This document shows positions 1 to 52,742 of a DNA stretch of 52,742 nt, piece by piece. The stretch is taken from contig NZ_JAMBON010000024.1 of assembly GCF_023715655.1 (NCBI RefSeq), positions 1 through 52,742 on the forward strand, written 5' to 3'. The first letter of the stretch is position 1. The number at the start of each line of letters is the position of its first letter. The notes under the pieces were generated by a model. It was not told the DNA's origin. It saw only the letters and a list, made by a program, of their open reading frames with translations, and did not search any database. Origin of the DNA: Oceanobacillus luteolus (GTDB lineage Bacteria; Bacillota; Bacilli; Bacillales; Amphibacillaceae). The position numbers and the translations under genes are program-made.

Positions 1-60
1 TAGGGGGTGAACAGTTTAGCTGACGGGATCTAGTCCCACGGGTGCGACGTTCTACCCCGA
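1..60 (+). other. Possible 3' end of a group II intron (domain VI-like hairpin)
   Basis: A hairpin can be drawn between GGGGGTGAAC near position 3 and GTTCTACCCC near position 49, with an unpaired A about eight bases before the end. That resembles group II intron domain VI with its branch-point A. A piece of group II intron reverse transcriptase lies 700 bp downstream, which makes an intron remnant plausible. Domain V would lie left of the window and cannot be seen, so this is a weak call. Confidence 0.3.
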
Positions 61-88
61 CTACCGTAATAATAAAACCTTATAAAAA

Positions 89-120
89 AAGGTCAACCAG
101 TAATTTCTGGCTAACCTTAT
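89..120 (+). terminator. Terminator-like hairpin
   Basis: AAGGTCAACCAG and CTGGCTAACCTT form a 12-bp stem with two G-T/A-C irregularities around a six-base loop. It is followed only by TATATT, so termination strength is doubtful. Confidence 0.4.
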
Positions 121-146
121 ATTACGAACGAGTGCAATAGTTAAAC

Positions 147-177
147 AAGGTGATCCTAATGAGGTCGCCTTTTTCTT
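147..177 (+). terminator. Rho-independent terminator
   Basis: AAGGTGATC pairs with GAGGTCGCCTT (with G-T pairs), followed directly by TTTTCTT. It belongs with the short terminator-type repeats seen elsewhere in the window that begin TGCAATAGTT or GCGATAGTT. Confidence 0.55.
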
Positions 178-245
178 ATGATTAAAGTTCTGATTTTATT
201 ATTGGAATATTATGTTAGTATTTAGATAGAGGTTATTGTACTATA

Positions 246-371
246 GGGGCAGCATTCCTGTAATGAACTAAAATGCGGGTTGTGTAAAAAAATAACCTCC
301 TGATAGAATAAGAGAGTCCAAAAGCTTGCAGGCATTTATAGGACAAACTTATAAACCAGGAGGCTAATCAA
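246..371 (+). ncRNA. Structured IS110 leader, candidate bridge RNA
   Basis: IS110-family elements of the IS621 type encode a bridge RNA in the noncoding left end, just before the recombinase gene. Here the 126-bp leader folds well. GCATT 252-256 pairs with AATGC 272-276. CCTCCTG 296-302 pairs perfectly with CAGGAGG 357-363, enclosing a GTCC 316-319/GGAC 341-344 stem with a 21-base loop. The CAGGAGG arm is also the ribosome binding site of the GTG at 372, so the fold would mask translation. The RNA role is inferred from family knowledge and position. The guide loops have not been matched to target and donor sequences. Confidence 0.45.
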
Positions 372-374
372 GTG
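246..374 (+). repeat. 129-bp direct repeat, left copy (IS110 left end and leader)
   Basis: This stretch is identical, as far as I can read, to 52614-52742 at the other end of the window and in the same orientation. Identity begins at GGGGCAGC and runs through the GTG start codon of the transposase. Upstream sequences differ except that both copies are preceded by ACTA plus two bases, so this is probably the left boundary of an IS110-family element and its target context. Confidence 0.85.
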
Positions 375-750
375 AATTATAACCAAAACAAAAAGATTGC
401 ACAAATTACTTCTCAAACTCTAATTATAGGTGTCGATATTGCGAAGTTCAAGCATGTTGCTAGGGCACAGGATTTTAGAGGAATTGAGTATGGAAAGCCA
501 TGTTACTTTGAAAACACGAAAGATGGTTTCCAAGATTTTATTAAATGGATTACCTTTATTATACAGGAACAGGGCATGAATAAAGTGATAGTCGGTATGG
601 AACCAACTGGTCATTACTGGCTGAATTTAGCTCACATTCTTAAAGAAAATGATATTAAGTTTGTGGCTGTTAACCCACTTCACGTAAAGAAATCGAAGGA
701 ATTAGACGATAATTCACCAACTAAAAATGATGTGAAGGATGCCAAAGTAA
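372..750 (+). pseudogene. IS110-family transposase, N-terminal fragment
   Basis: The fragment encodes the RuvC-like DEDD domain of an IS110 recombinase: Asp22 in GVDIAK, Glu77 in GMEPTGHYW, and Asp120 and Asp123 in NDVKDAKV. Homology stops after residue 126. The following sequence is group II intron reverse transcriptase in another frame, and the IS110 frame runs out at 860 as junk. The C-terminal Tnp domain with the catalytic serine is missing, so the protein cannot transpose. The start is a GTG eight bases after CAGGAGG. The intact leader plus a truncated gene suggests recombination between two mobile elements. Assembly error at a repeated element is the alternative, since the same leader ends the window. 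Confidence 0.85.
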
Positions 751-1216
751 TGTGGAACATGAAGGATATGTCGAAGTGCATAGTGCCTTTCATGGTGAAC
801 AGAACAATCAAAATGGTGTATCGAATCTGTTTGAAAGAATCCTATCAAGGACCAACTTAAATCAAGCTTACCTCCAAGTAGTCAGGAATAAGGGGGCAGC
901 TGGGGTGGACGGTATGACGTACGACCAGCTACTTCCATACTTGAGGGAACATAAAGAGGAATTATTAACCCAGTTACATCAAGGAAAGTACAAACCACAA
1001 CCCGTTTAACGGGTTGAAATTCCCATACCAGATGGTGGAAAGAGAAAACTGGGGGTTCCTACAGTCATCGACCGAATGCTTCAACAAGCTATCAACCAAG
1101 TGTTACAACCAATATTTGAACCAACATTCTCCGATAATAGTTTTGGGTTTCGTCCAAAACGTAGTGCACATGATGCCATCATACGGGCGAAATCGTACTA
1201 CGAACGGGTGCTTTAG
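746..1216 (+). pseudogene. Group II intron reverse transcriptase/maturase fragment (LtrA-like)
   Basis: One frame reads through the N-terminal part of a group II intron RT: the LFERILSR segment, NKGAAGVDGMT, then after a stop the RVEIPIPDGGKRKLGVPT motif and the SFGFRPKRSAHDA motif (RT blocks 0-2). An in-frame TAA at 1007-1009 replaces one residue of the usual VRRVEIP sequence. Homology ends near 1207, before the catalytic YxDD block, and a TAG closes the frame at 1214. It therefore has neither an active site nor a maturase domain. It is joined at about position 746 to the truncated IS110 gene. Confidence 0.85.
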
Positions 1217-1234
1217 TGCAATAATGAAAATAGA

Positions 1235-1271
1235 AAAAAGGCTTAGAGATGAATTTTCACTAATCCTTTTT
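1235..1271 (+). terminator. Hairpin with T tract, possible bidirectional terminator
   Basis: AAAAAGGCTTAG and CTAATCCTTTTT form a stem with one mismatch around a 13-base loop, with A and T tracts on both sides. It lies between the RT remnant and the 3' end of the minus-strand helicase gene and could serve both. Confidence 0.5.
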
Positions 1272-1379
1272 CTTTGTGAAATACCATATAATTTTGTCTG
1301 TAATTTATTTTTTGCAACCACAAGTAAAGCCGTTACTTATAAGTTGAATGTTATATTGTATCCTAGTGGGAGGCTAGCT

Positions 1380-3641
1380 TCACAGGCCAATCGTATAATG
1401 CTGCCATTCAAAAGGTAACAAAGCCTGGTATTTCTTCTGTAAAAAACGATCATCAATCAAGGCGATGACGCCAGTGTCAGAATCCGTTCGTATCAGTCTC
1501 CCGCCTGCTTGCAGTACTTTATTCATTCCGGGATATACGTAAGCATAATCAAAGCCATTTTTTCCAACCGATTGGAAGTAATTCTTCATAATATCTCTTT
1601 CGAAACCGATTTGTGGCATACCGACTCCGACTACAATGACACCCTCTAATCTGTCTCCTTTTAAGTCCACACCTTCAGAGAAGATTCCTCCAAGTACCGC
1701 AAATCCGACCAATCTTGTGTCACGTTCCGAGTTAAATTCCGCCAAAAAGTCTTCCCTTTCTGCTTCAGACATTCCGATATCTTGAATGATTGTAGACACG
1801 TCAGGATAATGTTCAGTAAATTGTTCATATGCATTTCTCATATATTGATAGGAAGGGAAGAAGATTAGGAAATTGCCCTGTTTCCTATCCATCACCTCTT
1901 TGAAGAAGTGTACCATTGGCTCCATTGTCATCTCTCGATCGCGATACCTTGTCGAAAGCGGTTGAATGATTACTTCTATATTTTCCCTTGCAAAAGGGGA
2001 TGGTATAGAGACTACATAATCATCCGGTTGTCCACCAAGTAAATCTTTATAATAACCTGCCGGGTGTAACGTGGCTGAAAAGAAAACTCGTGCTCTAAAA
2101 CCTTTTCCAATTTTTAAAATTTGCTCGGAAGGATCCAGGCAAAATAGTTTCATTCTCACTTCACTTTTTTGCACTTCTATATAGATAACAAATTGCTCAT
2201 TGTATAGCTCGGCAATTTTCACAAAGTTTTTGGCAGCAAAATACGTATCCAATAATAATTCATGCTCATTCTGGACAAGCTCAGCTTCAGCTTCCGTTAT
2301 GAATGTTTCGCACAACGCTACGAGCTCCGTATCCAAGTCCTTACGTAAATAGTCCTCCGATTTCTTCACTTCTAATAAGTGGTCATTGATCGCTTTAGCA
2401 GCTGCGGCAAGGGAGCCGGTTTTAAATTCTCTTTTTAACTGTAAAAATGCGGACTTGTGAATTTCTGCAGAATACATTTCTCGCGCACGATCCACCAAGT
2501 TGTGCGCTTCATCTACGAGGATGGCCGTTTTCTTTTTCTGATCTTCCATCAACCGCTTCAGCGACACCCTCGGATCAAAAATATAATTATAATCACAAAT
2601 GATGGCATCTACGGCATAAGCCAATTCAATGGAAAATTCAAACGGACAAACCCGATGCTTTCTAGCGTACTGTTCGATAATCGTCCGGTCGATCAGCTGT
2701 TCCTGTTCCAAAATGTCTATCATAGCCTCGTTAATCCGGTCATAAAAACCATTTGCAAAAGGACAATCTATACTTGTACAAATCGTTTCTTCCTGGAAAC
2801 AAATCTTATCTTTAGCTGTTATCGTCAATACATGGATATCCAGGCCATGATCAATTAATAAACGAAATGCCTCTTCTGCTGCTGTTCTTGTAATTGTTTT
2901 TGCAGTCAAATAAAACATCTTCTCTAATTTGCCCTCGCCGATTGCTTTAACTGCAGGGAAGATAGTAGAAATTGTTTTGCCAATTCCGGTAGAGGCACTC
3001 GCAAACAATGTTTTTTTATCAGCGATGGTTTTATATACGGAACCTGCGAGTTTCCTCTGGCCCGCGCGGTAGGTTTCAAACGGAAACTCCAGTGTTTTAC
3101 TTGTCTTATCTCGCATTCTTTTATGCTTGATCTTCACTTTTAAAAAGTGAGCATACTTCTCAATTACTTTATCAACGAAAGATTCCATTTCCTCATACGT
3201 CATCACTCGACGGAACTGTTTCTGTTCGAGTGTTTTTACTTGGACATACGTAAGTTGAATCGTCACCTCAGATAAATTATGATCTCCAGCATAAATGTAA
3301 CCATAAAAAATAGCCTGTGCCCAGTGTACAGGATGGGAATCCTCGTGAACGTCATCCAAGGAGTGTACAGTGGATTTTATTTCATCAATGGTTATGGAAT
3401 CTCCATCTTTAAGCAATCCATCGCAACGACCATCCACTCGAACAACGAAGTCCTCGTAAGGGATTTCTGCTTCTACAAAAACTTCCTTTTCGTCGTGTTC
3501 CCGGTAGCCTTTTTGGATTAATTGATGGATTCGAGTTCCTTCCGTCATTGTTGCTGCAGTACGAAAGCCAGACTCAATACTGCCACTCCGATACACGTAT
3601 TCCACTAAATTTCTAACTGAAATTTTCACTACGTTTGTCAT
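1380..3641 (-). CDS. DinG/XPD-type ATP-dependent helicase with N-terminal nuclease domain
   Basis: This 753-residue protein combines two modules. Residues 1-150 contain a Cas4/RecB-like PD-(D/E)XK site (Asp74 in GRCDG, then Asp86-x-x-Lys89 in IDEIKS). Residues 185-750 are an iron-sulfur superfamily 2 helicase. Its visible motifs are Walker A ASTGIGKT near 216, four cysteines (281, 288, 293, 332) placed as in the XPD/DinG 4Fe-4S domain, DEAH at 377-380, and the C-terminal GGRLIR arginine motif. The start ATG follows AGGTGATC. It should unwind and probably nick DNA in repair. It stands alone, opposite to its neighbours. The helicase call is firm. Nuclease activity is inferred from residues only. 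Confidence 0.9.
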   Translation of the reverse strand: MTNVVKISVRNLVEYVYRSGSIESGFRTAATMTEGTRIHQLIQKGYREHDEKEVFVEAEIPYEDFVVRVDGRCDGLLKDGDSITIDEIKSTVHSLDDVHEDSHPVHWAQAIFYGYIYAGDHNLSEVTIQLTYVQVKTLEQKQFRRVMTYEEMESFVDKVIEKYAHFLKVKIKHKRMRDKTSKTLEFPFETYRAGQRKLAGSVYKTIADKKTLFASASTGIGKTISTIFPAVKAIGEGKLEKMFYLTAKTITRTAAEEAFRLLIDHGLDIHVLTITAKDKICFQEETICTSIDCPFANGFYDRINEAMIDILEQEQLIDRTIIEQYARKHRVCPFEFSIELAYAVDAIICDYNYIFDPRVSLKRLMEDQKKKTAILVDEAHNLVDRAREMYSAEIHKSAFLQLKREFKTGSLAAAAKAINDHLLEVKKSEDYLRKDLDTELVALCETFITEAEAELVQNEHELLLDTYFAAKNFVKIAELYNEQFVIYIEVQKSEVRMKLFCLDPSEQILKIGKGFRARVFFSATLHPAGYYKDLLGGQPDDYVVSIPSPFARENIEVIIQPLSTRYRDREMTMEPMVHFFKEVMDRKQGNFLIFFPSYQYMRNAYEQFTEHYPDVSTIIQDIGMSEAEREDFLAEFNSERDTRLVGFAVLGGIFSEGVDLKGDRLEGVIVVGVGMPQIGFERDIMKNYFQSVGKNGFDYAYVYPGMNKVLQAGGRLIRTDSDTGVIALIDDRFLQKKYQALLPFEWQHYTIGL

Positions 3642-3849
3642 TTGATCACCTAATATTATTCATTAGTTTCAGTTTAACAGAGATTGAGTAGGTTTGGACC
3701 TCTATTTTAATGATGAGATATTTTCTTACTAGATTCATTTGATATGGACTTTTGATTAGCGACTCCAAAGGGTATAAAAAGTACGAATGAGTAAAACTTA
3801 TAGTAAGGAAAGATTGAGCTAATCCGTATAATTGGAAAGGAGTAATCAT

Positions 3850-5322
3850 ATGAAACCATACGAAGGACTGAACAAAAATTATATATCTGGCCAATGGCGT
3901 GATGGGACAGGCAAAACCATTTATGAAGTAAAAAATCCCTATAATGATGAAGTGCTGCAGAAAATAAAAACGGCAAGTAAAGAAGATGTAGATGAAGCTT
4001 ATCAATCTGCTGAACAAGCCAAAGAGGAATGGTTAAAATACAATCCATTCGAACGCTCTTCTATTATGGAAAAAGCAGTGCAGATTATTGAATCAAGAAG
4101 AGAAGAATTTGTTGAACATTTAATTAGGGAAGGCGGTTCATCCCATCTGAAGGCTAACGTTGAAATTGACTTTGTTATTGCGATTACGAGGGAAGCAGCT
4201 TCTTTTCCACTTAGAATGAATGGAGAAATTGTTCCTTCCCTTGTTCCAGGAAAGGAAAATAGAATATACCGCAAGCCGCTAGGGGTAGTTGGAGTAATTG
4301 GGCCATTCAACTTTCCGATGTATCTTGCGATGCGGTCAGTAGCACCGGCACTGGCTGTCGGTAATGGGGTCGTACTGAAACCAGATGAGCAAACAGCAGT
4401 AACCGGAGGAATATTACTTGCAAAAGTATTTGAAGAGGCGGGATTGCCAAAAGGAGTTTTTAATGTTGTTGTTCCAAAATTAGAAGAAATCGGCGATGCA
4501 TTTGTAGAACACCCTATTCCGCGGTTAATTTCATTTACAGGGTCCACACCAGCGGGACGGCATATTGGTGAAATATGTGGAAGAAATATTAAAAAAGCTG
4601 CACTTGAGCTGGGAGGGAACAACCCGCTTGTAGTGCTTGGTGATGCAAAAGTGGAAAGTGCGGTGAATTCCGCATTGTTCGGTAAATTTATGCATAATGG
4701 ACAAATATGTATGGCTATTAATCGAATCATCGTTCATAAAGATTTATATGAAGAATTTATGGAGAGATTTGTGGAAAAGACGAAGAAAATAAAAGTGGGA
4801 GACCCAAGCGACAAGGATAATCTAATCGGACCATTGATAAATCGGAAAGCAATTGATCGGATATTGGAACAAATTGAAACGGCTAAGAAACAAGGAGCTA
4901 AAGTTGTGCTGGAAGGAAAAGTAGAAGGCAATGTCATGCATCCTTATATATTAACAGGTACAAATGATGTGGCGACAGCTCAAAACGAAATGTTTGGTCC
5001 GGTTGCTACTATTATCTCCGCAGAAAGTGATGAAGAAGCAATCCGTATTGCAAATGATACCCCATTTGGATTGAGTGGGGCGGTTCATTCGGGTTCCCCA
5101 GAAAGAGGGGTAGAAGCGGCTAAACAGATTACTTCCGGCATGGTTCATGTGAATGATCAAAGTGTGAACGATGAACCGTTGATCGCTTTTGGAGGGGAGA
5201 AGGATTCTGGACTTGGCCGCTTTGGAGGGAAATGGTCACTAGAAGAGTTTACTACCGTCCAATGGGTTTCTGTCCAAACTGAAGAGAGAGAAAGTCCTTT
5301 CCATACGAATTATCTCGAATAA
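3850..5322 (+). CDS. Aldehyde dehydrogenase (YfmT/benzaldehyde dehydrogenase-like)
   Basis: A 490-residue NAD(P)-dependent aldehyde dehydrogenase of normal length. The catalytic cysteine is in the NGQIC motif (about residue 287), the general-base glutamate in LELGG (about 253), and the oxyanion asparagine in GPFNFP (about 154). I place the start at the ATG at 3850, not the in-frame TTG at 3832, because GGAAAGGAG ends seven bases before it. The opening PYEGLNKNYISGQW resembles B. subtilis YfmT, which acts on aromatic aldehydes such as vanillin, so an aromatic substrate is a reasonable guess. It is monocistronic, followed by a strong terminator. Confidence 0.92.
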   Translation: MKPYEGLNKNYISGQWRDGTGKTIYEVKNPYNDEVLQKIKTASKEDVDEAYQSAEQAKEEWLKYNPFERSSIMEKAVQIIESRREEFVEHLIREGGSSHLKANVEIDFVIAITREAASFPLRMNGEIVPSLVPGKENRIYRKPLGVVGVIGPFNFPMYLAMRSVAPALAVGNGVVLKPDEQTAVTGGILLAKVFEEAGLPKGVFNVVVPKLEEIGDAFVEHPIPRLISFTGSTPAGRHIGEICGRNIKKAALELGGNNPLVVLGDAKVESAVNSALFGKFMHNGQICMAINRIIVHKDLYEEFMERFVEKTKKIKVGDPSDKDNLIGPLINRKAIDRILEQIETAKKQGAKVVLEGKVEGNVMHPYILTGTNDVATAQNEMFGPVATIISAESDEEAIRIANDTPFGLSGAVHSGSPERGVEAAKQITSGMVHVNDQSVNDEPLIAFGGEKDSGLGRFGGKWSLEEFTTVQWVSVQTEERESPFHTNYLE

Positions 5323-5365
5323 AAATAATGAAAGAGTGAAGAACCAGTATTGAGAACATTAAAAT

Positions 5366-5397
5366 GCAGAGGGTAGCTCAAACCCTCTGCGTTTTTA
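5366..5397 (+). terminator. Rho-independent terminator of the aldehyde dehydrogenase gene
   Basis: A perfect 9-bp stem, GCAGAGGGT with ACCCTCTGC, has a seven-base loop and is followed by GTTTTTA. Confidence 0.9.
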
Positions 5398-5465
5398 CCG
5401 TATAAGGAATCATGAATGCTTTTTATAAAGCCTTATTTCATTATGATACAAGAATATAACAAACT

Positions 5466-5487
5466 AAAAGACCCCGTTGGGTCTTTT
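5466..5487 (-). terminator. Terminator of the SDR pseudogene (works on both strands)
   Basis: AAAAGACCC and GGGTCTTTT form a 9-bp stem with A and T runs at both edges, directly after the 3' end of the minus-strand SDR gene. Confidence 0.8.
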
Positions 5488-5495
5488 GGTATCTA

Positions 5496-6239
5496 TTAAA
5501 GGTCAGAAATCATTCCGCCATATACAACAAATTGAGCACCAGTTGAGTAGCTAGAATCATCGGAAGCAAGATAGACAACTAGGTTAGATACTTCTTCTAC
5601 TTCTGCTCTTCTTCTTAATGGAATATCTTGTTCTAGTTGCTTCAAATATTCTTCCACATCTGGTTGATCTGCCATTGGTGTTTTGATAATTCCAGGGTGT
5701 ACGGAGTTCACTTCGATGTTATGTTGGCCAAGCTCCGCAGCCGCACCTTTTGTCATTCCAGTTACAGCGTGTTTGGATGCGCTGTAAGCAATAGCAGTTG
5801 GAGCACTTACCAAGACATCTACGGATGAAATATTAACAATGGAACCGACACCAGCTTTTTTCATGGAAGGGAGTACTTTTTGCATTCATAATAACACGCC
5901 AAGCTCGTCCACTTTAAAGGTTAATTCAAAGTTTTTTACAGTTAGTTCTTCTAATGGTTTGAAGATACCAATTCCAGCATTGTTTACTAGCACGTTTATC
6001 GGATCAAACGCTTCTTTCGTTTTTTCTACGACGTTTACCCAGTTCTCCTCATTAGCTACACCGAGTTGAAGGGCGATTGCGTTTTCACCTAACTCATCTG
6101 CTAGCTTTTGTCCACCTTCCAAGTTAAGGTCTGTAATTGCCACCTTTGCGCCTTCTTCTATAAATTTACGAGCATGCATAGCCCCCATCCCTTGTGCTGC
6201 ACCAGTAATAATTGCTACTTTACCATCTGGTTTTCCCAT
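5496..6239 (-). pseudogene. Short-chain dehydrogenase/reductase broken by an in-frame TGA
   Basis: The two halves are collinear in one frame and together make a 248-codon classical SDR. They contain the TGAAQGMG cofactor loop, NNAG, the catalytic Ser in NISSVD, and YSASK with the Tyr and Lys. The frame is cut by a TGA at 5886-5888 where relatives have a glycine codon in a GVFLGMQKV-like segment. GGA to TGA is one base change. Near the C-terminus VYGG replaces the family VDGG, again a G-to-T change. The start ATG has a GGGAGGT site. The second half has its own ATG but no Rossmann fold, so it cannot be an enzyme alone. It uses TGA inside while other genes here end with TGA, which argues against recoding. 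Confidence 0.85.
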
Positions 6240-6595
6240 GATGCTTACCTCCCGTTAAATAGAATGTCAAATCTTAAATTGAAAAATTTTAATCATCTAT
6301 CCCACGATTTATACTATCATTTAAGGTATTTGTAATTAAGGGTATCTGTTTTAAGTATACTACATCATCAGAAAAAATTACATGCTAGTTTTATGCTTGG
6401 TTGAAATGAATGCTTAAGGGAGAAGGGTTAATTTAATCATGAACGTTTAGTTTTAAAGAGCCCAAGCTAGCCTTCAAAACCTGATTACTAGACCAATTCT
6501 GGAATATTATGTGGCTGTTGAACGTTGTTAATGTTCAAGTAATTTGTTCTACTGATGTCCTTGCCATCTTGTTGAAACAGCTTCCAACTTCTATT
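6240..6595. other. Intergenic region between SDR pseudogene and ger operon
   Basis: No coding potential is visible on either strand. It must hold the divergent promoter of the SDR remnant. I see no repeat or structured RNA here. Confidence 0.6.
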
Positions 6596-6625
6596 TGCAT
6601 AATTGTATTCAAATTCCACATACTA
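6596..6625 (+). promoter_or_regulatory. Sigma-G-like promoter of the germination operon
   Basis: TGCATA at 6596-6601 and CATACTA at 6619-6625 are separated by 17 bases, 35 bp before the first ger gene. This matches the forespore sigma-G consensus closely and fits the known forespore expression of germinant receptors. Confidence 0.75.
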
Positions 6626-6659
6626 CTAACAAGAAGTATCGGTTAAAGGGGGTGCGGGG

Positions 6660-8150
6660 ATGCGACTCAAAAGAAATAAATCCAAAAAAACTTTGATAAA
6701 CCAGGCAAATATCTCCCTAGAAAATATTAAGAGTCAATTAAATCATACCAGCGATTTAAAAGAACGTGAAATACATAGCAATGGTCAAACCTATATTATC
6801 CTTTACATCAATTCATTAGTTGATCAGGAAAAGCTTGAGTCAAAGATAATTAAACCGCTTACGAAGATGGAAAACAACGATATATTAAATGAACTATATA
6901 GTCAGGAAATCAGCACTGCCGAAAGTAATAAAACAGCCACCAACGGATTGTTAGACGGATATTGCCTGCTAATAAAAAAAGACAGGAATAGTGAAGGGTT
7001 CCTGTTGAAAACAAACGCATCAACACATAGAGAAGTTTCAGAGCCTGTTGTAGAAAAAACAATCCTAGGGGCAAAAGTAGGTTTTGTTGAAAGCTTAGAC
7101 AAAAACATTTTTTTACTTCGTGCTGTAACAAAATCAACCGATTTCACAGTTAAAAATTATACTTTGGGTTCCTCAACAACAACGAATGTATCACTAGTTT
7201 ATTTGGAACATATGGCAAATCCGGAAATTATCAAAAAGGTTGAACAACGTATAAAAAGTATTACGCTTGATTCCATCCGATCAGAAGGAGATATTCAGGA
7301 TTGCATTGAAGATCATACACTTACTCCATTTCCTCAGCTTTTACTGACGGAACGGCCAGATAAAGCTTCAGCAAATTTAAAGGACGGGAGGGTTGCTTTA
7401 ATTACAGATGGAAGTCCTACTGTAATTATATTGCCAGCGACATTTATGACGTTCTTTCAAACGCCGGATGACTATATTACACGTTGGTGGTTAGGGTCAT
7501 TTTTTAGATTTATACGTCTATTCAGCTATATCATTGCACTTATCCTACCGGCATTATATATTGCTTTCGTTTCATTCCACTATGAAGTCATTCCTTTGGA
7601 GCTTGTTTATTCGATGCAGTCTTCATTGAGTTACGTACCATTTCGGCCATTTATAGAGTTGATGATTATGCAGCTTTCCTTTGAATTGCTTAGAGAAGCG
7701 TCCATTCGACTGCCACCTTCCGTAGCCACGACTTTTGGGATTGTCGGCGGGCTAGTTGTAGGAACCGCTATGGTTGAGGCAGGAATTGTCTCCTATGGTG
7801 GTCTTATAGTTGTTGCATTAACATCCGTCTCATCTTTTGTTCAGCCAAATATAGAAATGAGCAGCTCGATTCGTGTCTTAGGATTTCCTTTAATGCTAAT
7901 AGCAGCTATATTCGGGTTTTTTGGAATTGTAATTGGAGTGTTATGTGTGTTAATTCACTTGTCCCGCCTTACTTCATTCGGTTTTCCATATTTTTCGCCT
8001 ATTGTTCCATTGAACATAAAGGATTTTAAAGACACAATTATTCGTATTCCTTCATGGATGATGTATAAACAGCCTAAAGATTCCCCTCATTTCAAGCAGG
8101 AAAAACAATCAAGGAAGTGGAAACTAGATGACAGTGAAGGGCCGTATTAG
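6660..8150 (+). CDS. Spore germination receptor subunit A (GerA/GerKA family)
   Basis: A 496-residue GerA-family protein: a hydrophilic N-terminal domain (about 1-270), then five or so membrane segments in the C-terminal half, and a basic cytoplasmic tail. The family signatures TERPD, SFFR and the LPPSVATTFGIVGGLVVG segment are present. With the B and C subunits it forms the germinant receptor in the spore inner membrane that senses amino acids or similar nutrients. The start ATG follows AAAGGGGGTGCGGGG. The gene overlaps the next by 23 bp. The ligand cannot be read from the sequence. Confidence 0.95.
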   Translation: MRLKRNKSKKTLINQANISLENIKSQLNHTSDLKEREIHSNGQTYIILYINSLVDQEKLESKIIKPLTKMENNDILNELYSQEISTAESNKTATNGLLDGYCLLIKKDRNSEGFLLKTNASTHREVSEPVVEKTILGAKVGFVESLDKNIFLLRAVTKSTDFTVKNYTLGSSTTTNVSLVYLEHMANPEIIKKVEQRIKSITLDSIRSEGDIQDCIEDHTLTPFPQLLLTERPDKASANLKDGRVALITDGSPTVIILPATFMTFFQTPDDYITRWWLGSFFRFIRLFSYIIALILPALYIAFVSFHYEVIPLELVYSMQSSLSYVPFRPFIELMIMQLSFELLREASIRLPPSVATTFGIVGGLVVGTAMVEAGIVSYGGLIVVALTSVSSFVQPNIEMSSSIRVLGFPLMLIAAIFGFFGIVIGVLCVLIHLSRLTSFGFPYFSPIVPLNIKDFKDTIIRIPSWMMYKQPKDSPHFKQEKQSRKWKLDDSEGPY

Positions 8151-9237
8151 TTCTGTAAATTTATTTTATGTGCTGGCGCAAACGATGATAGGAGTTGGCT
8201 TGTTATCATTACCTCACCAAACACATCATACAGCAGGCAGTGACGGATGGATTTCTATTTTAATTACTGGATTTTTTATTCAACTAATTGTACTGATTAT
8301 CTGGTTACTATGCAGAAAGTTCCCCAATCTTACTTTATTTGATTTTTCTAAAGTAATCGTGGGGAAAACGCTTGGAACGGTAGTAAACTTTTTATATATT
8401 ATTTATCTGCTGACTATCATTTGTTATATCTTCATTGTGTATACAGATACTTTAAAACGATGGATACTCCCTGAGACTCCAGGATGGATTTTACTTTTGA
8501 TATTATTCGTTCTACTTATTTATGGGAGTATTTGTACGATAAAAAATGTGATATCTTTATTTTCTTTTCTATTCTTGTTTATCCCGCTTTTATTCCTTAT
8601 TACATTTTTTGTCTATCATGATCCATCCATAGATGTTCGCTATCTCTTCCCTATTGGTCACAGCGGTGGATGGAATATTCTTAAAGGTACAAAGGATACT
8701 TTTGTATCTTTCATAGGCTATGAGACGTTACTTATTTATTTTGCTTTTATGAAGCGGTCCAAAAGTATCTCGGCGCTGAAAGGGGCATTTTTCGCAATAT
8801 TATTTGTAACCACTTTTTTAATGTATATTGTAATGATAAGTACGATGATGCTTAGCCCGGAAGAAATGAAAATCACTCGGGAACCTGTTCTATACATACT
8901 AAGTGCAGTAGAAATAAGATTGTTAAGCCGATTAGATTTAATATTTCTTTCTTTCTGGTGTATGGTAGTTTTTGCTACTATTATCAGCTACTCCTTTTCA
9001 GCAAGTATGGGAATAAGTAAATTAATCCGTATCAAACATAAATTTGCTGTGATGTTAGCTGGAACATTCGTGTTTATCGTTTCGATAATATTTTATTATA
9101 TGGAGGTTACCTTGCTTGAAAAATGGTTAAAGCATTTTAGTTTAATTTTCGGCGTTATTATCCCTATCTTATTGCTTTTCATAACCATTATTTTTAAAAG
9201 AGAGGCGGCATCAACCGATGAGGAAAAGGAAAACTAA
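8128..9237 (+). CDS. Spore germination receptor subunit B (GerB/GerKB family, APC-type permease)
   Basis: A 369-residue integral membrane protein with about ten transmembrane helices and the GerAB opening QTMIGVGLLSLPHQ. GerB subunits share the amino acid/polyamine/organocation transporter fold and are the likely germinant-binding part of the receptor. The gene starts inside the 3' end of subunit A and ends inside the start of subunit C, so the three are translationally coupled and made in equal amounts. Confidence 0.95.
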   Translation: MTVKGRISSVNLFYVLAQTMIGVGLLSLPHQTHHTAGSDGWISILITGFFIQLIVLIIWLLCRKFPNLTLFDFSKVIVGKTLGTVVNFLYIIYLLTIICYIFIVYTDTLKRWILPETPGWILLLILFVLLIYGSICTIKNVISLFSFLFLFIPLLFLITFFVYHDPSIDVRYLFPIGHSGGWNILKGTKDTFVSFIGYETLLIYFAFMKRSKSISALKGAFFAILFVTTFLMYIVMISTMMLSPEEMKITREPVLYILSAVEIRLLSRLDLIFLSFWCMVVFATIISYSFSASMGISKLIRIKHKFAVMLAGTFVFIVSIIFYYMEVTLLEKWLKHFSLIFGVIIPILLLFITIIFKREAASTDEEKEN

Positions 9238-10333
9238 GCTCGTCTTGCTCTTCTTTATTCTTCCATTACTAGCTGGGTGCTGGGATGAAAGACTTCTAAA
9301 GAATTCCCGTACGGTGTATTTATCAGGTTTTGACTTGAATGAAAATGGTGATTATCAAATAACTTCGATTATTAGAGATATGAATATTAGTGAGTCAAGC
9401 AGGGGGGAAATCTCTATATCGAATAAACTGGTAACTGGAAATGGAAGTTCAATAAAAGAGGCAAGCGTGACAATTGACAGGAGCGTAGCTGGTAATTACG
9501 ATCCCGCAAAAGGAAGAGCTTTAATCTTAGGAATCGACGTCGCCAAAGGTGATATTTATAATGTGCTGGATGCTGTTTACCGGGATCCAAGGGTGGATTT
9601 AAACGCCAAAATTGTTGTGACAGATAACAGTGCAAATGAGATTATTACCCATTTGTCCGAAAATGAAGTCGAAAAAGGGGGATACCTGTACGAATTGATT
9701 CACAGCAGTGAAATAAATTCGGAAATTCAGGATATTACACTGAGATCCATTCGCACCTATTTGTTTGATGAAGGAAAAGACTTCATGCTACCTTATTTGA
9801 GCAAGGACGAGGATAATAAAGTAAAAATAAATGGGGTTGCTCTTTTTCATGACCAAAGCTTTACAGGACAGTTTCTTACCCCTGCTGAAAGTACTTTGCT
9901 ATTATTATTTATGGAAACAAAATCTCAACAGGCACTCTTAACAGAGCAGTTAGACAAAGAAGCTAATGTATCCGTCAGCTATAATGTTAAAAGCGTATCT
10001 AGAAAACTTAAACTGGAGAAAAAAGATAAGGTACATGCTGACATTTTGTTGGAATTGGACGTGGAGATTGTTGACTATCCTCCAGATCATTTAAATAAGC
10101 AGAGTCGAATCAGCTTTTTAGAAAGACAATTATCAAAGATTCTCACTGAAAAAGCGGATGCTCTCTTCAAAAAACTTGCGGAAAATCAAAGTGACATACT
10201 TGGATTAGGTAGAGAAATGATCGCCTTTCATCCATCTATATGGGAGGAAATAAAGGGAGAAAATTATTATGAGCAAATCCTTGTGAATCCCACGGTAAAA
10301 GTCAATGTTAGAAGTAGCGGAATCACTTTGTGA
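9218..10333 (+). CDS. Spore germination receptor subunit C (GerC/GerKC lipoprotein)
   Basis: A 371-residue lipoprotein with a signal peptide and lipobox LLAGC (Cys21), followed by the typical WDERLLKN sequence of GerAC proteins. Three alpha/beta domains are expected, as in the B. subtilis GerBC structure. It should be lipidated and anchored on the outer face of the spore inner membrane. It is the last gene of the operon, with a terminator 85 bp downstream. Confidence 0.95.
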   Translation: MRKRKTKLVLLFFILPLLAGCWDERLLKNSRTVYLSGFDLNENGDYQITSIIRDMNISESSRGEISISNKLVTGNGSSIKEASVTIDRSVAGNYDPAKGRALILGIDVAKGDIYNVLDAVYRDPRVDLNAKIVVTDNSANEIITHLSENEVEKGGYLYELIHSSEINSEIQDITLRSIRTYLFDEGKDFMLPYLSKDEDNKVKINGVALFHDQSFTGQFLTPAESTLLLLFMETKSQQALLTEQLDKEANVSVSYNVKSVSRKLKLEKKDKVHADILLELDVEIVDYPPDHLNKQSRISFLERQLSKILTEKADALFKKLAENQSDILGLGREMIAFHPSIWEEIKGENYYEQILVNPTVKVNVRSSGITL

Positions 10334-10415
10334 TCACTGGAATTTTTCAACTTTTCTTTTGTGTATTTATTAGTGTTGGCGGGGTCCGATTATGATATAT
10401 ATGAAAGATTTATTT

Positions 10416-10446
10416 AAAAAGCCCAACTAGTAAATTGGGCTTTTAA
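10416..10446 (+). terminator. Terminator of the ger operon
   Basis: AAAAGCCCAA and TTGGGCTTTT make a perfect 10-bp stem around an eight-base loop, ending in a T run. Confidence 0.9.
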
Positions 10447-10473
10447 TGATTTCTAACTGTTTTCAAACTGAGG

Positions 10474-11164
10474 GTATTATAAAACGGCTGTCGTTGATGA
10501 ATTATCCGAATTACTTACCGTTCTTGAAATTACTGAACCAATTATATTGGTTGGTCATTCGTATGGCGGGTTGTGTGTCCAACATTTTGCTAAAACTTAC
10601 CCTCACAAAGTTGCAGGAATATTTTTGGTGGATTCAACTTCCGTAGACCTACACAAATTGGACGAGTTGGATTTGGGTGAAGATGAGACGGATGAAGCTT
10701 GGTTAGAGAAATGTAAAACGTATTCTTTAATGGAAAAAGAGCAGTTAAGGAAAATTTTAAAACCTACTCTCCCAGAAAAGCTACAATCCTTACCTAACGA
10801 GATGAAACAAAGGTTATTAGACTTTCAAATAAGACCTTCTTTATACAAAGCGATGTATTCTGAAATAAGCAATTGGAAAAAAGATGCTGAGATGATTAAA
10901 ACGATAAGAAATACTATTCATGTTCCGCTAATTGTTTTAGGAAGAGATATGGAGTATTGCATTCAAGTAGGAACACAGAGCGGCCTATCAAAAGAGGAAA
11001 TAGGCATTTTTGAAGCGAAGTGGAAAGAACTCGTTAAGAGGCAGGCCAAACTTTCCAACATGAGTAAAATTGTATTCGTAAAAAATGCCAGCCATTCTAT
11101 ACATACGGATAGACCAGATATGGTCATTCAATCCATTTTGGAGATCGTAAATAAAGAAACTTAA
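10474..11164 (+). pseudogene. Alpha/beta hydrolase, 5'-truncated
   Basis: The frame encodes the central and C-terminal part of an alpha/beta-hydrolase: the nucleophile elbow GHSYGG, a cap region, and the final SHSIHTDRPD with the catalytic histidine. Homology starts about 25 residues before the elbow. An in-frame TGA lies just upstream and no start codon with a ribosome binding site is present. The usual first strands with the HG oxyanion motif are gone. The break sits 30 bp after the ger terminator, so a deletion probably removed the 5' end. Translation from the internal TTG at 10547 would leave no complete fold. Confidence 0.75.
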
Positions 11165-11251
11165 AGTAACATTCATATAGGAATTGCACCTTTATTATAA
11201 ATTAAACTAAAGGGGTAAGTTCTGCATAGAAATAAACAGGGGGTGATGATT

Positions 11252-11317
11252 TTGTTTCGGAAATGGTTTTACGGAATACTAGCTATATTGGGTTTTATTG
11301 GATTATCGTTGATTTAA
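11252..11317 (+). CDS. Very small hydrophobic peptide (21 residues)
   Basis: TTG start eight bases after a GGGGGTGATG site. The peptide has a basic N-terminus (FRKWFYG) and one membrane-spanning run. Its TAA stop overlaps the ATG of the next small frame, which suggests either a tiny coupled pair or one frameshifted small gene. I do not recognise it. Confidence 0.35.
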   Translation: MFRKWFYGILAILGFIGLSLI

Positions 11318-11421
11318 TGATGGTTGTTCCATTTGCCACAAACCAAATAATCGCTTCTGCAATCGTTATCGTTTTCTATTTGTATCTGTTATATCTGATT
11401 ACATTCCGTAAGATATTTTAA
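11317..11421 (+). CDS. Small membrane protein (34 residues)
   Basis: The frame begins ATGATG, overlapping the stop of the preceding 21-codon frame by one base. It encodes one long hydrophobic helix followed by the basic tail TFRKIF. The two frames together resemble a typical 55-60-residue two-helix Bacillus membrane protein, so a frameshift is possible. A terminator follows 11 bp later, supporting transcription of this locus. Function unknown. Confidence 0.4.
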   Translation: MMVVPFATNQIIASAIVIVFYLYLLYLITFRKIF

Positions 11422-11432
11422 ATAAACAGTTG

Positions 11433-11462
11433 GCGATAGTTCAAAGAGGATTATCGCTTTTT
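11433..11462 (+). terminator. Terminator of the dispersed GCGATAGTT...ATCGC type
   Basis: GCGATA pairs with TATCGC across TTCAAAGAGG-type loop sequence, then TTTTT. Near-identical loops recur at 40531-40560 and 51270-51300. Confidence 0.7.
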
Positions 11463-11806
11463 CAATGGAAAATATTACAATCATATTAAGGAAGAAACAC
11501 TAGACACCCTCGATAACCACTTATAAACACCACTAAATGTCATGATTAAGGTGGTTATTACAATAATCACCTATATCGTTTTTCGTCATAATTTGTTAAC
11601 AAGATATCATTACTTACCAATATGAATTTAATATCGCATTGTTATACTTAGATAGTATAAAGAAAATGAGGGGAGGAGCTAAGGTGAAATTTATACAAGC
11701 TTAGCTCTTAAAATTCTTCTATTTGCTCCTTGCCGTTAAGTTTCATATCCACTTGCAATTAACATTATTTACATCTTCAAAAAGACCAAGAGAAGGAGAG
11801 ATAAGA
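11463..11806. other. Intergenic, with an 8-bp inverted repeat at 11676-11707
   Basis: GAGCTAAG and CTTAGCTC flank a GGGGAGGAG site and a GTG. The frame from that GTG (11684) is stopped by TAG after six codons, yet it stays in frame and open to the secreted-protein start at 11807. It could be a leader peptide or a decayed extension. A GGTGGTTATT/AATAATCACC hairpin lies near 11552-11573. Nothing else is visible. Confidence 0.4.
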
Positions 11807-12220
11807 GTGAAAAAGTCTATTTTTCTTTTATTAGTTGGCTTTCTTTTGATTTTTGGTTTTTCAACCCAAGCTAGTGCAGATAATCAGTCAACCTGGTTTG
11901 CTACGGAAGAAGATAGTAGATGGAATATGACGATGAAAATAACTGGTACGGAAAAAGATATGCAAATAAATTTGGAAGATCTATGGAAAGTGAATAAAGC
12001 AACAGGTGAGAGCATTTATTATGCCAGCGATTTTCTTCCTCTAGATGGAAGGCTCTGCAATGCGTCTACAGGTGATTGTACTCCGTATGAGTCCTTTCAA
12101 GACGATAACTTTGGAACGATTGAATTCACCAACATGAAGCCAGGAACTTACCACCTTGAAATTATAGATTGGGAGCCGGAATATACATATCAAGGGTATG
12201 TATCAGACAAGGTTAATTAA
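11807..12220 (+). CDS. Secreted protein of unknown function
   Basis: A 137-residue product starting at GTG 11807, seven bases after AGAAGGAGAG. An in-frame upstream start at 11723 lacks a ribosome binding site. Residues 1-25 form a clear signal peptide ending TQASA. The mature part has two cysteines (in RLCN and DCTP) that could form a disulfide, several aromatics and a likely beta-sandwich pattern. I do not recognise a family. It stands alone with no nearby partner. Confidence 0.7.
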   Translation: MKKSIFLLLVGFLLIFGFSTQASADNQSTWFATEEDSRWNMTMKITGTEKDMQINLEDLWKVNKATGESIYYASDFLPLDGRLCNASTGDCTPYESFQDDNFGTIEFTNMKPGTYHLEIIDWEPEYTYQGYVSDKVN

Positions 12221-12534
12221 AGTATTTATAAATCGCTTCCTTTAGGAATCTGAAAAGGTAGATAGGACAAGATAATCACTCGATCTTTAAAGAAGGAGAC
12301 CCCCTGTTTCGTTGAAGCTATACATTGTGGCAGTGAGACTTTGTTCAGCAATAGCCTCATTAAATGGAGTTACAATTTGTGAAAAAATGAAATTAAAAAA
12401 GTTGTAAAGAAGAAGGATTTATTCATTCTCTGTTGAAATATTAAGATAACAAAATTTGTTTTAGCTAATAGAAAACGAAGGATATCATTGTTCAGAGATA
12501 TAATAAACAACTTATTTTGAGAAGGAGGGGTCCC
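12221..12534. other. Intergenic stretch, no clear content
   Basis: AT-rich sequence with no convincing frame, repeat or strong hairpin. It must hold the promoter of the downstream coiled-coil gene. Confidence 0.5.
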
Positions 12535-12756
12535 ATGAATGATTCAGACCGGCAAAAAATGAAAGAAGCGATTAAAAAGGCTTCTGAGATGAACCGTGCA
12601 CTTATGGAGGAATTTGATAATTTGTTGAATGAAAATAAAAAACTCGAGGAAGAAAATAAAAAGTGGCGCGAGTACTATGAATCCGGTTCAAGCATCTATA
12701 AAAGAAGCCAGGGTAATCAGCAGGCTGATTATAGTAGGGAAAGATCTAAAGTTTAA
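12535..12756 (+). CDS. Small coiled-coil protein
   Basis: A 73-residue, highly charged protein. The start ATG at 12535 follows GAGAAGGAGGGG. Residues 5-45 show heptad spacing of hydrophobics in a Lys/Glu-rich stretch (FDNLLNENKKLEEENKKW), typical of a parallel coiled coil. The tail is rich in Ser, Gln and Arg. No family recognised. A strong terminator follows. Confidence 0.65.
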   Translation: MNDSDRQKMKEAIKKASEMNRALMEEFDNLLNENKKLEEENKKWREYYESGSSIYKRSQGNQQADYSRERSKV

Positions 12757-12791
12757 TTGTTCGAAAAAACTGCTTTACTTGAAAAGGTATA

Positions 12792-12820
12792 AAAAAGGAC
12801 TGCATTTTGCAGTCCTTTTT
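12792..12820 (+). terminator. Bidirectional terminator
   Basis: AAAAAGGACTGCA and TGCAGTCCTTTTT form a 13-bp perfect stem with a three-base loop. It separates the coiled-coil gene from the convergent PepSY gene. Confidence 0.9.
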
Positions 12821-12861
12821 CACGTGAAGTACTAACATAAACATGACTTTATTCCTTGCAT

Positions 12862-13437
12862 TTAATCTTCAAAGTCGACTTCCAATATTTCACCTGTCAA
12901 GGCGTCAATCGTCATTTCCACTTCACCGCGGTTTGTTTCAAGTTCGATTTCGTATTCATAACGATTGTCGTCTTCATCCAAATCAAATTCCACTACCTTG
13001 CCGCCAACTTGATCGATAGCGATTTTCTTCGCTTCGGCAGCAGAGATGATGTTCTTCATCGTTTCGTTTTCTTTATCATCATCATTATCATCCGCTTCTA
13101 CTTTTAAAACTTCTCCAGTATAGGCTTCGATATAGATGTCATATTCCGCTTCTCCATTTTCAATATCAACTTCATAATAGACAAATCCGTCTTCACTTTC
13201 CAATTCGATATCATCAATATGACCATCTTGTTCCGATAGCGCAATTTCTTTTATCTTATCACTTGAAAGCAAGTTTTTTTCTTCTGAAACATTTGCCGTT
13301 TTTGCTACACTTTCTGCTTGAACAGCTTTATCTTCCATATTGGCCTCATTACTGTCGTTGGTAGATGCCCCTATGATAGATGCCCCACCTAATAAAATTC
13401 CAGCCGTTACGATTCCGGTTACTAATATCTTTTTCAT
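12862..13437 (-). CDS. Exported protein with two PepSY domains
   Basis: A 191-residue protein with an N-terminal signal sequence (basic MKK, then a hydrophobic run to about 24). Two tandem PepSY repeats follow, about residues 60-112 and 128-190, each ending in the typical D/E-A-x-TGE-I/V-L-x-V pattern. PepSY domains are found in propeptides and are thought to inhibit peptidases or act in sensing at the cell surface. The protein is very acidic, with a DDNDDDKENE linker. The ATG is preceded by an AAGGAGGAAG site. A related but broken PepSY gene lies about 400 bp upstream on the other strand. Confidence 0.88.
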   Translation of the reverse strand: MKKILVTGIVTAGILLGGASIIGASTNDSNEANMEDKAVQAESVAKTANVSEEKNLLSSDKIKEIALSEQDGHIDDIELESEDGFVYYEVDIENGEAEYDIYIEAYTGEVLKVEADDNDDDKENETMKNIISAAEAKKIAIDQVGGKVVEFDLDEDDNRYEYEIELETNRGEVEMTIDALTGEILEVDFED

Positions 13438-13813
13438 TTTACTTCCTCCTTTGAACTTCTACTTCTACTATAACCAGTTCAATTTAGAACAAGCTGAGAT
13501 TAAGATTAGAATTTGATTAGAAATAAAATAGAATCAGGTTACCTCTTGATTTTTTATGACTCCGCCCCCGTACATTGCCAATAGAAGAATAAAAGATTAT
13601 CATCACGAACCTGAGCTTCACAAGTTGAATAACTAACTAGAAAGTACAGGTTTTTCCGTTAAAGGATTCGATTCTTCAAGAAGGAGATTCCACCATTTTT
13701 GTAGAAGTATAGTGGCAGGTTGCTGGAAAAAGATTTCTTTATGTGGGCACAGACAATTTGCCTAATACATATAAATATATGAGTGGACCTTTCTGAACGG
13801 AGGAAAATTGCAA
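13438..13813. other. Divergent intergenic region between two PepSY genes
   Basis: No convincing frame on either strand. It should contain promoters for the intact minus-strand PepSY gene and the broken plus-strand one. I see no clear operator. Confidence 0.5.
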
Positions 13814-14041
13814 ATGTATGAAGGTTATTATAGTAATTCGCCTCAACCAATGCAGCAAGCCCAAGAAATCGCCCTAAAAAGGGTACCTGGAACAATTCAG
13901 CACGTAGATATGGATTTAGAGAATGGCGTTTTAGTTTATGAAGTTATTATCTTAACTCCGGATAACTGAATATTTGAAGTGGAGATTCTTGCAAAAACAG
14001 GAAGAATCTTAAAAGTCGATCAAGAAGATGATTATGATTAA
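13814..14041 (+). pseudogene. Short PepSY-domain protein with in-frame TGA
   Basis: From ATG 13814 (ACGGAGGA 15 bp upstream) the frame reads a glutamine-rich start, then AQEIALKRVPG and VDMDLENGVLVYEV, meets a TGA at 13967-13969, then continues in frame with IFEVEILAKTGRILKV and an acidic tail to a TAA at 14039. The two parts together form one complete PepSY domain, as in small B. subtilis YkoI-like proteins. A single substitution has removed about the last 24 residues, including the conserved TGRIL strand. Confidence 0.75.
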
Positions 14042-14125
14042 TACAGATTAAAACTCTCGTCCTCGAGGATTATTTCTTATGGGTGGGAGTTTTTCCTATT
14101 GAACATTAAAGAAAGGGGATTAAGT

Positions 14126-14926
14126 ATGGAGAACATAGAAATTGTGAAAAAGTTTTATGATGAAACAGTAGACTATGAATGGGAACGGCTTGAGCGCCAC
14201 AAAGTCGAATTCGAACTTACCAAACGATATTTGAACCGATATATAAAGCCAGGGGACAAAGTGCTGGATCTTGGTGGCGGACCTGGCAGGTATTCTTTAT
14301 ACCTCGCTGAACTTGGTTGTGCTGTAACGTTGGCTGATCTATAGGAAAAAAATGTGGAATTTGCCTTGAATAAGGCAAAAGAACAAGGTCTTGCTCTTCA
14401 TGGATTACAAGTAGATGCACGTGACTTAACATCTATTAAAGATAATCAATTCAACCACGTTCTATGTATGGGACCGATGTACCATCTTAAAAATGAGGAT
14501 GATAGGGCTAAAATCGTAACAGAATGTCTAAAAAAACTAAAGTCTCATGGGATACTTTTCGTAGCTTTTATTTCTTCTTATTCATTTGTGTGGGATTATC
14601 TAATACGTAACCCAGAATTTATTTTAGATAGCGATAGAAGAGTAGAGCTGAATAAAATGGTGGACGGAAAAGACTTTGCTGGAAAAGGATTCTCAGATAA
14701 CTTTTATATATCTCCTAAAAACGTACTTCCGTTTTTCGAACGGTTTAATCTTGATAAACTTCATTTACTAAATAGTGAAAGTTTCTTATACCTTCGTGAA
14801 CCAGAATTACTTCAACAGAAACCAGAAGTGATAAATGCTTGGTTAGATCTGGCAGAGCAGGTATGTGAACGGGAAGATTTACTTAGTATGGCAGAACATA
14901 TTATGTATATTGGCAAAGCAAAGTAA
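14126..14926 (+). pseudogene. Class I SAM-dependent methyltransferase broken by in-frame TAG
   Basis: The frame starts at ATG 14126 after GAAAGGGGAT. Motif I VLDLGGGPGRYS is intact, followed by the acidic end of strand 2 in TLADL. A TAG at 14342-14344 interrupts right after this, and the same frame continues with NVEFALNKAKEQG, the VDARDLTS motif II region, CMGPMYHL and the C-terminal cap. Total length would be 266 codons, normal for a Methyltransf_11/25 enzyme. One substitution separates it from an intact gene. The substrate is unknown. Confidence 0.82.
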
Positions 14927-15021
14927 ATCCACCACTAAACCATCATTATAGTATATAAAAGTAAGGGCGAGTTCTGAGCTATTCAGGATGAAATTATTTC
15001 AAAAAAAGGGGGATTACCCAG

Positions 15022-15549
15022 ATGTTTGAAAAGTTTAATTTTGACTTAATTTATCGTGAGCGAGATGATTTTACCCCTTTAGTTGTAATGATGTGTGGTG
15101 TGGCTGGTTCTGGGAAAACTACATTCTCACAACAATTAGAAAAAGCAGGTTTTGTACGTCTTTCTATTGATGAAGAGATATGGGCTACGAATGGTCGTTA
15201 TGGGATTGATTATCCCATTGAAAAGATTGAGGAATTCAAGAAAGAGGCGGAAAGCAAATTGCGCAATCGTTTAATCAAGCTGATTCACGATAAACGACAT
15301 GTTGTAATTGACTTCAGTTTTTGGAATCGTGAAAGCAGAGACCAGTATAAACAAGTTATTGAAAAGAACGGGGGTAAATGGAAACTTATTTATTTGAAAG
15401 TTCATCCTGATGATTTGCGTGATCGGCTTAAGATAAGAAATAACCGGTTTGATGCTAATGCGTTTCCTATTACAGAAGAAATCTTAACTTCTTTTCTTAC
15501 TAGTTTTGAAACACCAAAAGGTGAAGGGGAACTTGTAATTGAAAATTAG
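15022..15549 (+). CDS. P-loop ATPase/kinase of the AAA_33 type
   Basis: A 175-residue protein with a Walker A loop GVAGSGKTT near residue 29, the SIDEEIW segment after strand 2, a helical lid, and RLKIRNNR with likely ATP-contacting arginines. The AAA_33 (zeta-toxin/chloramphenicol phosphotransferase-like) family phosphorylates small molecules. Some members give antibiotic resistance or repair RNA ends. The substrate cannot be told here. RBS AAAGGGGGA precedes the ATG. No toxin-antitoxin partner is visible next to it. Confidence 0.8.
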   Translation: MFEKFNFDLIYRERDDFTPLVVMMCGVAGSGKTTFSQQLEKAGFVRLSIDEEIWATNGRYGIDYPIEKIEEFKKEAESKLRNRLIKLIHDKRHVVIDFSFWNRESRDQYKQVIEKNGGKWKLIYLKVHPDDLRDRLKIRNNRFDANAFPITEEILTSFLTSFETPKGEGELVIEN

Positions 15550-15624
15550 ACTATCAAATAATAACCATTTAGACTTATTTTAACTTCAACTAACAGAAGG
15601 AAGGTTGCGAATTATTGAATATAA

Positions 15625-15675
15625 AAAGCATTTCACTTTAGAAGATTCCTCCAAAATGAAATGCTTTAATTTTTC
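15625..15675 (+). terminator. Bidirectional terminator
   Basis: AAAGCATTTCA (15625-15635) pairs with TGAAATGCTTT (15657-15667), followed by AATTTTT. It sits between convergent genes. Confidence 0.8.
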
Positions 15676-15680
15676 CTTAA

Positions 15681-16487
15681 TTAAAGAGCAGCAATACGTT
15701 CACGATCGTCTGCTGTTAGTTCAAAGTCAAAAATATTTATACCTTGTGCTTGACGCTCTTTATGATGTGACTTAGGAATGACGATGACATCACGCTCAAT
15801 TAGGTAACGTAATACAACTTGAGCATATGTCTTTCCGTACGGCTTACCAATTTCTTCAAGAACCTGCTTAGCATTTTCGTTGATCCCGCCTAATGGAGAC
15901 CATGCTACCGTTGCGATATCATGCTTTTTATTATAAGCAGTTAATTCTTCATTCCATTTACCAACGTGTGATTCAATTTGGTTAACAGCGGGTTTAATTT
16001 TGCCGTTTTCAAGAATTAAATCAAGATGTTCTTTTTGAAAGTTGGAAACCCCGATTGATTTGAACACACCGCGGTTATAGTACTCCTCTAAAATATTCCA
16101 AGCTTCTATGATTTCTTCCTGATTATCCCATGGGAAGTGGATAAGGAATAAATCAATATAATCTGTTTGTAATTTCTCTAAGCTTTTTTCAATTTCAGCA
16201 TGGGCCCAGTCTGCACCACTGAATCCTTCATATGTATTTAACTTCGTCGTGATAAAAAATTCTTCACGTGGCAGGTTGGATTTTTTTAATCCTTCTCCAA
16301 GAACTTCTTCATTATTATAAATTTGAGCAGAGTCAAAATGACGATAGCCATTTTCAATGGCCCAGTCAATCTCTTGAGTGTCTCCTCTTAAGGCACCTGT
16401 GTATTGGTTACCCTCTTTACCGAATGTATTTGTACCACTGCCGACAATTGGAATTTCCACGTTATTGTTCAATTTAATATTTTTCAT
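15681..16487 (-). CDS. Aldo/keto reductase
   Basis: A 268-residue AKR of the usual length. The catalytic tetrad is visible: Asp52 in HFDSA, Tyr57 in QIYNNE, Lys82 in TTKL and His117 in LIHFPW. The C-terminal IPKSHHKER loop binds the NADPH phosphate. It should reduce small aldehydes or ketones such as methylglyoxal in the cytoplasm. It resembles B. subtilis YtbE/YvgN-type enzymes. ATG preceded by AGGAGGAATT. Monocistronic. Confidence 0.92.
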   Translation of the reverse strand: MKNIKLNNNVEIPIVGSGTNTFGKEGNQYTGALRGDTQEIDWAIENGYRHFDSAQIYNNEEVLGEGLKKSNLPREEFFITTKLNTYEGFSGADWAHAEIEKSLEKLQTDYIDLFLIHFPWDNQEEIIEAWNILEEYYNRGVFKSIGVSNFQKEHLDLILENGKIKPAVNQIESHVGKWNEELTAYNKKHDIATVAWSPLGGINENAKQVLEEIGKPYGKTYAQVVLRYLIERDVIVIPKSHHKERQAQGINIFDFELTADDRERIAAL

Positions 16488-16916
16488 CCTAATTCCTCCT
16501 ATGCTTTTTTCTTACGATACCCTTTATTATGGGGATTTAAAAGGTATTTTAAATTAACACCGAGAATCAACCTACAGTCTATCGTTAGGAGATCTTTACG
16601 GATATGTTCTCTGCATGGATTTAAAGTGCTCTCTCTTTAATTAATTATGGCATATATTGGTAATTTATGTGAAATATGTGCGTCAAGGCTTCACTTTATA
16701 GTGTAGAGTAATTTAAATTGCTTATCAAAATTAATCGATCTAGTTCCACAAAGTGAAACTTTAATTAGCTATTTCTGGAAAATCAGAATACAAGGAGATT
16801 ATCAAGCGTTATTACAATAAGAGGAGCATAGTAAAGAAGGATATATGCCCTAATTTGTTGAATGTAAAAAGGAGTGACTTACTGTGGCTAGATAGATTAA
16901 TAATCTAGGGGGGGGA
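16488..16916. other. Intergenic region
   Basis: No credible gene. TTCACTTT near 16690 and AAAGTGAA near 16755 form an inverted pair about 60 bp apart, of unknown meaning. Promoters for the flanking divergent genes must lie here. A GTG with an AAGGAG site at 16883 opens only three codons. Confidence 0.45.
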
Positions 16917-17396
16917 ATGATGAGGAAAGTTTTATACATAGCTATATTTCTGGGGTTTATTCTAATTATATATAGTGAAGAAGAGAATGTTATAGATATT
17001 TTAGATGTTCCACCAACTTTAAGTGTGGAGCAAAAAGAAAATCAAAATGACATAGATCAAATTACGGGTGTAGTGTGTTGGGGTAATTGTACGAATGATG
17101 ATCGTAGTTTTAGTTTAAATGATATGGATGATTACACTCTAAATTCGTTATCCATTAATTATATAAAAGAGGATACCATTTTTCAAATAACCCATGAAGG
17201 TCCAGAAGCGGATATGTATGGATATATCGCGGAAATTGAAAAAGGTGACAGTAGTGCAGGTTATAGCATTTCGATAGAAACTAATGAATTCCAGTCTTTT
17301 AATGATGATGGAATATATTTAGTTGTAGCACAGTGGTTTGATAAGAATGAATGGATAGGGTGTGTTTATTCCCTCTATAAAGTTGAAGTAGAATAA
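16917..17396 (+). CDS. Putative exported or membrane-anchored protein, unknown
   Basis: A 159-residue acidic protein with an N-terminal hydrophobic helix (residues 4-19) that may anchor it. No clear signal peptidase site or lipobox. The exterior part has a CWGNC pair of cysteines and alternating polar/hydrophobic strands. Start ATGATG after AGGGGGGGGAA. Not recognised, and no operon partner. Confidence 0.6.
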   Translation: MMRKVLYIAIFLGFILIIYSEEENVIDILDVPPTLSVEQKENQNDIDQITGVVCWGNCTNDDRSFSLNDMDDYTLNSLSINYIKEDTIFQITHEGPEADMYGYIAEIEKGDSSAGYSISIETNEFQSFNDDGIYLVVAQWFDKNEWIGCVYSLYKVEVE

Positions 17397-17485
17397 AACC
17401 ATTTCAAACTGAATACTTCTAACGCGCGCTTTAATTTAGTGAAATTCGTAATATTAAACAAGTACATATTAAAAGGGGTAATACA

Positions 17486-18262
17486 ATGAAATTTTATAAT
17501 AAGGTAGCATTGATTACCGGTGGTACTTCGGGCATTGGATATTCTGTTGCTGAAAGCTTAATGAAAGAAGGGGCCAAGGTTGCTATAGTTGGAAGAAATG
17601 CGGAAAAGGGTGAAAAAGCATTACAAAAATTAAAGGAAATTCACTCTGAAGTTATGTATCTATCAGCTGATATCAGTAATTCTAATGATGTTAGAAATAT
17701 GGTGAGAAAGACTGTATCGACGTTTGGTCATTTAGATTTTGCATTCAATAATGCGGGAAATGCCGAAGGAAAACCAGCTCTTACACATGAGTATAGCGAA
17801 GATGATTTTGATAAGATGATGGGAGTTACAATCAAAGGGGTTTGGCTATGCCTGAAATACGAAATTCAAGAGATGCTTAAAACTGGTGGAGGATCGATAG
17901 TGAACACTTCTTCATTAGATGCACTTATCTGCTCAGCAGGTACAACTGCATACGCGGCCGGGAAAAGTGGAGTGATTGCTTTAACAAGAGCTGTTGCTCA
18001 AGAGTATGGATCCTACGGGATACGAGTAAATACGGTGACACCTGGTGTAATTAGGACACCAATGATTGAAAGTAAGTTAAAAGATTTAACAATGGAACAA
18101 GCAAAGGTATTAGAAGGAAAATACAGTAATTCCAATGCGACTGGAAGAATAGGCGAACCTGAAGAAGTTGCGGCAGCCGTTATTTGGTTATTGTCTGAAG
18201 AAGCCAGTTATATCACAGGGCAGAATTTAATCGTAGATGGTGGAGTGAGTTTTATTCATTGA
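17486..18262 (+). CDS. SDR family oxidoreductase
   Basis: A complete 258-residue classical short-chain dehydrogenase: cofactor loop TGGTSGIG at residues 12-19, NNAG, catalytic serine in TSSLDA, YAAGK with Tyr and Lys, and the closing IVDGG. An Arg after strand 2 (GRN) suggests NADP. Unlike the SDR at 5.5-6.2 kb this one is intact. Substrate unknown. RBS AAAAGGGGTAA. Confidence 0.9.
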   Translation: MKFYNKVALITGGTSGIGYSVAESLMKEGAKVAIVGRNAEKGEKALQKLKEIHSEVMYLSADISNSNDVRNMVRKTVSTFGHLDFAFNNAGNAEGKPALTHEYSEDDFDKMMGVTIKGVWLCLKYEIQEMLKTGGGSIVNTSSLDALICSAGTTAYAAGKSGVIALTRAVAQEYGSYGIRVNTVTPGVIRTPMIESKLKDLTMEQAKVLEGKYSNSNATGRIGEPEEVAAAVIWLLSEEASYITGQNLIVDGGVSFIH

Positions 18263-18313
18263 GCTGATGGATAGGACTTTAATTTTCAGGAGATATGTAG
18301 GGGTTGGAGAAAA

Positions 18314-18796
18314 ATGATGAAAACAATATCCCATATGCCAAAAGGATATGTATGTCCATTTTGCCAAGTTACTATGGGTTTAGATGTACCAGGTAAAGGA
18401 ACAAAACAAAATGATGTGATATTCCAAAATGATTATGTAACAGCTTTTGTAGCTAGTAAATGGTGGCCGAACAATAAAGGACACGTTCTCGTTGTTCCTA
18501 ATCAGCATTTCGAAAATATTTATGAACTCCCACCAGAATATGCAGCTGAAATTCATCGAGCCGCACAACTTACAGCTTTCGCAATGAAAGATACATATAG
18601 TTGTGATGGTATTACTACTCGTCAGCATAATGAACCAGCCGGTAGCCAAGATGTTTGGCACTATCATCTCCACGTTTATCCTAGATACAAGAAAGATCTA
18701 TTCTATCTGACAAAAGGAATTCAAACCAATCCTGATAAACGAATAATGTATGCTAAAAAGCTGAGGACGTGGATAGAAAACCACCTACATAAATAG
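18314..18796 (+). CDS. HIT family protein
   Basis: A 160-residue histidine-triad protein with the HYHLHVYPR motif near residue 117 and an N-terminal CPFC pair that, with a conserved His, can bind zinc. HIT proteins hydrolyse nucleotide conjugates such as AMP-lysine or dinucleoside polyphosphates. It starts about 50 bp after the SDR gene and could share its transcript. Confidence 0.9.
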   Translation: MMKTISHMPKGYVCPFCQVTMGLDVPGKGTKQNDVIFQNDYVTAFVASKWWPNNKGHVLVVPNQHFENIYELPPEYAAEIHRAAQLTAFAMKDTYSCDGITTRQHNEPAGSQDVWHYHLHVYPRYKKDLFYLTKGIQTNPDKRIMYAKKLRTWIENHLHK

Positions 18797-18827
18797 TTTA
18801 CTTATTCTTCAGTTAGGATGTCATAGA

Positions 18828-19040
18828 AGATCCTTCTTAATCAACGAAAGGGAAGGTTTGTCAACTCCGAATGGAATCACTACTTTTAAACAGGAATTAT
18901 CTGGATATAAGACTTCGAAAGGTGCAGTACAATTTCCGATTGGAAACCCGATTCCTTATGAATTAGTTAGTGAAATCGTAAAGTTTAAAGTCAATGAAAA
19001 TAACAGTAAGGCAGAAAGTAAAATAAAGAAGAATAAATAA
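18828..19040 (+). pseudogene. DUF1801 (YdhG-like) protein, C-terminal fragment
   Basis: The frame reads TPNGITTFKQELSGYK, TSKGAVQFPIGNPIP and the final helix EIVKFKVNEN, which is the last third of a DUF1801/iron-chaperone-like protein (usually 115-140 residues). The N-terminal two thirds with the metal-binding region are absent and replaced by unrelated sequence. A TTG with GGGAAGG is available at 18858, but a 60-residue piece is unlikely to fold. Confidence 0.65.
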
Positions 19041-19204
19041 TTTCAATGTTGTTGTATGTGGAGTGCCACTCTTTTTAGTATCAAGAAAATAAAGATTGTG
19101 TGAATGAGTTATTTCAAATGGGTTTCCGACGGGGCAGTGTTAGTGAGCCAGGGAGTTTTGAATTTTATGGTAATATATTGCTAGAGTGTCAAAGGGGGAG
19201 AAAG

Positions 19205-19723
19205 ATGAAATTTTGTATGAATTTTGGTGATACAAATTTTATTGGAGTAGCAAATGCTGATACATACAACTCATTCGTAGACGAAGATTGGGAGTTAGAT
19301 AATCTATTGCAGCATTTTGGAAATGAGATGAAACAAGGGCATATTTTAGTTTTTCAAATGACTGAGGAAGGAATTGAACATTCTTGGAGAGTCGATGTTA
19401 GAGTAGGAAGAGAAGAAATTGCTCAGAAATGCTATAGGAGAGCGGTAGGTTATATAGAAGTGACGGAAAATCAATTATATTTAGTGGACTATGACTGTCT
19501 TACAATGGCTGCTCAGTTTGAAGATGAAGAAGTTCCTGATGAAAATTGTTCCAAATATAAGATCGATATAGAAAATGGATTTTATAAGGTTGAAATAGCT
19601 CAATATTATAACGTTGATAAAGATGAATATGTTGGAATGAGGGAGACCGATATTTTAATGAATTTCATAAAGGTATCGGAAATTGAACCAATTGCTGAAA
19701 GTGTTTTTTGGTGTACATATTAA
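19205..19723 (+). CDS. Protein of unknown function (172 residues)
   Basis: I start this gene at ATG 19205 because AAAGGGGGAGAAAG lies directly before it. An in-frame GTG at 19100 has no site. The product is acidic and soluble, with no signal peptide and an alternating beta-strand pattern. It does not match a family I know. The closest impression is of small immunity-like or DUF proteins of Bacillaceae, but this is not supported by a motif. Confidence 0.6.
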   Translation: MKFCMNFGDTNFIGVANADTYNSFVDEDWELDNLLQHFGNEMKQGHILVFQMTEEGIEHSWRVDVRVGREEIAQKCYRRAVGYIEVTENQLYLVDYDCLTMAAQFEDEEVPDENCSKYKIDIENGFYKVEIAQYYNVDKDEYVGMRETDILMNFIKVSEIEPIAESVFWCTY

Positions 19724-19813
19724 GTAGAATATAGCTGCACTCTGTTTCCTTCTTCAACTATAGGGTGCAATAGTTAAGGGAATGAATTTAGAGATTCCTG
19801 GGGGGACTCTAGT

Positions 19814-20248
19814 ATGGAAATATGTCTAAGAGATAATAAAAAGGCATTAATAAGACTATATGAAGAAAAAGACTTTAATAAAATACAAGATTTAAACAAA
19901 GATGAAGGATGGACTAATTTGGTTGAGAATCAATCCGATACAAAGGAAGCATGGAAAAATTCCAATGTAGCTTATGTTGTTGAAATAGATGGTGATGGTG
20001 TGATCGGATATGTAAGGGGACTTACAGATACACGGATAAGTTTATTTATTTGTGAATTACTTATTGATAAAAAGTATAGAGGCTTAGGCATCGGGAAAAA
20101 ACTTATTTACTATCTACATAATCTATACCCAACCACAAGAATTGAATTACTAGCAAATAGTTCATCTCGTTCATTTTATGAAGAACTAGGTTTTCGTGCT
20201 TTTAATGGATTCAGGAAATCAAGACTAGAATTTGATGTCTCAGATTGA
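19814..20248 (+). CDS. GNAT N-acetyltransferase
   Basis: A 144-residue GNAT protein: beta-4 CELLIDKKYRG followed by the acetyl-CoA loop GLGIGKKL, then the SSSRSFYEELGF motif of helix 4 and strand 6. Substrate unknown. RBS GGGGGGACT lies seven bases before the ATG. Confidence 0.88.
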   Translation: MEICLRDNKKALIRLYEEKDFNKIQDLNKDEGWTNLVENQSDTKEAWKNSNVAYVVEIDGDGVIGYVRGLTDTRISLFICELLIDKKYRGLGIGKKLIYYLHNLYPTTRIELLANSSSRSFYEELGFRAFNGFRKSRLEFDVSD

Positions 20249-20343
20249 AGGATCTGGAGCTCTAACATAAATTATTTTTCGTACAAGCGGGTTTCATCTT
20301 TTAGGCATCATTTTCGTTAAAAATAGTAATAGGAAGTTGAGAT

Positions 20344-21270
20344 ATGAAAGATATACCAATCACCTTTAAAAATGTGGCTACTTTCATGATGTTTGTTGTA
20401 ATGGCAGCTGGATTTACTACCCATTATATCTATAACATCAATATCTTTGAAGGTGAACCTGTAGAAGAAATCATCGAACAAAAATATAGCAAAAAAGGCT
20501 TGTATTTATATCCACGGTTTGAAATCGTTGTTTCAAACTCTGATCAACCTAGTAGGGTTACGAAAGAACAATTTGAATCAATCCAAATAGGAGATCAAAT
20601 TTCTGGAATAAGGAGAGGGGAAACCTTCTTAACAATCAAAGATAATCAATTTGAAAAAAGAGTGTCCAACCCGATTTTTATATTCCTATATTTCGGTGTA
20701 TTCGCATATGGTGGTGGCTTATTAAGAGAGATAAAATTTATCAAAGGTAATCAAACTCTTTTAAACCTATTAAATAGAATTTTAAGGATGCTGAAAGCCA
20801 TTGTGTTAGCCACTTATATTTCAATAGGAGCGTACTTTGTAACAATGACAGCTACAAATGCTTTCAATAAATTAAATAAAATTAATCAAACAGAAGTAAT
20901 TGCTACTCTATTAGACAGAGACTTGCTTGAGATTCGTACTCAAAGAGGAGCGTCGTACACCACGTACGAATTATTCCTTGGCTATCAAGATCAAGAGGGA
21001 AACGATTATGTTACTAAAAAAGCTGTAACACGACCTACGTATTACAAATATGCTTTCAAAGAAAGTATGCCACTTACTTATCGTAATAATAATATGTATG
21101 ATACTTTTGTTTCAGTCGAAGGTACAGATGAAGTTTTGCCTGCCTATTTCAATCTGTATACAATTTTCATGGGGTTGTATATATTCTCGCTATTGATAAT
21201 GTTTAAAGCATGGCGAAATAAGAAAAATAACAAGAAGGAACCGGAAAACATTGTTGACCAACACAGGTGA
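20344..21270 (+). CDS. Membrane protein of unknown function
   Basis: A 308-residue protein with a transmembrane helix near residues 12-29, a soluble exterior segment to about 110, two helices near 112-128 and 150-172, another exterior segment of about 90 residues and a last helix near 268-286. The soluble parts look beta-rich. A basic tail suggests a cytoplasmic C-terminus. No family recognised. Confidence 0.65.
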   Translation: MKDIPITFKNVATFMMFVVMAAGFTTHYIYNINIFEGEPVEEIIEQKYSKKGLYLYPRFEIVVSNSDQPSRVTKEQFESIQIGDQISGIRRGETFLTIKDNQFEKRVSNPIFIFLYFGVFAYGGGLLREIKFIKGNQTLLNLLNRILRMLKAIVLATYISIGAYFVTMTATNAFNKLNKINQTEVIATLLDRDLLEIRTQRGASYTTYELFLGYQDQEGNDYVTKKAVTRPTYYKYAFKESMPLTYRNNNMYDTFVSVEGTDEVLPAYFNLYTIFMGLYIFSLLIMFKAWRNKKNNKKEPENIVDQHR

Positions 21271-21472
21271 AAATAATTAATCTATTAAAATTGTATGGTC
21301 CTTGCACAATAGGGGCTTTACTTGAAGGTCGTTGAGCTGCATAGACGGCTCTTTTTCTTGTCCAACTAATGGACATGTTAGTAGAAAAAGAAAAAATGAA
21401 ATATAGAAACGAAAGAGAATCCTGATTCGTATATAAATATATGACCAAATTAAATATTTGGAGGTGGATGGA

Positions 21473-21670
21473 GTGAGAAATACATTAAAAATTTGTATGG
21501 GGTATATTGCTGGAGTAATTATAGCAATATTTGCAATGAGTCTATGGAAAAATGAAGCTGTAGATTGGCAACTTATGGTTAGTTTAATTATCGGAGGGTT
21601 CTTAGGGGTACTTATTGTATCAGGAATAAGAATGTATATCCGAAAAGCCAAGGATGAAGCCAATGAATAG
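21473..21670 (+). CDS. Small two-helix membrane protein
   Basis: A 65-residue protein started at GTG 21473, seven bases after GGAGGTG. It has two hydrophobic helices (about 9-22 and 33-50) with a short charged turn (KNEAVDWQ) and a basic tail. A broken second copy of the same gene lies at 30710-30834, with about 80 percent base identity over 100 bp, so the gene was once duplicated. Function unknown. Confidence 0.65.
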   Translation: MRNTLKICMGYIAGVIIAIFAMSLWKNEAVDWQLMVSLIIGGFLGVLIVSGIRMYIRKAKDEANE

Positions 21671-21852
21671 TATTTTGCTTCACTTCATTAAAACAGTAGA
21701 TAAGATATCCTCCCTATAAACAAATGTAAATAAATATGTAATGCTCTTCTGGATAATTATGGTAAAGTATGAAATAGAGATGATTTATCTAGTGTGCTAG
21801 CTCAAAAAAGCTGTAGCTTTTCTTTTTCAACAAATGGAAAGGATTGCATGAT

Positions 21853-22185
21853 GTGAAAAAACTTCTCGTGAAAGTGTTGTTTGCGATAATATTATGTTCA
21901 GGAATCCTCTTTATATTTGCGGATCTATTAAAGGAAGAGACATTTACAATTATTGAAAAAGATACAGACACGTTTATTTGGATTGAGAGCAATAAAGTAT
22001 TCAACCCAAGTTACAAACGAGCATTATTGGATATAGAGAACGCTAGAATAATAAATGCAAATGGTGAGGAAATTGACTATAGAGAATTATTAATAGGTGA
22101 AAGAATTAAAGCTGAATTTCAACCAATTGCAGCGCTAAGAGACCCTCCAGGCTTAGTGGCAAGGGAGGTAAAACTATTAAATTAA
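21853..22185 (+). CDS. Small exported protein, possibly DUF3221-like OB fold
   Basis: A 110-residue product from GTG 21853, nine bases after AAAGGA. An N-terminal hydrophobic helix (residues 3-22) is followed by a beta-rich domain with IIEKDTDTFIWIE, ARIINANGEEIDYREL and GERIKAEF. That order of strands is like the small OB-fold domains of DUF3221/YobA proteins, but I am not sure. It starts a run of short membrane-protein genes reaching 22648. Confidence 0.55.
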   Translation: MKKLLVKVLFAIILCSGILFIFADLLKEETFTIIEKDTDTFIWIESNKVFNPSYKRALLDIENARIINANGEEIDYRELLIGERIKAEFQPIAALRDPPGLVAREVKLLN

Positions 22186-22212
22186 CGGTGCACGGAAACA
22201 AGGGGGATCTAC

Positions 22213-22407
22213 ATGTTTATAAGTCTTGCAGAATTGATTTGGACAATTCTTGCCGTACCAATTATCTTCTATGTTTGTTATAGACTGTCGACTATAAATA
22301 GGCAGTTAGAAAAAATATCTAAACATCTTAATATTCAAGAAGATGAAGTAGAGGAAGTCAGCAACGAGGAAATCGAAAAAGAATTAGAAGAAAAGTTGAA
22401 GAGATAA
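22213..22407 (+). CDS. Small single-span membrane protein with coiled-coil tail
   Basis: 64 residues with an AAGGGGGATC site before the ATG. One N-terminal helix (residues 6-24), then RLSTINRQLEKISKHL and a strongly acidic coiled-coil-like tail rich in Glu and Lys. The design resembles YtxH/DUF948-like short proteins. No function can be assigned. Confidence 0.6.
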   Translation: MFISLAELIWTILAVPIIFYVCYRLSTINRQLEKISKHLNIQEDEVEEVSNEEIEKELEEKLKR

Positions 22408-22498
22408 AACTTACATATACCAGCCTATAGAGAGTGTTAAATCAAGGAACAGCATGAGTTGTACAAAGAAAACGATTCGGTGAGAAAGGGAAAAATCT

Positions 22499-22648
22499 AT
22501 GATGAAATTACAGATAACAACATTCGTTTTAGTTGGGGCATTTATCGGATTTTTAACCGATGGTGTAATGATTGGTGCAGGGGTAGCGGCAGTTATTTTT
22601 ATTGCATATAAATTAGAGAAATTATTAGAAGAACGAGATATGAGTTAA
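22499..22648 (+). CDS. Very small membrane protein (49 residues)
   Basis: An ATGATG start with GAGAAAGGG upstream. The product has two short hydrophobic stretches with glycine-rich turns (VGAFIGFLTDGVMIGAGV) and a charged tail (EKLLEERDMS). It lies 33 bp before the GNAT gene. Not recognised. Confidence 0.5.
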   Translation: MMKLQITTFVLVGAFIGFLTDGVMIGAGVAAVIFIAYKLEKLLEERDMS

Positions 22649-22681
22649 AATCTCATCTGATAAAAATAGGGGTGAGCAATA

Positions 22682-23146
22682 ATGGTGAAGTTAAAACATA
22701 TCACTGATGAATATGTGGAAGCATTACATTCATTTGATCTTCCTGATGAACAAGCAAAGTTCACAGCATTACCAAGCAAGGTCTTAGAGGAGAAAAAAGA
22801 AGAATATCGGATTGTTATATTAGATGATAATGAGCCTGTAGGTTTCTTTATATTACATAAAACGGAACGTGTTAAGCAATATTCAGATAACCCGAATGCC
22901 ATGTTGCTGACGGCATTGTCTATCAATCACGCAAAGCAGGGAAGAGGATATGCTAAACAAGCTATGCTCCAGCTAAGAGATTTTGTTGAATATGAATTTC
23001 CTTATTGTGACGAGATTGTACTAGCAGTCAATCATAGGAATACACCTGCTCAGCGGCTTTATGAAAAGGTTGGTTTTATAGATACAGGCAAGAGAAAAAA
23101 CGGTCCAATAGGTGAACAGTTCATTATGAATTTATTGCTGAAATAA
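22682..23146 (+). CDS. GNAT N-acetyltransferase
   Basis: A 154-residue acetyltransferase. Strand 4 with LTALSINHAKQGRGYAKQAM gives the Q/R-x-x-G-x-A/G acetyl-CoA loop, and NHRNTPAQRLYEKVGF is the typical end of the fold. The length and start LKHITDEY are like RimI-type enzymes acting on small molecules. RBS AGGGGTGAG. Confidence 0.88.
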   Translation: MVKLKHITDEYVEALHSFDLPDEQAKFTALPSKVLEEKKEEYRIVILDDNEPVGFFILHKTERVKQYSDNPNAMLLTALSINHAKQGRGYAKQAMLQLRDFVEYEFPYCDEIVLAVNHRNTPAQRLYEKVGFIDTGKRKNGPIGEQFIMNLLLK

Positions 23147-23191
23147 GTACTCATTAGCTATGAATATCGATAAACAAGGATATGATTAAAA

Positions 23192-23569
23192 ATGGAATTA
23201 AGACTGGAATTGTTTGTTAAAAGCTTAGAAAGATCAATGGAATTTTATTGTGATGTTTTGGGATTTAACGCACCAAAAGAAATAAAATCAGATTACCTAT
23301 CAATTAGAAAAGGGGATGTAGTTTTAGGATTAGGAAAGATGGAAAAATTACCTGATACTCATCCCCTTAAAGTTTCCCGTGATGATCAGCAAGTTGGTTT
23401 AGGTGTAGAAATAGTTTTAAAGGTTGAGGATGTATATGAAGTTTATAATCATGTGGTTGCCAAGGGGTATTCAATCCAGTCGGAGTTGACGAAACAATCT
23501 TGGGGAATGGTTGATTTTAGAATAGTAGATCCAGATGGATATTATTTGAGAATTACATCAAACAATTAA
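23192..23569 (+). CDS. VOC (glyoxalase/bleomycin resistance) family protein
   Basis: A 125-residue single VOC domain made of two beta-alpha-beta-beta-beta units. The first is SLERSMEFYCDVLGF and the second starts at DVYEVYNHVVAKGY and ends with VDPDGYYLRI. Likely metal ligands are Glu2 or Glu6 and the late Asp/Glu/Tyr positions. Substrate unknown. Confidence 0.82.
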   Translation: MELRLELFVKSLERSMEFYCDVLGFNAPKEIKSDYLSIRKGDVVLGLGKMEKLPDTHPLKVSRDDQQVGLGVEIVLKVEDVYEVYNHVVAKGYSIQSELTKQSWGMVDFRIVDPDGYYLRITSNN

Positions 23570-23613
23570 CTTCTTTGTATGATAGGCTGCAATTCCTAAA
23601 GAATCTGGAAGTG

Positions 23614-23985
23614 ATGATAATGAGTGTATATCTTCATAATTATTTAGAAGTATTTAAAAAGAACTTTATGTTGCTTGTTATGGCAATGGTATTATTAGCT
23701 GTAACTTTCTTTATCTGGGCTGGGATTCCATTCTTCATAATCGGCAATTTAGTGGCGAAATTGACCTCTAATTCTGTAATAACTTATTTATCCATATCAT
23801 TATCAGGAGGATTTCTTTTTTCTTTGTATTTTGTTCCATTTCATTTAAAGGTTGCTGAAAATATAAGTATCGTAAAGGGCAATCATGTAGCGAAATCTTT
23901 TGTGCATCTACACACCTTATGGATGATAGGGAGTTCTCTAGTCTTTGGTATAGTGATGATTTTGATGACTGTTCTTCAACTATAA
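23614..23985 (+). CDS. Membrane protein, possibly YesL-like
   Basis: About 123 residues, start at ATG 23614 or 23620 after GGAAGTG. Three membrane helices are clear (about 20-45, 58-78 and 104-121). Between helices 2 and 3 lies a VAENISIVKGNHV segment resembling the cytoplasmic loop of YesL/DUF624 proteins, though this one is shorter than that family. Low confidence in the family. Confidence 0.55.
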   Translation: MIMSVYLHNYLEVFKKNFMLLVMAMVLLAVTFFIWAGIPFFIIGNLVAKLTSNSVITYLSISLSGGFLFSLYFVPFHLKVAENISIVKGNHVAKSFVHLHTLWMIGSSLVFGIVMILMTVLQL

Positions 23986-24085
23986 TTCTCGATCACAAGA
24001 ATAAGTGCTCCATCTATTCAATCGAAAAGCAATAGTTACATGCCTATTTTCATCCTGTGACAAATAGATTAATGCTTAGAAAAGA

Positions 24086-24127
24086 GAAAGGTAGAGAATT
24101 CTTGTAAGAGTCCTCTACCTTTCTTTA
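24086..24127 (+). terminator. Terminator
   Basis: GAAAGGTAGAG pairs perfectly with CTCTACCTTTC (24113-24123) and is followed by TTTATTT. It closes the plus-strand series before the convergent glycosidase gene. Confidence 0.85.
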
Positions 24128-24238
24128 TTTAACCTCGTATAACTAACTATTAAATTGGAAGGTAATAAAGGAAACATTTCAGCTTCATTTATTTCTATCC
24201 CGCCAATCTCCCGAATTTCTCTGTTCACATTTTCATGT

Positions 24239-26479
24239 TTACTGACTTGAAGCAGCATGAATCGTTATCGCTTTTTCCAGAAACGGTTGCATTACACCCG
24301 GAGCCATTACTTTGGTATTCGGAATCGTGTATTCACCCTCTGGAATCGTTAAGGTCACTTCATCATTTTCAATCTTGACTTTAGCACCGATAATCGCATT
24401 GTCCTCCAGCCAATTACTGACATGAAGGCTGAGCACATAACCGTCATCTGGGATTGGTGAGTTGTTTCCTCCCATTTTGACTACTGTGTCATCCACAACG
24501 GTAATTTCATAGCCATAAATATTGGTGCGAGTTGTCTCGCCGTATTCAGGTGTATACAGTATGAGCTCTGCTGCTCCACGGAAACGGTTTACGCCATCAA
24601 GGGCTTTGGTTGCCACTCGAGGCTCGTCAAGCTTCAGATTAATGGTGTCATTGGCAAGTATCTCATCAAGATTTGCCCGATGTTGGTCTGCAGTTTCTTG
24701 GTCATTATTTTGTAAAGCCATCATCATTTTCACAGCTTCCTGCCCAGATTTTCCGTGTATTTCAAGCTTTTTGAGCCAAGCAGATGTTTCGTCTAGAAAA
24801 TTTTTATTATCCAAGTTCTCCTGTAATAGGGTTGGCGTATCTTCAAACTTCTTGAATTCTTCCAGCAATTGATTCGCTGCATCCCTAGGGTTGTCAGTTT
24901 CATATGCCTCCCAGAAATCGTCAATCAACGTTGATAGTATAAGGGCTCCTTTGTTGCCATTCAGATTGGAGGCATAAGAATTTTCGGAAAACAACTTTAA
25001 AGTAGATGCTGCATCACCTCCAAACGCCTTGAGGCTGCGTTCCCATGATGCTTCAGGATTGTAATCAGCGGGGTTCCATGTATAATCGGCAACCGTATAG
25101 AGTGCAATTTTTGACGCTTCTGCCTGAATCATCGGATTGGCCGTTATTCCCTGTACACCATGTTCGTTTAGATCACGATCACGATTTTCCAGCGGGCCAA
25201 GGAACAGCCGGCTTGTCATAAAATCGTTTACCGGATAGTTGTCCCAAAGCAGTAAATCATGATTAAATATGTCTGCTGCTTTCTGCGCCTGTTCTCCGGT
25301 AATTTCAGGTGATACGACAGCAGGGCCTGTCCAATCAACAATCACATTCGGATTTACCAGATCTCCGAAATGCTGTTTATAGGCCGTTTCATTAAGCCCA
25401 GAATATTCGGTTGGCACTGTAATCAGCCGTTCGGTATCTTCATGTGTTTCAATGAATTCTTCCTGGAAGCGATTCAACAAATATGCCTGAGCTGCAGCAG
25501 CCGGACTTTCTTCATCCCCAAATCGTTCCCGGTCTTCTTCACACTGCAGTTCACCTGATATATCATCATAAAAAATCGCATAAGAGCGGACGCCTATGTC
25601 GTACATGGATTGCATCTTGTCCATCAACAGCGTAAAATCCTCATTCCCCGAATAGCAAACACTCGATCCTGGAGAAAGCGCAAATACAAACTGCACATGG
25701 TTTTGTTTGCTTTTCTGGACAAGTTCCTCTAGTTGATTAAAGCGATCTTCAGGATATGGTTCACGCCACTTGGTGAGGTGGTATGGGTCGTCTTTTGGCG
25801 CATAAACATAAGTATTCATCTTGTTTTGACCATAAAATTCAATTTGGCTCAGCCTGTCTTCATGCGACCATGGTTGACCGTAGAATCCTTCAATTGTTCC
25901 TCGGAGAGGCATTTCAGGCCAATCGCGAATGCTGACTGACGGTATCCAGCTACGTCCCGGTCGCTCCAGAATGATCTGTTCAAATGTTTTGGCAGCATAA
26001 AACGTACCTGCATTATCTTTCCCGGCAAGAACGATTTGCTTTGCACCGTTGTTGCTTGTAGCCAGCACGTATCCTTCTTTCTTCAGTGCCTGGGGTCCAT
26101 CAACTCCTAATTCGTTTAAAATGCCCGTGATATCAGGATTATCTGAAGGAGTCCCAATCCAAATCGTTACAGGCGTATTTGGTGTTGGTTCACCGGGGGT
26201 GCTGCGGATAATACGCTTAACGTCTATATCCTTTAAAGCTTGTTCGACTTCTCTTATTGCTGCTTCATCGGTGTCTTCACCTGCCACCAGACCGACTACC
26301 GGCGTAATTGGAAAGCCTTTACCCGTTACCTCCAAGTGTTGAGGTGTCGGTGAAATGGTGATATTATCCTTATTTTGCTTCATTGCGTGGGTTATATCAT
26401 TGTTTGGCGCTAACATCAGGAGTACCGTACCGAAAAGAACCAACAACAGCTTTTTGCTCATAGATTGTATGCAAATCAT
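24239..26479 (-). CDS. Secreted GH84-type beta-N-acetylglucosaminidase
   Basis: About 746 residues. An N-terminal signal sequence (MSKKLLLVLFGTVLLM region) is followed by a GH20b-like alpha/beta domain (about 40-185), then the GH84 catalytic barrel beginning RGTIEGFYGQPWS. Its two adjacent aspartates are in FYDDISG (about residues 305-306), as in NagJ and O-GlcNAcases. A helical region and a short beta domain end the protein. It should remove terminal N-acetylglucosamine outside the cell, for example from mucin-like glycans or hyaluronan fragments. I prefer ATG 26479 (AGGTGAT just upstream). GTG 26488 and ATG 26461 are alternatives. No CBM or sortase signal is seen. Confidence 0.88.
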   Translation of the reverse strand: MICIQSMSKKLLLVLFGTVLLMLAPNNDITHAMKQNKDNITISPTPQHLEVTGKGFPITPVVGLVAGEDTDEAAIREVEQALKDIDVKRIIRSTPGEPTPNTPVTIWIGTPSDNPDITGILNELGVDGPQALKKEGYVLATSNNGAKQIVLAGKDNAGTFYAAKTFEQIILERPGRSWIPSVSIRDWPEMPLRGTIEGFYGQPWSHEDRLSQIEFYGQNKMNTYVYAPKDDPYHLTKWREPYPEDRFNQLEELVQKSKQNHVQFVFALSPGSSVCYSGNEDFTLLMDKMQSMYDIGVRSYAIFYDDISGELQCEEDRERFGDEESPAAAAQAYLLNRFQEEFIETHEDTERLITVPTEYSGLNETAYKQHFGDLVNPNVIVDWTGPAVVSPEITGEQAQKAADIFNHDLLLWDNYPVNDFMTSRLFLGPLENRDRDLNEHGVQGITANPMIQAEASKIALYTVADYTWNPADYNPEASWERSLKAFGGDAASTLKLFSENSYASNLNGNKGALILSTLIDDFWEAYETDNPRDAANQLLEEFKKFEDTPTLLQENLDNKNFLDETSAWLKKLEIHGKSGQEAVKMMMALQNNDQETADQHRANLDEILANDTINLKLDEPRVATKALDGVNRFRGAAELILYTPEYGETTRTNIYGYEITVVDDTVVKMGGNNSPIPDDGYVLSLHVSNWLEDNAIIGAKVKIENDEVTLTIPEGEYTIPNTKVMAPGVMQPFLEKAITIHAASSQ

Positions 26480-26669
26480 AACTATCACCTATCCTTACTA
26501 AGATTTATGGGGGTTTTTCTGATTCATCCTTTTTCTTTGCCATTTACCTTCAATTTCTTCTATGGAAATGGAAACTTTGGATTTATATAGAATTAAAGTT
26601 TCTATCCCCATCCTATGAATCGTGATATTAAAGGCAAACCGTCGTTTACAAAACCGGACGGTGGTCTGA

Positions 26670-26701
26670 GAGGTAACTAACCATTAATGGTTAGTCACCT
26701 C
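26670..26701 (-). repeat. Long near-perfect palindrome
   Basis: GAGGT, ACTAACCATT and the mirror AATGGTTAGT, ACCTC form a 32-base palindrome with a single A/C mismatch and no real loop. It lies 64 bp after the 3' end of the EEP-type gene. No T tract follows on either strand, so it may be a processing stem, a weak terminator or a protein-binding site. Confidence 0.6.
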
Positions 26702-26764
26702 ATCGACTCTATCAAAAGCAGGTTAGAGTAACAGTCATTCCTAAAAAGTCGTTCTCCCTAAGGT

Positions 26765-27580
26765 TCACCTTCTAATTAGTAAATCTACGACGATAGGTAG
26801 GTGATCGGATGCTTCACTGTATACGACTTCTTGTTTGAAATACTTTATTGTTGGTGATGTTAAAATATAATCAATCCTCTTAGTAGATTCTCTTACTGGG
26901 AATGTATTCCCATCCTCCACGTTAGCAAAGGTATCATTTAAAACAGCCCGTTCCAGCAAAGTACGAAATTCTTTACTGTCCGGTTCCGCGTTTAAATCAC
27001 CTACTAATACACTTGGCTCGTTAAATGAGGAGGTAACTTCGGCAATTTCTTCAACTTGGACTATGCGTTCCTCAGTTGTGAGACCAAGGTGGGTATTATA
27101 AAAATTAATATGGACACCTTTAATATTAATTTTTGCACGCAGTAATCCACGTTGTTCATTCCCGAAGCTTACTAAGTGAATGTTCTCGGATGCGATAATT
27201 GGGTATTTGCTTAGAATTGCGGTTCCATATTGTCGGTTGTTCCCGTATTCTTCTTCAGGCAGCAGATCAAGGTTGGCTCCATATACGTAGTGATAATCCA
27301 GGAGACTTGCCAACTTCCTTGCTTGATCTTCAAAATTGCTTCTTTCTCCAAAAAACCTATCAACTTCCTGTATGCCGATAATTTCAGCTCCAGTATTCTC
27401 AATTACGTTGCTGATACGCTGTAAATCTAGTTCCTCATCCAGTCCGACTCCATGATGTATGTTATAAGACATCACCTTTACGGGGACAGATTTATCTTTT
27501 CCTTTTGCAAAGACGCTACCTGACATCCCCAATATGAAGAGGCTGCTTATTAATACGATGAAAAGTAATTTTTTCCTCAT
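26765..27580 (-). CDS. Secreted endonuclease/exonuclease/phosphatase family protein
   Basis: A 271-residue protein with a signal peptide (cleavage near SVFAKG, residue 25). All EEP motifs are present: MSYNIHHG, GIQEVDR (metal Glu), THLGL, GDLNAEPDS, RIDYIL and the final SDHLPIV with the catalytic His. EEP enzymes cleave phosphodiesters in nucleic acids, sphingomyelin or phosphoinositides. The sequence looks most like the YafD/metal-dependent hydrolase group. It is 21 bp downstream of the YdcF-like lipoprotein gene, so the two are probably one operon for surface proteins. Confidence 0.9.
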   Translation of the reverse strand: MRKKLLFIVLISSLFILGMSGSVFAKGKDKSVPVKVMSYNIHHGVGLDEELDLQRISNVIENTGAEIIGIQEVDRFFGERSNFEDQARKLASLLDYHYVYGANLDLLPEEEYGNNRQYGTAILSKYPIIASENIHLVSFGNEQRGLLRAKINIKGVHINFYNTHLGLTTEERIVQVEEIAEVTSSFNEPSVLVGDLNAEPDSKEFRTLLERAVLNDTFANVEDGNTFPVRESTKRIDYILTSPTIKYFKQEVVYSEASDHLPIVVDLLIRR

Positions 27581-27601
27581 ATATCTTCTCCTCCTATCAC
27601 G

Positions 27602-28828
27602 TTATCTCTGTGCACCAGGAAACTGCCAAATGCCAGTCGCTCTAATCAAGTCGCGATATATAACAAGTTCTTCATCTTTGGAAACATTGCCGGCCTCTTC
27701 ATTGCTTTCGAAATCCATGTAAACAATATTTGAAATATCACGGTCTGTTTGTTCGTCACCTTTCTTTTCCATCATCTGATTAACTTCGTTGAAAATGGTG
27801 AGCGCTCTCTGCATATGTGTTGCACTTGAAATAATTGTTATGTCCTGGATATCTTCCTCATCAATAATTTCCATTGAAAAGAGTGCATTTTCCACAGTAT
27901 CCGTTGCTCTGTCTTCCTTAAAAATACGTTCCTCTTCTATGCCGTTTTCCGTAAGCCAGTCGAACATGACATCAGCTTCTGTAATTCCTTTTTTGGGAAC
28001 GCCTCCGGTAACAATTATTTTTGAATCTGGATATGTTTCAGCTGCATCTTTTGCAACTTTTAATCTCTCTAATAGGGTCTCTTCCATTTCCCCGTCCTCA
28101 GATAAAGCATAGCCAAGGACGACAAAAGCATGGTCGGTTTCAGGTAAATCAGTTGGAATTTCTGTTACCAATTCCTCTTTGGTAATTGTTTCTACCAATT
28201 CAATTTTCTCCTCATACGCTGCGGCCTTCTGCTCGTCCAGCTCTTTTAATCTATCAAATCCAGCTTGATAATCCTCTTCATTGTCTTCTACTTTTGAATA
28301 GATAGTATGCATAAGCTGGGCGTTAAAATGTTTATCATCAAATTTCAGAATTTCTTCGTATGTCTGTAATGCTTCAGGTATTTTCTTCTGTAAAATTTGA
28401 GTGGATGCGAGGGAATATTTCAAATCAGTATCATAAGGGTCGATTTCGGATGCAAGTCTGAAAGCTTGCTCCACCACATCGTAATCACCATGCAAAGTAA
28501 TCCCTTTAAATATCTCTTCTTCGGCTACTTTCAGATCTCCTCCATACCAGTAATAATGCATGGCGATATCGCGAAGTGCCTGAATTCGTTCACTTGTAGG
28601 TGAGTTGTTTTTTACTTGGTTGAACAAATCTTCTATATCTTCCGCTTGTGTGACTTCATCAGTGGAATTATTGTTGGAATCACTGGTTTCCTCATCGGCG
28701 TTTTCTTCCGTGGTCAGTGTTTCTACAGTTGCATTGGAGTTTGGATCCGTATTATCATCGCAAGCGTATAATCCAACCAGCAAAAAAGTCATTATTACCA
28801 ATACAATATACTGCAAATTCACTCTCAT
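27602..28828 (-). CDS. Lipoprotein with TPR repeats and YdcF/DUF218 domain
   Basis: 408 residues. Signal peptide and lipobox VGLYAC (Cys23), then a Ser/Thr/Glu-rich linker. Residues 65-210 are TPR-like helices (ALRDIAMHYYWYG and LKYSLASTQILQKK among them). Residues 230-370 form a DUF218/YdcF domain with the HAFVVLGYAL, IIVTGGVPKKGITEAD and TDTVENALFS motifs. DUF218 proteins such as ElyC and SanA act at the cell envelope and have been linked to polysaccharide or lipid-carrier metabolism. TPR plus DUF218 on one lipoprotein suggests an envelope assembly role. Followed at 21 bp by the EEP gene. Confidence 0.85.
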   Translation of the reverse strand: MRVNLQYIVLVIMTFLLVGLYACDDNTDPNSNATVETLTTEENADEETSDSNNNSTDEVTQAEDIEDLFNQVKNNSPTSERIQALRDIAMHYYWYGGDLKVAEEEIFKGITLHGDYDVVEQAFRLASEIDPYDTDLKYSLASTQILQKKIPEALQTYEEILKFDDKHFNAQLMHTIYSKVEDNEEDYQAGFDRLKELDEQKAAAYEEKIELVETITKEELVTEIPTDLPETDHAFVVLGYALSEDGEMEETLLERLKVAKDAAETYPDSKIIVTGGVPKKGITEADVMFDWLTENGIEEERIFKEDRATDTVENALFSMEIIDEEDIQDITIISSATHMQRALTIFNEVNQMMEKKGDEQTDRDISNIVYMDFESNEEAGNVSKDEELVIYRDLIRATGIWQFPGAQR

Positions 28829-29336
28829 ATTATCTATTACCTCCCGCTAGGTATTGTATTGATTAGAAATTAACTACAGATCCCCTGTCCCCTAAAGCGT
28901 TTCTAAAAGTTCGAGTCTGCTTGGCGTTCCTCAATTCATATAATTCGCCACTTCAAGTAAAGTGGGGGGAGCTTTGGGGTAATTCGTGTTCACCTCCTAT
29001 TTTATGGAATATAATCCAAATTCTTAATTTATTTAATTATATCTCAATTCGGTAAGCTATAGTATTACAATTCTATTAAAGGTATTCAATTGAAAACATA
29101 GATTTACTTAATATTTGAATAAGTATAATGTTAGTGAAAGAGAAAATATATTTATATATTAAAATTACATATAATACTACTGATATTCACGAAAATACTA
29201 GTACATCAAAAAGAAGGGAGTAGGGAAAAATCTGAATGAAGTTGATTCGGGTTTGCATTATAGAAAATGTTTGGGAATTGCTTTTATGAACATACTTATA
29301 CGTTCATATGTAATTAGAAGAAAGGAGAATGAATGA
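28829..29336. other. 500-bp noncoding region with a GC-rich inverted repeat
   Basis: No gene is visible. CCCCTAAAGC near 28890 can pair with GCTTTGGGG near 28970, enclosing TTGGCG/CGCCA and CCACTT/AAGTGG stems. This is GC-rich against an AT-rich background and may be a structured RNA or leader for the minus-strand lipoprotein operon. It does not form a tRNA cloverleaf. The rest is AT-rich with no clear motif. Confidence 0.4.
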
Positions 29337-29741
29337 ATGATAAAACCTTATTTAATGTTTAATCGGGAATGTGAGGAAGCGTTCACCTTGTATCAAAAAG
29401 CGTTTGATGGAGAAATTACTATGATTCAAAAATATAGTGAAATGCCAGCAAACCCTGATTTCATAGTGGCTGAAAATGATAAAGACCTAATTTTACATGC
29501 AGAGGTAAGGATAACTGAATCTGCTACCATTTTGGGGGCGGATATGAAGCAGGAGTCTTCAGATTCAGGGAGAGTCGCGATCAGTGTCGAATTAGATTCT
29601 AAAGAACGTGCGAAAAATGCTTGGAACATGCTTAGTAATGGAGGAAGCATTCATATGGACCTACAACCTACATTCTTTGCAAAACTTCACGGATCATTAA
29701 AGGATAAATTCGGAGTTACTTGGATGTTTACCGTTCGTTAA
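29337..29741 (+). CDS. PhnB-like VOC family protein
   Basis: A 134-residue protein of the PhnB/3-demethylubiquinone methyltransferase-like VOC group. It has the opening PYLMFNRECEEAFTLYQKAFDG, a middle AEVRI segment and the closing FGVTWMF. Family members bind small molecules and usually lack a known activity. RBS AAAGGAGAATG. Single gene. Confidence 0.88.
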   Translation: MIKPYLMFNRECEEAFTLYQKAFDGEITMIQKYSEMPANPDFIVAENDKDLILHAEVRITESATILGADMKQESSDSGRVAISVELDSKERAKNAWNMLSNGGSIHMDLQPTFFAKLHGSLKDKFGVTWMFTVR

Positions 29742-30000
29742 ATAGAAAGAGGTACTGCCTTTATACTCTTAGGATAAGTGAAACAAGATCACATAGCACT
29801 ATAAAATGTAGTCCAGCTTACCATTGTCCCTAAGGGGAATGGTTAATTTCCTCCTAAACAAACGGGGGCGCCAATCCAGGAAGGGCTAACGCTCTTTTAG
29901 TCGAATTTATTGTAATAAGTGTGCAAGTTTGTGGAAGAAGGGATGATATATGGATTTGTAGAACTTATTACTTAATCTTTCTTCTGAAAGGAGTGTGTAA
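29742..30000. other. Intergenic stretch
   Basis: No gene. The sequence around 29860-29900 is GC-richer (ACGGGGGCGCC) without a clear hairpin. It holds the promoter of the S51 peptidase gene. Confidence 0.5.
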
Positions 30001-30699
30001 ATGAGACAAATAATTGCTCTTGGTGGTGGTGGATTTTCAATGGAACCCAATAATCCATTGTTAGATTTGTATATATTAAAACAAGCAAAGAAAGTTAATC
30101 CGCAAATTTGCTTTATCCCTACTGCAAGTGGAGATTCTGAAAATTATATATCAAGGTTTTATAACTTTTTTAATCAACAAGATTGTAAACCATCCCATTT
30201 ATCCTTATTTGAACCTCCAACAAGGGATCTTGAGGGCTTTATTTTAGAAAAGGACATTGTTTACGTTGGTGGAGGAAACACTAAAAATCTTTTAGCTTTG
30301 TGGAAAGAATGGGGGTTAGACAGTATTTTAAGAAAAGCGTGGAATCAAGGCGTTATTTTAGCTGGGTTAAGTGCGGGTTCCATTTGTTGGTTTGAAGAAG
30401 GAGTTACTGACTCGTATGGAGATGGACTTGAACCAATAAAATGTTTGGGTTTCTTGAAGGGGAGTAATTGTCCGCATTACGATGGAGAAATAGATAGAAG
30501 ACCTACATATCACAAACTTATCGAATCAAAAGAAATACAAGCAGGGGTCGCGGTTGATGATGGAGTTGCTATTCATTACAAGGAACAAGGAATTAGTAAA
30601 ATAGTTAGCTCAAGGCCTAACGCTAAGGCGTATAGTGTTTCCTTCGAAACTGAAGTTGTTGAGGCAACACTTCAGACAGAATTTTTAGGTTCTTATTGA
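30001..30699 (+). CDS. Peptidase S51 family (peptidase E-like)
   Basis: A 232-residue S51 peptidase like B. subtilis YgaJ. The nucleophile serine lies in AGLSAGSICWF (Ser124), preceded by VYVGGGNTKNLL. The partner Asp/His region includes HYDGEIDRR. PepE enzymes cut N-terminal Asp-X dipeptides. YgaJ-type proteins are shorter on substrate evidence, so the exact specificity is inferred. AAAGGAGTG lies before the ATG. Confidence 0.9.
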   Translation: MRQIIALGGGGFSMEPNNPLLDLYILKQAKKVNPQICFIPTASGDSENYISRFYNFFNQQDCKPSHLSLFEPPTRDLEGFILEKDIVYVGGGNTKNLLALWKEWGLDSILRKAWNQGVILAGLSAGSICWFEEGVTDSYGDGLEPIKCLGFLKGSNCPHYDGEIDRRPTYHKLIESKEIQAGVAVDDGVAIHYKEQGISKIVSSRPNAKAYSVSFETEVVEATLQTEFLGSY

Positions 30700-30709
30700 A
30701 CTAAATGAA

Positions 30710-30834
30710 ATGAGTTTATGGGGAAATGAAGACGTAAATCGGTAACTTATGATTAGTTTAATTATTGGAGGGTTCTTAGGTGTACTCATTGTATCTGGAA
30801 TAAGAATGATAGTGTTAGAGGATTGTACATTCAA
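30710..30834 (+). pseudogene. Remnant of a second copy of the small membrane protein gene at 21473
   Basis: Bases 30710-30808 match 21540-21638 closely. The frame reads MSLWGNEDVNR, a TAA where the intact gene has Gln, then LMISLIIGGFLGVLIVSGIRM, after which homology is lost. The start, first helix and tail are missing. It sits between the S51 peptidase gene and the T-box leader. Confidence 0.75.
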
Positions 30835-30890
30835 CTAAAAATCCTACTCCACATTTCATAGAATTGTGGTAAAATATTCCTAAATCTAAA

Positions 30891-31188
30891 AGCGATGTGG
30901 AGAGTATATGTGCTTAAGCATGACAGAGAACTCCGTTAGCTGGGATGGAGGATGTAGGAGCACATGGAACCAAGCCTTGGAGCTGCACATAGGAAATTGT
31001 CTGTTTTAGATGGATGATGTGCCGGTTTCTCCCGTTAAAGAGATAGAGTATGACCTGCAATCTATTGTGCAGAAGTACTCGAAAAGGTTTTCGTGGCGAC
31101 ACAAAAACAAATTGAGGTGGCACCACGAACTTCTGAATTCAGGAGTCTCGTCCTCAAGTCTAATGACTTGGGGGTGGGGCTCTTTTTT
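30891..31188 (+). promoter_or_regulatory. T-box riboswitch leader, reads as glutamine-type
   Basis: All T-box parts are visible. Stem I base is AGC 30891-30893 with GCT 30982-30984, with a GATG/TTGGAG kink-turn. The S-turn pairs AGTA 30903-30906 with GAA 30967-30969, and the upper stem is ATGTGC with GCACAT. The ACAGAGA and GCTG elements are near the top. The T-box core is TTGAGG, TGGCACC, ACGA (31112-31127). The antiterminator pairs TTGAGG and ACGA with TCGTCCTCAA at 31148-31157. The competing terminator is GAGTCTCGTCCTCAAGT with ACTTGGGGGTGGGGCTC and a T run. By analogy with other T-boxes the specifier after GAA-N is CAA (30971-30973), glutamine. TGGC would pair with a G73 discriminator, as tRNA-Gln has. 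It controls the MFS gene 36 bp downstream. Confidence 0.9.
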
Positions 31189-31223
31189 AATGGCTATCAA
31201 TATTGAATTTAGGAGTGGAATCC

Positions 31224-32423
31224 ATGTTGAAACTGATGAAGTGGAGAAATCCCTTATTACTTTTATTAGGTATTGGCGTATCCAATTTAGGTGCCTGGAT
31301 CTATTTGATTGCGCTTAACTTGATTATTTTGGATATGACAGGATCGGCATTAGCGGTATCTGTCCTTTATATCCTTTTACCGATTGCTGCTTTATGCACA
31401 AATTTTTGGTCAGGAAGTTTTATTGACAGGTTGAATAAAAGGAACTTAATGATTTTCTTAGACATAATCAGAGCATTGTTCATATTTTTCCTCCCGTTGA
31501 TTGAATCCCTGATCCTAATTTATGTGTGGGTTTTTATCATCAATATTGCGAGTTCCATTTTTGGTCCTACATCTATGGTATATATGACGAAGCTGATAGA
31601 TAAGAAAGATAGACAAAGATTTAATGCATTTCGAAATTTCATTAATTCAAGTGGCTTTATTTTGGGGCCTTCCATTGCAGGGGGTTTATTTATCATATAT
31701 CTGGCAATCCAGCTAAATGCTTTAGCATTATGTATATCAGCGGTGATCATCTTTTTACTTCCCAATTTAGAATTAAAAGGGGAAGTTATTTCTCAAAAAG
31801 TTGGCATTGCCGTAATCAAAAATGATTGGAGAGAAATCCTCCGTTTTAGTAAATCAAACACGCATATAACATTGGTTTATGTTCTCTTTAGCGGAGTTAC
31901 AGTTTGTATGACTGCGTTGGACTCTTTAGAAGCTGCATTTGCAACAAAAGTTCTTTTTTTATCTGAGAGTACCTATGGTTTTCTTGTAAGTGTCGCAGGA
32001 ATCGGGATTATCTTTGGCTCACTATCAAATGCTTTGCTCGCTAATACGTTGAAAGTGAGAGCGCTTATTGGTTTTGGTGCAATCTTTACACCACTTGGTT
32101 ATTTGATCTTTGCATTTTCGCAGGGTTTTATTACGGCATCCATAGGATTTTTTATATTAACGTTCGCCTTGTCATACGCAAATACGGGGTTCTTAACATT
32201 TTATCAAAACAACGTACATGCCGAAATTATGGGGAGATTCTCTAGTTTTTTTGGGGTGTTAGAGGCATTATTAATTATCCTATTCACAGGAATAGTTGGA
32301 GTTTTTTCTGAGTTATACGGTATTCGGTTTGTGTATATTATAGGCTCATTTGCATTCTTGGTATTAGGATTCATTGTGAATTGGGTTATATGGGATAAGT
32401 CGAAAAAAGCCTATTATTATTGA
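31224..32423 (+). CDS. MFS transporter under T-box control
   Basis: A 399-residue major facilitator with twelve predicted helices. It begins WRNPLLLLLGIGVSNLGAWIYLIA, and the loop 2-3 motif GSFIDRLNKRN is of the drug-H+ antiporter type. It resembles MFS_3/macrolide-efflux and enterobactin-exporter-like proteins, so export of a small molecule is likelier than import. The ATG 31224 follows AGGAGTGG. An in-frame upstream start lies too close to the riboswitch terminator. Its only visible control is the T-box, meaning it is made when the cognate uncharged tRNA accumulates. Substrate unknown. Confidence 0.88.
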   Translation: MLKLMKWRNPLLLLLGIGVSNLGAWIYLIALNLIILDMTGSALAVSVLYILLPIAALCTNFWSGSFIDRLNKRNLMIFLDIIRALFIFFLPLIESLILIYVWVFIINIASSIFGPTSMVYMTKLIDKKDRQRFNAFRNFINSSGFILGPSIAGGLFIIYLAIQLNALALCISAVIIFLLPNLELKGEVISQKVGIAVIKNDWREILRFSKSNTHITLVYVLFSGVTVCMTALDSLEAAFATKVLFLSESTYGFLVSVAGIGIIFGSLSNALLANTLKVRALIGFGAIFTPLGYLIFAFSQGFITASIGFFILTFALSYANTGFLTFYQNNVHAEIMGRFSSFFGVLEALLIILFTGIVGVFSELYGIRFVYIIGSFAFLVLGFIVNWVIWDKSKKAYYY

Positions 32424-32459
32424 GGATACTTTCTTTCAATGGTTAATAGATAGAGCAAA

Positions 32460-32497
32460 AACTGGCTGGTTAAATCTAATAGATTATCCAGCCAGTT
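32460..32497 (+). terminator. Terminator hairpin after the MFS gene
   Basis: AACTGGCTGG and CCAGCCAGTT form a perfect 10-bp stem around an 18-base loop. Only CTATAATAAAAAT follows, so the T run is weak. Confidence 0.65.
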
Positions 32498-32598
32498 CTA
32501 TAATAAAAATCTTCACACCAGCTCAGCGATTTTTTTATTATGGTTAAATAGATTAAAGATATCAAGATTATTTTCTAAAAAATAAAAAGTGGAAAAAG

Positions 32599-32627
32599 TG
32601 CAACGATTGTAAGATGGATTTCGAATA
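32599..32627 (+). promoter_or_regulatory. Candidate ECF-type autoregulated promoter
   Basis: TGCAAC at 32599-32604 and CGAATA at 32622-32627 are 17 bases apart, 33 bp before the sigma factor gene. An AAC-containing -35 and a CG-starting -10 are usual for ECF sigma factors that drive their own operon. Evidence is one site only. Confidence 0.4.
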
Positions 32628-32659
32628 TAGGTATGAATGAAGTAGAAAGGAGCTGAAAG

Positions 32660-33196
32660 GTGTTAACCGATAAGCGTTTAATTCGTTACATATTAAAAAA
32701 AGGTTCGGATCAAGCTGCGGATGAATTGATACGACGTTATTACGACGACCTGTACTTTTATCTTTATCGTCAAGTAGGTAACGGAAATGACGCTCTTGAT
32801 TTAACACAGGACGTTTTTATCGCTGCTTTAAAAGGATTGAGTTCATATGATGATCGCAAATCATCCTTTAGAACATGGCTCTTCCGTATTGGAACCTATA
32901 AAGTCATTGATGCACGACGCAAGGTGAAGATGACTTGGTCAGAATTGAAAGATGAAGGGTGGATTGAAGAAAAGGATTTTAATGAAAGTTTGTATCAGAA
33001 GGAACTATTAGGGGCGATTAATCAATATGTTGCAAGCTTTCGTCCGGAGATTCAGGAAGTCTTCCGATTAAGAGTCTATGGGGAATTATCATTTCCAGAG
33101 ATTGCTTCATTACTTGCTCAAAAGGAAGAGCGAATCAAAGCCCAATACTATCGGCTGATTAAAAAAATTAGAGAGGAGTTTCCTGAACATGAATAG
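32660..33196 (+). CDS. ECF-like RNA polymerase sigma factor
   Basis: A 178-residue sigma-70 family protein with only regions 2 and 4. Region 2 includes YYDDLYFYLYRQVGNGNDALDLTQDVFIAALKG and the FRTWLFRIGTYKVIDARRK DNA-melting/-10 part. Region 4 is VFRLRVYGELSFPEIASLL plus a basic helix. GTG start with GAAAGGAGC. Its 3' end overlaps the next gene by 8 bp and four more genes follow with overlaps, so it heads a five-gene operon and probably turns it on. The signal is unknown. Confidence 0.9.
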   Translation: MLTDKRLIRYILKKGSDQAADELIRRYYDDLYFYLYRQVGNGNDALDLTQDVFIAALKGLSSYDDRKSSFRTWLFRIGTYKVIDARRKVKMTWSELKDEGWIEEKDFNESLYQKELLGAINQYVASFRPEIQEVFRLRVYGELSFPEIASLLAQKEERIKAQYYRLIKKIREEFPEHE

Positions 33197-33962
33197 TGAG
33201 AAAAACAATATCCCATTCACGCAGGATGAAAAAGAAAAAAGCATTGCTTTTATCTTAAAAGAAGTCAATCTTCGTCCAGTAACGTTTAGCCAGTTTCTTC
33301 GTTCTTATTTTCAAGAAGTTGGTTTCCGCTATCTATTTTGGGGAATGGGAGATATTTTATTTATCGTTGGCCTTTTATTGGTAGGAGTCGGGATACTATA
33401 TTTTCCCGATCTACATCACTTACTTGAGAATGACCTTGATGATATTTATTTTACTATATTTATGGCGTCACCTCTTTGTTATGCACTCTTGTATTTTCTT
33501 GGAATGTGGAAAGAAAGACTGTTAGGAACCTTCGAATTAAAAATGACACTACGAGTTTCTTTGAAGGAACTACTCATTTTACGTATGTTGGCGTTTAGTG
33601 GGATTTCTTTAATTGTGTCTGTCGGGAGTAATCTACTGATTTGGCAATTGCTTGGTCAAGAACTTTCGTTGATGAGATTGTTCAGTCTGTCGTTTTCTTC
33701 CTTGTTCTTATTTGCGAATATTCAACTCCTTTTAGAATACAAAATACCGATGCGTTGCAGTCATTGGGTGACTCCAATGATATGGGGTGTTGTGGGAGTT
33801 CTCTTTGTTTGGAAACAAGACTGGATTGCTCAGCTTCTGATGTATCTGCCAATTTCAATTGTCACAGTGCTTACTTTTGTATTAGTAGTTTTATATTTCT
33901 ATTTATTGCGTCACAACTACTTTATGAAAAAGGAAGGAACGATTACCTATGTTAGTGCTTAA
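33189..33962 (+). CDS. Polytopic membrane protein, possible anti-sigma factor
   Basis: 257 residues: a cytoplasmic N-terminus of about 50 residues (FTQDEKEKSIAFILKEVNLRP) and six hydrophobic helices between about 52 and 245. The position, directly coupled to the sigma gene, is where anti-sigma factors of ECF operons usually lie. However, it has no ASD zinc motif and is more membrane-embedded than usual. It overlaps the ABC ATPase gene by 14 bp. The anti-sigma role is inference from context only. Confidence 0.7.
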   Translation: MNSEKNNIPFTQDEKEKSIAFILKEVNLRPVTFSQFLRSYFQEVGFRYLFWGMGDILFIVGLLLVGVGILYFPDLHHLLENDLDDIYFTIFMASPLCYALLYFLGMWKERLLGTFELKMTLRVSLKELLILRMLAFSGISLIVSVGSNLLIWQLLGQELSLMRLFSLSFSSLFLFANIQLLLEYKIPMRCSHWVTPMIWGVVGVLFVWKQDWIAQLLMYLPISIVTVLTFVLVVLYFYLLRHNYFMKKEGTITYVSA

Positions 33963-34824
33963 TCAGGTGAGTAAGAAGTTTAATTCCAATCTAATTTTGA
34001 AGGATATTTCGTTGACTTTTGAAAATGGTGTTTATGGGTTATTGTCTCCAAATGGTGCAGGAAAAACGACACTATTAAAAATGATTACAACTCTTCTATT
34101 CCCAACTTCCGGTGAAATCTTATGGAATGGACAAGCGATTACAGAACTTGGAGCGGACTATCGGGGAAAAATAGGATACTTGCCACAAGAATTTGGTTAT
34201 TACGGCAATTATACTCCTACAAGATTTTTATTATATATTGCAGCATTACAGAAAATGAATAAGCAAGAAGCAAAAGAAAAGATTGATGAGCTACTAGAAC
34301 TTGTTGCACTTTCCGATGTGAAAAACAAGAAAATGAAACGTTTTTCAGGAGGGATGATCCAACGGGTAGGAATTGCTCAAGCGATGTTAAATAACCCGAA
34401 GTTACTCATTTTAGATGAGCCGACAGCAGGCTTAGACCCAAAAGAACGTGTTCGTTTTCGTAATTTAATCCATCGTCTTGCTCAAGACAGGATTGTCATT
34501 TTGTCTACACATATCGTTTCGGATGTGGAGACGATTGCCAAACAAATCATTATGATTAAGAATCATCGTTTGTACTGTTGTGATACACCTTCGCAAATTA
34601 CTCGATCGGTACAAGGGAAAATTTTTGAAGTTCCTGCTACTTATCAATTAACGGGGGAGCAATTGCTATTAAGTGAGACAGAAAGCGATGAAGGTCATTT
34701 ACTGAGAATAGCCAGTCCATTCACCCCAAAGGAAGGACTGGAAGTACGCCCAAGTTTGGAAGATGCATTTCTGTACATTTATCGAGATGGGGTGGCTGAG
34801 GATGTTGCGAATTATCCCCTTTGA
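33949..34824 (+). CDS. ABC transporter ATP-binding protein
   Basis: A 291-residue ATPase with Walker A SPNGAGKTT (residues 33-41), Q-loop in GYLPQEFG (about 80), signature FSGGM (132-136), Walker B LLILDEPTAGLDP (152-164) and the H-loop in LSTHIVSD. It is closest to ATPases of ABC-2-type exporters of the bacitracin/lantibiotic kind. The extra C-terminal 75 residues are typical for that group. It overlaps the permease gene by 23 bp. Confidence 0.95.
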   Translation: MLVLNQVSKKFNSNLILKDISLTFENGVYGLLSPNGAGKTTLLKMITTLLFPTSGEILWNGQAITELGADYRGKIGYLPQEFGYYGNYTPTRFLLYIAALQKMNKQEAKEKIDELLELVALSDVKNKKMKRFSGGMIQRVGIAQAMLNNPKLLILDEPTAGLDPKERVRFRNLIHRLAQDRIVILSTHIVSDVETIAKQIIMIKNHRLYCCDTPSQITRSVQGKIFEVPATYQLTGEQLLLSETESDEGHLLRIASPFTPKEGLEVRPSLEDAFLYIYRDGVAEDVANYPL

Positions 34825-35953
34825 AATTCGTAAACTAGTTGAACAGCCTATGATTCTTTTGTTTTTTATTGCTTGTTTATCGTTAAATACAATCTATATT
34901 TTAACAGCGGGACTCGACCAATCCTATTTAAATTATGTTCAGGAAACAGAATTGAAAACAGGAAATTTAGTTACATCTGATTTCCGTGAAAAACTTTCCA
35001 ATCAGTCTACGAGTAGAAAACAACAGCGGTTACTGACAGAAACAGCTGAACTAGAAAATATTTTTCAAGATTACTCAACAGAAGCAATGGGACAACAGAT
35101 CATCGGTTTTTATAAAATTCAAGGTGCAGTTGCTGAAAGGATGAAGACAAAATACGAGAAATTAACCCCCGTTGCAAGTGAATTAGGCGAAGAGCAAGCT
35201 GCCTTGGAAGTGGGAGCAGCAGGAGAAACAATGAGCTTTTTCACCTTTATAAGAAATCGATTATTTCGTGCGATTTTAGGAGAGAGTCTAATCTTTGCTA
35301 TATTACTAGGGTTGTATGGCAGTACTTCAGAGCGTTTCACGAAAACAGATATGTTAGTGATGACCTCAAAAACAGGGCGAAAAACACAAATAAGTAAATA
35401 CATAGCGAGCCTTATCATCACAAGTCTTTTTTACATAATGATGGTCATATTGACGTTTGGTATTTTTAATCATCTACACCCTATTGGATCATTATGGCAA
35501 ACGAGTATGTCGACACTATTTCATATAAATGTTTATATTCCTTATTTGCTGGAAGTCCCCTTTATAACTTGGCAACCAATGACATTGGTAAACTATACAA
35601 TATTGTCTATTTTATTAGGAGGTTTATTGGTCATTCTCTGTCATGGGTTTAATTTTCTTGTAGGCATCTGGACAAATCATCTATTTCGCGGATTTATTGT
35701 ATTCGTTGTCATTTATGTTGTCTTTCTGGGATTGGAACAATTCATTTATCAATTCGGTTGGTGGAATATGCATTCACTATTGATGTGGCATCCAATTTCC
35801 TTATGGAGAGTACAAGGCTACTGGTTTACAGAAATGGGGCCTTACTCAATCATTCCTTGGCAAGAATCGATTGCGACGATCATTAACCTATTTCTCTTAA
35901 TATTAGGCGGTCTTTTAACAAGTAAGTTCTATGCCACAAAGGAGGTAAAATAG
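34802..35953 (+). CDS. ABC transporter permease 1
   Basis: A 383-residue permease started at ATG 34802, with GGGGTGGCTGAGG before it. One helix at the N-terminus (about 19-38), a soluble outer domain of roughly 130 residues, then five helices between about 150 and 375. This layout of TM1, large exterior loop, then a helix bundle is that of ABC-2-type membrane proteins. The last base of the stop codon is the first base of the next gene's GTG. Confidence 0.88.
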   Translation: MLRIIPFEIRKLVEQPMILLFFIACLSLNTIYILTAGLDQSYLNYVQETELKTGNLVTSDFREKLSNQSTSRKQQRLLTETAELENIFQDYSTEAMGQQIIGFYKIQGAVAERMKTKYEKLTPVASELGEEQAALEVGAAGETMSFFTFIRNRLFRAILGESLIFAILLGLYGSTSERFTKTDMLVMTSKTGRKTQISKYIASLIITSLFYIMMVILTFGIFNHLHPIGSLWQTSMSTLFHINVYIPYLLEVPFITWQPMTLVNYTILSILLGGLLVILCHGFNFLVGIWTNHLFRGFIVFVVIYVVFLGLEQFIYQFGWWNMHSLLMWHPISLWRVQGYWFTEMGPYSIIPWQESIATIINLFLLILGGLLTSKFYATKEVK

Positions 35954-37179
35954 TGTTTTCTGTTGAGTTTAAAAAGTTATTTCAACCGATGTTATTTCTT
36001 GTAGCACTCTTGATAACGATTGTGTCTTACAATATAGATCTGAGTTTCATCCATACGTATTGGCCGAATGGTGATGCGATTCCTATTTATAATCACGCTT
36101 CCGATTGGCAAAATCGTTTTGGGCAAACGCTTGAGGAGGAGGAAATAGCAGAAATAGAAACGGAGTATAGTACCCTTATCAAAAAAGCAGACAAGATTGT
36201 CTCGGAGAACCCTATTGCCAAACAACTTCAACTTGGTAAATATGCGGAGTTTGAGTCATGGTATCAAGAAAATGCTTCCGGTGGGGCCATCAACGAAATG
36301 AATGAAGAAGAGTTAGAAATTGTTAAACAAAAAGATGCAATTCTGAAAGATCTATTAGAGGATACAGGTGATTCAATGGTGAGTCAAATCTTCGTCTTAC
36401 AAGGCTTACTTCACTCTATGGAGCAATTTGATGCATCGGACATATTCCTCAGCAATGAATACTATACAGAAAATGAAAAAGAAAGACTTTCGGAAACATT
36501 ATTTACCGAGGAAGGTTGGCGCAACATATTGCCTACTGAATTATCGCGTACCTTTGCTGGTTATTTCGAAGATATTCTTAAACTTTTTATTTTTCTATCG
36601 TCTTTATTGATTCCTGCTGTTTTTGTTAGAGATCGCTTGTTAAGAGTACAAACAATTCAATGGAGCAGTCGTCATGGACGAAAAATACTTTGGACACAGT
36701 TTGCTAGTGGCATAATTGCTAGTTTCCTATTGATTACTTGTATCGTAGGATTTTTTGGAAGTTTGCTGTATTTTACTGATTTCACACAATACTTCTCAAA
36801 TGGATTGAACTCATTCTTTATCGGTAATGAAGATCCTCTATTACTATCTTTTTATCAATGGACATTTGCACAATGGATGGTGAACGTTGTCTTGTTGGTT
36901 TATTTGATTGGGATGGCTTTTAGCGGAGTTCTCTTATTCCTCTCTCAAACGAGTCAACATTATTTATCATTACTAATGAAAATCATTCCGGTGGGGTTTG
37001 TATTTATTTACATTGCTAACCTAGTGCTTAAAGATGCATTTTATCTCAAAAATGAATTGTATCAATGGACAAAAATACCGATGATTGAAATATATACAGG
37101 AATTCTTCTGCTGGTTATTTGTATCAGTTTACCGATTATTCATTGTGTTCGACAGCAAGATAAGGATTTGTTGAATTGA
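35953..37179 (+). CDS. ABC transporter permease 2
   Basis: A 408-residue permease with the same architecture as the previous gene: a first helix near 10-27, an exterior domain of about 180 residues rich in Glu and Gln, then about five helices. GTG start with GGAGGTAAAAT. The two permeases and the ATPase would form one heterodimeric transporter. The two extended outer domains could bind a peptide or cell-wall ligand, but this is a guess. Confidence 0.88.
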   Translation: MFSVEFKKLFQPMLFLVALLITIVSYNIDLSFIHTYWPNGDAIPIYNHASDWQNRFGQTLEEEEIAEIETEYSTLIKKADKIVSENPIAKQLQLGKYAEFESWYQENASGGAINEMNEEELEIVKQKDAILKDLLEDTGDSMVSQIFVLQGLLHSMEQFDASDIFLSNEYYTENEKERLSETLFTEEGWRNILPTELSRTFAGYFEDILKLFIFLSSLLIPAVFVRDRLLRVQTIQWSSRHGRKILWTQFASGIIASFLLITCIVGFFGSLLYFTDFTQYFSNGLNSFFIGNEDPLLLSFYQWTFAQWMVNVVLLVYLIGMAFSGVLLFLSQTSQHYLSLLMKIIPVGFVFIYIANLVLKDAFYLKNELYQWTKIPMIEIYTGILLLVICISLPIIHCVRQQDKDLLN

Positions 37180-37247
37180 TTGATCGTCAGGGATGTTTTT
37201 CTGTCCCTAATATTTTCTCCTCTCGAATAGGAAAGTAGCATCGGTCT

Positions 37248-37280
37248 CTCCCTTTAGATTTTTATCTAAGGGGAGTTTTT
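37248..37280 (+). terminator. Terminator of the sigma/ABC operon
   Basis: CTCCCTTTAGAT (37248-37259) pairs with ATCTAAGGGGAG (37264-37275), followed by TTTTT. Confidence 0.9.
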
Positions 37281-37627
37281 GTGAGATGGGCTCCATAAAT
37301 CATACAGGTTTTTAAGCAAAGTGTAGATGTTATCCTAAAGATGTTTGTTGAAATTCGCATCTAATTTATATAGTGTTTGTGAAATATTGTTCTTTAGCAA
37401 AAAGGGGCAGTATAGTGAAAGAGGAAAGGATAGATTATGTTTTTTAATTAGTAAATAATATACTTATAGATTATTAGATAGCCGTCTGGTAAATTAGAAG
37501 TGTGGAAAAAAACGGAAAAAATGTAAACTCTAAAATCGTATGTAAAAAACCTTAGAGTACTCATTATTGGGATGCTAGGGGAATTGTGGGGATAAAGTTT
37601 TTAAAGACAAACTTAGGGGTGTTACAA
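37281..37627. other. Intergenic region before the CamS-like gene
   Basis: No gene visible. It is purine-rich near 37500-37530 (GTGGAAAAAAACGGAAAAAA). It should hold the promoter of the broken lipoprotein gene, and I cannot pick a convincing one. Confidence 0.5.
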
Positions 37628-38718
37628 ATGAAAAAGATACTTATCTGGTTTTTAGGTGCTTTAGTAGTCCTATCCAGTTGCGCACAAATTGGGGAAGAAC
37701 CAAAAGATGATAATGAGAAGGAAAATCTGCCTGTTTTAGGAAGCCAATCCTCAGAAGAAACGTACCGGATGATTACTCCCTATAAAACAGGGGCTGCAAG
37801 GGGGAGAATTACAACGCAGATATCCAATCGCGTAGATATAGATGAATTGGAAGTGGGACTAAGGCGTCATTCTATGGATGTATTCGACCCGAGTGAATTC
37901 TATTTCCAAGAGGGGCAGTATTTATCGGACGACACGATTATAAATTGGATTGCCGAACTTAATCCGGCAAGAAAGGATAATTGGAGTGAAAAAAACATAG
38001 GGAAAATCCACGGGTTTTCTCACATGTTCTAGAACAAAATTACTTAAAAAGAGTTGGTGAAAAAGAGGTTGAGTTGGCAGGAATCTCCATCGGGATTGCG
38101 TTAAAGTCCGTATATAGCTTCCAAGCACCACTACATGGTGAATCTTTTACCGAAGAGATTGATATGAATCGTATGATGAGGAAGGGATATGAGGTAGCAC
38201 AAAGAGTAGTGGATGATATAAGAGAATTGGAAGGACTTTCTGACATCCCTATTATGATCGCTTTATATCGCGAGTCCGAGCCGTCTTCGCCTATACCTGG
38301 AAATTATGTAGCAAGAACAATCGTTACAGATAAAAATACAATTACGAACTGGGAAACCATTGATGAGGAATATATTCTCTTTCCTTCCGAGGAAAGCGAA
38401 CATAAACATTTGGAAGAACATGAGAACGTAAAGCGCTTTGGCGATAAAATTGCACAATATTTTCCAAATTATACTGGATTGACTGGGAGCGGATTTTCTA
38501 CTAATAAACAACTCCAGACTCTATCAATAGAAATTCCAATTGAGCTCTTTGGTAATTCCGAGCTTACAGGGTTTATGCAGCACGTATCCGACCTAGTATA
38601 CGATATATTTGATAATTATTACGACATAGAAATAAAAGTAACCTCTAGCAATGAAACCATAGGCCATATATACCGGAAAGCCGGTGATGAATCTCTTCAA
38701 GTATATATCTATCATTAG
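37628..38718 (+). pseudogene. camS: CamS/YerH family sex-pheromone-precursor lipoprotein, frameshifted
   Basis: ATG 37628 starts a lipoprotein signal peptide with lipobox LSSC (Cys18), then the CamS domain start (SEETYRMITPYKTGAARG, and further on EFYFQEGQYLSDDTI). At about 38027-38029 the frame shifts. Before it the text reads GFSHM, after it LEQNYLKRVGEKEVELAGISIGIALKSVYSF in another frame, continuing to a normal C-terminus. Joined, the parts give about 362 residues, near full length. One deleted base explains it. CamS-type lipoproteins release small pheromone-like peptides from their signal sequence, and that part is intact here. Confidence 0.85.
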
Positions 38719-38871
38719 GCAGGAATATGTTCAATCTTATAAGCATATTTATTTCGGTAGAGAGAAGTATTGAAATAACCGGAAATAATGGACAGACAGT
38801 AAATAAAAATCGTAAAGGCGCTTTAAAAAATTAAACTACTGAACTAGTGGGTGCGTTAATCTGAGATGAAC

Positions 38872-40531
38872 TGCCCCCTGTCAAGTAGACAGTGGAAATA
38901 ATAAAATTTAGTCTAAGCGGCTTTAGTTCTGTATTCAACAGGGCTAAGGCCGTTTAGTTTTTCTTGATATCTTTCATGATTATAAAAGTAAATGTATTCA
39001 TCAATTGCTTTTGTGAGGTTTTCAAATGACTCATACTTATGTAAATAATATTTTTCACACTTAAGAGTTCCCCAGAAAGACTCCATTGGTCCATTATCAA
39101 TACATTTTCCTACACGAGACATACTCTGTGTCATTCCAGCTTGATTCAATCTTCGTTTAAACCCGTGAGAAGTGTACTGGAATCCACGATCGCTATGAAT
39201 GAGTGGATGTTCACCATCTAGTTGGCCAATTGCTTCATCAAGTGTTTGAAATACAAGTTTGTTATTATTGGAATGTCCTAAAACATAGCTAATAATTGAA
39301 CCATCATGTAAATCCAAAATGGCATTTAAATAAGCCTTTCTTGAGCCATATTTGAACTCGGTAACGTCCGTTACCCATTTTTCATTCGGCTTTTCAGAAG
39401 TAAACTCACGATTCAATACATTCTCTGCAATGTGTTGAGGAATAGAGCGCTGATATTGTGGTTTCTTTCTCCGTATCACGGATTGAATCCCTGCAATATT
39501 CATTAGTCTAAAAATACGTTTATGATTATATTGATGATTAAACATTCTATTGATATTTAAGGTCATTCGACGATAGCCATAGATGCCCTCTACTTTTTTA
39601 TGGAGGGTCTTCATTTCTTTTAAGATTTCTTCGTTCTCAAGCTCTCTCGTAGAAGGTTTACGTTTTAACCATTTATAATAAGCAGCACGTGAAATATCTG
39701 CGATATCGCATAGTAAAACAATACTTAGATTCTCGTTCTCATACAGTTCTTTAATTGCGACATACCTATCTTCATATCTTACTTGGTTTATTTTCGCCTC
39801 CTTTCGATCTCGTCTAACTTTTTTAGAAAAGCATTTTCTGCACGTAAACGCTCATTCTCTTTTTCGATTCGAAGAATCTCTAACTTCATTTTCTCTTCAG
39901 ATGTTAATTCTTCTTTACTTTTAGAACGTCCTCGTCCATCTTTTAACGCATCCCATCCGCCAGCTTCATATTTACGTACCCATTGGTATACTTGTTGATA
40001 GGATACTTGGTGCTTTCCGGCTGTTTCTTGATAATTCTTTCCGTTAGTTAAAGCATCTTGTACAATTTCAATTCTTTCTTCCCAAGTTGTTTTTCTCCCT
40101 TTAGTCATAGTGCTCGATCTCCCTTTTCCCGTGTCTTTTAATTCACTATGACTATTATACTTTTTAATCCATCTTCCGAGTACCCCCATACTAGCTATCT
40201 CATACTTTCGTAGAACTTCATTTTGAGAATATTCCCCTGATAAGTAATCTCTTACTGCAGCTTCTTTTAATTCTTTTGAATACTGTTTCCGGATTTTTGT
40301 ATCAGCTAATCCCTCCATCCCAAATAATTCAAATTTCTCATTCCACCTATACACGGTATTCTTCTGAATTTGATACTTTGAACAGATTTTTGAAAGTGAA
40401 TATCCTCCACCTTTATAAGCCATGACTACTTCATATTTAAAATCAATTGAATAGTAAATATTAGACATAAAAAAACTCCCCCAATAGTAAACAGATATTT
40501 ATTTTTTAATCTGTCTACTTTAAGGGGAGCA
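38872..40531 (-). mobile_element. IS3-family (IS150-like) insertion sequence
   Basis: A complete-looking 1.66-kb element. The ends read TGCCCCC...AAGTAGACAG on the left and, in reverse complement, TGCTCCCC...AAGTAGACAG on the right, giving imperfect terminal inverted repeats. Inside are overlapping orfA and orfB on the minus strand. The flanks look like the two arms of a terminator hairpin (GCGTTAATC left, GATTATCGC right), so the element probably inserted in its loop. No clear target duplication is visible. Confidence 0.88.
38913..40468 (-). CDS. IS3-family transposase OrfAB (by -1 frameshift)
   Basis: OrfA (39788-40468, 226 residues) carries helix-turn-helix segments and a C-terminal leucine-zipper-like part with ENERLRAENAFLKKLDE. 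A slippery heptamer A AAA AAG is read at 39824-39818 on the minus strand, at the FLKK codons, just before the end of orfA. A -1 shift there enters the orfB frame and gives one OrfAB protein ending at 38913. OrfB has the HTH_21 and rve domains with the DDE residues in WVTDVTEF, LIHSDRGFQY and NGPMESFWG. Both frames look intact, so this element may be active. Confidence 0.9.
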
Positions 40532-40560
40532 TATCAAGAAGGATTATCGCTCTTTTTGTT
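40531..40560 (+). terminator. Right half of a terminator split by the IS3 element
   Basis: TATCAAGAAGGATTATCGCTC is followed by TTTTTGTTGAAG and matches the 3' half of the terminators at 11433-11462 and 51270-51300. The other arm, GCGTTAATC, lies at 38853-38861, on the far side of the insertion. Confidence 0.5.
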
Positions 40561-40609
40561 GAAGTTAATGGTAAAATATTTTTATGAATAAACATCTGGG
40601 GGAAATCAA

Positions 40610-40909
40610 ATGAGGACAATCTTAGAATTAATTCGGGTAATATTACTATTGAGTTTATTGGGTGCATTAGGCTGGTTCATTGTAGGCAATATTTATAGAA
40701 TTAATGAAGTTACAGAGGTTTATTCTTGGTTTGGTGCAATTGCCATTTTAATACTTCTATTTGTTTTGTATCGAAATAAGCTGCAATTCTCCGGGTGGTA
40801 TAAAGGAGAAGGTAGGATGAAGCTTTCAAAAATTGTCACTAGGACACTGGTGTTAAGTTCTATCTTGTTGTTTGCCATGCCATTTCTATTGGGGTTTTTC
40901 ATGAGCTAA
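40610..40909 (+). CDS. Small three-helix membrane protein
   Basis: 99 residues, ATG with a GGGGGAAATC site. Hydrophobic helices at about 8-26, 41-57 and 76-97, with a central basic GEGRMKLSK loop. No family recognised. The gene begins 80 bp after the IS3 element, so its upstream promoter region may have been altered by the insertion. Confidence 0.6.
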   Translation: MRTILELIRVILLLSLLGALGWFIVGNIYRINEVTEVYSWFGAIAILILLFVLYRNKLQFSGWYKGEGRMKLSKIVTRTLVLSSILLFAMPFLLGFFMS

Positions 40910-40939
40910 CGGTATCGAGCTTTTAAAAAGAATGAAAAG

Positions 40940-40968
40940 CGCATGGAATCAAGGTGTGATTCCATGCG
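40940..40968 (-). terminator. Terminator of the organosulfur operon
   Basis: CGCATGGAATCA and TGATTCCATGCG make a perfect 12-bp stem. On the minus strand it is followed by CTTTTC, so it ends the minus-strand operon. Confidence 0.85.
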
Positions 40969-40999
40969 TCGTATAGAATTACTGAGCCGCGATCCAAAC

Positions 41000-42370
41000 T
41001 TAACTTCTCACTCCTCCAAAAGCTCCGCGATACTTCGCTGCAGGATGACGCTCGCTCAGACGATCCTGGCCGAACAATCTTCCGCGTAGTGTTTCTGGTT
41101 TTGCTTCCCTCTCTTTCAGCAACCCGCGCTCTTCTAATACTGGTACGACTTTTTCGATGAATTCCGTATAAGAACTTGGGATAAAGGCGTTTATTACATT
41201 AATACCCGATACCCCGGCATCCAGCCACTCTTCCAGCCGGTCGGCAATTTGTTCTGGAGTACCGACAATTCTTGTTGATTTGCCGTGGTGGTCGGCTACA
41301 TCACGTAAGGTTGGTTTTCGTCCTTCGACCGATTGTTTTATCCAGTTGAAGATGCCGCGCACACCCTCAGTTTCAATATCCTCAATCGGTGTATCCAAAT
41401 CCCATTTGCCGAAGTCGATTCCCATGCCTCCGCCGATGTGGGCAATCATCATCTTGTGATCGGTAATCTCATCCAGCTCCTTTGCCTTTTTCTGCGCTTC
41501 TTCTTCGGTCTCACCAATCACAAAAGATTGTCCCTGGAAAAATTGAATATCTTCACCATTTCTTCCGTTTTCCACCGCTATTTCTCTTACTTCAGCGATA
41601 AGGCTTTTCGCAACTTTCGGACTCGGTGTGTTAATGAAAATCGCTTCCGCATGTTTTGCCGCAAATGCTTTTCCTCTTGTTGAAGCACCCGCCTGGAATA
41701 GGAGCGGTGTCCGTTGTGGGGAAGGGGAAACAAGGTGCGGACCTTCGACTTTGTAATGCTTGCTTTCATGATGAATTTTATGAACATGCGCCGGATCTGC
41801 GTAAATCCCAGTTTTCCGATCTTTTTTCAACGCCTCATCATCCCAGGAGCCTTCCCATAATTTGTACAATACATCGAGATATTCTTCCGCCGTATCATAT
41901 CGTTCGTCATGTGGAAGCATCCCTTCGTAGCCGTAATTTCTAAAGCCGTTCTCCAAATACCCGGTCACAATATTCCAAGCGACACGGCCGCGGGAAAGAT
42001 GGTCGAGCGTTGATATTTGTCTGGCAAAATTGTAGGGAGGTTGCTGAAAAACACCAGCTGTCACTGCTACTCCAAGCCGTTCTGTCGTTGCTGCAATGGC
42101 TGATGCCAGCGTAAACGGATCATTGCTCGGAACCTGCAGGCCATTTCGAACGTGAGCTTCCCAGCCGCCTTCATAATCACCGTACAGACCAACGACATCC
42201 GCCAGAAAAATCGTGTCAAATCCGCCGTCTTCCAATTCTTTCGCAAGTGAGGTCCAGAGGCTTAAATCATTGAAATCCCGCTGTTTTCCTCTTGGATCGC
42301 GCCACGTACCATGGACAATATGTGAAGCTGTATTCATGACAAATGCAGTAAGTGATAATGTTTTACTCAT
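41000..42370 (-). CDS. FMN-dependent monooxygenase (NtaA/SnaA/DszA family)
   Basis: A 456-residue bacterial luciferase-like flavin monooxygenase. The FDTIFLADVVG and RQISTLDHLSRGRVAWNIVT segments define the NtaA/DszA/SnaA group. DszA relatives open C-S bonds of sulfones, others oxidise nitrilotriacetate or similar. The reaction needs FMNH2 from a separate reductase, which is not encoded nearby. It is the last gene behind a SAM riboswitch with a DszC-like gene 21 bp upstream, so a role in releasing sulfur from an organic compound is likely. ATG follows AAGGAGAG. Confidence 0.93.
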   Translation of the reverse strand: MSKTLSLTAFVMNTASHIVHGTWRDPRGKQRDFNDLSLWTSLAKELEDGGFDTIFLADVVGLYGDYEGGWEAHVRNGLQVPSNDPFTLASAIAATTERLGVAVTAGVFQQPPYNFARQISTLDHLSRGRVAWNIVTGYLENGFRNYGYEGMLPHDERYDTAEEYLDVLYKLWEGSWDDEALKKDRKTGIYADPAHVHKIHHESKHYKVEGPHLVSPSPQRTPLLFQAGASTRGKAFAAKHAEAIFINTPSPKVAKSLIAEVREIAVENGRNGEDIQFFQGQSFVIGETEEEAQKKAKELDEITDHKMMIAHIGGGMGIDFGKWDLDTPIEDIETEGVRGIFNWIKQSVEGRKPTLRDVADHHGKSTRIVGTPEQIADRLEEWLDAGVSGINVINAFIPSSYTEFIEKVVPVLEERGLLKEREAKPETLRGRLFGQDRLSERHPAAKYRGAFGGVRS

Positions 42371-42391
42371 GTTATTTCTCTCCTTTTTCTT

Positions 42392-43582
42392 TTAAAAGTA
42401 AGCCGTTGTCGGCAATGATTCTCCGTTGATATGATAGTTTCCAATCAGCCTTGATTTGTACAGTGTCGGATTATGGGAAGCAAGGGTACGAATGTTGCGC
42501 CAATGTCTATCCAGGTTGGCAGATTGTTTTGTTGCCGATGCGCTGCCGACTTCAAAGAGTAATGATGCTGCCTCGAGCGCAAGTTTTTCTATGGCAACCT
42601 TTACTTGCGACCCGTTCAGTGCGGCCGTATGATCTGCTTCAGCATTGTTGTAGTCCGCACGAGAAGTATCGATGCTTCTTGCAGCGGTGAGCACGATGGA
42701 TTCTGCTGCAAAAGCATAGCTCGATAATTCCCCGACAACCTGCTGCAACTGCGGATCTTGTTTTAAGTCTGTCGTGTTTCCGTGTGAAAAGGACCGCTTC
42801 CGCTTGCCAATCAGCTCGACCGCATCCGTAACAATCCGATTCAAAATCCCGGCAATGATCCCTTGAAGATATAAATGTGGAATCGGGGCATAGGTATTAT
42901 TTTTGTCATTCGAATCAAATATTTCCTCTGCCGAAACACGCACACGATCAAAGCTTGTCGTCCCGCTGCCCGTCATTTTTTGGCCGAATCCATCCCAGTC
43001 ATCGCGCACCGTCACTCCGTCTCGTTTAACCGGGACAATCACATTCACAGGGGCATCACCAAGCATCGCAGTAACTTCTGTGAAATCCGCATAATATGTT
43101 CCGGTCGTAAACGCTTTTTCCCCTTGTAAAATATATCCGTCTCCCTCTTTCACCAAATGGGTGTCGTATTTCCCGCCGCCAGCTTGGTGTTTCGAATTCT
43201 CGGTATATGCATTGCCGATGATCGCTCCTTGGCGAATTTCCTTTAAGAAATGCTCTCGATGAGGAGTTTTATTTCTCAATAGAAATTCCACGGTCATGAA
43301 ATGTGCCCGGAAAATATGTGCAAGCTCCGGATCTGCCTCCGCAACCCGAATGACTGCCGTAAATAGTTCTTCGATAGAAGCTCCGGCACCACCCAACTCC
43401 TTCGGCAGTGTAATGGCGCCGAACCGGAAATCTTTTAGTATCTGCACCCCTGTCCATGGATGTTGCCTGCCACCTTTCTTATTTCTCCAATCATAATCCG
43501 CCCGAATCGCCTCAATGACCTCATCAAAAGCTTCCGAATAAATATCCAATTGCCCGGTTTTCGTTGTTAATGTTGTACTCAA
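42392..43582 (-). CDS. Acyl-CoA dehydrogenase-fold monooxygenase (DszC/SfnB-like)
   Basis: I start at TTG 43582 (GAGGAGAGG nine bases before), giving 396 residues. The frame is open 27 codons further up, but without a site. The protein has the acyl-CoA dehydrogenase fold with ITLPKELGGAG, NAYTENS, and a C-terminal helical domain with VGSASATKQSANLDRHWRN, as in DszC and SfnB. These use FMNH2 and oxygen to oxidise sulfur. With the DszA-like partner it would form a two-step pathway freeing sulfite or sulfinate from an organosulfur compound. Confidence 0.92.
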   Translation of the reverse strand: MSTTLTTKTGQLDIYSEAFDEVIEAIRADYDWRNKKGGRQHPWTGVQILKDFRFGAITLPKELGGAGASIEELFTAVIRVAEADPELAHIFRAHFMTVEFLLRNKTPHREHFLKEIRQGAIIGNAYTENSKHQAGGGKYDTHLVKEGDGYILQGEKAFTTGTYYADFTEVTAMLGDAPVNVIVPVKRDGVTVRDDWDGFGQKMTGSGTTSFDRVRVSAEEIFDSNDKNNTYAPIPHLYLQGIIAGILNRIVTDAVELIGKRKRSFSHGNTTDLKQDPQLQQVVGELSSYAFAAESIVLTAARSIDTSRADYNNAEADHTAALNGSQVKVAIEKLALEAASLLFEVGSASATKQSANLDRHWRNIRTLASHNPTLYKSRLIGNYHINGESLPTTAYF

Positions 43583-43782
43583 TCTAATCCTCTCCTCGTC
43601 ATTACTGTAATTTTGAAACGCCCCATTCCGTAACTTCAGCCATATAAAAAAGGCACATTGCAATTAGGATAGAAATGTATCCTCATCACAAGTACCTTTC
43701 GTTGTCGAATCGGCAATGAAGTTGTATGGAAAGTCGATCATACTGGGAAACGCTATTGTCTATCATGGTTGATGCAATCGCC

Positions 43783-43944
43783 TTATTTACGGATTGCTTT
43801 TTCCTGCAATGGAAACCGTTTTTTCTCTGTCGTGTCAATTTGAGTAATTTTCCCATCATGTACGGTGATCGTTAAACTTCCGTATTCGAGCTCTTCCAAC
43901 TTCGCTAAAATATGTTCAATTTTGGTGCGGTCATATTTATTCAA
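43783..43944 (-). CDS. YezD family small protein (DUF2292)
   Basis: A 53-residue protein, starting at TTG 43944 with GGGAGG eight bases upstream. The central part LAKLEELEYGSLTITVHDGKITQID matches the DUF2292/YezD family, which repeatedly occurs with sulfur-assimilation genes in Firmicutes. Function unknown. It is the first gene after the SAM riboswitch. About 200 bp without a clear gene separates it from the DszC-like gene. Confidence 0.85.
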   Translation of the reverse strand: MNKYDRTKIEHILAKLEELEYGSLTITVHDGKITQIDTTEKKRFPLQEKAIRK

Positions 43945-44011
43945 GCCCCAACCTCCCCATCGAAATATGATTTATAAAAAAAATTAACCCTCCAATCCTG
44001 ATTGTTTTCAA

Positions 44012-44182
44012 TAAAATAAAAACCCTCTTCTCGATATAAGAAGAGGGTGAATTCAACAAAAATAGTCGAACGGCTCTTCTTATCTTTCAGGCACACGCCT
44101 GCTGGAATTAGCACAGTTCTTGCATGAAGCAAGTCTGTTGCCGAGGCTTCAAAGGGCCAGTCCCTCCACCTCTCTGGATAAG
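44012..44182 (-). promoter_or_regulatory. SAM-I riboswitch (S-box) with terminator
   Basis: Read on the minus strand from 44182: CTTATCCAGAGAGGTGGAGG, then GACTGGCCC, GAAGCCTCGGCAAC, a variable P3/P4 part and GTGCCTGAAAGATAAG closing the P1 helix at 44079. These are the conserved S-box elements, including the kink-turn and the SAM-contacting core. The expression platform is ACCCTCTTCT paired with GAGAAGAGGGT and a T tract, ending near 44012. High SAM should end transcription before yezD. Confidence 0.97.
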
Positions 44183-44353
44183 AAAATCAAACTAATTTAA
44201 TTTTTAAAATTTATAGGTAAAGAATAATCTAGTTTTTCCCTTCTGTCAAGAGGAAGATGGAAATTATTTCTAAAACGGACTTTTTCTAAAAGGGGAATCG
44301 GCATGTTTGTCGAATTATTTATTTAGGGCATTCAGGAGAAGGAGAGAAAAAGA

Positions 44354-44695
44354 TTGCAATTATATACATTTCGATCAGAAGCAGGGAATAAAATTAGTAA
44401 GTATCATTCGATATTAGCTAGTTATTCAAAGGTGTTACGGACGGAAGAACCGACCAATATAGGATTTATACATATCGAAAAAGGTGGTGTCGTTGGGTAT
44501 CACCAAGCACCCGTCCCGCAGTTATTCATCGTAGTAAATGGCGAAGGATGGGTGGAAGGGGAAGATGAACAAAGAGTATATCTAAAAAGTGGAGACGGTG
44601 TATTTTGGAACAAAGGTGAAGGTCATAGAAGCGGGAGTGAGAAGGGCTTAACAGCTTTGGTACTGCAGTCAGAAGAATTACAGGCACCTTCTTAA
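44354..44695 (+). CDS. Cupin-domain protein
   Basis: A 113-residue single cupin beginning at TTG 44354 after AAGGAGAG. The cupin strands GYHQAPVPQLFIVVNGEGWVEGE and LKSGDGVFWNKGEGH carry likely metal ligands (two histidines and a Gln/Glu). It may bind or sense a small ligand. It is followed 53 bp later by the isochorismatase-like gene, so co-expression is possible. Confidence 0.82.
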   Translation: MQLYTFRSEAGNKISKYHSILASYSKVLRTEEPTNIGFIHIEKGGVVGYHQAPVPQLFIVVNGEGWVEGEDEQRVYLKSGDGVFWNKGEGHRSGSEKGLTALVLQSEELQAPS

Positions 44696-44748
44696 TGGTT
44701 GCGTCCCTTGTAAGAAGAGAAAACAAGCCAGTATTTTAGGAGGAGAAT

Positions 44749-45273
44749 ATGAAAAAAGCATTACTGATTATCGATGTTCAGAATGGAATGTTTCTAGAAG
44801 GTGATGTTGTCTACAAAGGGGAAAGTTTACTGCAACATGTTAAGTATTTGATTAAGCAAGCACGTTCTACGGATGCACCAATTTTTTATATCCAGCATAA
44901 TGAACCAAATGGTGAATTACAACATGGCACGAAGGCTTGGGAGATTCATTCTGATATCATGCCAGAAAATCAGGATATCATCATCCAAAAACATAATCCT
45001 GATTCTTTTCTGGACACCTCATTAGATCAAGAACTTAAAAAACGGGGGATTGAACATCTAGTAATCTCGGGAATTCAAACAGAAGTGTGCATTGATACGA
45101 CTTGTAGAAGAGCATTCAGTTTGGGATATAAGGTCACGCTAGCTTCTGATACGCACAGTACATGGGATTCTGAAGACATTACTGCCCAGCAAATTATTGA
45201 TCATCATAACGGTGTGCTGCGGTGGTTTGCTGATGTTCTTCCGAGTAAAGAGATTACTTTTGATAGTCTGTAA
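44749..45273 (+). CDS. Isochorismatase-family cysteine hydrolase
   Basis: 174 residues with the full Asp-Lys-Cys triad: Asp9 in IIDVQNGM, Lys81 in IIIQKHNPDSF and Cys114 in SGIQTEVCID. The family includes nicotinamidase and other amidohydrolases. The sequence is most like YcaC/YrdC-type hydrolases of unknown substrate. AGGAGGAG lies before the ATG. Confidence 0.9.
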   Translation: MKKALLIIDVQNGMFLEGDVVYKGESLLQHVKYLIKQARSTDAPIFYIQHNEPNGELQHGTKAWEIHSDIMPENQDIIIQKHNPDSFLDTSLDQELKKRGIEHLVISGIQTEVCIDTTCRRAFSLGYKVTLASDTHSTWDSEDITAQQIIDHHNGVLRWFADVLPSKEITFDSL

Positions 45274-45341
45274 GAGTTAAAGAATACGGTTAGAAGTGAT
45301 ATTATTGTAAAAGACAAAAGAAAGAACAAAGGGTGGGTAAA

Positions 45342-45623
45342 TTGAGCAATTTAGATGTTTCATATGATAGTGAGATCAAGAATAATAAAAAATGTATGGC
45401 AGCACTGATTCTAGGTATTTTTTCTATGATTACTTCTCTTTTTGGATTGGGAGTAATAGTTGGTATTATTGGATTGATTTTTGGATTATTAGGGTTAAAA
45501 GATGTTAACCAATCCAATCAAATTGGAAAAGGAAAAGCTATTGCAGGTATTATTTGTAGTTTGATTGGTATATTATTGACCGTCATGTTCTCCATTATGG
45601 TCGGCAATGCTCTTGTTAATTAA
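45342..45623 (+). CDS. DUF4190-type membrane protein
   Basis: 93 residues from TTG 45342 (AAAGGGTGG upstream). GTG 45333 is also possible. Polar N-terminus, then two hydrophobic segments with the repeated glycine pattern ALILGIFSMITSLFGLG and GKAIAGIICSLIGILL that define DUF4190. Function unknown. A terminator follows. Confidence 0.8.
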   Translation: MSNLDVSYDSEIKNNKKCMAALILGIFSMITSLFGLGVIVGIIGLIFGLLGLKDVNQSNQIGKGKAIAGIICSLIGILLTVMFSIMVGNALVN

Positions 45624-45638
45624 ATCCGCTGAATAGAT

Positions 45639-45674
45639 GGGTAGCATTTCAAGGAAGGAAATGCGCCCTTTTTT
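45639..45674 (+). terminator. Terminator
   Basis: GGG-TA-GCATTTC pairs with GAAATGC-G-CCC, followed by TTTTTTG. It isolates the sulfur cluster from upstream transcription. Confidence 0.85.
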
Positions 45675-45728
45675 GTTGAAATTAGAAGCAGTTGTATAGT
45701 CATCATAAATGGAAGAAATGTATAGAGG

Positions 45729-45757
45729 TTGACAATATACCCGCGGGGGTATATTAT
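45729..45757 (+). promoter_or_regulatory. Sigma-A promoter with an operator in its spacer (sulfur cluster)
   Basis: TTGACA (45729-45734) and TATTAT (45752-45757) are separated by exactly 17 bases. Within the spacer and -10 box is a perfect 20-bp palindrome, ATATACCC-GCGG-GGGTATAT (45735-45754). CsoR/CstR-family repressors bind such G-tract palindromes, so the YrkD-like regulator encoded in this cluster is the likely ligand-controlled repressor. Confidence 0.85.
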
Positions 45758-45804
45758 AAATCTTGTAATAGATTTCCCGCGGAGAAATCAAGGAAACTTA
45801 AAAC

Positions 45805-45830
45805 GTCGTTACGAACGACTATATTTTTTT
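45805..45830 (+). terminator. Terminator-like hairpin inside the sulfur-cluster leader
   Basis: GTCGTT and AACGAC flank a three-base loop and are followed by TATATTTTTTT. It lies between the promoter at 45729 and the first gene at 45899, so it is an attenuator or the end of a short RNA of about 70 bases. A GATTTC/GAAATC hairpin precedes it at 45771-45789. Confidence 0.6.
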
Positions 45831-45837
45831 ATTAACT

Positions 45838-45859
45838 CACATACCCTGCGGGGTATGTG
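45838..45859 (+). promoter_or_regulatory. Second CstR-type operator
   Basis: CACATACCC-TGCG-GGGTATGTG is a perfect 22-bp palindrome with the same ATACCC/GGGTAT core. A degenerate third copy, ATACCTTGGGGGGTA at 45879-45893, overlaps the ribosome binding site of the first gene. Confidence 0.8.
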
Positions 45860-45898
45860 GAGATGCTTTATCAAAATAATACCTTGGGGGGTAAACGA

Positions 45899-46450
45899 AT
45901 GATTCAAGCTAATCAATATCTTGATGCGAAAGGACTTGCCTGTCCCATGCCGATTGTGAAAACAAAAAAAGCAATGAACGATCTGGAAGAAGGACACGTA
46001 TTGGAAGTTCAGGCCACTGACAAAGGGTCGATAGCAGATTTAGCTGCTTGGTCAAGTTCAGTAGGACATCAGTATTTAGGAACAGTGGAAGAAGCTGATG
46101 TTCTTTATCATTATATCCGCAAAGGTACGAATGAACCGGAAGTGGAAAAAACATTTGAACATACGATTCCACTAGATGAAATACAATCTCAGGAAGGGTT
46201 AATCTTAGATGTTCGTGAGGCAGCGGAATATTCCTTTGGTCATATCGAAGGTGCCATATCCATTCCACTCGGAGAATTAGATTCTCGTATGACGGAATTA
46301 GATAAAGAAAAAGAAGTATATGTGATTTGCCGGACAGGGAAACGCTCTGATTTGGCTGCACAACTTTTAGCGAAGAATGGCTTCAAAAAAGTATATAACG
46401 TTCTGCCAGGTATGACGGAGTGGGACGGAAAAATAGAAAAGGAAATATAG
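45899..46450 (+). CDS. yrkF: TusA-rhodanese fusion, sulfur carrier/transferase
   Basis: 183 residues from ATG 45899 (GGGGGGTAAACGA upstream). Residues 1-75 are a TusA/SirA domain with the persulfide cysteine Cys15 in GLACPMP. Residues 90-180 are a rhodanese domain with Cys144 in the CRTGKR loop. Same architecture as B. subtilis YrkF and part of staphylococcal CstA, which also carries a DsrE domain. It should take sulfane sulfur and pass it between carriers. The DsrE domain is the next gene here. Confidence 0.9.
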   Translation: MIQANQYLDAKGLACPMPIVKTKKAMNDLEEGHVLEVQATDKGSIADLAAWSSSVGHQYLGTVEEADVLYHYIRKGTNEPEVEKTFEHTIPLDEIQSQEGLILDVREAAEYSFGHIEGAISIPLGELDSRMTELDKEKEVYVICRTGKRSDLAAQLLAKNGFKKVYNVLPGMTEWDGKIEKEI

Positions 46451-46462
46451 GAGGAATACAAT

Positions 46463-46858
46463 ATGTCTAATAAAGTAGCTATTATCGCAGCAAACGGTGG
46501 ACTGTTTGATGCATACAAAGTATTTAATATTGCAACAGCCGCAGCGGCTTCGGATAAAGAGGTGCAGATTTTCTTCACGTTTGAAGGTTTGAATTTGATC
46601 CACAAACAAGCGATGCATAACTTGGAAATGCCGGAAGGAAAAGAACATTTTGCGGAAGGATTTGAAAAAGCCAACATCCCTTCCATCCCAGAATTAGTGG
46701 AAATGGCGCAAGAACTGGGTGTAACATTCATCGCTTGTCAAATGACGATGGATGTCATGGGACTTACGAAAGAAGATTTCGTGGATGGCATTGAAGTTGG
46801 TGGAGCGGTCACTTTCTTGGAGTTTTCGAAAGATGCAGCACCGACACTGACGTTCTAA
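46463..46858 (+). CDS. yrkE: DsrE/DsrF-like sulfur-relay protein
   Basis: 131 residues with the DsrE fold and the likely active Cys92 in FIACQMTMDVMG. Close to B. subtilis YrkE. DsrE-like proteins carry persulfide sulfur. It starts 12 bp after the TusA-rhodanese gene with AGGAGGAATA, so the two products together correspond to one CstA polypeptide split in two. Confidence 0.9.
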   Translation: MSNKVAIIAANGGLFDAYKVFNIATAAAASDKEVQIFFTFEGLNLIHKQAMHNLEMPEGKEHFAEGFEKANIPSIPELVEMAQELGVTFIACQMTMDVMGLTKEDFVDGIEVGGAVTFLEFSKDAAPTLTF

Positions 46859-46919
46859 TGGATTACCGAAAAAACTCATGCAGTAGAGCAATGATCTACT
46901 GTAAATATTTTGGTGGAAA

Positions 46920-46938
46920 ATATACCTAGGGGGGTAAA
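46920..46938 (+). promoter_or_regulatory. CstR-type operator over the ribosome binding site
   Basis: ATATACC-TAGG-GGGGTAAA carries the same motif as the other sites, with a good left half. It lies directly over the GGGGGGTAAAGG site of the next gene. A CAGTAGA/TCTACTG hairpin lies just before it at 46880-46901. No -35/-10 pair is clear, so its role may be roadblock or none. Confidence 0.55.
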
Positions 46939-46945
46939 GGGAAGT

Positions 46946-48073
46946 ATGACAGTAAACAAATGGACAGCAGCAAAAGTTGCTCGAAAGGTAATTGACCAGG
47001 AAGAACTTTTTATCTTAGATGTGCGTAACACCGATGCATTTGAAGATTGGAAAATAGAAGGACAAAACTTTGAGTATGTAAACATTCCTTATTTTGAATT
47101 GCTGGATGGCGTCGATGAGGTTCTCACGAAAATTCCAGCAGACAAAGAAGTGTTGGTCGTATGTGCCAAAGAAGGATCTTCCATTATGGTGGCAGAAATG
47201 CTGTCGGAAGCTGGGCGTGAAGTAGGCTATCTGGAAGGTGGAATGCGAGCTTGGAGCAGCTATTTGGAACCTATTAAAGTTGCGGATTTAAAAAATGGCG
47301 GAGAACTTTATCAATTTGTTCGCCTTGGGAAAGGCTGTTTATCCTACATGATTATTTCTGATGGAGAGGCTGCCATTATAGATGCGGTGCGTTTCACCGA
47401 TGTATTCCTAGATTTTGCAAAAGAAAAAGGTGTGGATATTAAGCATGTGTTTGACACCCACCTGCATGCCGATCATATTTCAGGAGGGCGTCATATTGCC
47501 GCTGAAACAGGTGCAACGTATTATTTGCCGCCTAAGGATGCGACAGAAGTAGTATTTCCGTACACACCCTTAACAGAGCGTTTAAACGTGAAGGTAGGGG
47601 CTTCACAAATCAATGTAGAAGCCTTGTATTCACCGGGGCATACTATCGGTTCCACATCATTTGTCATTGATAATCGATTTTTACTGACAGGTGACATTTT
47701 ATTTATGGACTCCATCGGTCGGCCAGATTTAGCTGGTAAGGCAGAAGATTGGGTCGGCGATCTGCGTGAAACCTTGTATAAGCGTTACCGTGAGTTGGCG
47801 GAAGACCTGGTCGTATTACCTGCACACTTTATGATCATCGATGAGTTGAATGAAGATGGTACCGTAGCGAGAAGATTAGGCGATTTATTTAAAGAGAATC
47901 ATGGTTTAAATATCGAAGACGAAGCCGAATTCCGCCGTACTGTGACAGATAACCTGCCACCACAACCAAATGCACATGAACAGATTCGTCAAATAAACAT
48001 GGGTAAAATCGCTCCTGATGAAGACGAACAAACCGAAATGGAAATCGGACCGAATCGTTGTGCGGTTCGCTAG
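46946..48073 (+). CDS. yrkH: Rhodanese-MBL persulfide dioxygenase-like protein (CstB/YrkH type)
   Basis: 375 residues from ATG 46946. Residues 5-105 form a rhodanese domain with active Cys73 in VVCAKEGSS. Residues 115-370 are an ETHE1-like metallo-beta-lactamase domain with THLHADH (His172, His174, Asp176, His177), His232 in SPGHT and Asp250 in LTGD. A last cysteine lies in NRCAVR near the end. ETHE1-type enzymes oxidise low-molecular-weight persulfide to sulfite with non-haem iron. Here the order is rhodanese first, unlike S. aureus CstB, which has MBL first. Confidence 0.9.
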
Positions 48074-48085
48074 AAAGTCATAATC

Positions 48086-48124
48086 GTTTGGTGTAAAAGA
48101 CCAATTTGGTTTTTTACACCAAAC
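48086..48124 (+). terminator. Large intercistronic hairpin
   Basis: GTTTGGTGTAAAA and TTTTACACCAAAC form a 13-bp perfect stem with a CCAA/TTGG inner stem. No T run follows, so partial termination or mRNA protection is likely, giving less of the downstream genes. Confidence 0.65.
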
Positions 48125-48152
48125 ATTTTAAATGATAAAGGAGCAATGCGAT

Positions 48153-48383
48153 ATGAACATTACGAAAACATTGGATGCTAAAGGCTTGGCATGTCCGATG
48201 CCGATCGTGAAAACGAAAAAGGCGATGGATAGCATTTCTTCTGGGGAAGTGCTTGAAGTACTTGTAACAGATAAAGGTGCAATAAACGATATCCCTGCAT
48301 GGGCAACAGCAGGTGGTCATACCATCATCCAGCAAAAAACAGAAGCCGATGTTCTTTACTTTTATATACAGAAAGCAACGTAA
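48153..48383 (+). CDS. yrkI: TusA-family sulfur carrier
   Basis: 76 residues from ATG 48153 (AAAGGAG upstream). A single TusA/SirA domain with Cys14 in LDAKGLACPMP. Clearly related to the TusA domain of the fusion gene at 45899, and much of the first 20 residues is shared. Like B. subtilis YrkI it should carry sulfur as a cysteine persulfide. Confidence 0.92.
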   Translation: MNITKTLDAKGLACPMPIVKTKKAMDSISSGEVLEVLVTDKGAINDIPAWATAGGHTIIQQKTEADVLYFYIQKAT

Positions 48384-48443
48384 AAACCAGATAGAGAGCA
48401 GCAGTTCCTACTCGCTTTTCTATAGTAGAAAGAAGGACTGTTA

Positions 48444-49223
48444 ATGGAGATAACTTTTATTATTGTCGTATTTGCAATTGGATTTATTGGCTCATTTATA
48501 TCAGGGATGCTCGGTGTCGGCGGCTCGATTATTAAATATCCGATGCTGTTGTATATACCGCCGTTGTTCGGTCTCGCGGCATTCACAGCCCATGAAGTTT
48601 CTGGAATCAGTGCCGTACAAGTGTTGTTCGCTTCGATTGCAGGAGTGTGGGCATACAGAAAAGGCGGTTACTTGAATAAACAACTCATCCTTTATATGGG
48701 TGGAGCCATCCTGATAGGTAGTTTGATTGGTAGTTTTGGATCCAGCTACTTGACTGAACAGGCAGTGAATATCGTGTATGGTATCCTTGCTGTTATTGCC
48801 GCGGTGATGATGTTTATACCGAAGAAACAAGTGGATGATGTACCACTAGATGAAGTGACTTTTAATAAACCACTTGCAGCAGTCTTAGCTTTCGTGGTAG
48901 GAATCGCCTCTGGAGTAGTAGGGGCAGCAGGAGGTTTTCTGCTTGTACCTATCATGTTGACTGTCCTCCGCATTCCAACACGGATGACTATTGCGACGAG
49001 TCTGGCTGTGACGTTGATATCCTCGATTGGGGGAAGCGCTGGTAAACTAGTTACCGGACAAGTGGACTATTGGCCAGCTCTCATTATGATCATCGCAAGC
49101 ATACTAGCAGCGCCACTGGGGGCAAAGGTTGGTAAACGGATGAAAACAGGTATATTACAAGTCATTTTAGCAATGATGATAGCAGGTACAGCTGTCAAGA
49201 TCTGGCTTGATATCTTGATGTAG
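48444..49223 (+). CDS. yrkJ: TauE/SafE family sulfite or organosulfonate exporter
   Basis: 259 residues, about eight transmembrane helices. Two TauE signature repeats are visible: GSFISGMLGVGGSIIKYP and IASGVVGAAGGFLLVP. The family includes sulfite exporters. In the yrk/cst context it would remove the sulfite made by the persulfide dioxygenase. The next element is an operator, so this is the last gene of the first unit. Confidence 0.92.
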   Translation: MEITFIIVVFAIGFIGSFISGMLGVGGSIIKYPMLLYIPPLFGLAAFTAHEVSGISAVQVLFASIAGVWAYRKGGYLNKQLILYMGGAILIGSLIGSFGSSYLTEQAVNIVYGILAVIAAVMMFIPKKQVDDVPLDEVTFNKPLAAVLAFVVGIASGVVGAAGGFLLVPIMLTVLRIPTRMTIATSLAVTLISSIGGSAGKLVTGQVDYWPALIMIIASILAAPLGAKVGKRMKTGILQVILAMMIAGTAVKIWLDILM

Positions 49224-49228
49224 TTGGC

Positions 49229-49257
49229 TTGACGATATACCTTGTGGGGTATAAAAT
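49229..49257 (+). promoter_or_regulatory. Autoregulated promoter of the YrkD/CstR-like gene, operator in the spacer
   Basis: TTGACG (49229-49234) and TAAAAT (49252-49257) are 17 bases apart. The spacer holds ATATACC-TTGT-GGGGTATAA (49235-49253). The arrangement is the same as at 45729. The start codon is about 170 bp away and the leader in between shows nothing I recognise. Confidence 0.8.
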
Positions 49258-49425
49258 GAATCTTGATAGGCTTAGTGGGAGTTATTCTGGGTATCTCCCT
49301 GTAGAGAAAATAACTCTATGTAAAGTTCTACAACTGAATTCCTCTAGGCCAGAGCTTAACTTATATATAAGCAAAGGATATCAGATAGATCATGATCTTC
49401 GTTGCCATGTGAAGGAGTGACATAA

Positions 49426-49686
49426 ATGGAGTACGATAAATCAATTGTAAATCGATTAAAACGGATTGAAGGACAAATTAAAGGTGTTTTAGCGATGATT
49501 GAGAAAAATGAAGATTGTCGTGATGTCGTTACACAGCTGTCTGCTTCAAGAAGTGCGATTGACCGCACCATTGGAGTGATTGTCAGTACGAACCTGGAGC
49601 AATGTGTCCGGGAAAATATAGAAAAAGGCGAAAATACATCAGAGGTAGTGAAGGAAGCTATCAATCTGTTGGTCAAAAGTAGATAA
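49426..49686 (+). CDS. yrkD: CsoR-family repressor, CstR/YrkD type (persulfide sensor)
   Basis: An 86-residue DUF156 protein. Cys31 (in EDCRDVV) and Cys60 (in NLEQC) match the two conserved thiols. The copper-ligand histidine of CsoR is Asn56 here, as in CstR. So it should sense persulfide by forming a di- or trisulfide between Cys31 and Cys60 of neighbouring subunits, then release the operators. ATG with AAGGAGTG. Confidence 0.92.
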   Translation: MEYDKSIVNRLKRIEGQIKGVLAMIEKNEDCRDVVTQLSASRSAIDRTIGVIVSTNLEQCVRENIEKGENTSEVVKEAINLLVKSR

Positions 49687-49734
49687 GTTCACCATTCATG
49701 GGACAGAAAGAAGAGTTGGTGAACTTTTCTTTTT
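49686..49734 (+). terminator. Terminator after the regulator gene
   Basis: AAGTTCACCA pairs with TTGGTGAAC, followed by TTTTCTTTTT. The loop is 22 bases. Confidence 0.8.
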
Positions 49735-49744
49735 AAATGAAATA

Positions 49745-49760
49745 ATACCCATGAGGGTAT
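49745..49760 (+). promoter_or_regulatory. CstR-type operator of the rhodanese unit
   Basis: ATACCC-ATGA-GGGTAT is a perfect 16-bp palindrome 25 bp before the rhodanese start. A -10-like GATAAT follows at 49766. The -35 would overlap the operator. Confidence 0.75.
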
Positions 49761-49784
49761 GGTGAGATAATTGGAGGCATAATA

Positions 49785-50081
49785 ATGAAAGAAATTACAG
49801 CAAAAGAATTAGAAGATAAACTAGCAGCAGACGATAAAATAAATCTTATCGACGTAAGAGAAGACGTGGAGGTTGCTGCTGGTAAGATTCCTGGTGCAAA
49901 ACATATTCCGCTCGGTGAAATCCCAGACCGCGTAGGTGAATTGGAAAAAGACGAACATTACTACATCGTATGTCGGTCCGGTGGCAGAAGCGGTAAAGCG
50001 TGTGAGTTTCTCAGCCAACATGGTTATGTAGTAACCAATATGGCCGGCGGCATGTTGGATTGGAAAGGGGAAACAGAGTAA
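49785..50081 (+). CDS. Single-domain rhodanese
   Basis: 98 residues, with catalytic Cys63 in VCRSGGRS. Thiosulfate or persulfide sulfurtransferase of the YqhL/PspE-like short type. AGGCATAATA before the ATG. It heads the third unit and its stop codon overlaps the next gene. Confidence 0.92.
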   Translation: MKEITAKELEDKLAADDKINLIDVREDVEVAAGKIPGAKHIPLGEIPDRVGELEKDEHYYIVCRSGGRSGKACEFLSQHGYVVTNMAGGMLDWKGETE

Positions 50082-50431
50082 TGGAATGGATTTTCCTGCT
50101 TATCGTGGTTGTATTTTTCGCTAATCGATTCCTGCCTGTTAAAGGTATTACGAATATAAGTACCCAAGAGGCGAAGGATAAATTTAAGAATAGCGATGTA
50201 CAGTTTATTGATGTTCGGACGCCGGGTGAATATAAAACTAATCATCGCAAACCGTTTATAAACATCCCTTTGAATCATCTTTCCAGTAAGATCGAGGCGC
50301 TAGATAAAGAGAAAGAAGTTGTTGTCATCTGCCAAAGTGGTATGCGCAGTGCAAAAGCTGCCAAGATGCTGAAAAAGCAAGGATTTGAGAAGATTTACAA
50401 CGTAAAGGGTGGCATGAGTGCCTGGATTTAA
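50081..50431 (+). CDS. Membrane-anchored rhodanese
   Basis: 116 residues from ATG 50081 (TAATG overlap with the preceding stop). One N-terminal helix (about 4-20), then a rhodanese domain with Cys84 in ICQSGMRS. Similar to B. subtilis YqhL-type proteins, which have an N-terminal membrane anchor. It places a sulfurtransferase at the membrane. Coupled translation suggests joint action with the soluble rhodanese. Confidence 0.92.
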   Translation: MEWIFLLIVVVFFANRFLPVKGITNISTQEAKDKFKNSDVQFIDVRTPGEYKTNHRKPFINIPLNHLSSKIEALDKEKEVVVICQSGMRSAKAAKMLKKQGFEKIYNVKGGMSAWI

Positions 50432-50479
50432 AACGATTTTCCGGAACCTATTAATCAATGGAAATTGAGGTAGTCAGTA

Positions 50480-50725
50480 ATGAATAATGATATAACAGTC
50501 TATACCACTATGACTTGTCCAGTATGTGGCATGGTTAAAGAATTTTTAACCAGTATGAGAATCGAATATAAAGAAGTTAATGTGGACTTGCATCCAATAG
50601 AACTCTTGAAATTGATAGGAAAAACACGTAGGTTTACAGTTCCTCAAATTCATATTAATGGAAAATGGATTTCCGGATTCAATCCAGTTGCAATACTGGA
50701 AGAAGTAAATTCAAAGGTTAATTGA
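50480..50725 (+). CDS. Glutaredoxin-like protein (CPVC)
   Basis: 81 residues of glutaredoxin fold: TMTCPVCGMVKEFL with Cys13/Cys16, TVPQIHINGKWISGF with the cis-proline. NrdH/YruB-like short glutaredoxin. It likely reduces disulfides or persulfides made by the neighbouring rhodaneses, since the operon has no other reductant. Starts 48 bp after the membrane rhodanese. Confidence 0.9.
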   Translation: MNNDITVYTTMTCPVCGMVKEFLTSMRIEYKEVNVDLHPIELLKLIGKTRRFTVPQIHINGKWISGFNPVAILEEVNSKVN

Positions 50726-50751
50726 AACAAAATATTAGGGAGAGATATAGA

Positions 50752-50779
50752 GGGCGATCTTAACAGATCGTCCTTTTTT
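50752..50779 (+). terminator. Terminator of the sulfur cluster
   Basis: GGGCGATCT and AGATCGTCC (one G-T pair) with a TAAC-type loop are followed by TTTTTT. Confidence 0.92.
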
Positions 50780-50862
50780 ATTTGGACGTCATCATTATTA
50801 ACTTATTATTGTGTTAGTATGGGGGATAGGTCTGTAGAAAATAGTCACAGGTGGTGTAAACG

Positions 50863-51231
50863 TTGCAGGATTTAATTGGTATTTTTATGATTACTTTAAT
50901 TCTAGTAGCTTGTTTATATGGTATTGAAAAGATAACAAGAACTGTCTTAGGAGTTAAAAAGGAATCTAATTCAGATTTCCATGTTAATAAATTACATGCC
51001 AACTTACATACTTTGCTAATTGTTATTTTATTTGTCCTCATCTTTGTAAACGATACATACAACTTCGTAGGCAATATAACAGCCATCATCATCTTTGCGC
51101 TTTCTCTATTTACATTCCGTTCCGTCATGCAAAAAATCTACCTAAAAGATTCTAAAGAATATTTAATAACGCTTGTTACTGGGGTTATCACAACTGGTAT
51201 TGTGGGAGTTGCAATATATTTTCTAGTATAA
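50863..51231 (+). CDS. DUF4181-like membrane protein
   Basis: 122 residues with TTG start after AGGTGGTG. Four helices (about 3-20, 48-62, 68-83 and 103-121). The short loop with IEKITRTVLGVKK, HVNKLHANLHTLLIV and SKEYLITLV has the pattern of DUF4181 proteins. Function unknown. Confidence 0.65.
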   Translation: MQDLIGIFMITLILVACLYGIEKITRTVLGVKKESNSDFHVNKLHANLHTLLIVILFVLIFVNDTYNFVGNITAIIIFALSLFTFRSVMQKIYLKDSKEYLITLVTGVITTGIVGVAIYFLV

Positions 51232-51269
51232 CTTTTTGATCTTACAATACGAATATTAAATTAACAGAA

Positions 51270-51300
51270 GCAGTAGTCCAAGAAGGATTATTGCTTTTTT
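51270..51300 (+). terminator. Terminator of the dispersed type
   Basis: GCAGTA pairs with TATTGC (one G-T) over loop GTCCAAGAAGGAT, followed by TTTTTT. Related to those at 11433 and 40531. Confidence 0.8.
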
Positions 51301-51512
51301 ATCATCTCTTATCCATTTTATGTCCGTTCCATATTATTTTTCAAGCAGCATATATTCGATATAAGTTTAAAATTTTACTACATTAAAATAATAAAAAATA
51401 TTTTTTGAAATTCCGATGAATGCATTGGAAATTAATGTTAAAATGAAAGCGGTAAAACGCTCGAGGGATTTAATCTTTTAAGGGAGAGAACATACAAACT
51501 GAGGGGGATTCC

Positions 51513-51773
51513 ATGAGTAAGACTGTTATTCATGTGTTCAATATTTTATTTGGAATTATCACCATAGGATTTAGTCTGTATTTTGCGTGGGGTGTATTGG
51601 CTTTCGGGGGTCTTGAGTATTTGCGCATTCTTGTTTTTCCATTGTCAGTAGCTATCGTATGGTCTTTTTTTTATTATCTTCAGGTTAGGTTTCATTCAGT
51701 TCGGGGGTTCATTGCTTTATTATTAATGGAAATAATGGTGCTTGCCATTGTCGTATCATTCATAGATCTGTAA
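51513..51773 (+). CDS. Small membrane protein, unknown
   Basis: 86 residues, ATG following CTGAGGGGGATTCC. Three hydrophobic helices (about 5-30, 36-54 and 62-85). Not recognised. It starts 20 bp before the possible upstream start of the lipoprotein gene, so the two may form one unit. Confidence 0.6.
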   Translation: MSKTVIHVFNILFGIITIGFSLYFAWGVLAFGGLEYLRILVFPLSVAIVWSFFYYLQVRFHSVRGFIALLLMEIMVLAIVVSFIDL

Positions 51774-51831
51774 ATGGTGAAGAAGTTATTACATGATAGA
51801 GGAAAGAAATGTAAACGAGAGCGGGATAAGA

Positions 51832-52251
51832 ATGTTACTAAGACGATTAGCTGTAGGGTTCACTACATTTTTTTTGTTATTTTTAGTTGGGTGTCAACAA
51901 GGTTCGGATGATGATACTAATAGTGATTCCATCGTTGAGTATGAGTATTTATCTCTCGACGAAGAGTATTCAGATGAAGTTAATGACTGGTTGAAAAATG
52001 CGAAAGATGATAATGAAGCAGGTTTGTATCACCTTAGTTCAGATGATGGATCAGAGTACGTTTATGGTAAGGGGTACAATCAAGCCAAGGTATCATACAC
52101 GTATGAGGATGTTGAGGGAAAAATAAATAATACAATAAAAGCTACCTTGCTTGAAGGTGAAAGCAATGATGAGGTTTTAATAAGCATAACTCATAACACA
52201 GATGTTGAGGAAATTACGATAGTAGTGACAGATGATGTATCTGATTTTTAA
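51832..52251 (+). CDS. Lipoprotein of unknown function
   Basis: 139 residues from ATG 51832. Another ATG at 51793 is in frame but gives 13 extra residues before the signal. Signal peptide with lipobox FLVGC (Cys21), then a Ser/Asp linker and an acidic beta-rich domain (SDEVNDWLKNAKDDNEAG, SSDDGSEYVYGKG). Surface-attached. No family identified. Confidence 0.72.
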   Translation: MLLRRLAVGFTTFFLLFLVGCQQGSDDDTNSDSIVEYEYLSLDEEYSDEVNDWLKNAKDDNEAGLYHLSSDDGSEYVYGKGYNQAKVSYTYEDVEGKINNTIKATLLEGESNDEVLISITHNTDVEEITIVVTDDVSDF

Positions 52252-52613
52252 ATTAAAAAGTCTGGACATGTGGGACAATAGGAATTTTAATATAAAGCGG
52301 CGGGCAGTAGAGAAGGGGAAATAAATTATTCTTACATAAAAGAAAGCCTTAAATATAGGCTGTGTGGATTTTTGTACTTTTTGAAACGGGGTAATTCAAA
52401 AAGGAAAATGATTAAACAGATGTAAGGTTATTAGTGAAGTTATTAAAGAAGTTTTTATAGTTAGGGTTTTTATTGTATATCGCTTTTTTAGTTAGAGTTC
52501 TGTGACGTTGTTAAAACACTTGCTAAAATAGATGTAGGAAAGTAAATTTAAAAGGTAGATATGAAATATATGGAAATAAATATAAGTATGTGAAAGATTG
52601 TTCTTAAACTAAC
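52252..52613. other. Intergenic region before the second IS110 copy
   Basis: AT-rich, no credible gene. The sequence immediately before the IS110 left end reads AAACTAAC, similar to ACTATA at the first copy. Nothing else stands out. Confidence 0.6.
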
Positions 52614-52742
52614 GGGGCAGCATTCCTGTAATGAACTAAAATGCGGGTTGTGTAAAAAAATAACCTCCTGATAGAATAAGAGAGTCCAAAAGCTTGCAGG
52701 CATTTATAGGACAAACTTATAAACCAGGAGGCTAATCAAGTG
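52614..52742 (+). mobile_element. IS110-family left end and leader, cut by the window edge
   Basis: Exact second copy of 246-374. The CCTCCTG (52664-52670) and CAGGAGG (52725-52731) arms are intact. The final GTG is the start codon, so the transposase lies beyond the window and may be full length there. Confidence 0.85.

What the first reader, a model, noticed from the sequence alone, without database searches (positions are those of the whole stretch)
30891..31188. T-box riboswitch in front of an MFS exporter, with glutamine-type specificity signals
Seen: a complete T-box leader (stem I with AGTA/GAA S-turn, T-box core with TGGC, antiterminator and terminator) lies 36 bp before an MFS gene and no aminoacyl-tRNA synthetase or biosynthetic gene. 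By alignment to other T-boxes the specifier is CAA, and the TGGC bulge calls for a G73 tRNA. tRNA-Gln fits both. Gln-type T-boxes are uncommon as far as I know, and Bacillaceae make Gln-tRNA indirectly through GluRS and GatCAB. Inference: the transporter is made when tRNA-Gln is uncharged, so it may export an inhibitor of Gln-tRNA formation or move glutamine-related compounds.
Basis: partly seen in the sequence, partly recalled or inferred. Interest (0 to 1): 0.82.

Follow-up and report, generated by a model that had tools for sequence, protein, structure and literature searches.

The report
Glutamine-tRNA-sensing riboswitch before export pump
Ahead of a gene for a drug-pump-like membrane transporter lies an RNA switch that, judging from about 180 related leaders, reads the glutamine transfer RNA and should turn the gene on when that tRNA is uncharged; the switch type is well known, but pairing it with an export-type pump across many Bacilli is unusual and hints at a defence against blocked tRNA charging.

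Summary
The T-box is real: RF00230 at 30886-31158, 86.5 bits, E 2.2e-19, just under the curated cut-off of 93, about 36 bp before an MFS gene starting at 31224. Of 215 upstream regions of MFS homologues (a chosen part of the hits), 180 match a profile of this leader. At the specifier 177 of the 178 with letters read CAA and one GAA, while the bases on either side vary; this holds with those columns masked. The UGGN base is C (164) or U (16). That fits tRNA-Gln, G73 here, and not the A73 of tRNA-Lys, -Pro and -Glu. In 36 leaders 48 of 69 pairs change on both sides. So Gln holds; Lys or Pro do not. The transporter resembles drug/H+ antiporters; direction and substrate are untested. With GatB and one Glu/Gln-type synthetase of GluRS size, uncharged tRNA-Gln should report failed glutamylation, not failed GatCAB. 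A 2008 survey gave MFS T-boxes in Bacillus as Lys, possibly this family. Purpose (efflux of a charging inhibitor) is inference, about 0.4. The window's own leader is 3 nt short near the stem I base.

The parts
30867..30875 (+). promoter-like extended -10 (TGG TAAAAT)
   Evidence: read from the sequence; no promoter tool was run
30886..31158 (+). T-box leader (RF00230)
   Evidence: cmscan 86.5 bits, E 2.2e-19; same score in the genome-wide search
30903..30906 (+). AGUA of the specifier-loop S-turn
   Evidence: aligned to the RF00230 consensus
30971..30973 (+). specifier CAA (Gln)
   Evidence: RF00230 alignment; CAA in 177 of 178 leaders with letters and in 8 of 8 more
31118..31121 (+). UGGC of the T-box bulge, can pair with the GCCA end of tRNA-Gln
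   Evidence: C in 164 and U in 16 of 180 leaders; tRNA-Gln G73
31114..31155 (+). antiterminator (GAGG...CGA with UCG...CCUC)
   Evidence: 245 of 251 cells paired in 36 leaders, 96-175 when slid
31141..31188 (+). intrinsic terminator, 20 bp and T-run, overlaps the antiterminator 3' arm
   Evidence: -29.6 kcal/mol; helix 13
31224..32423 (+). MFS transporter, 399 aa, drug/H+ antiporter-like
   Evidence: PF07690 E 4.7e-24, PF05977 E 3.4e-8; TIGR00900 far below cut-off; AlphaFold2 pLDDT 88.9
30001..30699 (+). neighbouring S51-family peptidase, not shown to belong to the system
   Evidence: PF03575 E 1.6e-62; near the MFS in 2 of 135 loci, the window's own included

Best explanation
A T-box riboswitch specific for tRNA-Gln(UUG) controls, by transcription antitermination, a gene for an efflux-type MFS transporter. 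While tRNA-Gln is aminoacylated the terminator forms and the gene is off. When uncharged tRNA-Gln builds up, its anticodon UUG pairs with CAA, its GCCA end pairs with UGGC, the antiterminator is held and the transporter is made. SHOWN by computation: the leader, its specifier frame, its discriminator match and its conservation with this transporter clade. INFERRED: binding and antitermination in the cell, and export as the direction of transport. INFERRED further (about 0.4): because this genome shows no separate GlnRS, the signal means failed glutamylation of tRNA-Gln (GluRS blocked, or glutamate short), and the pump expels a compound that blocks this step.
For: T-box by Rfam and in 16 of 16 relatives scanned. 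CAA in 177 of 178 leaders with letters; base before it A68/G41/T20/C47, base after it G159/A17/C2. With specifier columns masked in the profile: 175 CAA plus 2 CAA in a loop one base shorter, of 178; 154 of 155 among distinct sequences. Eight further leaders of one genus, fetched as a check, all read CAA. UGGN is C or U in 180 of 180. tRNA-Gln genes read (one or two per genome) are G73 in this genome and in 22 of 23 others. Covariation: 95.7% of cells paired, 366 double changes against 113 in shuffles and 31-80 when slid. Leader and transporter go together: 178 of 196 regions at 44% MFS identity or more; below that only one genus, 10 of 10, and 0 of 29 others. T-box clade and paralogues part at 100/99. 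Export: conserved GPxxxG and GxxxDR elements (motif names recalled), NorA by profile over about 110 positions, LmrP first and NorA and MdfA high among folds.
Against: No expression, binding or transport data. The window's leader is under the Rfam cut-off and 3 nt short at the K-turn / stem IB stretch. 18 of 196 close homologues have no leader match (10 are Exiguobacterium copies); leaders in three f29 genomes have decayed (L107, L148, L155). Nine CAA leaders with UGGU sit in genomes with tRNA-Gln G73, so a G-U wobble is needed and there is no compensatory covariation. The structure counted was derived from the same alignment. The top folds also include SV2A, AmpG, ferroportins, MCT1 and VMATs, so the fold does not prove drug export. 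I know of no natural GluRS inhibitor that is a substrate.
Confidence: 0.8

Rival explanations
1. Gln sensing is right, but the MFS takes up glutamine, glutamate or a peptide, as T-box-controlled transporters are usually thought to do.
For: The T-box transporters of Wels 2008 are treated as amino acid transporters or permeases (PMC2494555 sections 10 and 15).
Against: Resemblance to drug/H+ antiporter-type MFS (models below cut-off; NorA) and a conserved GPxxxG element, typical of exporters by recalled knowledge.
Confidence: 0.22
2. Gln sensing is right, and uncharged tRNA-Gln is a proxy for glutamate or nitrogen shortage; the pump exports a metabolite or scavenging compound useful then, not a toxin.
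For: With one synthetase of this family and GatB, tRNA-Gln charging depends on GluRS and Glu. One orthologue has a Glu specifier GAA (L169), as expected if glutamylation is the signal. EntS model among the weak hits.
Against: No conserved biosynthetic neighbour; other nitrogen regulators would do this more simply (inference).
Confidence: 0.28
3. It is a lysine (AAG) or proline (CCA) T-box, as an earlier survey listed (Lys) for MFS T-boxes in Bacillus.
For: PMC2494555 lists MFS/Lys for B. anthracis and BH0807 as lysine-specific permease; its Fig. 6 legend has a colour for 'Pro or Gln'. GAACCAAG can be misread one base either way.
Against: The base before CAA is any of four and the base after it is G, A or C. 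tRNA-Lys and tRNA-Pro have A73 here, yet UGGC is in 164 of 180 leaders. This genome's Lys T-box reads GAA-U-AAA-G with UGGU in the same register.
Confidence: 0.03
4. In this genome the leader is decaying and no longer switches; only the relatives work.
For: 3-nt shorter K-turn / stem IB stretch, score below the gathering cut-off, decayed leaders in other lineages.
Against: Specifier, UGGC, antiterminator and terminator are intact; fold z -3.7; 8 of 16 relatives also score under 93 bits; the MFS frame is intact.
Confidence: 0.15

Closest known systems
T-box leader, Rfam RF00230 (transcriptional)
   Same: stem I with AGUA/GAA specifier loop, UGGN antiterminator bulge, competing terminator
   Different: Gln specifier (with Lys and Glu the least common in TBDB; PMC7778990, passages); target is an efflux-type transporter and not charging, biosynthesis or uptake
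T-box-controlled MFS of Bacillus in Wels et al. 2008 (PMC2494555; sections 10, 13, 15, 19 and passages seen)
   Same: T-box in front of an MFS gene in Bacillus; a degenerated box in some members is mentioned
   Different: given there as Lys (tables); orthology with BH0807 could not be tested here
thrS-ArsR-MFS operon under tandem T-boxes (PMC12452182, passages seen)
   Same: an MFS transporter under T-box control in Bacillus
   Different: Thr synthetase operon, tandem boxes; role called uncertain there
MFS exporters LmrP, NorA, MdfA
   Same: fold; NorA also by sequence profile
   Different: 15-17% identity over the fold for most of their entries listed; substrate here unknown

Membership tests
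T-box riboswitch (RF00230) | covariance-model match | tested here: met
   86.5 bits, E 2.2e-19, full model length; below the curated cut-off of 93
T-box riboswitch (RF00230) | stem I specifier loop with AGUA / GAA | tested here: met
T-box riboswitch (RF00230) | UGGN bulge and antiterminator that excludes a terminator | tested here: met
T-box riboswitch (RF00230) | structure conserved by covariation | tested here: met
   48 of 69 pairs with change on both sides in 36 leaders
T-box riboswitch (RF00230) | intact K-turn / stem IB at the stem I base | tested here: inconclusive
   3 nt shorter than in 35 of 35 relatives
T-box riboswitch (RF00230) | antitermination by uncharged cognate tRNA | not testable with these tools
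   needs in vitro transcription or reporter assay
Gln-specific T-box | specifier is a Gln codon | tested here: met
   CAA in 177 of 178 leaders, frame fixed by variation on both sides; 8 of 8 more
Gln-specific T-box | UGGN matches tRNA-Gln N73 | tested here: met
   UGGC with G73 in this genome; UGGU with G73, by wobble only, in 9 CAA genomes
drug/H+ antiporter-type MFS exporter | family profile match above cut-off | tested here: inconclusive
   PF07690 and PF05977 above cut-off; TIGR00900 and the named efflux models below cut-off
drug/H+ antiporter-type MFS exporter | export of a substrate | not testable with these tools
   needs a transport assay
Lys T-box / lysine permease (reading in Wels 2008) | specifier AAG or AAA and UGGU for A73 | tested here: not met
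   third base of an AAG frame varies (G159, A17, C2) and UGGC in 164 of 180

The most novel reading that the evidence does not exclude
Bacilli use a tRNA-Gln T-box as a poison detector: when an antibiotic or toxin blocks glutamylation of tRNA-Gln, the uncharged tRNA itself switches on a dedicated pump for that compound. This would be a conserved resistance circuit sensed through damage to translation and not through the drug's structure, and it would predict an undiscovered family of natural GluRS (or Gln-charging) inhibitors.
Probability: 0.33. Interest if true: 0.82.

Novelty: new variant of a known kind. Interest (0 to 1): 0.56.

Why it matters
T-boxes are textbook switches for charging, making or importing an amino acid. 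Here one of the rarest specificities is kept with an efflux-type pump in 24 families of one order among 61 leader-bearing genomes tabulated, and in two families outside that order. It suggests correcting a Lys annotation, gives a substrate clue for a large unnamed transporter clade, and makes a question testable: what compound makes tRNA-Gln go uncharged and is then pumped out?

Tried and rejected
Rejected: Lys (AAG) and Pro (CCA) frames. Rejected as extra proof: covariation of UGGN with tRNA-Gln N73; nine UGGU/CAA genomes have G73, only the GAA-specifier genome G479 has A73. No operon or neighbour clue (flanks of at most 1.5 kb; the two largest clusters are antisense frames of leader and MFS). 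No T-box at the GlnRS-like genes of four genomes that have a second PF00749 protein. Other genes under this leader: a strict pattern gave 33 matches in 32 of 155 family genomes; 30 lie just upstream of an MFS place (compared by eye), one (G138) is a leader parted from its MFS by an IS200/IS605-like insertion, G016 has no T-box by Rfam, and G137 was not fetched. The reversed pattern matched in 4 genomes. The pattern misses the window itself, so other targets are not excluded. Arg T-box before a GNAT gene: 2 of 20 loci examined by pattern. Fold comparison gave no substrate. Searches for a natural GluRS inhibitor with efflux, peptidyl-nucleotide resistance and T-box-controlled resistance settled nothing; apart from PMC9239234 only listings were seen. 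PADLOC: no match for two proteins.

Limits of the counts. The 215 regions are 30 loci and 40 regions out of 122 places, 25 loci and 40 regions from the capped list, and the best 80 of 451 named loci. The collections overlap; there are 157 distinct leader sequences. Broken or partial homologues were mostly skipped. Identities and strands were copied by hand; family labels were typed by hand. The 180 include two partial leaders, L107 and L148, which Rfam does not recognise. The profile seed was chosen with a GAA-N-CAA pattern, hence the masked control. Rfam scan of the 35 non-hits: 0 of 34; the 35th, L076, is the G138 locus. In the tree 2 of 101 proteins of 300 aa or less were dropped and 4 rows left unlabelled; genus g36 sits on a very long branch, so its place is unsure. 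For class-wide loci 23 of 30 were examined, by profile only.

Full report
The observation. Rfam's T-box model matches window 30886-31158 + over its whole length with 86.5 bits, E 2.2e-19. The default scan does not list it because the curated cut-off is 93 bits. The genome (G000, 4.0 Mb, 206 contigs) gave 22 T-boxes, 16 over the cut-off; this one ranks 19th. Read from the sequence: AGTA at 30903-30906, GAA 30967-30969, CAA 30971-30973, TGGC 31118-31121, and a 20-bp terminator 31141-31184 with a T-run whose 5' side overlaps the antiterminator 3' arm 31148-31155. The MFS start ATG is at 31224. The leader folds better than 100 of 100 shuffles; terminator form -33.1, forced antiterminator -22.8 kcal/mol.

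Which tRNA. In the ten best-scoring T-boxes of this genome (alignments) the gap between GAA and the codon varies from 0 to 2 bases, but the codon ends one base before the 3' strand of stem IB. In that register the window reads CAA; the same register gives CUC, AUC and UCC before genes that by eye are leuS, ileS and serS, and AAA for the Lys T-box. (Eight further T-boxes were seen; one, L016, is ambiguous, and three were not shown.) A single leader could still be argued to be CCA or AAG, so I collected upstream regions of MFS homologues: 55 loci regions named loci. Of these 215, 180 match a profile of this leader family. At the specifier 177 of 178 with letters read CAA and one reads GAA. The base before is A68, G41, T20, C47 (4 gaps); the base after is G159, A17, C2. 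With those columns masked in the profile, 175 align as CAA, 2 as CAA in a loop one base shorter, 1 as GAA, and 2 have no letters; among 157 distinct leader sequences 154 of 155 with letters are CAA. UGGN is C in 164 and U in 16. The window genome's tRNA-Gln has anticodon UUG and G73; tRNA-Pro, tRNA-Lys and tRNA-Glu have A73, while Asn, Asp, Ser and Trp share G73, so the discriminator supports but does not alone prove Gln. In 23 further genomes chosen for their UGGU or UGGC leader, the one or two tRNA-Gln genes read are G73 in 22. UGGU leaders with CAA thus need a wobble pair, which the T-box database paper also allows. The odd genome, G479, has the GAA specifier, UGGU, and A73 on both tRNA-Gln and tRNA-Glu.

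The RNA is under selection. In 36 leaders (window plus 35 named relatives) RNAalifold gives 69 pairs. Counted on the same alignment, 95.7% of cells pair, 48 pairs have changes on both sides, and there are 366 such cells against a shuffled mean of 113 and 31-80 when partners are slid. The antiterminator, not part of that structure, pairs in 245 of 251 cells against 96-175 when slid. One caution: from the G of GC to AGTA the window has 11 bases and each of the 35 relatives has 14, where the K-turn and stem IB lie; this copy may be weakened.

Leader and transporter belong together. The 16 next-best loci of the family-level search all have a T-box by Rfam, 8 of them under 93 bits; in the wider searches a few equally close homologues have none (L086 61%, L088 59%). 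By MFS identity, 178 of 196 regions at 44% or more match the leader profile, two of them only in part. The 18 without are 10 Exiguobacterium copies, Pontibacillus and Shouchella loci each seen twice (L086/L218, L088/L214), Anoxybacillus (L234), L155, L183, and L076, which is cut off from its leader by an IS200/IS605-like insertion. Below 44%, 39 regions were looked at in all: 10 of 10 from genus g36 have the leader, reading GAA-CAA-A with no base between, and 0 of 29 others do (Rfam agrees on the 29). In a tree of 99 proteins the 86 of the T-box clade and 13 paralogues part at 100/99; the label needs 7 changes, against 22.3 in shuffles, so the leader was probably lost several times, for instance in some Exiguobacterium copies (E. 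undae has one copy with, L226, and one without, L227). Decayed leaders are seen in three f29 genomes (L107, L148, L155), while two other f29 genomes (L096, L100) have intact ones. CAA leaders occur in 24 families of the order among 61 leader-bearing genomes tabulated and, among 23 class-wide loci examined, in f49 (6 of 6) and f63 (1 of 2), but not in f62 (0 of 14) or f65 (0 of 1). Named examples include Oceanobacillus, Sporosarcina, Planococcus, Priestia, Salinicoccus and Paenactinomyces.

The transporter. PF07690 E 4.7e-24 and PF05977 E 3.4e-8. Best NCBIfam model TIGR00900 'H+ antiporter', 110.5 bits against a cut-off of 319.6, then EntS, Mef and Tet(V) models, also under cut-off. GxxxDR and GPxxxG elements are invariant; that they are MFS motifs A and C, the latter typical of exporters, is recalled. 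Solved relatives by profile: NorA only, over about 110 positions. AlphaFold2 model pLDDT 88.9; best folds LmrP, MFSD10, SV2A, AmpG, NorA, ferroportin, with MdfA 11th. Export is likely, the substrate open. No neighbour gene is conserved: apart from antisense frames the commonest family is in 12 of 135 loci.

What the signal means. The genome has one PF00749 synthetase, in an open frame of 531 codons, and GatB, so tRNA-Gln should first be loaded with glutamate and then amidated (established pathway). A T-box is blocked by any aminoacylated tRNA, so failure of GatCAB should not induce; failure of glutamylation or lack of glutamate should. Of 14 genomes tested, 4 with the same leader (G176, G485, G506, G223) have a second protein of this family in frames of 556-587 codons, taken here as GlnRS; no T-box lies at those four genes. 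My preferred purpose is efflux of a compound that blocks charging (about 0.4); export of a useful metabolite under Glu shortage (0.28) and uptake of Glu/Gln compounds (0.22) remain open.

What is known. Wels et al. 2008 (PMC2494555; sections 10, 13, 15, 19 and passages) list an MFS under a T-box in B. anthracis as Lys, BH0807 of B. halodurans as a lysine permease under a Lys T-box, and in a figure legend a colour for 'Pro or Gln'. If these are the same family they are better read as Gln; I could not test orthology. TBDB (PMC7778990, passages and section 12) names Lys, Glu and Gln specifiers as the least common and CAA as 95% of Gln specifiers. PMC12452182 (passages) describes a thrS-ArsR-MFS operon under tandem T-boxes with uncertain role. 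My searches listed no paper whose title or shown start of abstract describes a Gln T-box before an MFS; two key surveys are not held, so prior mention is possible.

Verdict. An ordinary switch mechanism with a rare specificity and an unusual kind of target, widely conserved. The sensing is well supported by comparison; the purpose is not yet known.

Noticed in passing
window 30001-30699 +: S51-family peptidase directly upstream of the leader. MccG, an S51 enzyme, gives immunity to peptidyl-nucleotide inhibitors of AspRS, and five of seven stand-alone homologues tested (the list includes Bacillus species) also did (PMC9239234, passages). An S51 gene lies near the MFS in 2 of 135 loci, this one and L234, so the adjacency may be chance.
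   Followed up: partly
L009 (G000 C11:26359-26608 -): Lys T-box (AAA, UGGU) ahead of a GNAT acetyltransferase (PF13302; RimL-type model below cut-off), not a lysine gene.
   Followed up: partly
L010 (G000 C124:41504-41712 -): T-box read as Arg (CGC) ahead of another GNAT acetyltransferase; a T-box core in 2 of 20 loci of that GNAT family examined by pattern.
   Followed up: partly
L007 (G000 C160:9187-9455 -): Met T-box (AUG) ahead of a SAM hydroxide adenosyltransferase family gene.
   Followed up: no
L016 (G000 C121:10130-10364 -): T-box with UGGA whose specifier is unclear in the alignment; its gene was not identified.
   Followed up: no
L169 / L297 (G479 C54, about 212847-213096): The one orthologous leader with a GAA (Glu) specifier and UGGU; this genome's tRNA-Gln has A73.
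   Followed up: partly
L081 (G097 C25): Two Gln-type leaders in tandem, the first followed by what looks like a decayed start of the same MFS gene: a broken duplicate, read by eye.
   Followed up: no
L328 and L076 (G138 C14 and C17): IS200/IS605-like insertion between leader and MFS gene, recognised by eye from the translation.
   Followed up: partly
window 44077-44184 -: SAM-I riboswitch, 92.2 bits.
   Followed up: no
window 32660-33196 +: ECF sigma factor downstream is 86% identical to one beside the MFS in L213 and L090 (perhaps the same species), far more than the MFS itself (56-57%): possibly a mobile stretch.
   Followed up: no
window 37586-38718 +: CamS-like lipoprotein perhaps split over two frames: 37586-38032 matches only the start of PF07537; the second frame 38074-38718 was not searched.
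   Followed up: no
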